This document shows, piece after piece, positions 1 through 64,000 of a DNA stretch of 64,000 nt. Numbering within the stretch: the first letter of the stretch is position 1; each line of letters begins with the position of its first letter. The position numbers and the translations under genes are program-made. The notes beneath the pieces are model-generated. The model had not been told where the DNA came from, searched no databases, and worked only from the letters and a program-made list of their open reading frames with translations. The stretch covers positions 372,001 to 436,000 of the forward strand of contig LODT01000021.1 in the NCBI GenBank assembly GCA_001606155.1, given 5' to 3'. This stretch comes from Tieghemostelium lacteum (taxonomy: Eukaryota > Evosea > Eumycetozoa > Dictyosteliales > Raperosteliaceae).

Positions 1-21
1 TACTAACCTATATTATTTTAG

Positions 22-129
22 ATCAAGGACTTTATAGTATTAATTCAGAGTAAAGTAGCATGTATGACCTATTCTAATAATGACAAAGAAATTTCAATCA
101 CCAGCTTCTTGACTCCAAAGAAAAATTAG
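22..129 (+). CDS. 3'-terminal exon of a gene cut by the window edge, with PCNA-box-like C-terminus
   Basis: The window opens with what looks like an intron end: TACTAAC, then a T-rich run ending in TTTTAG at position 21. A 35-codon exon follows, open in only one frame and stopping with TAG at 127-129. Its protein ends in EISITSFLTPKKN. This resembles a C-terminal PCNA-interacting (PIP) box of the form xxIxSFL followed by basic residues, but the usual first Gln is Glu. Such tails are known on replication and repair proteins, so a replication/repair role is a guess from this motif alone. The rest of the gene lies outside the window and I cannot name it. The stop lies about 130 nt before the separase start. 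Confidence 0.5.
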   Translation: MKDFIVLIQSKVACMTYSNNDKEISITSFLTPKKN

Positions 130-261
130 TATAGTATAAATAAATTCTAGACTACTCTTATTTTGAAGAATTGAAAATACAACTTTCCCGCCCAAATTTT
201 GCAGAATGTTACACTTTTTTTTTTTATTTTTACCTCTATTTTATTATAATTAGTAAATTAG

Positions 262-3200
262 ATGGAATCTATCGATACAATCACAAATATATTTGATGAT
301 AAGAATGAATATAAAAATTTAATTACAAAGAAGAAAGGTGACAGTTATACACAATTTGAGAAATTGATAATTGAAAAATATCAGAATGCAATAAACGAAT
401 ATATAAAGAAAAAGTAATAGGATATTAGAACATATATTCAGTGGAAAAGGTTTATTAATTGTATTTATTGATATTTACAGTGATGGTAAAGGACTTGTAG
501 CATTATCTGAAAAGTTAGTAAAGATTCTGAATGAATATTTCACAACCAAGTTTATTGGATATCAAGAAGGTCTATCAGTTTTAGTGGAATGTAATATATT
601 GATTTTAAAGTCACTAGATCAGTGGTCACTGACCAAACAGTCTAGTGTCACACATAAGAAATGGTTATTGATTGGAGGTGTTTTATTGGAACATCGTATA
701 TGTAGACGTGCAATTGATCTGATGAATGATCTTTTAGGTATAATAAGTGATTTTAGATCTACAGCAACTTCAAATCATGACTATTTTGATAGATTAATTA
801 TACATGCAACTTTTATAAAACTTCAGTGTTTTGAAGATACTAGAATTTTAATGGGTTCGACATCCTCTATAATGTTATTGGACATGGAATCTACCTATAG
901 GAATTGGTTCCAAAATCTAAAATTTGAATTAACAGAAAAACCAACTTATTATCACGAGGCATTATTTATAAAGTTTTATAATAGATGTGCTCAGTTGATG
1001 GCTGTATCGGAACAGGAGTGTCCAAATCGTGATGAAATACTCTATCATTATAATTTCATGACATGGACTTCCATAGGTCAGATTAAAGCAAGTACTGGTA
1101 AATTCTTTGAAAAATTATCTGGATATCTATTGGCATTACAAAAGAAGGGTTATTTTCAAAAATCACTAAAAATGTTGGGTAATACTATTGAAATTGTTAA
1201 ATTTACTATGGTACCCATTATAAACGCAGAGAGCTACACTAGACTGGAACCTTATTTAGTTGTAACATTTAGTACACTGTCATTATGGTTTATGGAAATT
1301 AATCAACCTAAAAACTCATTGGAACTGTTGAGTGAATGTACTAAACATATAGACAAGATACAGAAACTTCCAATCGGTTCGAAATACTTTCAAATGGATA
1401 TTAGAGTACTTGAACTCTATTTACAATTGAATAGGTGTCATTTACTGGTACACCTATACCAACGTGATAGGTCAGATATGGAATGTGAAAGAGAACTTAT
1501 AAGTCAATGTACTACAATAACAAGTCTTGTTGCAACACAATTGACTCAAAATCAATTTATAATTGATCAACAACAAGAACCTATTAAACTAGAGACTAAA
1601 CTCATCTATTTGAAGATTCTAGGTATGTCTATGGGTACTTTAGACAGAATAATGGCTATATATTATCGTGAGAAATCTGGTAGTAGATGGAAACAGGAGA
1701 TTACAGAATCACTAAACTCACTATTACAACTATTTGTAGTTATTCCAGCTGTTGTAATTAAAATTCTCAAACAAATGGAAGGGCACGATCAACAAAAACA
1801 ATTTTACAAGAACCCAATGGTTGATGATTTTATTCAAAGCTATTCATCACATATGAATAGTCTGTGGAAGTGTATAATACAAAGTGGGAATACTCAAGTG
1901 TTGGTCAGTGGTGATTTTCCAGTGAGATTCCATGAGAATAATAATAAGCTTATAACCATTCACAATGAATTTGGAAACCCTTTGGAAGAGTTTCTAAATT
2001 ATCTTTATAATATATCCATTCACTATCAGAGTAATATTCGTCCATCTGATTATGAAAAATCATTATTCTACATTGAAAATGCTATTAAGATTCATCATGG
2101 TCTTATTCAGAGAAATCTTGTTAAAGTAATACCAATGGAACGTTTGAGTCAGGGATATTGGTCTGCAACACAAAGTAATATTAAACTACACAGACAACAA
2201 AAGGCACATCAATATGCAGTAGAATTAGTCAAACTTTCTCTACATGGTAGTAAATCAATTACTGATATACTCCATCAACAACATCAATCAACCGTGAATA
2301 CTAGTAGTAGTTCACAAAAAAGACCATTCCAAGAGATATTGAGACTGTATATAAAAACTCAATTAAAATTATTCCAATTCCAGAAACAACAACTCAATAA
2401 TGGTACTATACAATTTATCAATGATATCATAAAGTTTAATGATACAGCCTATACTGTGGATTTCAAGATTCAATTGTATGATTTGACATTGTTGGCACTA
2501 CAGAATTCGTCTAGTAAGGAAAGTAATATAAAACAACATTTCCATTTGCTACAAATTGAAAGAATTCTACAGGATATAGCCAATGATCATCCATTACTTA
2601 GAGGTAGATATCTAATGGAGAAAGCTAAATTACTCAGATTTAGTAACCCACAGAACGAGAGTATTGACCAGATACTACATGACTCTATTGACTTGATAAA
2701 GAGTCAAGACCTCTTACAAGATCAGTCACTTTCCAATGCAGTCTTTAACGAGTTGGCTAAAGTTCACTACTGGAGAGCCATTACATTTTTGGAAATACAT
2801 CAATTTGAATGTAAAGATATTTTAACATTTTTAAATAGTCAAGATGGAAAAGCTAATAACAGATGTGATGAAAGTGAAGCTAATCTATTTAAATACGCAT
2901 CATCATCATCTACACAGTCAATATCCAATTTCATTAAACAAAGTAATGTCAATAGATTCAGGTCACCAGTATTCTCATCGGATTCCATTATCAGTAAAGA
3001 ACTGAAACTGTGTCTGAACTTGTGGTGTAAGTTACTAGATCTCTTACAGAAACCTAAAATTGAAGATGATCAGTCTAGCATTAAGCAACTGACTATTAGT
3101 AATTCAAAATACTTTATATCACCTCACACTACCATTTCACTTCTCTACTCCATTTCTGATATCTACTCTTTTGAAGGTGACTTTATCAATGCTATATTTG

Positions 3201-6200
3201 TCCTAAAAGTTATCATTTGTTTTATTAAATGTCTATTTGAACCACAATCACAATGCTACCAAAACGAAGTTTCCAAATGCTATCTTTTAATTAGTTCACA
3301 TTATATAGAATTGGAGAACTATCCCGAATCGTATAGCTACCTGACATTGAATGGTAAATTAATTCCACCAACTACTGATGGTGCCACACTAAAGTTTCCA
3401 AGCGCTCAAATTCAACATAGAATACATTTATTGGAATACTATTATCATTCAAATCAACAGAATCTACATAGAATATCAAAAGAGGTATTGGAAATCTATG
3501 AGCAGTGTCTAAAGGTGAAAGAATCTAATAAGGAATCTTTTGATATTAGTTTGTTTGTAAAGATATCTAGACTAGCATCCAACATTTACTTGAGTCAGAG
3601 TAACTCAGCTCAGTCATTTAAGATCTCTGATAAACTGAATGAATGTATACTCACTACAATTCCATCAGAATCTATTGATTTAATTAAGAGTCCTGGTCAC
3701 AGTAAAGAAGATGGTTTCAACACTCTCTTCCAATTTCCAACTACTAGTAAATGGTCGTCTTTGAAACTTTGTTTAGAATCTATATTACATATATCATCGG
3801 TATATGAGCTTAGAGGACGTCCATTAGAGGCACAGTATTACTATGAAAGAGCACTTCTCATTGGTATCATGTATGGTTCTGTTAAAGTTACCTGTGATTT
3901 TCTAGTTGAAATTGCAGAGTTATTCTATCACAAGCATAACTATACAGACAGTAAAATCAATTTAGAATTGGTACAATTTCTTGCCAGTCGATTATCAAAT
4001 AATGAAGTATCACTAAAGAACCCTCAGATGATATCTAGCATGTTACTAGGTGATATCTACAGAAAACAAAACCTAATTCAAAACTCCAAACTTCACTATA
4101 ATAAGTGTTTGGAGATTCTAGAATCTCTAAGATGCACAGATCAGCAACAAAAAGATCATAGTAATATTGAATACCTACTCACCAATAATCTCTTTAATAT
4201 CAATAATAATTCAACTCCAAAAGAATCTAGAATTCTAAAGTTGTTAACTTCAACAGCATCATCCTCTACAACCTCCAGCAATATCAGTAAAATGAGTAGA
4301 AGTACAAGAGTATCCAATAACAATCAACTTGAGGATATAATTAATAGTCTAGTGGATATGTCAATTGATAAATCCAATTCCATTTGTGACAATGTAAATG
4401 ATAATTTGAAATCATTCCAAACTAGAATTCGAGGTAAACTCTCAAGATTACTAATGATACAAGGTCTCTATGAAGAAGCTATTGAATCATTGGAATCACT
4501 ACTCAATGATACCGAAGGTACTGAAAATGAAATTACTAAATCCATTCTAGAATTTCATCTTGGTAGAGCCTATCTAAAATCATGTCCTGAACAACATATA
4601 AACGAACTCTGGACACTGTTACCAACCACTACTTCTACTGTTAAATTACATCCAATGATACAATCTGCTCGTGATCTATTTCTTAGATCCTACAAGAGAA
4701 TTGGTAAATTTAATATAATCAAATTGAATTCCTCCATTTGTAAATATTTATGTTTGACAACTGGTCAAATACTACCTTATGTAACCTCACATTTTCTCAG
4801 TATGTATAAGATTGTCATTCAAAATACATAGTTTTAATATATAACTCTAACATTTACATTATTTTTTGTAGATTTATCTATTGGTATTAAATGTAGACAT
4901 GATATGCAGAGTATTGTGCAATATCAAAAATCGTTATCAGATAGTGAAAATAGTGTGAATAAGAATACTATATTGAAAAATAAGGAAATGTTATTTTCAT
5001 GGGATGGTGGGGTAGAAATACCAAATAATCTATCTGATCCAACATTTATCTCAAAATTGAAAAGTATTTATTCTACTCAACTCCCAGATTGGTTGACTTG
5101 TAATATTGCAATAGAAGAGGACTCTTTGATCATTGGAAAATATTTCCAAAATCGAATACCTCTATTTACAAAAATTCAAATACCTCTATTTGATATTACC
5201 TCTCTAAGAGGTACTATTAAGAATAAGGCTATCAGCCAATCATTCGAAAATATTGGCAATGGAGGTGACCCAGATAATGAGGATGAAGATGTAGAAATGG
5301 AGATGGAGATTGAAGAAGATGATGATGATGATGAGAATGATGAAAATCAACAAAATAACTTCTATAGTAATTATCAGTCTACAATGGTAAAGGAATCTGA
5401 TGAAAGTCTTAGACCATCACTTACACTTATAGATAAGTTAAAAGGTGATTTGAAGACAATTCAAATTGAAAATTTATTTAATGATCGTGAGAATGCTCAT
5501 AATAGGACTAAAAAAGGTCACACTGCATGGACATTTAAGAGAAAGGCATTGGAGATTGAAATCAAGAGACTTTTAGAGGTATTAGATCACACTCTTGGAT
5601 ATAGAAAATCAATGTTATTCTCACCTTTAGCTGATAAACAAGAACGTGAAATACTAGATCATACCAAACAGAGATTATTAGAGAAACTAAACAAAGACTA
5701 TGAGATTCATAAAGTTACCAAACAAATCAATTCAGTGATTTTTGAACATTTGTTCTATGCCATTGGTTTCCTAGGTGAAAATGCATTAGTCAAAGGAATC
5801 ATTGAGATGATGGGTTATCAACCACTGGAAATTGGTGTGGTATGTGATCAACATCCACATTGGATGTCTATAAAGAAGATCTATGAAACTATGCTTAAAG
5901 ACTACCTTGCAATTATTGGTAAATCTAAAAATGGGCCACCTCAAGTACCTTCTAGTAATACTATTGGAAATTTGGATGAAAATCAAGAACTTTTTATACA
6001 GCTTAGAAGATTACCATTGGTTTTGATTATTGATAAAGATTTGGAATCTTTACCTTTTGAATCATTAGATCCATTTTATTACTCATCAGTTTATAGACTA
6101 CCTTCATTTGCATTTCAGAGATTACATTGTGGTTACAATCAAATTAGACCTCAGTCTGCATACTACATGTTGAATCCATCTGCCAATTTGAAACAAACTG

Positions 6201-6730
6201 AAGAACAATTCTACCCAATTTTTAAAGATAAATTCCCACTTTGGAAAGGAATTGTAGGTCAAACACTGGTTTCACAGGAATACTCTGAAATGCTACAGAG
6301 TTACGATACCTTTTTGTACATGGGTCATGGATCAGGTGAACAGTATCTACGAGGTGACAAAATACAAAAACTACAACAATGTGCAGTCTCCATATTGATG
6401 GGCTGTAAAAGTGGTCAATTAGAGGAACAAGGTGAATTTGAATCCACTGGTGTTGTTTTGGATTTCTTATTGGCAGGTAGTAAATCAATTGTTGGTAATA
6501 TCTATGATATTCCAACAACTGATTGTGATCGTTTAACTCTTTCTCTATTGAATCAATGGTTTTCAGATGCCTATAAAACCAATGGTAAAAATATTGATTA
6601 TCAATATTTTGATTTGGCATTGGCTGTTGCAAATGCCAGAAAATCATGTGAGTGGAAGTATTTAGTTGGTGCCTCCTGTATATGTTATGGTATACCAACT
6701 TTTTTAACTACATCAAACAAGGATAAATAA
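262..6730 (+). CDS. Separase (caspase-like cysteine protease, peptidase C50)
   Basis: Separase cleaves the kleisin subunit of cohesin at anaphase onset so that sister chromatids part. Three exons, 262-413, 481-4799 and 4872-6730, give 2109 residues, close to the human length. Both introns are short (67 and 72 nt) and the second has a GTATGT donor. The long N-terminal part (about residues 1-1500) is helical and repeat-like, as expected for the securin-binding superhelix. An acidic stretch sits near residues 1624-1650. The C-terminal protease domain carries the catalytic His in YMGHGSG (His1976) and the catalytic Cys in LMGCKSG (Cys2002). The motif LPFESLDPF upstream is also typical of the family. 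The start ATG at 262 opens the same frame that continues through exon 2. I see no securin gene nearby. Family assignment is secure; the exact N-terminus is an inference from splice sites. Confidence 0.95.
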
Positions 6731-7314
6731 ATTTGCAAATTTTAGTTGTTAAAATCTATGGTTAAAACAACAGCATTTTTTAATTAAAATATTTTAATTT
6801 TCACCTACACCTTTTAGATGTCATATTGTGATGATTTTGATAGATTTTGTAACATTTGATCTGTAAAATGATAATGAGATCTTTTGAAGTGATGGAAAAA
6901 TCTTTCGAAATGCATTTTTGGTTACAGTGTTTTCATCTAGATTTTTATAGAGATTTCATCACCAACCTTATTGCTTATATGTTTTCTATGATCAAAGTCT
7001 TTGTAAATGCATGTACTTTGAATACTATGTTTCAAAATCCACTTTCATTTTACTAATTGGGAAGAATTAATTTCATATTAGTTTTTAATGTAAACATCAA
7101 TCTTTTTAAATCTATAATTCATAAAATTTCATTTAATATATTAATAATTAATCTTTAATAATTATTATAACCTATTTGAAATTGATCATTATTGTGATTA
7201 TTTGACTAAATAAAAAGTCTAATAATCACATTAATGATCAATTCAAATAGTTTTAGGATTTAATTTAGTATCCAGGATAGTCGCTTTGACAAGCTTTTGT
7301 TATAATATATGTCT
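6731..7314. other. Intergenic region, AT-rich, with a long inverted repeat
   Basis: No convincing gene. A 60-codon open frame around 6868-7056 lacks any recognisable motif and is probably chance or a very old remnant. The main structure is the inverted repeat at 7172-7250, listed separately. Confidence 0.6.
7172..7250. repeat. Long inverted repeat (about 35-bp stem, 8-nt loop)
   Basis: The left arm 7172-7207 (starts CTATTTGAAATTGATCATTA) pairs with the right arm 7216-7250 (ends TGATCAATTCAAATAG). Only a few mismatches and one single-base bulge interrupt the stem, and the loop is 8 nt. It lies between the separase stop and the stop of the small minus-strand ORF. It could be a small-RNA precursor, a miniature inverted-repeat element, or a bidirectional 3'-end structure between convergent genes. 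The sequence alone does not decide. Confidence 0.75.
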
Positions 7315-7488
7315 TTAAATTGGAGAAGATTCATCTTCGGAACTTGATAATTCTTCTTCACTACTACTACAATAATTAATTAATTCTTCTTCACTATCTG
7401 TCAAGTCTTCTTCTATTAACTTTAACTTTTTCAAATTATTCTGTTTACTGGTTCCTTTAATATTAGCTAATTTTCTTTTGTTGACCAT
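7315..7488 (-). CDS. Small acidic hypothetical protein (57 aa)
   Basis: A minus-strand ORF runs from ATG at 7488 to TAA at 7315 and is too short for standard ORF cut-offs. The predicted 57-residue protein has a basic start (MVNKRKLANIKG) and an N-terminal half with Lys clusters that could be a nuclear localisation signal. The second half is Ser/Glu-rich (SSSEEELSSSEDESS) with casein-kinase-2-like sites. Composition is far from random for this AT-rich DNA, which argues for a real gene. It lies head to head with the transposase remnant, only about 50-350 nt away. I do not recognise a family. It could be a real nuclear small protein or a fragment captured with the mobile element. Confidence 0.4.
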   Translation of the reverse strand: MVNKRKLANIKGTSKQNNLKKLKLIEEDLTDSEEELINYCSSSEEELSSSEDESSPI

Positions 7489-7841
7489 GGTTTATTTTTA
7501 CTAAGTTGTGTAGTGTTGTTAAAATAATAAGGAAAATATTAAATGAGAGAAGTAAAGATATCTTGATTAAATCCAATTTTAAAGATATTTATTACATTTC
7601 CAAGAAATTATGATCCAAATTTACTATAAAGGTATGTTTATGATGTACAGTATATATATAAAAATTATTTAATATATTATGAATTCAATTTCAACAGATC
7701 CTATTTCAATCAGAAAATCCACAAGAATAAATTTTCATAAAGATTTTAAATTAAGAAGGTATGTATCATAAAGATTAAACTTTAATTATATAATTAAAAT
7801 ACTTATCTAAATTGTCTTAAATAGAAAACACTGCAGCCACT

Positions 7842-8850
7842 ATGTCTCTATCATCTACAATACGAAAAACTACGGAAATCTCTGGATTACCTAAGTCTTC
7901 AATCAAATATTGGAGAAGAAAACTACGAGACCCCAGCTTCCATAGCAAAAGTTGGGGAGGTACCAGAGGGTGCCATCTTACACAAGTACAGAGAATTGGA
8001 GCTGCTAAAATAATTGTAATTATAATGAAAGAACATCCCAATTATACAATTCACCAATTAAAAAATGCTATGGCTTCTTATGGATTATTTTAAAGGAAAG
8101 GTATGTGTTGTTGCTTATACAGTTTATGGCAAAATCTAATTTAATTTAATTTTTAACTATAGTTATGTTCGTGATATTCTGCGAGAAATGAATTGGTGCT
8201 TCAAAGTTCCAGAATATAAACAAGTCCATAAGTTTACTCAAGATAATATGGTACTACATGCTGGTCACCTATTTTATACCAACACAAATGACTGGTCAAG
8301 ATATGTATTTTTAGATGAGGTCCATTTTAATTCTAGAGATCTACGTAAGAGAAGAGTTCTAGGACCAAGAAATGAAAGAGTTCACGTCACAACCAATACC
8401 AGTCTTTCGATGTCCTTCTCTATGAGTGCTATGGTCCGATGTGATGGTACTTTCTTTCTTTCTCCATACAGGGATACCAATGACCAATACAATGCCAGGG
8501 ATTTTATTTTGGAAAGTATAAGATGTGGTTTTTTAAAGAAAGGAGACATACTATTCATGGATAATGCTGCTGTACATCTTGGTAGTGATACCTTTCCTGT
8601 TCTTTGCTTGGTTTTGGAGGAACTTCAAATTACTCTTAAATTCCTTCCTGCCTATTCGCCTGAATTAAATCCTATAGAGCTGTGTTTTGGGTATGTAAAA
8701 AATTTCATACGAACCAATCGTTCTGAATTAGAAATGGATCTGCATGTTCTTGTTGCTCTGGGTTTTATTCTATTGTCTAAAAAGCCTGAAATAATTGCTG
8801 CTTTCTTTAAAAAGGCAATTAGGAAATGGGAAGATCACGAAAATGAATAA
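7842..8850 (+). mobile_element. IS630/Tc1-mariner superfamily transposase, damaged DD38E copy
   Basis: Two exons (7842-8100 and 8163-8850) encode an N-terminal helix-turn-helix (about MSLSSTIRK to SIKYWRRKL) and a DDE catalytic core. The acidic triad is visible: Asp in FLDEVHF (codon 8314), Asp in FMDNAAVH (codon 8560) and Glu in SPELNPIE (codon 8677). There are 38 residues between the second and third, that is DD38E spacing. The 62-nt intron has a GTATGT donor at 8101 and TATAG at 8158-8162. Exon 1 meets an in-frame TAA at 8091, just before the donor, and its phase is one base short of what exon 2 needs. A one-base loss in the T run at about 8086-8090 explains both, so this copy is probably inactive. 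Further intron-like signals lie upstream (7632-7697 and 7759-7824) with a small exon-like piece between them, also off frame. I found no convincing terminal inverted repeats at 7500-7800 against 8850-9010. Confidence 0.8.
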
Positions 8851-9009
8851 ATCACGAAAAGTGGAAACATTTGTTAAAAAAAAAGCAAATGTCTTAAATA
8901 TGGGTATTTGGATCTTTTTTTTTAAATTTTCAAAATAAAAAATTTCATAAACAAAAAAACATATCCAACTTAATTTTAACTAAACAAGAAGTTTTGGAAT
9001 TTTAAAGTA

Positions 9010-9018
9010 ATGAAGTAA
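9010..9018 (+). promoter_or_regulatory. Two-codon upstream ORF overlapping the CAP gene start
   Basis: ATG-AAG-TAA at 9010-9018 ends on the A of the next ATG (TAATG at 9016-9020). If the transcript starts upstream, a scanning ribosome meets this minimal ORF first and could reinitiate on the overlapping start. The arrangement is seen directly; its effect on translation is inference. Confidence 0.35.
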
Positions 9019-9770
9019 TGATTAAAAAAATTCCAAAGACGAAAATAGATAGGAACTTTCTGGCATCAGTTCATGAAAATAGATTGAATAGGGCTATTCC
9101 ACCTTTGACAATAGTAAATTCAAACGTTAAAGTTAATGATCATACCAACTCTACACTATCAGAATCAAAGAATTTAAGAATACAATTAGAAACTATTAGA
9201 AAGAATAAGCATTCTATTTATCGAAATAGTCGTTTAAATGATAAGAAATCATATAATATTGATGATATTCAGAAAATTTCCAAACTAAATGAGAAATCAA
9301 AAGACTATTTTGAAAGTTTACCTAGAGATCAACAAATATCTAAAGGTAATATTCATACTATATCATCAAGTATTCTAAATCCTGAGTCACTAGGTAGAAA
9401 GTGTTTAGAACTCACAAATCAATACCGAAAATCCAAAGGAATTGTTAATTGGGAACTATTGTGGAATCCTCAACTCTTCAAAATTGCATGTCAACACTCA
9501 CGTGATATGGCAGAATGTAAAGTGCCATTTGGTCACCAAGGTTTTAATGACCGTGTAAAACAGTACCCTTTCTATTCCAGTGGTGCTGCTGAGAATGTAG
9601 CATACAATAATTGTGAGTCTTCTGCAGCTCAAGTAACTGTAGACGGTTGGATAAAATCACCTGGTCATCAAAAGAACTTGGTTGGTAATTTTAATATATG
9701 TTCTATAGGTGTGCATCAATCCTCTGATGGTAAATGGTATTTCACTCAACTATTTGGCTCAAAAAAATAA
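9018..9770 (+). CDS. CAP/SCP domain protein of bacterial (YkwD-like) type, 250 aa
   Basis: Single-exon gene. The C-terminal half, about residues 128-248, is a CAP (CRISP/antigen 5/PR-1) domain. Visible marks are CLELTNQYRKSKG, the His in CQHSRDMAE, HQGFNDRV, the Glu in GAAENVAYNN, GWIKSPGHQKNLVGNF and the ending YFTQLFG. The His/Glu cavity residues of the family are kept. The closest style is the bacterial YkwD/CAP group, not animal or plant PR-1 proteins. The N-terminus is basic and hydrophilic with no signal peptide, which is odd for a family that is nearly always secreted. The N-terminal 120 residues show no domain I recognise. With no introns in a region of intron-rich genes, and a transposase relic directly upstream, horizontal gain is plausible but not shown. 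Substrate and role unknown. Confidence 0.85.
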   Translation: MIKKIPKTKIDRNFLASVHENRLNRAIPPLTIVNSNVKVNDHTNSTLSESKNLRIQLETIRKNKHSIYRNSRLNDKKSYNIDDIQKISKLNEKSKDYFESLPRDQQISKGNIHTISSSILNPESLGRKCLELTNQYRKSKGIVNWELLWNPQLFKIACQHSRDMAECKVPFGHQGFNDRVKQYPFYSSGAAENVAYNNCESSAAQVTVDGWIKSPGHQKNLVGNFNICSIGVHQSSDGKWYFTQLFGSKK

Positions 9771-10350
9771 TTAATAATAGAAATAAGAGTACACAATCAA
9801 CCCATTTAACACCATTGGCACTATTTTTAGTCCCAGGCGAATAAATTTCAAAAGAGTAAAAACTCTGTAATAAAATTGAGAAATTTAGAAATTAATTTAA
9901 TTTTTTTTTTAAATTTAAAAGTGTTAAATTTCCTTTTTATCTGTTTTTTGCAAATACCCCACTAATTTAAAATTTTTTATCATCACTCTAGACATATTTA
10001 TCAAAAATTTGTAATAGTACCCCCATTAAATTTAGAGTTGTAAATGTAATTTGACCATCTAATTTACATATTACCATTTTTTTTTTTTATTTATAAATTT
10101 TGAATATTAATTTTAAAAGTTATAAAGAATTTCAGTTTTAGGCTTTAATAACAACCTTGCAGGTTAATTCATTTAGTAATACTCGATTTATTTTAGAAAT
10201 TCAAATAATTATTTCTTATAAAAATCACAAATTTTTTTTTTTTTAGTAAATTAACTAAAGTTCCACAATCAAAATCAAAAATAGAATTTCTACATCTCCC
10301 TGCTCTTTGATAATACCGATAATTAACAAAGACATTGATATAAATAACAA
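9771..10350. other. Intergenic spacer, nothing recognised
   Basis: Very AT-rich with several T runs of 8 or more. No open frame with coding character and no RNA gene recognised. It should contain the promoter of the gene starting at 10351. Confidence 0.6.
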
Positions 10351-10779
10351 ATGATAACTCTGGCAAATCCCACTCATGGACAAGGTTTAAATTTATTTGG
10401 TAGTTCGAGTGGGCTACCTACTTCTCATGAAAATGAGAACTCTGAAATTAAACAATTTATTTTGGATACCAGTGTAAACGCTATAAAATCCACTGTGCCC
10501 ATTACAACCAACACCAATATCAATACAACCACTACTATTATCAATAATGATACTGCCATTAAAACACCTGTACAGCCAATTGAAGATTATATAGACGAAG
10601 AAAGTGACGATGAAGATAATGAAGACGACGAAGAAAATGACAATACTGTCCCAACTACACCTAGAATCTACGCTGATAAATATATACGTGATGAACTATT
10701 GGATTTAATATCATTTATCAAGAATGAAAAATCTCAAAAACCAAAAGAGAATGTTAAAGTTCATGATATCATTCTATAG
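10351..10779 (+). CDS. Hypothetical acidic protein, 142 aa
   Basis: An uninterrupted ORF with coding-like composition. Residues 1-30 contain GQGLNLFGSSSGLP. The middle is Thr/Asn-rich low complexity (about residues 50-70). Residues 77-98 are strongly acidic (DEESDDEDNEDDEEND). The C-terminus, about 103-142, looks like an amphipathic helix (YIRDELLDLISFIKNEK) and may be the only folded part. No signal peptide or membrane segment. I do not recognise a family. It sits between the CAP and SRR1-family genes on the same strand with its own AT-rich spacers. Confidence 0.6.
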   Translation: MITLANPTHGQGLNLFGSSSGLPTSHENENSEIKQFILDTSVNAIKSTVPITTNTNINTTTTIINNDTAIKTPVQPIEDYIDEESDDEDNEDDEENDNTVPTTPRIYADKYIRDELLDLISFIKNEKSQKPKENVKVHDIIL

Positions 10780-10944
10780 TTTTATTCATTTTTGTATATA
10801 ATTTATATGGCGTTTTTTCTAATTAATTTTAAAATTTAAATAATATAATGTATATATCTATGTATATAACTATTCTAGAATAACCAAAAAGATCTTTCTT
10901 ATTTATTTTTTTTTTAAATTTTACATCATTTTGTAAAAATCTTG

Positions 10945-12088
10945 ATGGACAATCAAAATAATCTTTTAGACGAGGATGGTTTTGCATTGGTTTTAAAAGG
11001 AAAGAAAAATAAATTATTAAAAAGAAATGAAAAGAATATTAATGAGGTTGTAAAGACCACAGACAGAGATGTTAATAGAAATAATCAAGCTAGAAATAAC
11101 TATTTTAAAAAACAAAATAATATAAATAATAATAATGTATTTCTTCAATCAAATTATCAAGAGGATTCAAATGAAAAAGAAACACCAAAACCAACAATAG
11201 AAAATAAGAAAAAGAAAAATAACAAATTATTTGTTAATCATCAACTAAGCATTGAAGAACAATTAAAGAGACTAAATCAACAACTTTCCGAACAACAAGA
11301 GTTTATGAAAAATACAGAGTTTTTTAAAGTCTCTACAAGTCTTTTCACTAGTAATTCTTGTGATGATCTATTTTCAAATGTACATGATATCATTTGTTAT
11401 GGTATAGGTGACTTTTCACAATCAAAGAAATGTCTTGATCAGTTATCTCTAATAACTGCAATTCGTTCAATTTATAATGTAACTATTATTATAATGTCTC
11501 TCTCTTTCTCTCCCTCACTAAACTTATTGATATTAATAGTTTATCATTTAGATTACAGGATCAGTTTATATATATGATCCCGTAATGAGTGATTTTGAAA
11601 AAAGATTTGTAACCGAGGAATTAGGGTTTAAATTTATAGAACAAAATGAAGAATGTAAAAGAAGTGTTTATTATCCTACTAGTGCTACTAGTGATTCAAA
11701 TGTTAAGAATAACTATTACACATTATTTTACATGCCATTTTGTGGTAGAAAACTTTATGATAATGTTTTGTGGGCAAATTGGAATGTTGATAGTCTAAGT
11801 AGACTTTTGATTATTGGTAACAGTTTTAATGAATACAATGAGGGTTTAGTTCAACCTAGACAATCTGATATACCCTACAGTTACACTAAAAAGGTTTATC
11901 AATTGTATAATGAATATAGACTACCAGATATATATCCGACAAAATATATTTTTCATCAACTTTCAATACACCATTTCAAAAATCACTCACAACAGCTATC
12001 TGAAAAACATAATTTATCACCTTCCTACTTTGACCCTTCCATCAATTTTGAACCTCCAAAATTACAAGATAATAATGCCGAATCTTAA
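10945..12088 (+). CDS. SRR1-family protein
   Basis: Two exons, 10945-11478 and 11552-12088 (intron phase 0, 73 nt), give 356 residues. The SRR1 domain covers about residues 140-290. Its hallmarks are IICYGIGDFSQSKKCLDQLSL (near 148), IYDPVMSDFEKRFVTEELGF just after the intron, and TLFYMPFCGRKLYDNVLWANW followed by LLIIGNSF. The N-terminal 130 residues are Asn/Lys-rich with a coiled-coil-like stretch (SIEEQLKRLNQQLSEQQEF). SRR1 was named from a plant light-signalling and clock gene. Yeast and animal relatives are linked to cytoskeleton and haem-related phenotypes, but the biochemical activity is unknown. The start is ATG 10945; the preceding in-frame TTG is not needed. Confidence 0.9.
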
Positions 12089-12255
12089 TAAATGACCAAT
12101 CACAGCAAATTAAATTAAATAATTAAATAATATTTATAATTAATGAATTTAAATTTGAGAAAATATTTTAATAATAATTTTATTTATTTTTTTTTTTAAT
12201 TTATTAAAAAACGAACGATTTTGTTTTTTTAAAGAAGACATAAAGTAGATAAGAG

Positions 12256-14609
12256 ATGGCTTCAAAGAAATCAATGACCGCTAAAAAGTCAACAAAGAAA
12301 TCACAAGAAAAATCAATAAATGAACTATATGGCAGTGGAGATGTTGATTCATGTGAGTAATGAGGATAAGATGACTACAGATAATAGGTTTCTCTGTATA
12401 TTAACTATAATATTGATTAAATAGTTATGGAGGCTAAAAATAAAATAAGTCTATCATCATATGATGCCAATGCAAAGAAAAAGAGTAAACAAATATCAAA
12501 AGCAGAAAAGAGAAAGAATACAATGAATATAGATGTATCAGATGAAGAGGTTGAAGAGAGATTCAATGGTGATGATGATGATTATGATACACCATTACAA
12601 GACGATAATGATATGAGTGATTTTGAATCAAAAGAAGTTACAAAGAGAAAGAAGAATAAAGATGCAGATTTAAATAACAAGTTATCATGGGGTACTGAAA
12701 AGAGATCTTTCTATACCGGTAAGAAAGTAGATGAAGAGAAAACCTATGAGACTGATGATGAAGAATTTGAAGAAGCTGAAATTAAAGGACTTCAAGAACA
12801 GAGATCTTCTAAAATACAAGAACAGGATTATGATGACCAAGATGATACCTTTAGATCATTGGTCTCCAATAAATTCAAAAGTAAAGATAAATCTTCAACA
12901 AAATCTGCTGATGAAAAACTTTTACATTCTGTAAACAAAGATTTAGATTCAATTAACTTTGGTAATAAGACGTAGGTTTCAATTTTGGTTATTTAAGTAT
13001 AAAATAGTAACATTTAACTAATTTCATCGTTCAAATATAAATATATTAGTGAGGAAATTGAAAAATTAGAAAAGAATATTTCCAATTATACCAAAAAAGA
13101 GAAATTACAATATTTACTATCTGAATCACCTTTATTATTAGAACTATTAGAAGAATTTAAATCAAAAATATCTGAAATCAAAAGCAGTATTTTACCAATT
13201 CTAGAAAAAGTTAAATCCAATAATTTACAAACCTCCAAAGGTATTAGTTTTTTGGAAACCAAATATCGTATGTATTTCAATATTTATATTTATATATAAT
13301 TTTAATATTAATATGATTTTTAAAAAAAATAATTATAATAGATTTATTATTAAGTTATTGTTTAAATATTACATATTTCCTAATGTTGAAATCATCAGGT
13401 GCTTCAGTTAAAGATCATCCAGTTGTTGATCAATTAGTTAGAATAAGAGTCATTTTGGAAAAGATTAAACCACTCGATCATAAATTGAAATATCAAATTG
13501 AAAAATTGTTAAAAACTGCAAATTCTGGTGTGGTTTCTGTGAATAGAGATGATCCTTTGAATTATAAACCAAATCTATCGTCAATGGGTAATGTTGATGA
13601 TGAAGATGATGAAGATAATGTAGATGACAATGGTTTAGACATGGATGATGAAGAATCTTTGCAAGCTAGAGCTGGTGTATATCAAGCTCCTAGACATTAT
13701 GGTTCTAGAGGTGGGTTTATAGATGAAGAGAAATCTCATTCTAAACAAGAAAAGAAAGCAAGAAAGACATTGGAGAGATCAGTTAATTCTTCAATGGCTA
13801 AATTCATTGAAGAGGAGTACGATGACAAACCAGAGGAAATTGATGACTATGAAGATCGTACTGTAATTCCTGGTAAAACATTACGTAAAGGTGACAATGA
13901 CAAACAAAGTGAGATTCAAAACTACGAAGAAGCAAATTTCACTCGTATTCAATTGTCTAAAGCTGATAAGAAGAAGTTGAAGGAACAACAGAGAAATAAG
14001 AATAGATTGGACGATGGTTTGGATAGTTTGGTTGATTTTAATGATTTGTCAGGTCTTGTCGATAAGGATAGTGATAAACAGTCAAAAGAAGATCAAGAGT
14101 ACCTAAAACAAAAGAGAATGCAAACCATACAAAATATCTCTTCGAAAGGTGACAAGAAGAGAAAGTCACAGGATATTGAAGATATTCTCGACAGTAACAG
14201 CAATGTAAAGAAATATAAACAACAAAATATCAGAGATGAGGAAATTGATTCTGACAATGAAGGTTCGGATGATGACATTTCATCCTTTAGAGAACCTGAA
14301 TACAATGGTCAATTTAAAACCAAAGAACAAATGGAACAAGATAAACTTAATAACCGTTATCTCAATGACTCTATTCAAAATGGTTCAAAGAGAAAGATTA
14401 ACAAACAGATTGACAAAAACAGAGGTGAACTACATAGACAGAGAAATAAAGAAAACAGTACCCCACATCTAAGAAATAGAAATAGATATGAAAAAGCATT
14501 GAAAAAGAGACACAACCAAATTCAAAATGTCGAAAGAAAAGATTCCTCTTACACTGGTACCAAATCCATTAATACTTCAACTATTAAATCACAACATTAT
14601 CTAAATTAA
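12256..14609 (+). CDS. utp3: UTP3/SAS10, small-subunit processome component
   Basis: Four exons, 12256-12352, 12425-12971, 13050-13267 and 13342-14609, give 709 residues. UTP3 (SAS10) acts in the nucleolus in the U3 snoRNP-containing SSU processome during early 18S rRNA processing. The N-terminus is Lys-rich and then acidic. The Sas10/Utp3/C1D domain spans about residues 215-320 across exons 3 and 4 (LLLELLEEFKSKISEIK, then YHLLLSYCLNITYFLMLKSSG and HPVVDQLVRIR). The conserved basic Sas10 C-terminal domain is about 635-709 (KNRGELHRQRNKE, RYEKALKKRHNQ, YTGTKSINTSTIKS). The exon joins rebuild the expected domain without gaps, which supports the gene model. Confidence 0.93.
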
Positions 14610-15013
14610 AAATAAAATTTATAAGATTCATTTCAATACTCCCAATAAAATACATTTTTCATATTGCATAATCCTTCCCAATGAAATTTTATATGAAAAA
14701 CACGTTTTGATGCAATGTTTTATCAAAAAAAGGTCCTAAATTTTTTTATACAGATTTTTTTTCAATAAAAACTGTTCATTGAAATAAAGTTTCTATTTCA
14801 CAATATTGTTTAATTTTATTATTTTCATATTATTGTTATTATTTGTGATTAATCATATCCATCAATCTATTTTTAATTTATTAACTTTTTTTTTTTAATT
14901 TTGGTATTTTATAATATCACCTTTAAAAAAAGAGTACAGTTGTATAGTTTAAACACCCCAATTAGTTAGTTTTGTAGAAGTAATATATATATATATACAT
15001 AGAAGAATAAAAA
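14610..15013. other. Intergenic spacer, nothing recognised
   Basis: AT-rich DNA with T runs. It holds the 3' region of the UTP3 gene and the promoter of the DCN1-like gene. No RNA gene or hidden ORF recognised. Confidence 0.6.
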
Positions 15014-16238
15014 ATGGGTAATACACCATCAAAAAAAGAGAAACCAGTAGAGAATAATACAAAACCAAAGAAACCAGGTATGTATTTAAATCAAACTGCA
15101 TTGCAATAGATTATAGTTTAGTCCAAATGTTGTATTGTAGCATTAAATCTAGTAAACAAAAGAGAATACAGTGAAATTAACATTTATTTTAAATAAAATT
15201 TTGAGAAGAAGTAACCAAAACACCAGTTTCAGTGGATGCATCAAATTCAGCTAATAACACTAGTAGTAACCAATCACCAATAACAAATAAACCAAATGTA
15301 ACTACAAATAATAGTGGTAATAGTGGAAGTGGTAGTAATTCATCCAATTCCACATCTAACCAATCTACCTCAACATCTAATCACACATCAACTAGTGGTA
15401 CTAAACCAGATACCTCTAGTAACACTAGTAAAAATACCTCAAATTCCAAATCAACTGTAATTATCATTTAGTATTTTTATTGAAAGTTGAAAGAAAATAG
15501 AACACTTTCTAACATTTCTATATATATAAAATACACAAACACACATATATTAATATACAGGAATCAGATAAATCAAAGAGATTAGAGGAATTTTATGAAA
15601 AATACAGAGATCCTGAAGATCCAAGTGTAATTGGACCAGATGGTATTATTAAACTTTGTGGAGATTTAAATGTTCAACCAGAGGACATTGTTGTATTAGT
15701 ATTAGCATGGCGTCTAAATGCCAAGAAGATGGGTTACTTTACCAAAAAAGAATTTATAGATGGTCTCTCAAAGATTGGTGTTGATTCTCTACAGAAACTG
15801 CAATCACATCTTCCACAATTTCAAAAGGACCTAGATGACAACAATAATTTTAAAGATATATATAGATTTAGTTTTATTTATGCTAAAGAAAATGAACAAA
15901 CAAAGACTTTGGATCTTGAAAGTAGTTGTGGTATGTTGGATTTAGTTTTAGGTAACAGATACCCTCATACTCAAAAACTACAAGAATTTTTAAAAACAGT
16001 ATGTATATCTCTAGTATTCATCTATTAGATTAGTTACTTGTTAGGGTCAATGAATACTAATATACCTTAAATTATGTAAATTTAGCAAAAAAGTTATAGA
16101 GTTTTAAATATGGATCAATGGCTTTCAATTCTCGAATTTTCAAAAGTTATCAATGCAGATTGTTCCAATTATGATGCTGATGGTGCTTGGCCAGTTTTAT
16201 TGGATGAATATTCAGCCTATGTAACATCAAGCAAATAA
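15014..16238 (+). CDS. DCN1-like protein (cullin neddylation E3), putative N-myristoylated form
   Basis: Four exons, 15014-15077, 15206-15456, 15561-15998 and 16086-16238, give 301 residues. The C-terminal 195 residues form the potentiating-neddylation (PONY) domain: [56 protein letters not shown] and finally [34 protein letters not shown]. This family binds cullins and the NEDD8 E2 and promotes cullin neddylation. The N-terminus [10 protein letters not shown] has Gly2, a small residue at position 6 and then Lys. That fits an N-myristoylation signal, as in human DCUN1D3. A Ser/Thr/Asn-rich linker of about 80 residues separates the two parts. Membrane targeting is inferred. The second acceptor (TTGAG at 15201-15205) is less canonical, so the linker start is slightly uncertain. 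Confidence 0.9.
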
Positions 16239-16775
16239 AGTGGAAAAGAGAAAGAGTAAATCAATCACTTATAAACCCACACTAATCAACAACTTTCAAA
16301 AAAAAAACAACAAAATAACTATATAACTTAACTAATAACATCTCAAAATATAATTGTATTTATTACTTCTCTCTTCCAAATTAACCTTACCCACTCACAA
16401 TCTTTTACACAAAATATTAATATGTTGTCAATTAATATATTTTTAAAAATAAATGCAGATGATTCATTTTATAATAACAACCACACCTCACACAATTAAT
16501 TTATTAAACTTAAAACTTATTTTTTAAAAAAAAGATAAATAGAAATTTCCCTCTTGACCTGGTAATTATAATTTAACACTTTTAGAAAAATCTCAGAGTG
16601 ATTTGGTTTTTTTTTTTTTTGTCCCAATCAAATATCAATTACGTTTTTTTTTTGTTATTTCTTAAATTTAATTTAAATCTATTCATTACAGTACATTGGA
16701 TTTGAGAGAACTTTACAATTGTACAATTACATTTGGAAATAGTAGAAATATAGCAAAAATAACACCAGAATAATC
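16239..16775. other. Intergenic spacer, nothing recognised
   Basis: AT-rich DNA with T runs near 16607-16620 and 16643-16652. No coding or RNA signal recognised. Confidence 0.6.
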
Positions 16776-17747
16776 ATGATTCACAAATTAGGATATTATA
16801 AAACCACCAATTGGTATACTAGAAAGCATTTAATTGATTGGCTCACATGTTTAGGAATATTTGTAACAGAACAAATCCTAACCAACTTTGTTATCAATCC
16901 ATATAAGAGATATGAACCTGATGGTTCTGAATTTCAATTAGCACTCTACCCACTACTTGATGATATTGTACCTACTTGGTTACTCTTAACCATTGGGTTA
17001 CTGTTACCAACTTGTGTATTTGTTTCTTATTATATCTATTATCGTAATTCACATGATTTACATCATGCTCTATTGGGTCTATTTGAAGTATGTATAATAA
17101 AAGTCTCTTCATATTTGGCCTTAACTAACTTTACTATTATTCACGTGGTAGACATTTACATTTACCATGTTATTTACAGATTTTCTAAAGATTACAGCTG
17201 GACGTTATAGACCAGATTATCAATCAAGACTATCAACTCATAATGCATCAATTATTAGGGATGGTAGATTATCATTCCCAAGTGGACACTCATCATTATC
17301 ATTTTCAACTATGGCATTCCTTTCATTGTATCTTTGTGGAAAATTAAAGATTTTCAGAAAAGATGGTGGTGCAGTTTGGAAAGTTTTAGTTGTATTAGCA
17401 CCTTATGCAATCTCATCCACAATTGCAATCTCAAGAACCATTGATTATCATCACGATTTTTCAGATGTATGTACATCATATTACACTATCATCCAATCTC
17501 TCAAATAACTCAATTTTCATATATATTAATCATATTATAATTTTAGATTTTAGGAGGATCATTCATTGGACTTGCAATGGGGGTATTTATATATTTTATG
17601 AATTTTAATTCATTATTCTCCAAAGAATGCAGTTTACCAAAGAATAGAATTCATCCAAACTATGCTAAAGATATTTTGACAAGTGATGGATTATTGTATC
17701 CAGAGAGAGATACCTACACTTCATTATCAATTTCATCTGCCTATTAA
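16776..17747 (+). CDS. Lipid phosphate phosphatase (PAP2 superfamily membrane protein)
   Basis: Three exons, 16776-17087, 17152-17466 and 17547-17747, give 275 residues. LPP enzymes remove the phosphate from phosphatidic acid, lyso-lipid or diacylglycerol pyrophosphate at a membrane surface. The three PAP2 motifs are present: motif 1 KITAGRYRPDY (Lys117, Arg124-Pro125), motif 2 PSGHSS (about 147-152) and motif 3 SRTIDYHHDFSD, interrupted by intron 2 just before ILGGSFIGLAMG. About six membrane segments are visible (for example GLLLPTCVFVSYYIYY). The intron 1 acceptor at 17150-17151 is set by continuity of the motif-1 region (TFTFTMLFTDFLK). Substrate cannot be read from sequence. Confidence 0.92.
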
Positions 17748-18241
17748 TCATCTAACTGACTATTACTAATACGATAAAAAACCAATTGTTTTTTTTAATA
17801 ATAATAATTTACCATTACAATATCCAACTCCCCCTAAAGACTATATCAATACCTATAATATTACCATTTTCTAAATGTTTATAGAAAATGATTTCGAATA
17901 AAAATGTAAAGTTTCAATGTTTTTTCACTTAAACTTCATGTTCACCCACTTTCTAATATAAATACATAAAAAAACCAAATTGAACTATTCTTAACTATTA
18001 CTAAAAGTACAATTAATTTTTAATTTAAAATCTCTTGTTTTAAATCCTGTGAAGAGGATGGATAGAAGGGGTTTGTGTTTGTACAATTTTTTTATAAATA
18101 AGGAAGATGGGATAAGAGAAGAGGAAATATAAGAAAGGGAATGAAGGGGAAAAAGGAAGAGAAGGGGAACAGGTGTTGATTATTCCAACTTTGATCTATA
18201 GGAAGAGGAAATTTATTTGAGATGCCTTATGCTGAAGTAGT
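17748..18241. other. Convergent intergenic region, nothing recognised
   Basis: The region lies between the stops of the lipid phosphatase (+) and the copper chaperone (-). It holds A/T runs and a purine-rich stretch at about 18105-18170 on the plus strand (GA-rich). No gene recognised. Confidence 0.55.
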
Positions 18242-18591
18242 TTAGGCAGCAATGGATGATTTTTTACCAGTCTTTTGAATATTCTTTAGAATATCTTCGG
18301 CAGAGAGAGTAGCACTATCACAAGATACCTTTTTACCTTCCAAATCAATATTGATATTGGATACACCCTCTATTAAATAAACAAAAAAGAATGAGTTAAT
18401 TGGTTAGTAAAAGTTGATTAGATCTATTAAAGAAATAACAAAATCATACCTAGTTTAGATAAAACTGCATTAACTGCTTTGGAACATCCTCCGCAAGTCA
18501 TTTCTACATTAAAAGTATACTAAAGATTTGTTAGTAGATGTTTAGATATTTTAGAAATCTGAATATTCAAACAGATAATTACATTTGTCAT
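18242..18591 (-). CDS. atx1: ATX1-type copper chaperone, 68 aa
   Basis: Three tiny exons on the minus strand, 18583-18591, 18450-18519 and 18242-18369, encode a single heavy-metal-associated (HMA) domain of 68 residues. ATX1 proteins carry Cu(I) in the cytosol to P-type copper ATPases. The metal site is MTCGGC, residues 10-15. The rest of the ferredoxin-like fold is clear: AVNAVLSKLEGVSNINIDLEGKKVSCDS and then AEDILKNIQKTGKK. The first exon has only three codons (Met-Thr-Asn). The joins use TAG acceptors and GTAATT and GTATGA donors, and restore the conserved KLEGV. The gene is divergent from MO25 with about 560 nt between the starts. Confidence 0.92.
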
Positions 18592-19154
18592 TTTGTGTTG
18601 ATTTTAGTTGTTGTAAAGTTTTTTGAAAATGAAAAAAAAAAAAAAAAAAATCAAATTTACATTAAGAATAAACCAGAGAACTTCCCTCTAGAACACGTCA
18701 ATATATAAATAAGTTTGCTTTAACCAAAAGTACATGTGATGATTACGTATTCAAAATCATCTATTTCAAATTTCCTTTGGACTTTCGCTGAAATCAACCC
18801 AAATCAAACTCTATTTATTTTTACATATAAATCTCAGTTGTTTTGGCAATGATCTTCTTTCCGAAACTATACCCACAAATTGTTTCAAAAACAATCAACG
18901 TTGTTTATTTTATATAATTTAATCAAAATAATTTTTTTTCAAATATGATAAAGATAGATTATTTGAATTTTAAACCAGGTTAAAAATATCTATTTTTATT
19001 GAATGTAATTTGGTTATATTCGTTCTTCTGGATTATATACATGTAATTGAAATTAATATAATTATATATAATAAATTTTAAAAAAATTTTTTTTTTTTTT
19101 TTTAGTTTTATTGTGTTTTTTCAAAAAGAGTCTTCTTCAGGGAATATAAATAGA
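18592..19154. other. Divergent promoter region between the copper chaperone and MO25 genes
   Basis: AT-rich, with long A and T runs at about 18631-18650 and 19081-19104. These are typical of dictyostelid promoters. No gene recognised. Confidence 0.55.
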
Positions 19155-20733
19155 ATGAATATATTTTTTAATAAGAAGCAAAAGACTCCTCAGGATTTGG
19201 TCAAATCAGTCAAAGAGAGCATTATCTCTATGGATAAATCTGGACCAAATTCAAAAACTACAGAAAAAGTAAATATCACAGTGAACTACAACAACAAAAG
19301 AGTGAGACAGAACGAGAAAGAGTTCTGTAAAACGAGAGACTGTGTTACTTTATTCAAAAATACCATGTATATCGAATACCTCTAAATTGATAACACATAA
19401 ATCATATAAATAGTACCTGATGAAGGTCAAATATAACTACTCAAATAATTGATGGTATTGGGAAAAGAAATCTCACTGCTCGCTTAAAATAGCGAAAATG
19501 AAGCAGAAAAACACAGTTTATATGGAATATTCTCACTCTTTTGTTAATAGTATTGAGAATGGATATACACTAACACTAACATCTGATATACTTGTATACA
19601 TTTCTTTTTATAAAAAAAATTAAAAGGCATCAGAGGAAATTTCAAAATGTTTATTAGAAATGAAAAGAATATTATATGGGGATTCTGAACATGAACCCAA
19701 TCAAGAGAGTGCAGGTGTTTTAGCTGCGGAAGTTTGCGCTCAGGATTTATTACCACTCATTATTAAAGACCTCGCCAAATTGGAATTTGAGGCCAAAAAG
19801 GATTTTGCCCAGATTTTTAATATACTGTTAAGATTGAAATCTGGTACCCGTCAAACAACAGTCGAATATATAGCAAAGAATACTGATATTTTAGATTCAT
19901 TAGTTAAAGGGTAAGGAGCAATAGTAGTGGTAGATGATCACATGTGATGTTGTATATACTAACTTTTGGAACCCAATTTTAGATATGAACAACAAGATAT
20001 AGCACTAAATTGTGGTACAATGTTAAGAGAATGTATTAAGCATGAGAATTTAGCAAAAGCTCTGATTTATTCTCCAAATTTCTGGGAATTCTTTGAATTT
20101 GTAGAGGTATCCAATTTTGATGTTGCATCTGATACTTTTGCTACATTTAAAGAGCTATTAACAAAACACAAGGCTCTATCTACTGACTTTTTAGAAAAGA
20201 ATTATGATCAGGTTTTTGAAAGATATACCATTCTATTGAATTCTCAAAACTATGTAACTAGAAGACAATCTATAAAAGTAGGTGTTATATAGATTAAGAA
20301 ACAGTAATAGGGTTTTAACATATTATATAGTTACTAGGTGAATTATTATTAGATCGTTCCAATTTTAATATAATGACTAAATATATTAGTTCAGCTGCAA
20401 ATTTGAAGTTAATGATGAATTTACTAAGAGATAAATCCAAGAGTATTCAATATGAAGCTTTTCATGTATTCAAAGTATTTGTAGCCAATCCAAACAAAAC
20501 AAAACCAATCTTGGAGATTTTAACTAAAAACAAAGAAAAACTGATTATTTTCTTGTCCCAATTCCATAATGATAAAGGTAATGTATTGTTATAAAGGATA
20601 ATAGTAATTATGATAGCAATTTCGGCATAATAATAACATTAATCTTTTTTTTCAAATTATTGTAGAAGAGGATCAATTCAATGATGAAAAAACATTTTTA
20701 GTAAAACAAATTCAAGCTATACAATCTGAATAA
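19155..20733 (+). CDS. mo25: MO25/CAB39 scaffold protein
   Basis: Five exons, 19155-19268, 19627-19910, 19983-20277, 20331-20577 and 20666-20733, give 335 residues, the usual MO25 length. MO25 is an armadillo-like scaffold that activates STE20-family kinases and, with STRAD, the kinase LKB1. Recognisable family stretches are [19 protein letters not shown] at the start, [40 protein letters not shown] and [18 protein letters not shown]. The start is ATG 19155, which matches the family start; an upstream in-frame GTG is not used. Intron 1 is 358 nt, several times longer than its neighbours, and holds nested stem structures listed separately. Confidence 0.95.
19277..19513 (+). ncRNA. Possible structured RNA inside MO25 intron 1
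   Basis: Within this unusually long intron there are nested complementary segments. CACAGT (19277-19282) pairs with ACTGTG (19339-19344). Inside it ACAGAAC (19307-19313) pairs with GTTCTGT (19322-19328). A second hairpin uses CTGC and TCGC (19476-19483) against GCGA (19492-19495) and GCAG (19503-19506), and is followed after a few bases by ACA (19511-19513). Hairpin, hinge, hairpin, ACA is the layout of H/ACA snoRNAs, which are often intronic. The hinge here is long and no target was identified, so this is only a candidate. Confidence 0.25.
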
Positions 20734-22069
20734 CTTTTAAATCAACGTAACCTTTTTTTTTTCTATAGTATACCTCTTCAAAACCGCCATCTTCTAAAGC
20801 AATTGTCAATAATTATCATAAAAATCAACAAGAAACAAAAAAAAAGAAATAATAACGTGAATTAACATTATTTTTCATATGTATTTGATACCAACAGCAA
20901 ACAACAAATAAAACAAATATTTATAATATTTAAAAAAAGAATTTTATAAATATTTATAATCTTTTAACTTAAAATGTTTTCTTTATTTTAATAAAAATAG
21001 TAACCATTAAAACAATTAAAACAAATACAAGTAAATTGAATAACAAAAAAGAAAAGACTAATGTGATTATAAATTAATTTGAATTATTATTTTTATTTAT
21101 TTTAATTTTAAATTTATATTTTAATACCTATTATAATAATGAGATTAATATTAATAAGATAATTCAATAATTTGAATGAATATTGATTATAGTGACAAAG
21201 ATGATCAGCGATTTTGGCTTAAAAAAAAGTGTACATCTATTTTTCTCAATCACAGTCGAATAGGACGGGGAAAGATAATCATCATTAAATCTTTAATCAG
21301 CTATAATCAAATGAATGTTATAAATAACTTACAATTTAGAATTAAAATCAATGAGTCTATGATAGTATAATCAAAAAAAAAGAATCACATAGTTAGTACA
21401 AGAGAATATTTAAATATTAAATATTCTAGAGAGTAAAACAGAATCATGCCTAATATCCCGGTCAAGAGAATTAGTGAGGTATCTGCAATACTGATAAGAG
21501 TGGTGCAAGATCAAATGATCGTAATCATGAAATCCTCTCTAGAGCTGTTAGGTTTCGTTTTTCATATTTCACTTACAATAATAAATAATATAAATAAAAA
21601 AAAAAAAAAAATTTTGTTTTAACTCTCGTCGTTTTTTACGAATCAGTAAAAATCAAACAAACAAACAATTTACACAATATGAATTACACATTTGTTAGTT
21701 TATAATTTATAATTTTTACCTAAATATTTAAAAAAAACCAAATTTAATAAAAGAAATTTGTTGATAATATTTATTAATGTTTAATGCAAAGATCTAATTA
21801 TAATAAATTATAAAGAATCTGTTATTTTTAATAGTTAAAACATATATTTAACTAATGCAATTTATTTGAATAACTACTGTATATTGTTACATTATTTATT
21901 ATTATATTAAGTGATTAATCAGTTTTATAAGATACTTTATTTTTTTTTTTTTTTTTTTTTTAATTTTCAATTCACCCATTCATCCATTTTTTATATCGAT
22001 TATAAGTTTTTATTATAATCAGCAATCTATTTATATCATTCATATTTGTATTTTTATTTTTGTAAAATT
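20734..22069. other. Long AT-rich intergenic region with one possible structured patch
   Basis: About 1.3 kb between MO25 and the LRR phosphatase. Mostly A/T runs. A 64-codon open frame near 21176-21370 has no recognisable feature. The stretch 21403-21545 is less AT-rich and contains several pairing segments, listed separately. Confidence 0.55.
21425..21543. other. Structured, GC-richer patch closed by a 9-bp stem
   Basis: TCTAGAGAG (21425-21433) is perfectly complementary to CTCTCTAGA (21535-21543). Between them is ATGAT-CGTA-ATCAT (21515-21528), a small hairpin. Just upstream and overlapping is a 10-bp hairpin, 21403-21412 with 21418-21427. The interior is clearly less AT-rich than the flanks. 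This could be a small non-coding RNA gene, but I recognise no known RNA class (not U1-U6, SRP or RNase P by their conserved motifs). Confidence 0.25.
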
Positions 22070-23815
22070 ATGATTAAAAAAATATTTAGTGGTTTTGGAT
22101 CATCAAAGAAACAACAAACTATGGGAAGCAGTAATAGTAAAGGTTCAACAATTAGCCAAAAAATTACACCAATCTATCAGAATAATGATCATATTCTATT
22201 TGTTGAGTATGAACCTGGTTCACCAGTATATGCATGTTGTTATGCTGAATTGACTGAAATACCACAACATATATTCACTTCAAAGAATCCTAAACAAGAT
22301 GGAATAACAACTACACCTACTACTACAACAACAACAACAACAACAACAACAGAAGAAACTACTATTGAAAACTCAACCGAATCTACTAAGGTGACAACAC
22401 CAACAACAGGAGAGGATAAATTAGAAGAAAATCCACATTTAGTTACACTGATATTAGATTTTAATAAGATTAAAGAGATACCAGAATCAATAGGATTACT
22501 TGTAAATTTAAAAGAACTCTCATTGGCATCAAATCAGTTGACTGAGATACCCGATTATCTCACAAAACTACAGTTTTTAACAACACTACAAATTGGTTTA
22601 AACCCACTCACTAGTTTTCCAACTGTAGTATGTAACATTAAATCACTAACTACTTTACATTTGGAATCCAACCAAATTACTGAATTACCTGATAGTTTTG
22701 AAAATTTAGTTAATTTAAAGGTATGTATTTAACCTAAATAGTATAACCCTTCAAATTTATTAATATCTATATATTTTTAAAATCTAAAATAGACATTGTC
22801 ATTGATGGATAATAATTTAAAATCTATACCAAAATCACTACCAACTCAAATTGAAAAACTAAATTTATCATGTAATGAAATTGAAAATGTACAATCAGAG
22901 TCACTAGAGAGATTAGGCGAATCATTGGTGACATTGACTCTATTGGAGAATAGAATTAAAGAGTTTGGAAGTTCATTTGGTAAATTATCAAAATTACAAA
23001 CTTTGATATTGGATTGTAACTACATTTCTGAAATACCAGGTAATGTAGTATTGGGTATGAAATCTTTGATTACTTTTAATGTACCACATAATCAATTGAC
23101 TACTCTTCCAGCCGAGTTAATTAAATTACCAATTAAAGTAATGGATGTCAGAGGTAATCCATTTGAAATTATAAAAACAAAGTCGATGGAACAATCCTCA
23201 ACCTCTCTATTCCAATTAGAAGATTTCATTTTGGATAAAGAACATCTTACTAGTCTACAAGTAGAGCAGTTAGATATTATCATTAGTAATATCCCTGACC
23301 AAGAAAATGAAGAATCACAAAAATCAGCATCAACAAGCACAAAAAACAATGGTGATAATCAAAGAATGATATTTTGGCAATCTATTATTCCAGATTTGAT
23401 TATTGATAAATTGTATTTAGGATGCAGGGAATGTGCTATGAATAAGAATTGGTTGTTACAGAATAATATCACACATATTCTAACAGTGGCACAATTGAAC
23501 CCACTCTATTCGGATTTGTTCAAGTACAAGTGTATAAAAATTGACGATGTTGACAGCGAGGATATTTATAAATACTTTAAAGAGATTGTTGAGTTTATTG
23601 AAGAGGGTCGTACTTCTGGTGGTGGTGTATTGGTACATTGTAGAGCTGGTGTCTCTAGATCTGCTACCTCTATTATTGCCTACTTAATGACAAAGAATAA
23701 TATCACCTATCAGGAAGCTTTCAATTTAACAGTTTCCAAAAGAAATAGAATTTGTCCAAACCTTGGTTTTAGAGCTCAATTGAAAAAATATGAAGAAACT
23801 CTTTTTAAAAAATAA
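22070..23815 (+). CDS. Leucine-rich-repeat dual-specificity phosphatase (MPL-type)
   Basis: Two exons, 22070-22720 and 22793-23815, give 557 residues. The N-terminus is short and basic and is followed by a Thr-rich linker. Leucine-rich repeats fill about residues 120-320 (LSLASNQLTEIPDYL, LHLESNQITELPDSF, LILDCNYISEIPGNV). A dual-specificity phosphatase domain follows at about 385-555. Its active site VLVHCRAGVSRSATS gives catalytic Cys500 and Arg506. This LRR plus DSP architecture is known in dictyostelid MAP-kinase phosphatases (MPL proteins), so a role in dephosphorylating MAP kinases is likely. Which paralogue it is cannot be read here. Start: ATG 22070; the in-frame upstream TTG is ignored. 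Confidence 0.92.
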
Positions 23816-24021
23816 ACCACTCCACCCCAACAACACTTTATCACCAATAATTATTATTGAATAAATGTGCTGATGTGGTGTTGTTTAAAGAATATACAAA
23901 CAATCTAAATTTTTAAAAAAATTTTAATTTATATTTAAAATTTTATTCCACCAGAACACTTAGGAAATTTCCGTCTATCATATAAAAGTTTTTTTTTTTC
24001 GAAATTTCGTATCATTCGACA

Positions 24022-25524
24022 ATGCAGGAATCTAGCACTAATACAAATTATAGAGAATGGAATATCAAACCTACTATAGCTGCAAATAATACTACCAATC
24101 CAATCAGAGCCATTGTTGATAATGGTAAATATAAACCAAACCCATCAAAATCACTGATACCCTTATCCATAGGAGACCCATGTGTTTTTGGTAATTTAAA
24201 TGTAGAACAGAGTGTAAATCAAGTTTTAAAACAAAACATTGACTCTATGAAATATAATGGTTATCCACCATCAATTGTAAGTCATTATCAAACCTCATAT
24301 CCACAAAACAAAGAATATTAATATGATTTTACATAAATTTCTGAATGACAGGGATACGAACCAGCAAGAAACGCAGTTGCAAAGTTTGTAGAAACCCCAA
24401 CGTCACCATTAATAGCTAGTGACATTATATTAGCATCTGGCGCATCAGGTGCTATCGAAATTGCATTATCATCATTATTAAACCCAGGTGACAATATATT
24501 AATACCAAAACCTGGATTCTCACTGTATGAGTGTCAATCAAAGAACAAAGGCTTTGAACTTAGATTCTATAATTTATTGGTAAGATTTTGGAATGCAATA
24601 TACTTTGAAAATTCATATCGATATGAATTCAAAAATATCTAATTTATGATAATTTATTATTTACAGCCAAATAAATCATGGGAAATTGATATAACACATT
24701 TAAGATCACTAATAGATAACAAGACAAAGGCAATTTTAATCAATAATCCGTCAAATCCATGTGGAAGCGTATATACTAGAGAACATTTATTAGATATATT
24801 AGCAGTTGCTGATGAATTTTGTCTACCAATTTTAGCAGATGAAATATATTGTTCAATGACATTTGGTGAGACTCAATTTATACCTATTGCATCTCTTACC
24901 TCTACTGTACCTGTCCTAGCCATTGGAGGTATTGCTAAAAGATTTTTAGTACCTGGTTGGAGACTTGGTTGGATTGCAATCCATGATAGAAATTCTATTT
25001 TAGGTGCAGATGTAAGAATTTACTATTTAATTTACTAGAAACTTAAAAACAATGTGAAATCTGAACTAATACTAATATATTTTATTTAAATTTAGTTTAA
25101 AAGATCAATTATATCATTATCACAAATTATATTAGGACCCAATTCATTGATTCAGTCAATTTTACCTACTATATTAGATGTAAACAATGAGGGTATCCAA
25201 AAGTTTTTTAAAGAGGTTAATAAGACATTGGAGTGTCATTCTAATTTGACAGTTGAGTTACTTTCAAAAGTTGATGGTTTATCTCCTATAGTATCTCATG
25301 GTGCAATGTATCAGATGGTTGGTATTGATACAAAGAAATTTAAAGACATTGATAATGATGTTACTTTTATGGGTAAATTATTAGAAGAAGAAAGCGTTTT
25401 TGTGTTACCTGGAACAGTTTTTGGTTTACCAAACTTTTTTAGAATTGTTTTTTGTGCTCCTGAAGATAAATTAAGGGATGCATATAAAAGAATGGAAGAT
25501 TTCTGTCAAAGACATAAACTATAA
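24022..25524 (+). CDS. tat: Tyrosine aminotransferase
   Basis: Four exons, 24022-24276, 24352-24579, 24667-25011 and 25096-25524, all phase 0, give 418 residues. It is a fold-type I, PLP-dependent enzyme that transfers the amino group of tyrosine to 2-oxoglutarate, the first step of tyrosine breakdown. Visible features are [29 protein letters not shown], the PLP-contact region [23 protein letters not shown] and the Schiff-base Lys252 in [16 protein letters not shown]. At the C-terminus [16 protein letters not shown] holds the substrate carboxylate-binding Arg. Every exon junction falls between well-aligned family motifs. Confidence 0.93.
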
Positions 25525-25825
25525 AGAAAAAGATCTCATCCAAATGACAATCAATCAAATCAGGATTTAAGACACATAAGATAATAAATAATAATAATTT
25601 ATACTTTTTTTTAAATCTTTATTTTTTTTCTTTTAAGCCAACCATGGTTTGAGTCTATATAAGAAAGTTTGTAGATCTCGAGAGAGTTGTATTGTTTTTG
25701 GTCTTTTTTTTTATTTGTTGTTACATTTGTGTTTTGAGTTTTTTGATGATTTATATATTTAACAAAAGTAGTAGTTGGAGTGGAGATAAATTGTGGATTG
25801 TTGATGTTTGGAAGAAATAAAGATT
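25525..25825. other. Short convergent spacer
   Basis: Lies between the stops of the aminotransferase (+) and ARP3 (-). T-rich and probably carries both 3' UTRs. Nothing else recognised. Confidence 0.55.
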
Positions 25826-27245
25826 TTAATTCATACCACCAAATACAGCATTGTATCTTGCAATGGATGGACCAATTTCATCGTATTGAGCTTTAGTATG
25901 ACATACATTGTAAAATTCTGGAGTTGAACCAAGCATAGAACCACCAAACCATACGGCATAACGTTGCATATTGTGAGAAATAACTTGAACAGTGAGTGGA
26001 ACAGCTTTGTATTTACCACCAGAGAGTTCTTCAGATCTCTTGATACGATAGTCAACAGATCTCTTGATATCTCTTTGAAGACGTTTACCAAAATCTTTAA
26101 ACATGGTTGATCCACCAGATAAGACAATGTTCTTGTAGAGACCTCTACGACAATCAATTGGACATGATTGAATGGTATCATCGACAACTTTTGGCAATGG
26201 GGTAAGGAAGTCGCTGTTGGCAATCTCAGGGTTAAAGAATACCTCTGGACCAAGGAATCTCTCGTAACCTACATCATAACTGAATGGTTTCTTGGTGACA
26301 GCTTCCAATTGTTGAACAGTTTTAATCCAGGTCTCTGGTTGTTGATCGTATTTCTGGAATTCCTTAACAATATCTGGGGAGACGTAGCAGTGTTGTTCTT
26401 TGGTACGTTTGGCAATTTCAAATGCCTCACTTGGTGGAATACCTGGTTCACGTTCTCTCATAATTTGTTGAATGAAACCAGTAATATCTTTACCGGCAAT
26501 TGGAATGTGTTTAATACTTGATCCAATAACGTAACCTTCAGCAACTGGAATAACGTGAGTAACACCATCACCAGAATCAATAACAGTACCAGTTAGATTC
26601 TCTGTAGCATTCTTACTGGTCCATGAGGCTGCCAATGCCAAAACTGCTTGTACTGCAATATATAAACCTGGAACATTAAATGTTTCAAACATAATCTCTG
26701 CAGTGAATTCACGATTCTCTGGTGCATTTAAGGGTGGTTCAGTCTATTAATATTAAAAAAAAAAGTAATATATAAATATATTAATAATCATATTTTTTTT
26801 TTTTTGTGTTTATATAAAAGTTCATGTGATATAATCTTGTGATTATCCTATTTATAATATTGGTGGATATTGTGATTTGATTGTAGAATTGGTTATAAAA
26901 ACTTACTAATAAGAAATAGTGATCTTCTGGTTCACAACGTAAATATTTGAAGATACATTGTTCCCAATATTGTTCCATAAAGGTCCAATTATCAATTTGA
27001 CCATGACGAATTGGATAGTTGAGATCATATGTTTTAGAATTGGCAATAGCCTCATCACCAATGAAGAAATCTAAATCTTCAACACCTTTCTTTTGAGAAG
27101 CAGCTGTTTGCTTTCCTTTAGAGGTTTGAGTTGCAATGGCTGTTGGAATAATGAAATTTGGATCATTGTTGCCTGCAAAACCCATTTTAGTGTAACCTGT
27201 ACCATTATCAATGATAACTGCTGGTAAACCTGAAACTGGATTCAT
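25826..27245 (-). CDS. arpC: Actin-related protein 3 (ARP2/3 complex)
   Basis: Two minus-strand exons, 26907-27245 and 25826-26743, give 418 residues, the expected ARP3 length. ARP3 is one of the two actin-like subunits of the ARP2/3 complex that nucleates branched actin filaments. The actin-fold nucleotide-binding motifs are clear: [17 protein letters not shown] near the start, [25 protein letters not shown] and [17 protein letters not shown]. The sequence ends [10 protein letters not shown]. The intron (163 nt) has a GTAAGT donor and TAG acceptor and falls between DHYFLL and [12 protein letters not shown]. Codon use is more biased than in the neighbours, as expected for a well-expressed gene. 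Confidence 0.96.
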
Positions 27246-27899
27246 TTTTTTAATATATTATAAAGGAAAAGCTAAATGTACAATAAAAAATGATGAAAAT
27301 CAAAAAAAAAAAAAAAAAAAAATCAAAAAAATTACAAAAATCTTTTCTCTACAACCCATTTTTTTTCATTTGAAAAAATGGCAAAAAGAGAACTTCCAAA
27401 TACTTTTGGTATTCGTCAATTCTAATTTAGATATTTAATTTATATTAAACTTTTCATTTTTATATTATACACTTAAAAACCATTGTGATAATGTAATTTT
27501 GTAAAATCAATAGTTTTATATATTTGAATACTACCTTTCTAAACTATTTGAAAGTATCTAGAAAACTAGTCTACAATTCGGACACTTGAAATTTAACAAA
27601 GGACACTGTTTCCTATTAAAAACTAAAGTAAAGAATTAAATTTACAAATTGATTTTATAATATGAAATAATTAAATCATATTTTGAAATATTTTCAATCT
27701 ATAAAATGGAAAGATGTAAATTTTATGACTACATTTGTTGTGGCCTCAATAGTAAAGTGGGTCGATTAGTTAATATTCAACATTTGAGTTATCTTAAATT
27801 TTCTAAACGGAGAAAGAAATTTTTTAATTTTTTTTTTATTTTTTCACCCACTTTTGTATCTTCATATACTACAAAGAAATAGTTCTGAATCTACCTAGA
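27246..27899. other. Divergent promoter region between ARP3 and HBS1
   Basis: About 650 nt, with an A run at 27302-27322. No convincing gene or RNA recognised. Confidence 0.55.
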
Positions 27900-30333
27900 A
27901 TGTCAAGACATAGGTTCTTAAAGAATAGTAAACTATCATCTATTTGGATATGTGGTTGATTAATATATTAATATTTCATCAATTACAGATGTAGACGATG
28001 ATTATGACGACAATGAAGATGATTACAATGAAGATTTTGACGAAGAAGTTTACGTTGTTTATGATACTTTAATTGATAAAATTACAGATCTTACTTTAGA
28101 GGAGGTTGATGAAGTACTTTTGGATTTTAATTATAACGTAGACGACACTATCAATTACTTTTTAGAAGATGCAGGAATTACAGAGAAACCTGTTTTAAAA
28201 ACATCTAAACCTCAACCTCAAATACAAACAAAACAAAACAACAGTAGTAATAGTAGTAACAATGGGAAACCACAGCAAAAACCACAACAACAAAAAACAA
28301 AAGGTTAGTACTATACATAGAATATATCATTATTTTGATAACAAAAAAAAAACAACTATTGTTTTATATATTATATATATATATGGTTATGTTAGTTCTT
28401 ATTCTTATATACCAAAATACTTGTTTGCAGCATCATTTCCATCAACATTAGCAATAGATCTTTGTCAAAGAGATAAAAGTAATAGTAATAATAATATCAT
28501 ATCAAATAAGGAGTTTACATTTCAATCTCTTTACAGTAGCAGTAATAATAATAATAATAATGAGGGCGTTGATAAAATTACACCTTTTGATTTTAATACA
28601 CCATCACCTGATGATCTAATTTTAGAAAAACAAAAACAAGCATTTAAACCAAAATCCTCTAGCTCTTCAAGTACTTTGTCACTTTGTTTTGTTTTTGTTT
28701 CTATAAATATTGTAAAATGTAATAATACTAATATTTAATTACTTTTTTTTTTAAAAATACTATAGAAGATGATAAAACAAAGAGTAATAATAAACCAATA
28801 CAACAACAAAAGAATAATAATAATAATATAGAATCTAAAACACCTTATAATACACCAACTGGAGGTACACCTATTTCAGAGAGTATACTGAAAGAGGAAA
28901 ATGTAAATATCAACACTAAAACAACAACAACAACAACAGTAAAGCAACACTCTGAGAGTAGAAGAAGAGATTTAGAGGAGATGGTACATAAATCATTTTC
29001 ATCGACAGATAATAAACCTCATTTGAATATGGTTGTAATTGGACATGTTGATGCGGGTAAAAGTACAACTATGGGACATTTACTGTTTAAATTAGGTCAA
29101 GTAGACAAGAGAACAATGGATAAATACGAACATGAAGCTAATAGAATGGGTAAGAGTAGTTTTCACTTTGCATGGGTACTAGACGAACACGATGAAGAGA
29201 GAGAAAGAGGTGTTACTATGGATGTTTGTGTACGTTATTTTGAGACTCCTCATAGATCAATTACAATTCTAGATGCACCAGGTCACAGAGATTTCATTCC
29301 TAATATGATTAGTGGTACAACTCAAGCTGATGTTGCTATACTTCTCATTAATGCCAGTGAATTTGAAGCTGGTTTCTCAACAGAAGGTCAAACTAGAGAA
29401 CATGCACTGCTAGCTAAATCATTAGGAATTATGCAACTAATCATTGCCATTAATAAGATGGATATGATTGATTTCTCTGAAGAGAGATACAATTACATTG
29501 TAGAGACACTCAAGCATTTCCTATCCACTGCTAAATTCAGTGAGAGTTCACTTAGATTTATACCAATCTCTGGTTATACAGGTGAGAATCTTGTCGATAA
29601 AAAAGAACCAAAAATGTCATGGTTCAAAGGACAAACTCTAATTCAATATATCGACTCTTTTAGTGTCGGTGAAAGACTCATTAACAAACCTTTTAGAATG
29701 AATGTCAATGATATCTATAAATCCACAAGTAAAGGTTTAATTAGTGTAGGTGGTAAAATAGAAGCTGGTCTAGTAGGTACAGGTGACAGAATCCTTATAG
29801 CACCTGGTAATGAAATGTGTGTAATCAAACAAGTCAGACGTAACCACATGGAATCGGAGTGGGGTGTAGGTGGAGACAATGTAGATTTAACTCTACAAAT
29901 TGAGAATACCACTGCTATCCGTGTTGGATCTATTCTCTGTGATCCTGAGAAACCTATTCCAATGTGCAAGAAATTCCAAGCACAAATTGTAACATTTGTA
30001 CTGGCTACACCAATCATTTGTGGAAGTCAAGTAGTATTCCATGCACATTCTATGGAGGAACCAGCAACCATCACTAAATTACTAAGTATTCTAGACCAAG
30101 GTGGTCAGGTCTCTAAAAAGAATCCAAGATGTATCAGTGATACAACCACTGCTCTTGTTGAAATTCAACTTCAGAGATTATCTTGTTTGGAGCTTTACTC
30201 TTCATTTAGACAATTGGGTAGATTTACCCTTCGTGAGGCTGGTAAAACTGTAGCTGCTGGTATTATAACTGAATTTTTAGAACACAAGAACAATTCAAAA
30301 ACCACAAAAACTACAACTTCATCATCAAAATAA
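27900..30333 (+). CDS. hbs1: HBS1, ribosome-rescue GTPase
   Basis: Four exons, 27900-27927, 27989-28303, 28431-28670 and 28766-30333, give 716 residues. HBS1 is an EF-1alpha/eRF3-like GTPase that works with Pelota (Dom34) to free stalled ribosomes in no-go and non-stop decay. The short first exon starts MSRHRFLKN, like other HBS1 proteins. An acidic HBS1 N-terminal domain follows (LTLEEVDEVLLDFNYNVDDTINYFLEDAG). A Gln/Asn/Ser-rich linker precedes the GTPase: GHVDAGKST from residue 287, DAPGHRDF and NKMDM. The switch and C-terminal barrels resemble HBS1, not EF-1alpha (FAWVLDEHDEERERGVTMD; LEIQ-type end LVEIQLQRLSCLELY). No peptide-release motif is present, so eRF3 is less likely. Confidence 0.92.
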
Positions 30334-30519
30334 ATAATTAAAAACTTTTATAATATAAGCTATATAGTACTTGCTGTGCCAATCAAAGAAAATTATAATT
30401 TTCTACTTAAGTTTTGATGTGCGAAAAAATAAAATGGATTATTTTTTTTTTTTTTTTTATAAAAATATAAAGATTTGTTTGGTTAGAGTAGTGTTAATTT
30501 TATTTTAGTAAAAGGAATT

Positions 30520-32490
30520 ATGTCATCACCATCTTCAAATTCCAATTCACCAATAAGTTCTACACTACAACAACATGTAAACACACCAACATCAACACCA
30601 AAGAAGAAATTAGGACATTCACAATTATCACTAGTTAGTAACAATTCTTCAGATCAGTCTTCAAATGTAGAGGAAGTGTTTATTCCACCCAGTGAATGGG
30701 TACCTAAAGCAATGCATACACATGCAGATATATTGGAATTGAGAGAACGTATTCGTCCACTCTCACAAAATAAGTCATTTTCCAGAAATAGAAGATCAGG
30801 TAAAACAGAGGCTAAAGGTGTCATCAATGATACCATGTTAACTAAACTACTCATGCAGTATCTACATGAAGAAAATCTTACATCCACATTAAAAATCATT
30901 CAAGAGGAGACAAAAATCAAGTTTGTACCAAATGAGGTAGAGAAGGAATCACTAGTTTCCATCTTGAGAGTTGGTGTAAAAACCACTGGCGATTGGTTTG
31001 AAGAAATTGATTTTAATCTATTGGATATGGATCCTGAAGTAGAGGCTTATCATGCCTATGGTACTGAACAGGATCTCTCAGATCCCACCAACAAAGAAAA
31101 CCTAATGGATGACAGACATGATGAGAAACAATTTGTCAAAAATCCAGATGGCACCATAGCTCTATCTACACTAAATAAACTAATTTGGTGGTTTATAGGG
31201 AATGTTAGTAATTCATCTGGTATGTATAAATTATAGCTTAAATCAATCTAGGAAATATGTAAAATTCTAACTCCATCTACAATCTTTATATATAGATATA
31301 AATGAATATAAAAAAATATTCTTTTTAACTTATCAGACATTTACAACAGCAGAAGTATTATTATCAAAATTCATTCAAATTTATTTATTATTAATTAGTG
31401 ATTCAGAGAGTACAGAGGCATTCCAAGTAATGCAATTATTAAAGTTTTGGGTAGAACAACAACCAAATGATTTTAATGATAAACTATTGACAACTCTTAC
31501 CAATTTCAATGATAATCAAGTTTCAAATAATCAATGGTCAAAAAATCTTAGACAAGCAATTTCTAAGTTAAATGTAAGTTCTTAAATACCACCTCAAAAA
31601 AAAAAAAACCAACATAATTATTTGAAAGATATTAATTATAAGAATGATAATAATGAATATAATAGGAAAATCAAAATAATCATATAAAAAGAAAAGAAAG
31701 TAAAGATCCACCTGAACCTAGAGTACCAAAGAATATATTTTCTCCAACATTGACATTGGATGATGTAGATGAAGAAGAAATTGCCAGACAATTGTGTCTC
31801 ATTGATTTTGCATTGTATGAGCAGATTAAGTCATCAGAATTCCTAATTAAGGGTTGGACTAAACCTCAATTTAGATCGAAAGCTGTTAATTTGTTGGCAA
31901 TGATTAGAAGATTTAATGATTTCACTAAATGGGTTGCAAGTAGTATATTGACTGAACAGAATCCACGTGGTCGTGTTAAACTTTTGTCTAGATATCTAAA
32001 GATATGTGACCATTTACGTACACTGAATAACTTTCATAGTTTGATGGCTATCTATGGTGGTATTAATAATACTCATGTGTTCCGTACCAAGAGCATACGT
32101 AAAGATCTCTCTAAACAGCAACAGGATACCTATAATGAACTGGAGAAACTCTTTACCTCCGACAGTAATTACAAAACCTATAGAATTGCCTATCAGAATG
32201 CCAAACCACCTGCTGTACCATTCCTAGGTATTCATTTAAGAGATCTCACTTTTGTTGATGAAGGTAGTCCTGATAAGATTGACAATATGATTAACTTAAA
32301 CAAAAGAAGAACTCTCTGGAGAGTCATTTCCAACACCATCCGTTATCAACCTATACCATATAATTTCCTAAAAGTTCATCAAATCTCACTGTTTTTAACC
32401 GAATTAAAATTAGATGCTGAACAAACTCAAACTCTTGATTTGAGTCATGATACCATTTCAATGACTCCATCTTCTCCAACGAAACACTAA
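30520..32490 (+). CDS. Ras guanine-nucleotide exchange factor with LisH motif
   Basis: Three exons, 30520-31219, 31296-31573 and 31666-32490, give 600 residues. It swaps GDP for GTP on a Ras-family GTPase. Domains in order: a Ser/Thr/Pro-rich start; a LisH dimerisation motif at about 102-130 (INDTMLTKLLMQYLHEENLTSTLKII); a RasGEF-N region from about 215 (LSTLNKLIWWFIGNVSNSS, then INEYKKIFFLTYQTFTTAEVLL after the intron); and the catalytic Cdc25 domain at about 350-585 (EEIARQLCLIDFALYEQI, ILTEQNPRGRVKLLSRYLKICDHL, NNFHSLMAIYGGINN, PFLGIHLRDLTFVDEG). LisH plus RasGEF is a common dictyostelid layout. The true intron 1 acceptor is at 31294-31295, since only this restores the conserved FLTYQTFTT segment. 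The target Ras is unknown. Confidence 0.92.
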
Positions 32491-32676
32491 ATCTACATTC
32501 CATATAGTTGATACATGTACAAAATATTTAAACTAACAATACCAACTACAACAACCAAAAAAGTATATTCCCTCTTCGTTTTCCCCCTCCTCCTATAAAT
32601 TGTAATAATAAAATTTAAATAAATTTCATGATAATAATATTATTAGAATAAAATGAAAATCATTTTATTAGTTTTC

Positions 32677-33591
32677 TTAAGGATTGGAATGAATATGTAC
32701 TACTGGTGGTATTATATGTGGATGTTGAATTTCTTCGTGATCTCTTTCCACACCTTGGTTATTACTATTATTATCGATGTTTTTGGTATTAGATTCTTGA
32801 TCGCTTTCAAGAGAACATTCATTCCAAATCTCTTGTAATGAAATTAATGCTGATAAGCAACCTGACAGACCAATTATTAAATTATTTTCAATTTCATAAA
32901 TACTACAAATACATAGACCAAATTCACCAATCATTAATATAATAGATTTTAATAAACTATTTCTTTCACGAATTTGTTCTTTTATCTTTTCTTTTTGTTC
33001 TATACTAATTTCCTTTGTTGACAATCTGCGAGAGTGTATCAATTGATATTGTAATTTAAAGAATTGATATAGTATTCTAATCATAAATATAGATAGTGAA
33101 TATATCCAAATGAAATCAGATACCTTTCCAACAGTTGAAATAAACTTGAATTTGAAAATCTTAATCTTTGTACCCCAGAATATGACATCAGCAATCTCTG
33201 AATAAAATGAAAATATCTGATCTACCAATTCAAATTGACCAATGACTATAGATTGGAGAGTTTGAAAGTTAATTAGTGATGACCATTTACAAGGTACAAT
33301 GGATTTACCTCGGTTTCTTATAAAATCTAAAAGTGATTTAAATTCATAAAAGAAACCACCTAATCGATATACAACTCTTGCATCACTTAAACTGTATTCC
33401 AATGCCTCTAGTCTATCCTGTACTGTCTTGTCATTGAATCTAAATAAAACCTTAAATAACTTGTACAATAATAACCTTTTCTCTATACCATAGTGTAATA
33501 TTTTACTAAAATATTGTATAAATTTAAATATTTTATCTCTTCCATTTAGTTCACTTAGAATTTTAATAATTTTTTCTAATATATGTCTCAT
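32677..33591 (-). CDS. pex11: Peroxin 11 (peroxisome proliferation)
   Basis: Single-exon minus-strand gene, 304 residues. PEX11 proteins bind and elongate peroxisomal membranes before division. Supporting stretches are NGRDKIFKFIQYFSKIL, RVVYRLGGFFYEFKSLLDF, FEIVDQ-like FELVDQIFSFYSEIADVIFWG, and the C-terminal hydrophobic pair FGLCICSIYEIENNLIIGLSG and LSALISLQEIWNEC. The protein is basic, with an amphipathic N-terminal helix, as usual for the family. The tail (about 265-304) is Asn/His-rich low complexity. The stop is 186 nt from the convergent RasGEF stop. Confidence 0.85.
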   Translation of the reverse strand: MRHILEKIIKILSELNGRDKIFKFIQYFSKILHYGIEKRLLLYKLFKVLFRFNDKTVQDRLEALEYSLSDARVVYRLGGFFYEFKSLLDFIRNRGKSIVPCKWSSLINFQTLQSIVIGQFELVDQIFSFYSEIADVIFWGTKIKIFKFKFISTVGKVSDFIWIYSLSIFMIRILYQFFKLQYQLIHSRRLSTKEISIEQKEKIKEQIRERNSLLKSIILMIGEFGLCICSIYEIENNLIIGLSGCLSALISLQEIWNECSLESDQESNTKNIDNNSNNQGVERDHEEIQHPHIIPPVVHIHSNP

Positions 33592-33835
33592 ATTCTATTC
33601 ATGATCACCAGTGGTTTCACCTGAAATTAATTTTTTAAAAAATTTTACTTTCATCTTATCTTGATATGAGTGTAATCTAAATTAATAGTAAAAATGAAAT
33701 TCAATTTCAACAATTCATTAAATTATTTGAATCAAGTCGACTGTTCCAATGAAAGTTATAAAGTTATAATGGAATCTTCTTTAAGATTCTTGTCAATTTA
33801 TCAGATATTTTTATAAAATTTGATAATATTTAAAC

Positions 33836-33889
33836 ATGTCGACTTTTATTTTAGTAAAAATCATCAGACATCACATACATATATCATGA
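33836..33889 (+). promoter_or_regulatory. 17-codon upstream ORF ending on the start codon of the secreted-protein gene
   Basis: ATG at 33836 opens a short frame (MSTFILVKIIRH and onward) that stops at TGA 33887-33889, overlapping the ATG at 33886 as ATGA. If this DNA is in the 5' UTR it would force termination-reinitiation. It could instead be untranscribed promoter. The overlap is seen; the effect is inferred. Confidence 0.3.
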
Positions 33890-34500
33890 AATCGAATAAA
33901 TTTATAATATTTAGTTTATTATTGTTACCATTGTTAATAAAATGTCAAAGTAGTAGCAGTGATGAAAATGTATACATATTTGCACAATATGATGATAATG
34001 AATGTACAGTACCTGCACAAAACAATTACAGTTATTTTCTAACTGAAGGTTACTGTTTGACACCTGATACCTATGGATTATTAAGAAATGTAACATTAGA
34101 TATGACCTACGATTCCAATAGTAACACAGTAACTGTAAATAGTTATAGAAATACAGTTTGTGATCTCACTGGAATTGAATCGACAGAAGTTTACAATTTG
34201 AATGAATGTAACAGTGGACTATTTGTATATACTTCTACAAGACCACTTAAACTACCTACCTCTTCTGCAATGGTCATTAAAGTATTTGATGAGACTTGTG
34301 ATGGACTTTTAGCTGGTCAATTCTATTTCAACGGTACAGTATTCTATTCAGCAGATGAAACTTCCACAACATACTTTTGCAGTGAATCCCAAGTTCCATA
34401 TGAAACATTTTGCAGTAGAGCCATTTGGGGAGCATGTGAAACCTATGATATTCTTAAGAATTGTATTTCACATCACCCTATAAGTGTTTCATGTTCTTAA
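33886..34500 (+). CDS. Secreted Cys-rich dictyostelid protein, 204 aa
   Basis: Starts with a clear signal peptide (MKSNKFIIFSLLLLPLLIKCQ). Cleavage is likely after Cys19 or Gln20. The mature part has about ten Cys residues and several N-glycosylation sites (NYS, NVT, NGT). The pattern NECTVPAQNNYSYFLTEGYC, then CDLTGIES, VFDETCDGLLAGQFYFNG, TYFCSESQVPYETFCS and a final SVSCS matches a family of short secreted proteins I know from dictyostelid genomes and which has no assigned function. It could be an extracellular matrix, spore-coat or lysosomal protein; nothing here decides. Start chosen at ATG 33886 because it begins the signal peptide. Confidence 0.8.
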   Translation: MKSNKFIIFSLLLLPLLIKCQSSSSDENVYIFAQYDDNECTVPAQNNYSYFLTEGYCLTPDTYGLLRNVTLDMTYDSNSNTVTVNSYRNTVCDLTGIESTEVYNLNECNSGLFVYTSTRPLKLPTSSAMVIKVFDETCDGLLAGQFYFNGTVFYSADETSTTYFCSESQVPYETFCSRAIWGACETYDILKNCISHHPISVSCS

Positions 34501-34535
34501 AACAATACAAATAAAAATATATTTATTGAAACACA

Positions 34536-35740
34536 TTAGATTATATTAACTTTTGTAAAGTATTGACTTGTAAAACCCTTATCAATGATATCCAATGTAC
34601 TGCCAACTTTAATTTCATAGCCATTGAAAATCTCAGAATGGACAGCATACATTCCAACTAAGGTTTTCTCACCTAATGCACATTTGGTAAGTCTGAAGGT
34701 TTTCAAAGTTCTCAAAGGTTCTTCAGTGGGATCGAATGTAGCTTTAGTCTGGTCAATGGTGGTTATAGGACAACGTCCATTTTGGTCACCGAATGTGAAG
34801 TTTATGTCCTTACCATCTGGATGGTTGATTCTAAAGGTTTTCCATTCATCCTCTTCAAATGGTAATGTATTGACTAATAGGATATTTGGACGGAATCTAT
34901 CTTCAGTTAAGTCGTCTGTAAGTTGTTCGTTTTTAGATAGACGAGTTTCATCAATTCTCATATTCAACTCATCTAAACTTGCTTGAGACATTATCATAAT
35001 AGGAGCAGAGTTACAAAATGCATGTTCATATTGTGATAAATTATCCTTGTTCAAATTCAGTGCAATGGATTTACGAATGGGTCTGTGGTAGTCTTCTTGT
35101 GGTGGAATTTGCACAAATTTGACGTTTTCAACTTGAAGGAATCTACTAAACCATTGACTAGTCTCAGGAGAACATTCATACACCGTAGCATCATCATGAT
35201 GTAATTTAATTTTTTTTAATCTACTTTTGTCTAAAGAATCTGTTTGTAAAGGTTCAGCTGAGATTACTAAATCCTCCATTCCAGGTGCTGAAACTATCAA
35301 TTGTTTTCCATCCTCTGAAAATCTTGGTGTAATTAATCCAATTCTTGGGAATGCTTTTTGACTTATAAAGCTTTCACCTAGAGTCAACATAAATCTTCTA
35401 TCATTCACAATACCGTATTTATCCAATTTACATTCTCTAACTTCAATGCCCTTACATGATTTAACTAATTATTTAATTTTCCAAAATGAATTAAAGGTAA
35501 GTATCATTATCAAAACCACTTCCACACACTATATTCACTCCACATCTCCTTACTTGGATAAATTATTAATTTTTTAATTCTGATTGGGAATCTTCTTTTA
35601 TTGGACAGACTATTTTCAATATTATATTCACCAAGTGATGCATGTAATGTATATTGATTGAATAAATATCCTATTGCAATAGCTGATAACACAGATGCAG
35701 TTAAACTGTGATTTTTAATGAAATCCAATAGTTTGTCCAT
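34536..35740 (-). CDS. MOSC-domain protein, mitochondrial amidoxime-reducing component (mARC) type
   Basis: Two minus-strand exons, 35554-35740 and 34536-35464, give 371 residues. mARC proteins bind molybdenum cofactor and reduce N-hydroxylated compounds, together with cytochrome b5 and its reductase, on the outer mitochondrial membrane. Features: an N-terminal membrane anchor (TASVLSAIAIGYLF), the MOSC N-terminal barrel start IIYPIKSCKGIEVRECKLDKYGIVNDRRFML (made across the intron), FRPNILLVN, and the Mo-ligating Cys294 in NGRCPITTID followed by PLRTLKTFR. Intron donor GTAAGG, acceptor TTAG. The start is the ATG at 35740, which directly precedes the anchor. Confidence 0.9.
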
Positions 35741-36053
35741 ATTTTTGATCAAATCAAATTAAAAAAAAAATTGTAAAAAAAACATGATCTTGAGAGCAAA
35801 ATATAATTTAAGAGTTTCATCTTTTAATTAAATAACGTAACTGTACATTATTTTATAGTTTAAATTTAAAATTTTGTTAATTTTTAATCAGACAATTCAG
35901 AAATAATTTGAAAAAAAAAATTTTCTAACCAAAAAAAGCCTCCAACTGCAAAGAAAGACTTTAAAGAAATTTAAAAAATATCGCAAAAAAATTTTAGTTT
36001 AGGTTGTGGAGGTGTGGTTTTTGGATAAAATATAAACATTAAATTTTAAAACT
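35741..36053. other. Divergent promoter region
   Basis: About 310 nt between the mARC-type gene (-) and the multi-pass membrane protein gene (+). AT-rich with A runs; nothing else recognised. Confidence 0.5.
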
Positions 36054-37879
36054 ATGAAACTTTTTAGTATTAGAAGTTTTATAGTTTATAGTAACTTTTT
36101 AGCAATACCCATTGTATTGACATTACTATGGCTACTATTACCAATTGCCAGCTATTTTCAATATTCAGCAGTATCAATGACCTATTACATTGTAATGTTT
36201 TTCACATGGATATCTTTTTATGATTTGAATTTACCAGGTATGTTTTAAAACATGTAAATCAGTCAAAGTCTTCAAAGTTGTACTAATATAATTTCTAAAA
36301 AGGTTGCTCTAAAATTCAAATTATTATTTTCTTTATAATATATATTGGTATAGCTATTGGATGGTTATCAGTTGTTACAGAGATTGATAAAGAGTCAAAT
36401 AGATTAGCATACTCATTTGTGGATGCAGTTGTGATTTTATTGTGTGCATTGTGTTATATGTTACATGTAATAGTGCACAAGATCAAAAAGATCTATGTTT
36501 ACTCTGATGATCAGCATTTTGTAGATCAAAAAGGTAAAAGAAGATCTAAAAGACGTTCACAAGCATGGACAAAGAATCTATCAAGATTCTTTTGTTACTA
36601 CAAGAGAATTGATATTGATGATGCTGACCATTTCAAACAAGTCAGTTTAGCAATGTCATCACCAGACGACACTATACGTGATGGGGTTGATAAAAATAAA
36701 AATCCATCACTTAAACAGGTACTTTTTGTGCAGAAATTAGTGTCCAATAGAGACAGTGGTGGAAAAACACTGGAAGAGATTGAAGCTGGTGGATCGGCAA
36801 TTGAATTGTCAACTATAAAAAGACAAGATTCCAAACCATCTCTCAACAGCTCTTCTGAATTCAAAACAGGATTCAAACGAGATGAAGAAGGTAACATTTC
36901 AAATACAACCAGAACTGTACAAAAAGTCGAGGTAACCTCACAGGAATACATTGAACTGATGCCAAAATATGAGATTTCCTACAGAAATTTCTTTTGCACA
37001 GTTTTATATCAATTTTTTGTGGTACTTTCATGGTTTTGGTTACACAATTTCTCTATTCTCATTCGTGATAAGGATCTCTTTAGAACACCAGCACTTGCCT
37101 TGTTGTCTATTGTCATATTCCAAGTATCACGTGTCATTCTAATGGGTATCTCAGGAGCACTCAATAGACTACTTAAACCCAAAGAAATTCAATTCTTTAC
37201 CTATTTCCAATTCCCATTAATGTTTTTCCTCTACTATCGTAATTTGTTCTTAAATACCAGTAGTTGGGCTGTTACCGTATTGGTAAGTCTTGTACTGTTC
37301 CTCATTGATGTCATATACTATCCACTTCAAATGACTAAAAAGTACTGGGAATTTAGAAATATACATTTATTGAATTTCCTAGATAAACGTTCTTCCATGT
37401 GGATATTTAGGCTGTTGAGAAAGATTCTAGATGACGCCAATCCATCCTATGATAGACATGTAATGCGTCTTTCCATAGAGTACTATTACGATAAGATGGC
37501 TGAATACATTTCCATCATTACCACAGTTGCATTTATAAGTTTGATTCGTAGTCTCGAATATAAAGTACGTTTCTATCCAACATTTGATGCACTGTCGCAT
37601 GACCAATTTGTCCAACTTCTCTACAGATACCTCTACCTCTTCTTTTTTGAAATCTTTTATGATTTGGCAGTACGTTATGCATCTAGAAAATTCCTCAAAA
37701 TTGATATTTCCAATCGTGGAAGAAACGAAACTGTTGCAAACTATTGCACTCGTTTTATCTTTACACTATTCCTCCTCTATGATTTAATGGATGTTTATAA
37801 TATTCAAGTGGTTTTCCGTGAACCTGAATATTTTAATTCTTCTTCTGCTTCTTCATTCTCTTCTTCCTCAATCATATAA
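36054..37879 (+). CDS. Unrecognised multi-pass membrane protein, 586 aa
   Basis: Two exons, 36054-36237 and 36303-37879. I do not recognise the family. The N-terminal third has about four hydrophobic segments (AIPIVLTLLWLLLPIASYF, SMTYYIVMFFTWISFY, IQIIIFFIIYIGIAIGWL, DAVVILLCALCYMLHVIV). A hydrophilic cytosolic-looking region of about 190 residues with a basic RRSKRR-type patch follows. Then come five or more hydrophobic segments, including NFFCTVLYQFFVVLSWFWL, WAVTVLVSLVLFLIDVIYY and FIFTLFLLYDLMDVYNI. The last 15 residues are almost all Ser/Phe. Two copies of tyrosine-rich RYLYLFFFEIFYDLAVRY-like character lie near the end. It could be a channel or transporter, but no signature is visible. 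Confidence 0.75.
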
Positions 37880-38390
37880 TAATAATTATAATCATAAAAA
37901 TAAAAGTTTTAATTTTCCCCTTAATCCTGCCTCCCAAAACTACAGTTTACACAATCTTTTTTCACATCTTTTAAGATATTTATAATAATTTCTAAAATTC
38001 ATTTAGTTTTCAAATCAATTCCTCATTTCTTGATAAATTGATCTACAAGACTAAAATTAAATTGACATTCCATTCCATTGAAGAATATTTTTTAAAAGTG
38101 ATCATTCACCTTCTATTCATCACAGGTAAAAAAGGGATATTTTTTTTTTAATTTTTCATTTTTTAGTGAACTAGTTTTACATAAAGTAAGTAATATATGT
38201 CCCAAGTCATATATGTGTTGCAGTTAGTTTAAATATTTTTATTTTTTTGTTAAGATGATTTGTTTTTTTTTTAAAGATTTATTACCAAAAATACCAATCT
38301 AACACATCAAAATTATGTAAAAATGTGAAATTTTAATATAAATTAGATTTTTATCCTCGAGTTTCAGAAAGACACCAAAAAATTAAAAAT
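37880..38390. other. Intergenic spacer, nothing recognised
   Basis: About 510 nt of AT-rich DNA with T runs. It includes the promoter of the alternative oxidase gene. No hidden gene recognised. Confidence 0.55.
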
Positions 38391-39361
38391 ATGATTAAAT
38401 CAGTACTTTTAAATTCAACTAAACTATTAAACAAATCAACATTACTTAACCAAACTAATAGAATTGTATTTAATTCTAATGTGGTATTTGGTGGTAACAC
38501 ATCTAGTGTACTCTATGGAGGCTCTAATAGAAACTTTGGAAGTAAAGGTAAAATCTCAGAGTATTCACATAAAGCCAAATCAGCACTCTATCACAGAGGT
38601 TCCACATTATACACCAACACTACTCGTGATGAACTAATCAAAATGGAAAAGGAGTTTGTTCCACCACAGAGATATGAACCAAAGACAATCTCTGATAAAA
38701 TTGCTAGAAAATCTGTTCAGTTCTTGAGAAAGTTCTCCAATTTATTCTTTAGAGAAAAGTATATTCACTATGCTATTGTTTTGGAAACTGTTGCTGCTGT
38801 GCCTGGGTTAGTTGGTAGTGCACTTTTACATCTAAGATCACTTAGAACCATGGAGAGAAACAATTGGATTAAAATACTCATGGATGAGGCTGAAAATGAA
38901 AGAATGCATTTATTCACATTTATAGAACTCTCCAAACCAACTCTTATTGAAAGAGCAATGGTTGCAGTAGCTCAAGGTATCTACTTTAATATATTCTTTG
39001 CATTCTATATGCTCACTCCAAAAACTGCTCATAGATTTACTGGATATTTAGAAGAAGAAGCTTTAATAACTTGTATGTTACCTATTCAACACATTTCAAC
39101 TAATTTAAATATATATACTAATTATGATCATTGAAAATAGATAACAATTTCTTGAAAGATCTAGATGAAGGAAAAGTTCCAAATTTCTCAGTAAACACAC
39201 CAGCACCACAATTGGCAATTGATTACTGGGGTTTACCAGCTGATGCAACTCTAAGAGATTGTATTTTAGTAATTAGACAAGATGAAAACGATCATCGTGC
39301 TGTCAACCACGAAATCTCAAATAGAATATCCAAAAACAATACAGACCCAATTGATTTATAA
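38391..39361 (+). CDS. aoxA: Mitochondrial alternative oxidase
   Basis: Two exons, 38391-39072 and 39141-39361, give 300 residues. AOX is a di-iron, cyanide-resistant ubiquinol oxidase on the matrix side of the inner mitochondrial membrane. The first 45 residues are rich in Ser/Asn/Leu/Lys with few acids, as in a mitochondrial targeting peptide. The iron ligands are all visible: Glu in LETVAAVPG, Glu and His in [10 protein letters not shown], Glu in GYLEEEA, and Glu and His in [11 protein letters not shown]. The intron falls after EEEALIT and the join gives Tyr, a position where family members carry an aromatic residue. No regulatory N-terminal Cys of the plant type is apparent. Confidence 0.95.
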
Positions 39362-39452
39362 AAATATATACAAATTAAATATTAATATATATGATATAGT
39401 ACATGCTTGAAAAAAATAGGTAAACTAATAAACCAATGCTTTAAAAGCTTAT

Positions 39453-40767
39453 TTATTGTGAAATAAATGATTTTAGGTATTCAATAGTTGGTTGATCATT
39501 GTCAATGAAATGACCAGCATTCTTTACAGTGATGGTAGTCAATCCTGAGAATGATTGTTTATAAGCTGTAATAGTTCCAACTTCATTGTATATTGCGACT
39601 TTAGGTTGATCATTGAAACTAGTTCTCTTTGACCATCTCAATTTTGCAACCCATAGATCGTTACCTATTGAATTACCAATGTAATCATTATTACCACTCA
39701 TGACTAAAACTTTGTAGTTGTTATCCAAGAGTTTTGGAATGTATTCAGTATGTGGTACAAACCATTGTGGTAGGAGATTCTCTCTAACGAGTGGATTTAT
39801 GAAATTCCAAGTAGCGTTGGCTGGTAGACCTAATTGTGCTCTGGTAGAAGGTAAGGAGAAGTAGATGGCACCTAATGAGAAATCATAGCAAATTGGTGCA
39901 AGAGCTGGTGGACATGTTTTAGTTACATCGTAGATATTGAAGTTAGCAGCAGCCTGTCCAATAGCACCAATAATTCCGTTACAATAGTTGGCTGTGTCAT
40001 TAGCATTTCCGCATTCAAATGCATCACGACATTGTTCTGCAATATCTTCAACTTGTTTATAAGTGGATTTTGAAATGAAACCAGAGTAGAATGCTTTTTC
40101 AGGGAATGTTGAAAGTTGGAGAACTGGATCAATGAAAGCACTGACAATTCCAATACCTCTGAGACTGATCTTTGAGCTTGCAGGTGACACTTTATTCTTC
40201 TGATGAATGAGGTATCCTAGATTTGGAGCTGTCTTTGAACTTACAGATTCACCAAAAATATACAATGAATTAAGTCTGTATTGTGGATAGGCATTAAAGA
40301 ATTGTTGGAGGAAACTATACAAATGTTGAGATGTCTCACTTTCAGATTGAGAATATCCATTTTCATTGACAGTGGAGAAACCAGTACCCAATGGTGAATC
40401 AACATAAATTACATTAGCAACAGTGTTCCAACTATTTGGGTTTGGAGTAGTAGTGAAATCAGGGTTAACTTTGAAAGGACCATTCTCATAGACCATCGAC
40501 AATGCCATACTAGCACCAGGTCCACCAGTTAGATATAAAATTACAGGAGCAGTACTAGCATTAGTCTGTGATTCCCAGAACCAATAGAATGTTTTACCTT
40601 CATTCACTGGGTCAACAGTAAAGAATCCAGAATATGAATTACCACTCTAAATTATTTTTCATTAATATTATGAAATTTTAAAAATTTTCATTAAAGTAAG
40701 TAAATATACATACAACTAAAGAAATTAATAAAGATATAAAAACTAAATTTTTAATATTGTACAACAT
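39453..40767 (-). CDS. Serine carboxypeptidase-like protein (family S10)
   Basis: Two minus-strand exons, 40714-40767 and 39453-40646, give 415 residues. A signal peptide (MLYNIKNLVFISLLISLV) is encoded entirely by exon 1, so it enters the secretory/lysosomal route. Family marks are YSGFFTV, GKTFYWFWES, LYLTGGPGASM, NVIYVDSPLGTGFS, the nucleophile region FGESVSSKTAP (Ser152), Asp339 in MSGNNDYIGN and His397 in NAGHFIDNDQP. The triad is therefore kept, but the usual GESYAG around the serine has become GESVSS. WNxVANVIYVDSP and the C-terminal layout resemble vitellogenic-like carboxypeptidases. It could be an active lysosomal peptidase or an acyltransferase-like relative. Confidence 0.9.
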
Positions 40768-41944
40768 GTTATATTTGATTTAATAATGTTAACAAAAAAA
40801 TTTTTTCGAGTTTAAATAGGGTGTTTTTCAACAAACATTCCTAACTTTTCTTTGATAATTCATATTTATGATACAAGGGTGATATATCCACCCTTCATCA
40901 TTTTGAACAAACTCTGAGACTTTTTTCATTAATAAATATCTATAAGGTTTCATGAAGTTTATTCCACCCGAATTCCTCTTTTGCCATATAATTGAAATAT
41001 CTAGTAGAAAAAATTATAAAATCTTATTGATTGAGATTTTTAATACTTAAATCAATATAGAAACTGTAAAAAAGAAATTTTTTTATTCAGATATTTTCGA
41101 ATTTTATTTGATCATCACTTAACATTTCAGATGAACTTTAATTTGTTTTAATTATTGGAATTAGAAAATGATATCTTCTTTTAATTCATGATCATCTGTA
41201 ACCTAGTTTTTCTTTTGGTTATAACTATATAGTTAAAATATAAAAAATAAGAAGTAATATATGAAATTCTTATAAGTTAATAATGATAGAGTATGTCATT
41301 GCAATGATATTTTCTAAGAATGTTTATTTATAGTTAGGTTGTTCCGATCATATTTCGGGATATTATTTTTCATTTGTTCACATGTTGAATTTGTAAACAA
41401 ATCACTTTGTATTATAAGATAAATACAAGTAGGGAGGAGATACCAGTTTTTTTTTAAAATCAATTTTTCCAATCTAATAAAAGAAATCTAATTAAGGGAG
41501 GTTTGGGACTTAAATCAAAAGATATTTTAATAGATATTTAGAATTTATGATCATCACTTGCCAAATTAGTTTAAGGTGGTTTGAAGGGTTTATCAAATAA
41601 CTTCAAATTATTTTTTTATTTTTTAAAAAAAGAATTATAAATAAAACATAATGTTCATATAAATAAAAACTAAGGATAAAAATACTTAAAATAAATCTTG
41701 GTCAAATGACTTGGAACCCACCCATAGACATGATTTTTTTTATTAATAAAATTTTTTTTTGTTTTTTTTTTGCAGTTAGAAACTCTCATATCTAAAATAT
41801 CTCATACAGTGTTTAAAAATTTTTATCATTTTTTTCTTTTTTTATAATTGTATTTATAAATTGTGTAATATTTATTTCAATCCCTGATTTAGAGTTTTTC
41901 AAAGAAATTCAAGGTTAGGAAAAAAATCAAAAAAGGATAAAAAT
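40768..41944. other. Long divergent intergenic region, nothing recognised
   Basis: About 1.2 kb between the carboxypeptidase (-) and SH3-kinase (+) starts. Almost pure A/T with T and A runs near 41740-41770 and 41820-41845. I found no ORF with coding character and no recognisable RNA. Confidence 0.5.
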
Positions 41945-44125
41945 ATGTTGTACCTTATTGCCACTGGTGATTACACAGGTACCAGCGAAAACCATCTCTC
42001 ATTTACCAAAGGCGCAAGAATAGAATTTATCGAGAGAACCGAAGGTGGTTTCATCAAAGGAAAACTCAATGGTAAAGTTGGAATTTTACCATCATCTCTA
42101 ATTACTATTGAGACTAGACCACTTTCTGTATGTATTTTTAATCACATCATCACGTTTTTTTTTGTGATCTTGAATGACTAATATTGATTGGGGGTAATAA
42201 TTTAGATTATGACACCAACTAGTCCACCTCCACCACCACAAACAACCACAGTTTCATCAGGAGGAGCTACTACACCAACAACTACAGCAGGAAACAGTAA
42301 TGTAAATAGTATTTCTGGTAGTGGTGATGGTACAAGTGTATCATCATCACCCACCATCGGACCAAATAACACAAGTAATAATAATAATAGTAGTAGTACA
42401 GATCATGGTGAAAATAATAATAGTAATAGTAGTATTGTACAAAATAATAATAGTAATAGTAATGATGTTAGTATTAACAATGATTTTGATGAAGATGATG
42501 ATAGTACTGATAGTGAAGATGAAGGTAAAATTAATAGTCACCCAACCACTACTACTACAACTACAACTACAACATCAACATCGAAAGAAAATGGAGTTAA
42601 TCCATTGACAGGGGAAGTTAGTAAACTCTCTTTGAGTGAGAGTACCGGTAGTTTTAATAATGTAACACTTACAGCCAGTAATGATGAGGCTAGAAAAGAA
42701 AAGAAAAAGAAAATTAATCATGTGGGTTCTACAATTGGGGTGGAAGTTGATGGTTTGTTTAGAAAATCAAAATCCAATTCTAAAAAGAGAAGATATGCCA
42801 ACAGAAAGTATCTACCAAATATAACTGTGTCTACTTTTGATGATTTGCCAGTAGAGATCAAGAATGATATGCAATATGAAGATGTATCCCTAGACGAGAT
42901 TAAAGCTAACTTTAAGATATTCCTCGTTGTTGTCAAGTTCATTACTAGACAGAGATTTACCTATGTCCATCCAGATGAGGATAACATGACTATAACTACA
43001 ACTAATACAACTATTGGCGAAGATGGGTTGGTGTATACTACAACTGTTGTAACTACTACAAAAACAATCAATAACCAGGATCAATCTGTTGCACAAAAGG
43101 AACGTGTTCGTGAGGAGATTAAAACATCAACCTATGATACCGATGCCTTTGATATTGATACCACTTTAGATGACAAGGATCGTAAAGCAAAACATGTAGA
43201 ATTAAAACTTGATAGAAAGAGACAGCTTACAGGTACCACTGCTGAGTTTCTCGGTCAGGCAAGTACCACCATTAAAGTTGTTTCCGATGTCAAAAAAAAA
43301 GTAAAATTTGGGGATTTGGTAGGTAAAGGTGCTTTTGGAAAAATCTATGAAGCTCAATATGAAAAGAAAAAAGTTGCAATCAAAGTAGTACCTTATTCCA
43401 ATCCAAAAGAACAACATGCAGTGCTGACAGAGATTGGTTTCCTCAGTAAATGTAAACATCCAAATATCCTTCAGTATAAACACTCAGTTTTATACAATTC
43501 CGATTTGTTTTTGATTACAGAGTTCCTTCAAGGAGGTACACTGGAACAGGCTGTGGCTTCACCACACGTCTGGAAAGAATCACAAATTGGGTACATTGGA
43601 AAGGAAATTCTCAAAGCCATTGAATATCTACACGACAGAAAACTGATTCATCGTGATTTGAAATCTGCAAATATAATGATTACAGTCAATGGTGAGATTA
43701 AAATCATTGATTTTGGACTTTGTGCTTCAGTTGAAAAGGGATCTCAACATCATATGGTTGGTTCACCATACTGGATGGCACCAGAAATGGTCAGGGGTGA
43801 GAATATCTCTTATCCTTGTGATATTTGGAGTTTTGGTATTTGTATGCTTGAGTTACTCAACAAGAAACCTCCTCATAGAGAATCACGTCTAAAGGCAATG
43901 TTTACTAATACCACTAAAGGTATTGATTTTTCAAAAGTAAAATGCTCACTTGACCTCAAGGATATGTTATGGCAATGTTTTTATTTAAATCCAGATAAGA
44001 GATCTTCTGCAAACAAACTTCTCAGACACCCTTTCTTTAAGAGATCTGAATCTAAATCCGGAATGAAAGGTATATTTGACAATATGTTTATGCAAAAGAA
44101 TCTAAATACAACTGGTTTCTTTTAA
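41945..44125 (+). CDS. SH3-domain protein kinase of the STE group
   Basis: Two exons, 41945-42127 and 42206-44125, give 700 residues. Exon 1 encodes an SH3 domain almost by itself (LIATGDYTGTSENHLSFTKGARIEFIER, then GKLNGKVGILPSSLI). A long low-complexity linker follows (Pro/Thr, Ser/Asn, then acidic). The segment at about 230-420 is less simple but not a domain I know. The kinase domain covers about 428-690: GKGAFGKIYEAQY, AIKVV, HRDLKSANIMI, IIDFGLCASV, GSPYWMAPE and DIWSFGICMLELL. GSPYWMAPE is typical of STE20/STE11 kinases. It may belong to the dictyostelid MKC or PAK-like kinases. No CRIB motif was seen. The kinase residues needed for activity are present. Confidence 0.88.
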
Positions 44126-45045
44126 AAACCAACAATATTACCTGAATATACATTTCTCTAGAAATATAATAATATTATTTATAAATTACTACAAATTAAT
44201 TCAGTGAATCTACCTAAAAGAAATAAACAACAATAACTTTAAAACAAATTTGTATGTTAATAGAAATAAAAAAAAAACTAAATTTATTATAAATATTTAA
44301 ATATTATTGGACCTTTCTATTTCATTCTGATGCAATTTGTGATAATATTAAAAAATTAGTTTCTAAAATTTATCTACAAATCTATTGCTTGAAAAAACGG
44401 TTGAACTGATGAATAAACTGATAAAGGAACTAATGGTAAATATACCCTGTTGGATCAGGATAATTTCATAGGAAACATTGAAAATCAAAATATATATTCA
44501 CCAATTTGGATCTAATGAAATATCTTTTAAGTATTGAATTTGTCAGTTAACTTATTTTTAATAAAATCTAGGTCATCATCATCACATATATCTTCTAATG
44601 CGCCGATATAATAATTGCCACTTGGATTTGGAATGACTTATTTTTCTTTTTTTTTGCTTATTGTGTTATCTATCATCTTCATTACCTTCATTTTCAAAAT
44701 CCTCATTATTTTCTTTATGAATTGTTTTATCAATATTATTATTTTTTTGGTTTTGTTTTAAGTGAATAATTGAGTATAATTGGTGTCATCTCTATTGTGT
44801 TGATAAAAGTATCGATTACTAATGGAATGCTTTTCTAAAATTTCTTTCATTTGTTAATGTGCAATAGTGGATAGTATTATTCTGTATCCATGGATAAAGC
44901 AAAGGTATTCATTGTTGAATTAGGTGTTGATGCAAAAATAAAAAATTTAATTTAGGTAATATATGAATTGAATTTTCCGACTTTATTAAATCCCTGATCC
45001 AATAAAAAAGACACGTTCAACCTGGTTTTTTTATAAATATATTTA
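44126..45045. other. Convergent intergenic region with possible gene remnants
   Basis: The region lies between the SH3-kinase stop and the SIN1-homologue stop. Most of it is AT-rich spacer. On the minus strand between about 44530 and 44895 there are short coding-like pieces, listed separately. Confidence 0.5.
44531..44850 (-). pseudogene. Possible remnant of a small gene
   Basis: On the minus strand, an ATG at 44850 opens 30 codons (MKEILEKHSISNRYFYQHNR and onward) ending at 44758. Further downstream an acidic piece (TIHKENNEDFENEGNEDD) and a piece ending DICDDDDLDFIKNKLTDKF occur in other frames before a TAA near 44531. The composition is coding-like but the frames do not connect by obvious splice sites. 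I do not recognise a protein. It may be a decayed gene, or a small spliced gene I cannot resolve. Confidence 0.2.
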
Positions 45046-47139
45046 TTATTTACCCAAAATATAAGAAATTTTACCAACAACCTCAATTGCAGTTGCTTGA
45101 GATTTAGTTTCATAAATATAACTTTTTCCATCTATATATTCTATTGTAAAATTCTTTGGTTTTTGTTCGACAAGAGCAATCTTTGATACATCTTTAATTA
45201 AACGAGCAGGTCTTTTAGTCTCCTGTTCTTTTGGAGACATATTTGTGATTCTTTCTCTGTCGATACCCAAAATTCTTTCCTGTTTGGAACCATATTTTTT
45301 TAATTTTGTAACCTCATAGGTTTTGTACTGCCAAGCCAAGGCATCATACCAAAATATCTCCTGTTGTTGATCAGCACCGCCTGAACCATCGTCACCAGAC
45401 AATGGTGACAATGATGGATCTATAATCATAGATCTTCTGTGATTTGAAGTTGCCAAAACTAAATCCACTGAACCTAATTGCTCCATTGTCATATTTAGAT
45501 TACAACTGACACCATTTTCCAGGGTAAAATGGTGATCAGTAAATGTCAATTTTCTCTTTTTACAAGTATTCATAAGTAGCTCTTTCAGCTTGGTATCTGG
45601 TTGATATGCAACCTTGGTAATTGAGCCATCAGGTAGAGTAATCTTTACCACTAGTAATGAATCACCTCCACCTACACTACCACTAACTCTTCTATGATGT
45701 CCTTTCTCATATGCTCCACCAGGTTGTAATGTATTTCCACTTCCACTCTTGGTAGTACTATTGTTACTCCAAGAAGCTCTCTTTTTGTGTCCTTCATATT
45801 TTGGATTAAAACACAAAACAAATATCTCATCTCGGAATTTGTAAATCAATTGATTAGGGTCTAGTGTTGGATAATCTTCGTCTATCCTACCCTCAGAGTC
45901 TTGCGCAATACGTAAAAAGTATGCTTTAGGGTCCGGTATCAGTGGAGATGTAGTAACACCTGGTGATGATCCGGTACTCGATGAGGAAACTGATGAATTA
46001 GGACTCAAAGATGTTGGTGAACTTCCACCTGATAGAGGATGGCTGGCAAAGTAAGATTTCAATACCGCAGCAATAGTCTGTATAACAGTAGCTTTCTCTA
46101 TAATCTTTACTTTGATTACACCAACACCTGGTATACCTGGATGCACACCAATAACTATACCATTAGTACCAACTGGCGGTGTAACATCTCCGTACTCCAG
46201 AAACATTTCATCACGATTCTGATCAGAATTTGGTCTGACCAGACGTGTGAGAAGTGAATCATTCTTTACTTGTGTTGCACCGTCGCCTGTGGGCACTGGT
46301 ATCTGTTCTTTTACAAACACAAATACAGGTGCATTGGGATTAGTTGTAATGGTTGTAGTCTCTGTAGTTATCGTAACTGTTCCATTGGTATTATTGGTAG
46401 TTGTGTTGGGTTTTACTTGCGTTTGTTGCTGCTGTTGTTGTGATTCTAAATTATTCGATTTTTGATTTAATGATTTATTTAATTTTACAGAGGTTCCAGA
46501 GAATGTTACTATTTTACATTGTGGTTTTTCATTATAATTATTGTTATTGGTCTGGTTGTTTGTTGGTGGTGGTGGTGCTATAGATGTTTGTGTAGGTTGT
46601 TGCTGTGTAGGTTGAGATGTGTTACTTGAATTTGAAGATGTATTTGTAGATGTTGTTGTGTTATTTGAACTATTAGATGATACAGTTGAGGTTGATGTTG
46701 TAGATGATACAGTTGAGGTTGCTGAAGAGGTACTAGATACTGATGTAGTTGTAGATGATGAATTAGTTGCTGATGATACATTACTATTAGTTTGGGAATT
46801 TGGGTTACTTTTATTATTAGCTTGTTGCTGTTGTTGTTGTTGTTGTTGTGTTTGTTGAGGTGGAGATATAGTTATCATTGGTGATTGGTGACCATTATTA
46901 TTGTTATTATTTGGTGTAGTATTACTATTAACATTCTTTCCACCTAGATACATTAGATTTGAAAAGTCTCTTTCAAGACTCTTGCTGTAAGGTGTATCTG
47001 GGTCTTGAATGTCTTGATTGTCATTTGAAAAGTTGTACAATTGCTCTGCTATGGAGTCCCTCTTAAAGGTCTCATAGAATATCTGTGTTTTGTTTCTAAT
47101 CTGTAATACCACTTCATCCAATTCACAAAATGTTGCCAT
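45046..47139 (-). CDS. ripA: RIP3/SIN1 homologue, TORC2 subunit
   Basis: Single-exon minus-strand gene, 697 residues. SIN1 (AVO1 in yeast, RIP3 in Dictyostelium) is a core TORC2 subunit that binds Ras and the AKT-type substrate. The start (MATFCELDEVVLQIRNKTQIFYETFKRD) is followed by a very long Ser/Thr/Asn/Gln linker (about 80-270). A middle region (VGTNGIVIGVHPG) runs into a ubiquitin-like stretch. The Ras-binding domain lies at about 495-570 (LLVVKITLPDGSITKVAYQPDTKLKELL to CNLNMTMEQLGSVDLVLAT). A C-terminal PH domain, about 590-697, starts EIFWYDALAWQYKTYEVTKL and ends AIEVVGKISYILGK. The region links to chemotaxis signalling in Dictyostelium; that role is inherited by homology. Confidence 0.88.
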   Translation of the reverse strand: MATFCELDEVVLQIRNKTQIFYETFKRDSIAEQLYNFSNDNQDIQDPDTPYSKSLERDFSNLMYLGGKNVNSNTTPNNNNNNGHQSPMITISPPQQTQQQQQQQQQANNKSNPNSQTNSNVSSATNSSSTTTSVSSTSSATSTVSSTTSTSTVSSNSSNNTTTSTNTSSNSSNTSQPTQQQPTQTSIAPPPPTNNQTNNNNYNEKPQCKIVTFSGTSVKLNKSLNQKSNNLESQQQQQQTQVKPNTTTNNTNGTVTITTETTTITTNPNAPVFVFVKEQIPVPTGDGATQVKNDSLLTRLVRPNSDQNRDEMFLEYGDVTPPVGTNGIVIGVHPGIPGVGVIKVKIIEKATVIQTIAAVLKSYFASHPLSGGSSPTSLSPNSSVSSSSTGSSPGVTTSPLIPDPKAYFLRIAQDSEGRIDEDYPTLDPNQLIYKFRDEIFVLCFNPKYEGHKKRASWSNNSTTKSGSGNTLQPGGAYEKGHHRRVSGSVGGGDSLLVVKITLPDGSITKVAYQPDTKLKELLMNTCKKRKLTFTDHHFTLENGVSCNLNMTMEQLGSVDLVLATSNHRRSMIIDPSLSPLSGDDGSGGADQQQEIFWYDALAWQYKTYEVTKLKKYGSKQERILGIDRERITNMSPKEQETKRPARLIKDVSKIALVEQKPKNFTIEYIDGKSYIYETKSQATAIEVVGKISYILGK

Positions 47140-48468
47140 TGTCGCAAATATAGGGTTGTTCTAGGTCTTCTAAATACTGTCAGAAGAAATAACAAAAAAA
47201 AAAAAAAATACTTTTTTAAATTTTAAAATTAAAATTGGTGTGTGGGGTTAGTCTGATACCTATAAAATATTTTTATTTTTTTGTATATACATTTATACAT
47301 CAAACTGATGAATATCTGACACACACCCCAATTTTAAATTTTATTTTAATATAATACTATATTCTATACATCTGTTAATTTTGGTTTAGACAATGTATCT
47401 ATCTGTCAGTCAACTCTAGTATTTCATTTTATCTCTATTATCTCATGAGAGATTTTAGATAATAATACAAGATATTATCAAAACCCAAAAGAGGGACCTA
47501 ATTTCAATCCTACAATAACCTATTGTTTATTTGAATTCAAATAATTTCTATTTTTTTTTATTTTTTTATCCCGGTTATCTGATCCACATGACATCGTATT
47601 CAATCTTCTTTCATAATTTCAACTAACTATTTAAACCTTATTATAATTTGGAACCATTGAATAATTATAAAATAACCTATTATTTAAGTTATTACCTAAC
47701 CTCCAAAACAAATAAATAACAAATAAATTTATGTTTTTTTTTTTTGTTATTTGTATCTTTGTGTGCACATTTAACCGATTTTCGAAATATGATAAATTTA
47801 ACTTCAGATTGATTGATTCGCAGTTAACTTCAATAAATTATTTAAAATTTTAATTTTAGATCTATTGGGTTTCAAGCGAATTACACAGTATATTTCTTAC
47901 ATAATTCTCGAGTCTTTCCCAATTATCGTCTAATCTCATTAACTGCACATGAATTTACCAAAACTCTACACAATTTTTACATACAAAATTTTTTTTTTTT
48001 GATTTTTCTCTGTGATGAAAAAGAAAATAATTTTTATTTTTCTTTTTTGTTTGTTAACTCCTTCTCAAATGTAAGTCAATATAAAATCAGAATAAGAGTG
48101 TGCCACACTTGTTTCCTTTTTTATTTAATTTGGTGAACATTAAAACATACATTCAACAAAAACCCACAACATCCTATTATACCCGATTAAAAACACAATA
48201 ATGAAAAAAACAAACCACACACACATAACTAGATAAATTAAAAAAAAAATCGAATCAAATTTCACCTCATAGTGTTACAATTTGTTTAAATAATTTTGTA
48301 GTTTGTTTGGTTTTCTTTTTCATTTCTCAAGTCAACTTCAACTTTAAGAAATAATTTTTTTCTATTGTTCGTAAAAAAATTTTTTTTTTCTTATTCTAAA
48401 AAAAACCGAAATACTAATTTCAAAATTTTTTTTATTGACAATCTTTTAGAAATTTCATATAAATCAAC
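47140..48468. other. Long divergent regulatory region upstream of EF-1alpha
   Basis: About 1.3 kb between the SIN1-homologue start (-) and the EF-1alpha start (+). It contains an imperfect inverted repeat at 47224-47348 (listed separately), several long A and T runs, and a T/A-rich stretch directly before the EF-1alpha ATG. A strong promoter for EF-1alpha is expected here; no TATA box can be singled out in such AT-rich DNA. Confidence 0.5.
47224..47348. repeat. Imperfect inverted repeat with GT/CA-rich core
   Basis: The segment AAAATTGGTGTGTGGGG near 47232-47247 faces CACACACCCCAATTTTAAAT near 47319-47338. They pair with a 2-nt bulge, and the A/T flanks extend the stem outward. The loop is about 70 nt. 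It stands out because GT/CA-rich sequence is rare in these spacers. Could be a cruciform or an RNA element; function unknown. Confidence 0.4.
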
Positions 48469-49836
48469 ATGGGTAAAGAAAAGACACATATTAACATCGT
48501 CGTCATTGGTCACGTAGATGCTGGTAAATCAACTACCACTGGTCATTTGATCTACAAATGTGGTGGTATCGATAAAAGAGTCATTGAAAAGTATGAAAAG
48601 GAAGCCGCTGAAATGGGTAAACAATCCTTCAAATACGCTTGGGTTATGGACAAATTGAAGGCTGAAAGAGAAAGAGGTATCACCATTGATATTGCTCTCT
48701 GGAAATTCGAAACCAACAAATACTACTTCACCATCATTGATGCCCCAGGTCACAGAGATTTCATCAAGAATATGATTACTGGTACCTCACAAGCTGATTG
48801 TGCTGTCTTAGTCATTGCCTCCCCAACTGGTGAGTTCGAAGCTGGTATCGCTAAAAACGGTCAAACCAGAGAACACGCTCTCTTGGCTTACACCCTCGGT
48901 GTCAAACAAATGATTGTTGCCATTAACAAGATGGATGAGAAATCAACCAACTACTCCCAAACCCGTTATGATGAAATCGTCAAAGAAACCTCCTCTTTCA
49001 TCAAGAAAATCGGTTACAACCCAGAAAAAGTTGCCTTCGTCCCAATCTCCGGTTGGAATGGTGACAACATGTTGGAAAGATCTCCAAACATGGACTGGTA
49101 CAAAGGACCAACTTTATTAGAAGCCTTGGATGCCATCGTTGAACCAAAGAGACCACACGACAAACCACTCCGTATCCCATTACAAGATGTCTACAAGATC
49201 GGTGGTATCGGAACTGTACCAGTCGGTCGTGTCGAAACTGGTATCATCAAACCAGGTATGGTCGTCACTTTTGCCCCAGCAAATCTTTCAACTGAAGTCA
49301 AATCTGTTGAAATGCATCATGAACAACTCCCAGAAGCCAGACCAGGTGACAATGTCGGTTTCAACGTTAAAAACGTCTCCGTCAAAGAAATCCGTAGAGG
49401 TATGGTTGCTGGTGACTCCAAGAACGACCCACCAGTAGAAACTGAATCCTTCCAAGCTCAAGTTATCGTATTGAATCACCCAGGTGAAATCCACAACGGT
49501 TACTCTCCAGTCTTGGATTGTCACACTGCTCACATTGCCTGTAAATTCAACGAAATCTTAGATAAAGTTGATAGACGTTCTGGTGCTGTCATTCCAAAAG
49601 AAGCTGGTGCTAAAGTCATCTTAAAGAATGGTGATGCTGGTCTCGTCCAATTAGTCCCAACCAGACCAATGTGTGTTGAAACCTTCACTGAATATCCACC
49701 ATTAGGTAGATTTGCCGTCAGAGATATGAGACAAACCGTTGCCGTCGGTGTCATCAAATCAACCACCAAGAAGGATCTCACCAAGAAAGCTGGTGCTGAT
49801 AAAGGTAAGGCCTCCGCCCCAGCCAAAAAGAAGTAA
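48469..49836 (+). CDS. eef1a: Translation elongation factor 1-alpha
   Basis: Single-exon gene, 455 residues. EF-1alpha brings aminoacyl-tRNA to the ribosome in its GTP form and, in amoebae, also binds actin. GTP-binding motifs: [12 protein letters not shown] (from residue 14), [12 protein letters not shown] and NKMDEKS. The C-terminal barrels ([28 protein letters not shown]) and Lys-rich tail are complete. Codon use is strikingly different from neighbours: strongly biased towards C-ending codons (ATC, GTC, ACC, TTC), as expected for a very highly expressed gene. This also makes antisense frames look open, which is an artefact of the bias. Confidence 0.98.
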
Positions 49837-50499
49837 ACAGTAACTGTTCTCTTTAATAAAGGTTTTTTGCAATATCATAATTTTAAAATCAAAACACATT
49901 AAAATTCTCTCTTTATATTTTTATTCTTTATAAGTATTGCAAGTTTGTTATAAATCTATTGGTATACATTTTTTTATTATAGGTTCATTCATTATCCAAT
50001 TTTTTATATATTTTACAAATAAAATTCATTATTACTATTTCTCAATTATCGAAAACATCGTTGCGTTAATAAGATCTGACAATCAAACCATGATTTCTCT
50101 TGTTTATTTTGATTTGCACTAAAAAGGAGTTCATCAAAATCCTCATTAATAGATAGATTATCAATAATAGCTGGATGTTCTAAGTTGGATTTCTAATTCT
50201 TGAGATTTGGTCTCTGAAATGATATCAAAGTGGGGTTGGTATATCCTTGAATTTCTACAATGTGTTCGCTACTGTCAGTAGTACAGCATATATTGGTATC
50301 ACTATCCTGCTGATTGTTCAATTAACATATTTCAATTTAAAAAAAGAAATAAATTTACTTGTAAATATATAAATGTCTGTTGTTTGTAAAAGAAAACAAA
50401 AGATGTCAATCTGTTGTGTTTATAATACCACCCGATTTGTTTTTTTATTTGAATTTTGATTTCTTTTTTTTTATTAATATTTGAGTTACATTTATCAAT
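49837..50499. other. Intergenic region after EF-1alpha, with a possible antisense gene fragment
   Basis: Begins with a T-rich 3' UTR-like stretch. The part 50058-50306 has coding character on the minus strand (listed separately). The rest is AT-rich spacer before the CARMIL-like gene. Confidence 0.5.
50058..50306 (-). pseudogene. Possible gene fragment with one internal stop
   Basis: Reading leftwards from 50306, the frame gives DSDTNICCTTDSSEHIVEIQ and continues to NLKN, one stop, then KSNLEHPAIIDNLSINEDFD and onward to about 50058. An acceptor-like CAG lies just before it. The DNA here is less AT-rich than true spacer, which supports former coding. I do not recognise the protein. It looks like the last exon of a decayed gene, or a duplicated fragment. 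Confidence 0.3.
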
Positions 50500-52912
50500 A
50501 TGACTGAAATTCAATTAAATTTACCAAGTGATTGTACATTTGGTGCTAATGAAAAAAGTAATATTATTTATTTTATTTTATCATAATACAAGTTTATATT
50601 AATAATATTTATAATACACTGATATAGAAACTGTTGAAAGTTATTTAAACTCAAAAAAGATTAGTAATCAAAGTGGAGGTAAGAAACAAAGTTTACTATT
50701 CTATGGAGTATTTACAGATGTAAAGAAAAAGAAAGTTTGGGATCTATCAAGTAAAGCAGCATCAGGTGAAGAAGATAAACTTTTAGTATTATCTTCCTAT
50801 AGATTTTTGATATTCACCTCGCAAGGTGGTAAATTAATTCAGGATTTACATATATTGGATTTGATTGAATATCAAACTACACCAAATAATGCAGATGCAA
50901 CTCTTAAATTCAGACAACAGACAGTTGTTTTTAATAACGCTGAGAAGGTACCAGACCTCTCAATGGCTATAAAGAACATGTATATGTTAAATTTCCCAGG
51001 TATGCCTATGGCTGGAACATTACAGGGAAATGCTAGTACATTGGCAAATGAAGTGACTTCATGTGGAGGATTTACTAGATCTTATAGATGTATAAGTGAT
51101 TTCTATTCAGCACCTATTAGAGAGGATATATGTTGGGAGATTGATAATCTCTTTGAGGCTAATCAAATTAAGGATTTGAATTTAACTGATTGGCCTGAAC
51201 CACCAACACCTATTCAGGGAAAAGCAATGATAGAGGCATTGAAATACAATCAGTGGTTTGAATCAGTTAGTGTCTATGCTAATTCTATAGGTGGTGGATG
51301 TCGTATTGGTAATGATGGTGTATTGGCAATGAACAGCATATTGCAGACTAATAAGAGGATTAATAAGTTGGTTCTACAAGGTATACAATCAAGAGAGTCT
51401 TGGATGACTCCTGAAACTTGGATGACTTTGGCATTGAATAACTATTTACATACCATTGATCTCTCTTATAATGCTATTGAGGATCGTGGTTGCCAATCAC
51501 TTTGTAATGATTGGCTTTCAACTATTGGTAGAGAGATTCAGAGTCTTAATCTATCAAAATGTTCAATTGGTAAACAGGGTCTATCATTACTCTTTAAGAC
51601 CCTCAGATCCAATAAGTGGTTGAGTAAAAACATTAAATCATTGTCAATCAGTGACAATAAACTAGAAGATGCTTGTTCTGAGATGGTATTGTTCCTTGCT
51701 GATGCACCATCTTTGAAATCATTCGAGATGGCAAATACTCAACCATTATGGTCTGCTATGAAACCTCCTGCCTCCATTCAAAAGTCTAAAGAAACTAGAC
51801 CAATTCAGAGACTTGACATTTCTGGAAACAGATTAAATCAAAAAGGAACACAAGATCAAAGTTACCAAGATTTATCTGCATTCTTACAATTGATAACTCC
51901 AAACCTAATTGACATTAATCTCTCTAAATGCTATTTAACACCATCATCCATCTACACTGTATTGTCATCTACAATTAACCTCTTTAGATTGGATCTCTCT
52001 GATAATGATCTAGGTGAAGAAGGTATTATTAACCTTGTAGAAAGTCTCTGTCAAACAACTCTACCAAAACTAAAACACCTCTATTTGAATAGAAATATCT
52101 ATGTATCATCTACACCACAAGATATCATCACTCAGACATTGAGTGTTACCAAGATCTCTTCTCTAATTGGTAAACCATCATCTAGCAACACTTCATCAAC
52201 TCAGTCTATTTCCAATGCTATAAAATCACTTGTACGTCTAATTAGCCCACAATCATTCAGTTTATGTCCTTTGGAGACATTGCATATTGCAGGTAACAGT
52301 TCTGGTAGATTAAGAGCTGAAATCATACCACTAGCACAGGCACTTCTAAAGAATGATACCATCACTGAAATTGATATTTCAGGACACCATGCTGGTGATG
52401 AGTTGGCAATCACTCTAGGTAGAGTAATTCAAGTTAACAAGACTCTAAAAACACTTCACTGGGATGAGAATCTTACAACTACAGTTGGTATGGAATACTT
52501 TTCATTAGGATTTCGTAGAAATCAGTCACTTCAACACATGCCATTACCTGTATTGGATATTACAGATTTCTTAAAACAACCAGAGAATTCACCATCAATG
52601 CAATTGATTAAAGAGAGATTAAAATTATCATCTTCAGCTGAAACTAACCCAATTACAATTCAACAGAGAGTCACTCAATTGGCATCTGATATTCAATCAC
52701 AAATCATCAACAATAATTTAAGAAAAATGAAAGATGCAATTAACAAGGCTGTTTCAAGAAAGAGAAATGAGGCTGTAATTTCAAATACAATGACTCCAAA
52801 ATCTGTACCTCAGAATACTTCTACTTCTACTTCCACCCCTACAACTATATCATCTCCACCTCCAATCAACTCCAACTCTACAAAGGATGAATTTGTTGAA
52901 GAATCAATTTAA
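50500..52912 (+). CDS. CARMIL-like leucine-rich-repeat protein with PH-like N-terminus
   Basis: Two exons, 50500-50557 and 50628-52912, give 780 residues. The first 135 residues resemble the CARMIL PH-like domain (LLFYGVFTDVKKKKVWDLSS, LLVLSSYRFLIFTSQGGKLIQDLHILDLIEYQ). Ribonuclease-inhibitor-type leucine-rich repeats fill about 185-640 (NNYLHTIDLSYNAIEDRGCQSL, EIQSLNLSKCSIGKQGLSLL, NLFRLDLSDNDLGEEGIINL, TITEIDISGHHAGDELAI). A helical dimerisation-like part and a Ser/Thr/Pro-rich tail end it. CARMIL proteins regulate actin capping protein. The protein is shorter than classical CARMIL and I see no clear capping-protein interaction motif, so it may be a variant without capping activity. Confidence 0.75.
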
Positions 52913-52988
52913 ATAAAATTGTAATATTCTTTTATAACTAATAATAACAAACAAGTAGCAAGGAGAAGTATGTCTTATGTGTTTTTTC

Positions 52989-54061
52989 TTAGATTTTATT
53001 TTCCAAAGATTTGTAATAATTGATATGATATGGATCTAGTTTTATAAGTAATTGTATATCTTGAAGTAACTGATCTTTAGGGTATTCACCAATTTCCAAT
53101 TTTAACAATAGAGATATATACAAAGGCCATTTACAATCTGGTTCCAATTCCATAAGTTCGGTGATTGGTCCTAATTCACTTTTTAAAATATCTTTGTATT
53201 CTGTTGTTGCCACAATTGGTTTGAGAGTACCAGTTAACCATTTATGATAAACCCAAGAACTTTGATCTTTAGGTTCAGTATAAACAGCATTTCTCACCCA
53301 TTCCAATTCCTCTTTTAATTTTGAAGCCAATTCACTGGGCTCTGTATAGATTTTAGTCAATAGCGATGATCTTTGATGCCATGCTGAATAATTTGAAAAG
53401 TTTTGTTCAATCTTTTTAGTAGTATAATCAAATTCTTGTGTTAAAGGAATACCTGAGTGTTTTAAAATAAATCTTCTATAACTCCAACAATGAACTATAG
53501 ATTTATATTTTATATTAGTATACACTTGAAATTCACTATTAGTTACTAGTAAATACAAACAATTTCTTAAATCTAAATCTAATAATTTTGAACATAACTT
53601 TAGTTCTCTTTCCCAATCACATTTATCCAATTTCAGTGATATCCATTTTCTGTGGAACCAAATCCAATAGGATTTTGTAAATCTCTGTATACACTCTTCA
53701 ATGAATTTCATTTCATTCTTGTAAAGAGTTTGCATTTCATCATGTTCTCTATTCTTTTCTAGATATTCTAAAACTGATCTACGATAATTCCAAATAGAGT
53801 AATACTCTGGGTTATTTTCTAATACAATTTTAGATTCATCTAATGATTTTTCTTCATAAAATTCATCTTCTTGTGATCTCTAATAAGTTATAAGAAGGTT
53901 AGTTTAACTAATTAACAATAAATGCAAATACAAAGTATTTCTCATACAAATTCATTAAATTTTGTAGTTATTCTTTGATATTCTTTAATTTTTTCAAGTT
54001 CTTTAAGTTTTAGCTCTCTGGCTTTTTCTTCTGAGGTTTTAACTTTTAATACACCATGCAT
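52989..54061 (-). CDS. rabggta: Rab geranylgeranyltransferase alpha subunit
   Basis: Three minus-strand exons, 53948-54061, 53561-53879 and 52989-53494, give 312 residues. The enzyme attaches geranylgeranyl groups to Rab GTPases; the alpha subunit is built of prenyltransferase (PPTA) helical repeats. These are clear: NPEYYSIWNYRRSVL, SYWIWFHRKWISL, NFHCWSYRRFIL, NYSAWHQRSSLL and DQSSWVYHKWL. The start MHGVLKVKTSEEKARE is like the family's MHGRxK start. The second intron (53495-53560, 66 nt) has no stop and keeps frame, so it can be mistaken for coding sequence. Removing it restores DLRNFHCWSYRRF exactly. It ends after the PPTA repeats, with no C-terminal LRRs. Confidence 0.92.
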
Positions 54062-54204
54062 TTTGATATCTTTAGGTAAGTACTAATAATAAAATGAATT
54101 TTTTTTTTTTATTCAGAACTTAAGTGTTTGTAAAACTAATCAAAGAGAGAAATTCAAATAAAAATTTTTTTACAATGTTTTAGAAAGAGAAACTTGAGTA
54201 GAGG

Positions 54205-55024
54205 ATGAATACAACTCCACCACAATCCGTTGAAAATGTTTCAACTTTTCCACCACCTCCACCATTCTATAAATTATATTTAAATTATAAAAAAGGTGAC
54301 AATTCAACAGATAGCAGTTCAACAACTGGACTTAAACCACTTGAACCTCCATTACCACCTAAAGATGGTACACATTACACACAATTTGGACAGACATATT
54401 CAACAGTTGATATATTGCCATCTTTAGAAGAATTGGGTAAAACCCAATTATACCCACAAGGTGATATTGAACCAATTAAAGAACTAAAGAAACTAAATAG
54501 ATCTATATTATTCAACTATTTACAATTACTAGAGACTTTAATTGAGAATCCAACTGACTATAGATCAAAAGTTGAAGATATATCTTTACTATTTATAAAT
54601 TTTCATCATTTATTGAATAGTTATAGACCTCACGAGGTAATTATATTCCCAATTTGAGATATATATTCTTCAGTTTTTATTAATCTAATGAAATGATAAA
54701 TAGGCTAGAGAAACTTTAACAAATATAATGATTGAACAAATTAAACAAAAAAAGAATACAAGTGATCAATTAAAACAGACACTAGAGACCAGTAAACAGT
54801 TATTATTAAACTTTTTTAAAGAGATAAATCAAGAACCAGATGCTAAATTATTAGGAATTCTATCAAAACAACAACTACAACAACACCATGGTCAAACACC
54901 TGATCAACCTCACACCGATACTATTAGTACTTTATATATAAATGATCAAGAAAAACAATTCCAACAGCAAATATCAGATATGTTTAATGAATTGGCACTC
55001 ATACCAAAACCAATGGATTTATAA
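54205..55024 (+). CDS. med7: Mediator complex subunit 7
   Basis: Two exons, 54205-54636 and 54704-55024, give 250 residues. MED7 sits in the middle module of Mediator, which links transcription factors to RNA polymerase II. Marks are FPPPPPFYKLYLNY near the start, PPLPPKDGTHYTQFGQTYS, LYPQGDIEPIKELKKLNRSILFNYLQLLETLIENP and, after the intron, the helical ARETLTNIMIEQIKQKK. A Gln/His-rich patch lies at about 205-220. The start ATG is directly before the Pro-rich motif, as in other MED7 proteins. Confidence 0.92.
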
Positions 55025-55077
55025 AGCATCACAGTTAATTAAATTGTAAATAATATATAATATATAATATAATATCT

Positions 55078-56638
55078 TTATTTATTTTTATCATTTTCCA
55101 CTTGTACATTGTTATTGTTATTTGTTGTTATCGAGGATGAATTACCTTGATTTTTGTTAATTTTACAAAGATAATCCAGTTTGAGTAGTACTGATAAAGA
55201 GTCTACAATTAAGAGTACCTGTGATAGTGTGAATACCAAATTGATGGTATAATAGAAATTTGCATTACCAGTACCTTGGTAGATCCACATTTGCCATAGA
55301 ATTGGTGCTAATACAGTGACGTAGATACCAACAACCACAACAATAAAACTATATCTTACACCTTTTAGTGGTTCGTAGAGTAGTGGTAGTAATGAGATGT
55401 GTAGTGCTGTATCTCCTAATGCAGGATATGATTTAAATGTTGCAATAATTGCACACAATACCCATAGATAGAATAATGGGTGCCCTTTTAATCTAAATCC
55501 CAATGGAATGGTATATATAAAAATGTGATATTGGAATATAAATAAAAAGAAATTTCTAAAGTGATCAAATACCTCTATAAAGTAATACCAAAATAGACCT
55601 GTAAACCATTATGTGAGTTAGAATTTTGAATATGTGTTATTTGTATAAATTAACATACCTATATTTGGAGTTAAATCTTCTACAAAAAATGTAAATCCAT
55701 AAACTTTCTCTATAAAGTCCCATGAGTTAAAGAGTTGATAGGAAAAATATAAAATGTAACCTAGTGATAGAATAAATACACCAAATACTGATAAATAGAG
55801 TCCAAAATGTGATTGTGATTTTCCTACTACTGCTTTGTTTGTTGTTGGGTATAACTTCTCTTTTAATATCAATGCAATTGGTATTATCGATATAATTGGA
55901 TATGTAGATAAATAACTAGATAAAGCTACAAAAAATACACTTTTTAATATTGATCCTATAGGTGAGGTATAAATGTTAGTAAATTGATTGTATTATGTGG
56001 TTTAGTTGGGGATAGATAGGAATTGTACCTTTTAATGAAAAATATAAACTTAAAATTATTGATAAATTATTAAATACTATGGTACTCATACCAATACATG
56101 TGAATAGGGTGAATGGGTTGAATAGATATAATGCTGCTGTGATATTTGGAAGATTTGAAGAGGTAGTCAATGGTTTCATTTCCATTGGTAATACTGTTGG
56201 TACTAATATGGTGATTTGACGTAATAGAATGGCAATGAGTAGATCTACAATCAAGAATACCATTTGTGGTAGAATCAATCCAAAGTTACACCATTGATCA
56301 ATATATGCAACCATATCAAATAAAAATAAAAGTAGTGGTGGTTGATGACACACTGATCCTGTATATGGTGAAAGTCCATTATCTCTAAGATGTAAACCTT
56401 CTTGCACTTGTATATATTATTGCCATTAGAATACTATATTTTCTACCTATTTGTCATTCGTTTTAAACTTTTACATACATCTCTTAAAACTTGTTAATGG
56501 TGTAGTAATTTCATTTCTCTGTGAGAACAGTTGATTAAAATCTTGATAGAACAATATAAATCTCAAAAATCCTGATCCAATTAATATAAATATAAATGAT
56601 TTAAAATGGTAGAATCTATTTTCATGAGATTGATTCAT
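55078..56638 (-). CDS. pigU: GPI transamidase subunit PIG-U
   Basis: Four minus-strand exons, 56479-56638, 56029-56406, 55659-55955 and 55078-55598, give 451 residues. PIG-U is a multi-pass ER membrane subunit of the complex that attaches GPI anchors to proteins. Family stretches are ITTPLTSFKRLQEGLHLRDNGLSPYTG (made across intron 1), [69 protein letters not shown] (made across intron 3) and LYLWVLC-like LFYLWVLCAIIATFKSYPALGD. Nine or so hydrophobic helices are visible. The start is ATG 56638; the TTG upstream in frame is not needed. Confidence 0.93.
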
Positions 56639-56656
56639 TTTGGATGTGTTGTTCAA

Positions 56657-57078
56657 AAAAATGAAAATTAAATAGCAAAAAAACTTTAAAAATTATTAAT
56701 AATGATCTATTTTACCTAATTTCACACTTTGTACAGTTTCACATTATAATTTTTTGTTCTAAATCGAAACATATTGATTAATAAGGTTTTGTGTTAATAT
56801 TGATTATTGATTTGTATAGTGTTAATATATTGTTTTTAATTCCAGTAGTTTTTTTAGGTTTTGGGCTTATTATAATTAACAAATTGTTTTTAACATTGTA
56901 AATCTTTGTATATTTGGTAAACACTATTGTTTAATTTTTTAAATGTGATGGATTTAATTTATTTATGAAAAAGTATGAGTAATTGTAGATTGGAAAAGAT
57001 GATCTACTAGAAACAAATTGTAATATTAAAATGAAAAAAGAATTTACATTTAATTCATTACTTTAACAATTAAAGAAC
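56657..57078. other. Divergent promoter region between PIG-U and profilin
   Basis: About 420 nt of AT-rich DNA. No hidden gene or RNA recognised. Confidence 0.55.
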
Positions 57079-57564
57079 ATGTCTTGGCAGGTAATAATAT
57101 ATTTAAAAAAACTATACTAAATGGTATTAATATGAAATTATAGTCATTTATTGATACAAATTTAATACATACTGGTAAAATTTCAGAAGCTGCAATATTA
57201 GGTGCTGAAGACGGAATGAGATGGGCTTATAGCAGAGGTTTTCATTTACTTCGTAAGTGTTTAAATTTAAAATATATAAAATTATATTAATTAAGGTAAA
57301 GCTCATGAGGGTAAACATATTGTAGACCTTTTTAACAGTCCAAATGATGTAAATGGTAGTGGTGTAATCTTAAATGGATGTAAATACATTGTTATTGCCT
57401 CTACAGATAGATCAATCTATGCTGTAAATGGACTAAATGGTGTGGTTTTAGTTAAAACAAAGTCAACAGTAATTGTGGCACAATATGAAGCACCTGTTAA
57501 ATGTGAACTTGCTGCTAATATTGCTGAGAGTTTAGCTGTTAATCTTTTGAGTAATGGTTATTAA
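57079..57564 (+). CDS. Profilin
   Basis: Three short exons, 57079-57090, 57144-57252 and 57296-57564, give 129 residues, the usual profilin size. It is missed by long-ORF searches because the first exon is four codons (MSWQ). Profilin binds actin monomers, poly-proline and phosphoinositides. Family marks are MSWQSFIDTNLI, the alanine-rich AAILGAEDGMRWAYSRGF, VILNGCKYIVIASTDRSIYAVNGLNGVVLVKTKSTVIVAQY and the C-terminal helix NIAESLAVNLLSNGY. The terminal SWQ and poly-proline-binding aromatics (Trp3, Trp near 31, Tyr at the C-terminus) are kept. Dictyostelids carry several profilins; which paralogue this is cannot be told. Confidence 0.93.
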
Positions 57565-57888
57565 TAAATTTAGTATAGAGACTTTAACTTTTAAATGAAA
57601 TAATCATAATAATAATAAAAATATCAATCTATTCTAATTTTAAATGTAGACTTATATAATAATTAATTACAAAAAAGTGTATGGTTTTATATATTTATTA
57701 ATTGGATATGCTAAATTTTAATTTTTTATTGTTTGGTTGTGTGTATATGGGATATAAATCTGGAGATGTGAAAATTTCTTGTGGGGGTGACTGATTGTGG
57801 AGCAAGGATTTACGATATCTTGTGGTCTTGTTATCAATCAAATTATTAGAAATACTCTCTATATAAGATCATAAAGTACAATAGTTAA
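57565..57888. other. Spacer between profilin and the fossil element
   Basis: AT-rich at first. From about 57770 to 57830 the plus strand becomes G-rich (TTGTGGGGGTGACTGATTGT). This may mark the edge of the inserted element. No gene recognised. Confidence 0.45.
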
Positions 57889-59193
57889 TTGAACAGAGTA
57901 ATGAATGAAAACTTGATCAAAGTAATTGAAGAGTATAAGAAATTGATTTACGATAAGGAGTCAAAAGTTGAAGGATGTATATTTACATTAAAGCATTGCG
58001 CTGATAGAATGGCAGAAATGAAAGAAAAGCTGGAAAATATGGATTTAGTAATGATTGTTTTTATGATTTATGAAAATTTGTCCAGATGAAATGAAGAGGG
58101 CATTTCCTACACCAGAGTCATTGAAATCATTTATTGGAGTATCAATAGTTTCAGGTGACCACCAATATCATTCTATAAACCCATCAGCAAAGAGAGTTAT
58201 CAAATTACTTTTAGAAGATGGTCATTTTAGAGTTCATCAGGATCAAGCTTCTTATCAATTAAGAAATATATCTTTAGTTGGAGAGAAGCCAGCAATAGCA
58301 TACAAGTATATAGATGAAAATAGTGCAGAGGTGTACATTAAGGGTAAAAAACCAATTGTCAAATCAAGAAAATGGTTAGTGAAACAAAAGAAGACATATG
58401 CCTATTCATCAGCATATACATGTATAAAGTGTGAAGGTGATGAATCACTAAAAGATACTTATGATAAATTTGTGAAAGAAGCAACAGCAATTAAAGAAAT
58501 GACTGGTGGTAGAATCAATAAGTTTGAAACTAGAGAATCATTGCACAGAGCAGGTGTTTGAACCTAGCTAAAGATTTGGACTTGCACATGATCTGGTTAA
58601 TGATTCAGAACCAAATGCTTTACTTTATAATGGTGATTGTACAGTTAATGGAGATGTATTATTCGGTAAATACATAGATGAAGTAATGGGTTATGTTCAA
58701 CAAGGAGTACTAAGATCCAAAGAGCTCTTCCAAAAGCTATGGGGATTTTTAGGTAAATTATCTAAAAGAATTAATCATTGTAATGCCAAACTAGTTAAAG
58801 AAATAGATAATGGTGAGCACAAAGTTGCATTCAAAGATATTGATTTTGAATTAGATTGTGGATATCAACACCTATCATTCAAGAGTTATTAAGGAAATAC
58901 AGTAGGTCAACAAAGTATTAATTCATTTAAATATTATGATACACCTTATGCCAGATTAGTACCATTTATTTTATCAAGAGGTAGAAAGATGACTGGATCT
59001 ATCATTGCACCATTCATTGAAGACATTGTTAGAGTTCACGGATGGATTTTACTCAAAGAAAGAGCAGGGTATCACTCAAGATACAAGTAAAAGAGGAGGT
59101 AAATCTCTTGATAATGTGAAGTTAGGTAATGAACCTGGTAATCTTAAGTATGAAGGTTTCTGTGAATATGGTGAAGTGAGTAAGATGAAATAG
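57889..59193 (+). mobile_element. Fossil of a PolB-bearing (Polinton/Maverick-like or related protein-primed) element
   Basis: A row of open pieces on the plus strand reads like parts of one long protein that has been broken several times. Short motifs suggest a family-B DNA polymerase of the protein-primed kind used by Polintons, virophages and linear plasmids: HFRVHQDQASYQ-type and TGGRINKFET stretches towards the front, and a YDTPYARLVPF piece with a TDGF motif towards the back, where the metal-binding palm motif is expected. No capsid, integrase or protease gene and no terminal repeats were seen, so this is a lone remnant. The amount of damage suggests middle age: clearly dead, but still readable. 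It abuts the Uma2-like gene. Confidence 0.5.
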
Positions 59194-59256
59194 GTTAATG
59201 ATGAATTATTTATTAAATCATAGGCTGAATTGAAATTGTTTCTAGTTTTGGTGGTT

Positions 59257-60413
59257 TCAGTCCATTGGATATGATGACAAATCCAACTTAAAGCCATTTA
59301 CATCCCCAATACAATGAATTATCAAATTTGGTCCATGTTGAGGTAGAGCTATAATTTGATTGGGTGGCCATAAGGGAACTGAAACATGGCATACACCTGG
59401 ATGATTAGGTACAACTCTCATGCTATCAAAATATATATGGTTGAAATTGTTTAAAATATTTAACTGATCTTGTTTTGTCTGTATAGAATTTAAAATATCT
59501 TGATGCCCCTCTGTACCTACTAATCCAGGATTAATAAGTAGGGACTGGTGGCTTCCTAAAATCCTATTTTGAAGTTGAGCAATTTGTTGTGGAGTTTGTT
59601 GTATTTGAAGTTGAGCCTGTGGATGTACATATAGATTGGGTTTACCAACTTGAGGATGAAGTAGATTTGTTCTACAATATAAATCAACCATTCTTGATTT
59701 CCCATCAATCAAAAGACCTGACTCTGATCCACATTCTATCCACATACACATCTTATCCATTTGATATTGACGTTCATTGTTGGGTCCTAGTGAATATGAA
59801 CGGTTCTCTATAACAAAAGATGGTGCAATTGGAATAGTATTATTCTTTCTTGTCTCTATATCAATATTCATATGTTGTTGGAGGGGAAAGTAGGCAGCAT
59901 CTGGCCCACTATATATTAAACAGATATAATAACATGTTAGTAATATAAAAACGAATTTGTATTCACTTGATCTTACAATTTTCCATCTGTATTAGGTCCT
60001 ACTAAATGAAACTTTGAGCTTGAATCATTGGGAAGTACCAAACCATGGTCAACTGTCCAATTACTAAGTTGTCTACCCAATTCAATATTCTGTCTTGTGG
60101 GAAGATCAGCGATTGTTTTAATGTTGATTAATGAGCTATTCAATGTTTCAATGTTAAGATTATCATTAAACTTGATAAGTTCAGGTATTGATTTTGCAAA
60201 TGTTGGTGAGTTGTTACTAATATGTATTGGTAGAAGAGGAAGTAGAGGTGATAAATCAATGCTAGTTTCTTCTGGAACTTCTATACAATGGTGGTTAATG
60301 TATTTTGGGTTGAAACTACTATTTAATTTCTTGAATTTTTGAAATTCCTTTTCTGAGATTCTCCAAGGTAATTTCAGTTTGTGAGTTTCTATAAGCCCTC
60401 TTAAATCACCCAT
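59257..60413 (-). CDS. Uma2-like (DUF820, PD-(D/E)XK nuclease fold) protein, 362 aa
   Basis: Two minus-strand exons, 59977-60413 and 59257-59908. The middle part follows the bacterial Uma2 restriction-endonuclease-like pattern. A helix (NIELGRQLSNWTVDHG) leads to LVLPNDSSSKFHLVGPN and then the strand with FGPDAAYFP (Asp near 149, completed across the intron). Next come IAPSFVIENRS (Glu in the place of the catalytic E) and YQMDKMCMWIECGSESGLLIDGKSRMVDLY, with Lys in the expected helix. The active-site acids and the lysine look kept. The C-terminal 130 residues (Gln-rich, then HPGVCHVSVPLWPPNQII) are not part of the standard domain. Uma2 proteins are common in cyanobacteria and other bacteria, but not typical of eukaryotes. 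DNA cleavage is not shown; the fold assignment rests on pattern only. Confidence 0.65.
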
Positions 60414-60574
60414 TTTGAAAAAATAATTTAAAAATTTACCAATACACTTTTATTTCTTGTTTTTCGAATAATAATTTGAAGTTCTGAGTTTATGTACGAA
60501 TTATTTTAGTTATTATACAATTATTTTTTGAAAAAGTATAAGAGTTTTTTTTTTTAGTTTTTTTGCGTGTGACA

Positions 60575-62482
60575 ATGTCAAAAGATGTTATCTTTTTAGA
60601 TTTATCCAATAATTTCATGAATATGGAATTATATGGGAACAGAAGAACAAATCATAATATATCCAATAGATATGATTTAAACAACAAGTTAATTAAAAAT
60701 TTAGATTTAGATTATGTCATACCATATACTTTTGAAAATAAATGTCCATTCTATATGGAATGGTCACCTGATAATGTTAATTTAGCTTTAGCAACAAGTA
60801 AGCTTTATGAATAATTCAATAGATGTAATATTTCAAGTTTATAGTTTATCTAATTTTGAATGAATATAGATGACAGTGTAGATATTTTTGAATCGAATTC
60901 AGGTGAATTACTATATAGTATAGCTGAACACACTCAAGTCATATCAATGGTTATATGGTTTAACAAATTACATAAGAGTTATGATGATGAATCAACTCTA
61001 CCTCCACCACCTAGTAAGAAAATTCCTGTGGAGTTAAAAGAAGCAACTTCAAGAGACACCTATAAAAATACATTAGAATCTAGATACAATTCATTGATTA
61101 CATGTTCGTTAGATAGCACCATAAAAGTTTACGAAAACTTTAGACTGAAAACAAATTTAGAGGATCCAAGTGACGACAAGAAAGACTGGATAAAGTCATT
61201 AGCACTATCACAAGATGACAGAGTTCTACTGAGTGGATATGCATCAAGTTCTATAAGTGCTTGGGATATGACTGTAGGGCAACCTACATTTAAACTTGTA
61301 AAAGCACATTCTGAAAGTAACCAAGAACTAAACACTATAAACACAATTAAATTTCAAAATTTGAATAATAATATATTCCTTACTGGTGCTAGATATGGTA
61401 GTATTAGAATGTGGGATATGCGTACTCCACCAAAGACACCTATATTTCACATTCATGCTCATAATAAGCTAAATGGTGTGCATTTCACTGCTGATGAGCG
61501 AAGGATGTTGTCTAATGGAAGAGATGGTGCTATTCGTTTGTGGGATTTGAGAAGTATCCAGTCAGACCCTTCCACAAAGATCTTTAGTAATATTGTAAAT
61601 CACAATGAAATGGATCACCATAAAACAGGACTTTTGAAAGAGTACAAAGGACACAAGTGTGGTAGCTATAATATAGGTTGTGCATTTATAAATAACGATA
61701 GACACATTGTTTCTGGATCTGAAGACCACTGTATTTATATATACGACACAGAGACTGCAAAAATTGAAAAGAAAATGTTATCTCATAAATCTGCAGTTCA
61801 TTTAGTTCAACCATGTAAAGGTCAACAGAATATCGGGTCACCAGACTTTAGAGTTGCAACTGCTGCCATTGAGTCTTGTAATATTCATGTCTACAGTCCA
61901 CAGATACAAGACGGAGAGGAAATCAAACAGAAACCCTCTATTGGCAGTAAATTTGTTGGTGTACCTAAACCGGATGACACTGATGTTGATACTAATATTA
62001 AATTTATAACCTATGTCCAAAGAGTAACCATGGAAAAACTCATGAAGAAATTGGGTGACCAGATATTTAGTTTTTATCATAAACATAATTTATTCCCAAA
62101 CTCTGATCAAGATAATAACCCAGAGTTTAAAGTAATGTATGATAAAATTGAAAAACTCTTTTACAAGGAATTCTCTATTGAAGCTGAGGCTGTTGCTAGA
62201 AAACTAGGAAAACAGCCTAAAGATATTTTAGATCTACTCTATACTGATATAAATATTCAAGAGTTTAATAATAATAATAATAACAATAATAATGATGATA
62301 CTAGTTCAACTTTAGATAATTCAGATGATGAAACTAATTTAAAAGATCTTGAAGTACTAAGACAAATTTTAGAAGCTGGTGAAGAATATCTGGATGATGA
62401 CGATGACGATGACGACGACGATGACGATGACGATGATGATGATGACGATGATGATTATAATGTTAGTGATTATGACTACTAA
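60575..62482 (+). CDS. WD40-repeat protein with poly-aspartate tail, 611 aa
   Basis: Two exons, 60575-60797 and 60870-62482. WD40 repeats cover about residues 55-390: FYMEWSPDNVNLALATS, NSLITCSLDSTIKVYENF, RVLLSGYASSSISAWDM, NIFLTGARYGSIRMWDMRTPP, RRMLSNGRDGAIRLWDLR and RHIVSGSEDHCIYIYDTET. A helical C-terminal part follows (MEKLMKKLGDQIFSFYHKHNLFP, FYKEFSIEAEAVARKLGKQPKDIL), then an Asn run and a stretch of about 20 Asp residues before YNVSDYDY. The RRMLSNGRDGAIRLWDLR repeat has a WDxR end, as in substrate receptors of CUL4-DDB1 ligases, but an orthologue cannot be named. Start ATG 60575. Confidence 0.85.
62394..62455 (+). repeat. GAY trinucleotide microsatellite (poly-Asp codons)
   Basis: About 20 consecutive GAT/GAC codons near the 3' end of the WD40 gene. 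Mixed GAT and GAC use suggests that the run is selected or old, not a fresh slippage product. Confidence 0.8.
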
Positions 62483-62641
62483 GATTAATTAAAGATCTGG
62501 ATCTCATATATATTTAAATAAATCATTCTCTAATTGGAAGGGTTAAAACCAATACACTTGGTTTTAAAAAATATTTTTCATAGTGTGAGGGTATAAATTT
62601 GAATATTGAAACTATTTGAGAATAGTTGAATATTATATAGA

Positions 62642-63130
62642 ATGTCACAATTTTCAACAATATGGCCATTTTCTGGTAGATTTCCATTTGATATGGATAG
62701 AGAGTTATTTAGTGATATTCAAAGAGGACCTCCTCATGAAAATAGAGATTCAATAATTAGACCAGCTTCTGATATCAAAGAAACGGAAAATAATATAATA
62801 ATTAGTATTGATATTCCTGGTATTAAAAAAGAGAATATAAATGTAGAAATTGATGGTCCTATATTAAGAATCTCTGCTGAGCGTATATGTGAAAATTTAG
62901 ATTAAGTATATTAAACTATAATTTGTACTTGAAAAAATACTAATATATTGATTATAGACAAAATCAACGTTATCATAGAATTGAAAGAAGTTATGGAAAG
63001 TTTCAAAGATCATTTCCAATACCACTTAATACAACTCAAGATGAGATAGTATGTAATTACTTTGATGGGGGTACTTGAAGTACAACTTCCAAAGAAAAAA
63101 ACTGAACCTCAAAGTATTCAAATTAAATAA
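62642..63130 (+). pseudogene. Small heat-shock protein (HSP20) gene, apparently damaged
   Basis: The first part (from ATG 62642) gives a typical sHSP start with WPFSGRFPFDMDRELF and half an alpha-crystallin domain (IRPASDIKETENNIIISIDIPGIKKENINVEIDGPILRISAER). It then stops at 62903-62905 right before an intron-like segment (GTATAT at 62906, TATAG ending 62959). After that the second half is present (RYHRIERSYGKFQRSFPIPLN, DEIVCNYFDGG, then VLEVQLPKKK). It needs a phase that the first exon does not supply, and a run of five G at 63067-63071 shifts frame again by one base before VLEVQLPKKK. With two frame problems and an in-frame stop, this is most simply a pseudogene. Sequencing errors or an unusual intron could also explain part of it. 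Confidence 0.6.
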
Positions 63131-63260
63131 TCAATCAAATGCAATTGAAGGTGGTGGTAATGTTGAAAATTACAAAATATTTTTCTTTGATTTGCAAGTT
63201 TATACTCAATAAATTATTTTTTTTTTCTATGAAAACATTATTTATTTGTTTGTCCTTCAT

Positions 63261-64000
63261 ATGACATTACCCAATTATTTGATTTTAAATATATTAAAAA
63301 TATTTATAAATTTCATACAAAAGAGTACTAAAGATTTAAAATATTTATTAAGAACAGTACAGTTTTTACAATTGATTAGTAAGAGATGGAATTATGATAT
63401 TGTACCTAAACTAGAAGTTACAATAAAAATAAACTCAAATAATGCAATGACAATCTATAAAAAGATTAAGAATAAGGTTAAAGTTTCAGTACTATTGACA
63501 TTTTTATCGGATATCACTGAATATCTAGATATTGACAGTGGTGATGTAAATCAATTGGTTTATAACAACAGAGTTGTAGATGGTAGTTTTATAAAGAATG
63601 TAAAGAATAACGTTGAGATTTACCATTGTATATCACAACCTGCGTCTGAATTGGAATTGAAGATGGGTTCTTTTGATGATTTTACAGAAAACCTAAAAGA
63701 GTTATGCTTGTATCTAAATCACAGAATATCCATTGAAAATATCAGTAAAACACTTATAGCTAATCATTGTCCAATTCACACAGTTTTGATATACCATGAA
63801 TGGGTTACAAATAAGTTACCATTAACTGACCTAAACTATTTGACAAAGATCAAGTCACTGACTTCTCTGACCATTCAGATGATGTCATTGGATGTTATTG
63901 ATTTGAATCAATTAATATTATCAACTACACTTACAGATTTAGTTCTCATTGATATGGATCTATTAGAGCATCCCTCTATAACAATGGACGATATCATAAC
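63261..64000 (+). CDS. F-box-like / leucine-rich repeat protein, 5' part (runs off the window)
   Basis: ATG at 63261 opens a frame with no stop to the window end (246 codons). The start MTLPNYLILNILKIFINFIQ followed by LRTVQFLQLISKRWNYDIVPKLEVTI has the F-box pattern (LP..L..IL..., then L..V...W). Weak leucine-rich units follow (YLTKIKSLTSLTIQMMSLDVID, TTLTDLVLIDMDLLEHPS). Dictyostelids have large families of F-box/FNIP/LRR-like proteins with this layout. These are probably adaptors for SCF ubiquitin ligases, but no target can be given. The gene is incomplete at its 3' end. Confidence 0.65.
   Translation, partial: MTLPNYLILNILKIFINFIQKSTKDLKYLLRTVQFLQLISKRWNYDIVPKLEVTIKINSNNAMTIYKKIKNKVKVSVLLTFLSDITEYLDIDSGDVNQLVYNNRVVDGSFIKNVKNNVEIYHCISQPASELELKMGSFDDFTENLKELCLYLNHRISIENISKTLIANHCPIHTVLIYHEWVTNKLPLTDLNYLTKIKSLTSLTIQMMSLDVIDLNQLILSTTLTDLVLIDMDLLEHPSITMDDII

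What the first reader, a model, noticed from the sequence alone, without database searches (positions are those of the whole stretch)
57889..60413. Fossil PolB element directly beside a bacterial-type Uma2 nuclease-fold gene
A broken family-B DNA polymerase remnant of Polinton or linear-plasmid character (57.9-59.2 kb) ends within about 65 nt of the stop of a gene with an Uma2 (DUF820) PD-(D/E)XK pattern. Uma2 is a bacterial family. The gene has a spliceosomal intron that splits its first catalytic motif, has an extra C-terminal region and looks intact, while its neighbour is dead. This is what one expects if a passenger gene came with, or next to, a mobile element and was then kept by the host. 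Co-arrival is inference; the adjacency is seen.
Basis: partly seen in the sequence, partly recalled or inferred. Interest (0 to 1): 0.7.

Follow-up and report, generated by a model that had tools for sequence, protein, structure and literature searches.

The report
Uma2 nuclease gene in virus remnant
In what looks like a social-amoeba genome, a bacterial-type DNA-cutting gene (Uma2) sits in the wreck of an integrated Polinton-like virus, and related copies in the same genome suggest that such viruses carry interchangeable DNA-cutting genes and that the Uma2 gene can outlast the virus that brought it.

Summary
At 60413-59257 (-) lies an intact one-intron gene for a 362-aa Uma2 protein (Pfam 39.5 bits, cut-off 27; PDB 1wdj E 1.5e-12). 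Its stop codon is 42 nt from the end of a broken PolB-like gene.

Uma2 is a dispersed family: 19 places of type A (my grouping) and 4 of type B. The PolB-Uma2 junction recurs at C23, C19 and C7. In the C19 copy Uma2 lies between the PolB tail and a terminal repeat shared with PolB- and fibre-bearing copies. Of 13 Uma2 3' flanks read, 9 abut convergent virus-gene remains, one by a short DNA match only. Two virus copies 95-97% identical through fibre and DUF5679 differ in the next gene: GIY-YIG or Uma2-B; a third has an HNH gene there.

So Uma2 is most likely an accessory nuclease gene of Polinton-like viruses. "Kept by the host" is only partly supported: 0 net frame-breaking indels in Uma2 against 7 in the fossil, but dN/dS of the recent copies is 0.64-0.81. 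Activity, expression and other species are untested; no profile confirms the PolB label.

The parts
59257..60413 (-). Uma2-A gene, 362 aa, two exons (60413-59977 and 59908-59257)
   Evidence: Gene model; Pfam Uma2 39.5 bits; 1wdj; 8 of 9 modelled paralogues share the intron site
59909..59976 (-). GT-AG intron, 68 nt, phase 2, two codons upstream of the GPD motif
   Evidence: models were chosen by similarity to the window protein
60414..60543 (-). Leader of the gene shared with the C23 and C19 copies; homology to them ends at 60543
58557..59214 (+). Broken PolB-like gene, C-terminal part (residues ~472-689 of the C23:1136803 relative)
58076..58555 (+). Broken PolB-like gene, N-terminal/middle part (residues 143-345); residues ~346-471 missing between the two parts
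57883..58041 (+). Remnant of a small coiled-coil gene that stands beside the terminal repeat in the C36 copy
   Evidence: 94.7% DNA match 57883-58029; 89% protein match 57907-58041

Best explanation
The window holds the remnant of an insertion of a Polinton-like virus (Maverick kind). Both terminal repeats and most genes are gone; what is left is part of a left-arm coiled-coil gene, two parts of the PolB-like gene and, complete, the accessory gene that stood between PolB and the right terminal repeat: a Uma2-A gene. Shown: the gene, the junction, its recurrence, the shared terminal repeat in the C19 copy, and exchange of nuclease genes in a second slot. Inferred: the protein is a PD-(D/E)XK DNA endonuclease, and it serves the virus as the GIY-YIG and HNH genes do that occupy the equivalent slot in other copies, by cutting competing or host DNA or by driving its own spread between viruses. 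Also inferred, and weaker: after the virus died the Uma2 frame was kept longer than its neighbours.
For: Junction PolB-Uma2, convergent, at window, C23, C19 and C7; the C7 fragment is 86% identical to the C42a gene and 76% to the C19 copy over the Uma2 part, so another clade. In C19 the order is terminus TTTTTGCGGGTGTGA, Uma2, PolB tail; the same terminus follows PolB at C23:201k and flanks the coiled-coil gene at C36. 9 of 13 Uma2 3' flanks carry virus-gene remains (8 by protein match, B C7 by an 84-nt DNA match of which about 27 nt lie in DUF5679). Copies at C23:1148k and C23:1094k are 96.7% (488 nt) and 95.4% (241 nt) identical, then carry GIY-YIG and Uma2-B respectively. Neither PolB nor DUF5679 ends at the element's end, so these are internal slots.
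Against: 4 of 13 flanks show no clear virus gene: C42a (3 of 500 shuffles with one peptide, 65 of 500 with the other, 20 tests in all), C29b, C40, C42b. No complete element with both terminal repeats and Uma2 was seen. The uninterrupted PolB-like relative (L050) has no Uma2 after PolB in the 3.1 kb read beyond it. 4 of 8 loci with the PolB tail lack Uma2 after it. Capsid genes were not sought. PolB, fibre and coiled-coil names are mine; no profile supports them.
Confidence: 0.72

Rival explanations
1. Uma2 is an old host gene family and viruses integrated beside its members, by chance or by targeting their 3' ends.
For: Many copies; C42b, the most diverged modelled copy, shows no virus gene in its flank; host-type introns.
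Against: The junctions fall at internal points of the virus, not at its terminus. In the C19 copy Uma2 is inside the terminal repeat. Nearly identical virus copies have Uma2-B or another nuclease at the same point.
Confidence: 0.12
2. One chance junction of a Uma2 gene with a virus fragment was spread by ordinary segmental duplication.
For: Window, C23 and C19 are 95-97% identical and must share one junction by descent.
Against: The C7 copy has the junction in another Uma2 clade; a second kind of junction, with DUF5679 and fibre, is found for type A at C29a and C26 and for type B.
Confidence: 0.12
3. The retained Uma2 genes are under no selection; they are merely young passengers not yet broken.
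For: dN/dS 0.64-0.81 in the recent trio; substitutions in exons 31 of 1082 against 12 of 643 in the fossil; the C29b copy has lost the catalytic D; several of the 10 unmodelled places are fragments with stops.
Against: Frame-breaking indels between window and C23 copies: 7 in 667 nt of fossil, 0 net in 1089 nt of exons, Fisher p 0.001; with two mutually cancelling one-base gaps counted, p 0.03. One pair of copies only.
Confidence: 0.4

Closest known systems
Uma2 / DUF820 / COG4636 (PF05685), structure 1wdj
   Same: Profile match over the nuclease core; invariant P148, D149, E180, K198 in six aligned paralogues; prokaryotic members form paralogous cassettes and were called likely solo toxins (PMC2701414, passages).
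   Different: Eukaryotic genes with a spliceosomal intron, an extra conserved C-terminal region, and a place in virus-like elements; about 30% identity to the cyanobacterial plasmid-borne matches.
Polintons/Mavericks of dictyostelids (D. fasciculatum, P. pallidum)
   Same: PolB-like, rve integrase and S3-type helicase genes, which PMC3671162 places in its polinton trees (passages).
   Different: None of the passages seen mentions Uma2 in them.
[quoted passage not shown]
   Same: Same slot in this genome is held by GIY-YIG or HNH; such genes in PLVs are treated as homing genes in PMC12220804 (passages).
   Different: Another nuclease fold; homing was not tested.
BRO-N-VRR-NUC gene of the Oxyrrhis PLV
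   Same: A nuclease of the PD-(D/E)XK superfamily (superfamily recalled) as PLV accessory gene (PMC12721341, passages).
   Different: Different family and fused to BRO-N.

Membership tests
Uma2 (PF05685) | Whole-protein score over Pfam's curated cut-off | tested here: met
   39.5 bits against 27; exon 2 alone 26.0, just under
Uma2 (PF05685) | Catalytic PD, E and K residues | tested here: met
   Invariant in six aligned paralogues including the window; the 1wdj alignment keeps them. C29b, not among the six, has V for D149
Uma2 (PF05685) | PD-(D/E)XK fold | tested here: inconclusive
   Exon 2 folded alone, pLDDT 31.6; fold rests on homology to 1wdj
Uma2 (PF05685) | Nuclease activity | not testable with these tools
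   Needs biochemistry
Polinton/Maverick | PolB and rve integrase in one element | tested here: inconclusive
   L050 has both side by side, integrase 0.7 bits under cut-off and PolB by motif only; the window itself has no integrase; the C23:772k copy has integrase remains
Polinton/Maverick | Terminal inverted repeats | tested here: inconclusive
   Same terminus in opposite orientation relative to the genes at C36 (left) and C19, C23:201k (right); no copy with both ends seen; window has neither
Polinton/Maverick | Capsid, ATPase and protease genes | not tested
   Not sought; a fibre-like and a core-like frame in L043 were named by eye
Homing endonuclease gene | Cutting of the unoccupied site and copying into it | not testable with these tools
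   Only the exchange in the slot is seen

The most novel reading that the evidence does not exclude
Uma2 is a so far unrecognised homing-type nuclease cassette of eukaryotic DNA viruses: it moves between at least two gene slots of Polinton-like viruses, alternating there with GIY-YIG and HNH genes, and after the virus dies the amoeba keeps it as a ready-made nuclease against related viruses.
Probability: 0.22. Interest if true: 0.85.

Novelty: new variant of a known kind. Interest (0 to 1): 0.6.

Why it matters
If right, a widespread bacterial nuclease family with no known role has a second life as a virus-borne gene in eukaryotes, in a slot where nuclease genes are exchanged. That gives a concrete, testable system for how protist viruses swap nucleases and for whether hosts keep them as defence.

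Tried and rejected
Led nowhere: relatives of Uma2-A in viral contigs (26 pattern stretches, none confirmed) and in prokaryote genome contigs (36 stretches, none confirmed); Uma2-B in plasmids (no match); the PolB-like relative in viral contigs, phages, plasmids and PDB; PADLOC for one Uma2-A and one Uma2-B (0 families); folding exon 2 alone (pLDDT 31.6), so no fold search was made; the terminus motif in the window (no match with 0 or 1 mismatch, one with 2 at 57779).

Considered and rejected: a single acquired gene (19 + 4 places); the common edge of several fossil copies at 58557 as an element end (it is the edge of a deletion in the window copy); a linear plasmid (integrase and terminal repeats in relatives fit a Polinton better). 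A tree of the 8 modelled Uma2-A proteins resolved little (1 of 5 inner branches starred). A tree with bacterial Uma2 was not made.

Print searches, in an open-licence library only: Uma2 + Dictyostelium (1 paper, on a fungal inositol kinase family, not opened), Uma2 + polinton (0), Uma2 + eukaryotic + transposon (3, of which I opened PMC2701414 by passages), DUF820 + nuclease + eukaryot (3, of which I opened PMC1913061 by passages). Papers seen by passages found by term only: PMC3671162, PMC2701414, PMC1913061, PMC4931340, PMC2836005, PMC11071308, PMC10120064, PMC12721341, PMC12220804. All other papers were seen in listings only.

Full report
What is there. The window is C18:372001-436000 of an unnamed 23.3 Mb genome in 43 contigs. 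That fits D. lacteum (23.4 Mb, 54 contigs; PMC4931340, passages), but the species is inferred. Between a gene ending at 57564 that reads as profilin and a WD-repeat gene starting near 60577 (both named by eye) lie, on the + strand, pieces of a small coiled-coil gene and of a PolB-like gene and, on the - strand, an intact Uma2 gene of 362 aa with one 68-nt intron. The two 3' ends face each other 42 nt apart.

Is it Uma2? Yes by profile: 39.5 bits against a cut-off of 27; a profile of six paralogues finds one solved structure, 1wdj, at E 1.5e-12. P148, D149, E180 and K198 are invariant in those six. Residues 229-362 are an extra region, conserved among paralogues and without a library match. tblastn of 72,556 plasmid records gave 7 matches, all cyanobacterial, at 29-33% identity.

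Is the fossil PolB? It matches a 690-aa uninterrupted frame at C23:1136803-1138872. No profile library, PDB search or tblastn names that frame, so the label rests on motifs recalled by me and on its neighbours in L050: an rve integrase (31.9 bits, cut-off 32.6) and an SF3/primase-type helicase. Dictyostelid PolB, integrase and helicase proteins were placed in polinton trees in PMC3671162 (passages). Polinton PolBs carry a vOTU-like domain before the polymerase (PMC11071308, passages); the first window piece resembles one by eye only. The part that would hold the first polymerase motif is missing in the window.

A family, not a single gene. The Pfam model finds 13 stretches in the genome. The window protein finds 35 stretches, by my grouping 19 places, type A. 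A second subfamily, type B, has 4 places and was not found with that query. Of 9 type A places modelled, 8 give a full-length one-intron gene with the intron at the same site; models were picked by similarity to the window protein. The other 10 places were not modelled. The 4 type B genes have an open main exon of 269-271 codons.

The junction recurs. The window matches C23 over 58557-60543 at 94.8% and C19 over 59151-60543 at 95.7%, so PolB tail, Uma2 and leader belong together in all three. At C7:174k a Uma2 C-terminal fragment abuts a PolB tail in the same orientation; the fragment is 86% identical to the C42a gene (285 nt) and 76% to the C19 copy (223 nt), so another clade. PolB tail peptides in the 3' flanks beat all of 500 shuffles at window, C23 and C19 with both peptides; at C7 0 of 500 and 5 of 500 shuffles reach the score; at C42a 3 of 500 and 65 of 500, which is not convincing among 20 tests. 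In the C23 copy integrase remains lie beyond PolB (61%).

Uma2 is inside the element. Upstream of Uma2 in C19 lies a repeat that ends in TTTTTGCGGGTGTGA. The same end occurs after PolB at C23:201k and beside the coiled-coil gene at C36, in the opposite orientation to the genes there, as a terminal inverted repeat would. Genome-wide there are 5 matches with up to one mismatch; the reversed control pattern gave 1; I looked at 3 of the 5. At C36 the end abuts a chromodomain retrotransposon frame, as an insertion would. In C19 the order is end, Uma2, PolB tail. At C23:201k it is PolB tail, about 950 nt of other sequence, end. So the 3' end of PolB is not the end of the element.

A second slot. Type A genes at C29a and C26 abut a remnant of a DUF5679 gene (C29a remnant 24.8 bits, cut-off 27), followed at C29a by a fibre-like remnant. 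Type B at C23 and C17 has both DUF5679 and fibre matches, at C2 a fibre match, and at C7 only an 84-nt DNA match of which about 27 nt lie in DUF5679. In the C36 copy this slot holds an HNH gene (PHROG E 4e-6; no Pfam HNH match) and in the copy at C23:1148-1150k a GIY-YIG gene (MUG113 26.5 bits, cut-off 22.3; T5orf172 19.0, under its cut-off 20). Each of those two gave one match in the genome, itself. The C23:1148k copy (GIY-YIG) and the C23:1094k copy (Uma2-B) are 96.7% identical over 488 nt and 95.4% over 241 nt, with 357 nt of the fibre missing in the latter; identity stops within 10 nt of the Uma2-B stop codon. That is an exchange of one nuclease gene for another. Of 7 DUF5679 places the next gene was read at 4: Uma2-A, Uma2-B, GIY-YIG, HNH; the other 3 could not be fetched.

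Counts. Of 13 Uma2 3' flanks read (9 A, 4 B), 9 carry virus-gene remains: 3 PolB, 5 DUF5679 or fibre by protein match, 1 by the short DNA match. The other four are A C42a (weak PolB), C29b (31 nt shared with the C29a flank only), C40 and C42b. The C7:174k fragment is a 14th case, with PolB. In each the virus gene is convergent with Uma2. A crude chance estimate with a rough tally of markers gives 0.01 flanks expected and 5e-5 for two or more. Of 8 loci that reach the PolB tail, 4 have Uma2 after it; C14, C11, C31 and C23:201k do not.

Selection. dN/dS is 0.18-0.33 between the trio, the C29/C26 group and C42a, 0.39-0.52 within the C29/C26 group and against C42b, and 0.24-0.46 among type B; dS is near or above 0.7 in most of the deep pairs, and the constraint may date from life in viruses. 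Within the recent trio it is 0.64-0.81. Window against C23: 12 of 643 sites differ in the fossil, 31 of 1082 in the exons; frame-breaking indels 7 in 667 nt against 0 net in 1089 nt, Fisher p 0.001, or p 0.03 if two one-base gaps in exon 1 that cancel each other are counted. So the frame has been kept, but strong constraint on the protein since the last duplication is not shown. Exon 1 differs more than exon 2 (20 of 436 against 11 of 646, p 0.008), unexplained.

How it most likely works. Shown: position, copies, exchange. Inferred: a metal-dependent PD-(D/E)XK endonuclease used by the virus as other accessory nucleases are. Sharing a slot with GIY-YIG and HNH genes makes cutting of competing DNA, or homing-like spread, the leading roles; free-standing GIY-YIG and HNH genes of such viruses are treated as homing genes in PMC12220804 (passages), and virophages have swapped GIY-YIG domains (PMC3671162, passages). 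In bacteria the family was called a likely solo toxin (PMC2701414, passages). I give the cargo reading 0.72 and the bold reading (homing cassette plus retention by the host) 0.22.

Novelty. Uma2, polintons of dictyostelids and nuclease genes in such viruses are each known. In the searches named under Tried and rejected, which cover an open-licence library only, I found no report of Uma2 in such elements. I rate it a new variant of a known kind.

Noticed in passing
L003 (C29:785k): Uma2-A copy with an intact frame but V in place of the catalytic D149.
   Followed up: no
window 59977-60413 against L035: Exon 1 of Uma2 differs more between recent copies than exon 2 (20 of 436 against 11 of 646, p 0.008), much of it amino-acid changing.
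   Followed up: no
window 57671-57869: A repeat left of the fossil, 81% to C31:454k and, over 62 nt, 95% to C13:59k; a piece of the terminal repeat lies within 1 kb of it at C31:454k, so it may be part of the element.
   Followed up: partly
C31:1510000-1529999 (L039, L040): Long array of repeated units (up to 92% over 3.8 kb) with several PolB-like fragments inside.
   Followed up: no
C23:1132000-1150000 (L050, L059): Uninterrupted helicase, integrase, PolB-like, DUF5679 and GIY-YIG frames within about 17 kb: perhaps one less decayed virus copy; the stretch 1142-1148 kb was not read.
   Followed up: partly
L052:377-2723: Long frames after the C42a Uma2 gene that read by eye as an NAD-dependent DNA ligase, not scanned.
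   Followed up: no
L043:6133-7930: Two frames near the C36 virus copy, one with weak matches to DAP3 and STAND-type NTPases, the other without a match.
   Followed up: no
L038:4800-5430, L047:4640-5150: PolB-tail copies without Uma2 share another partly coding sequence after PolB (88.9% over 504 nt), unidentified.
   Followed up: partly
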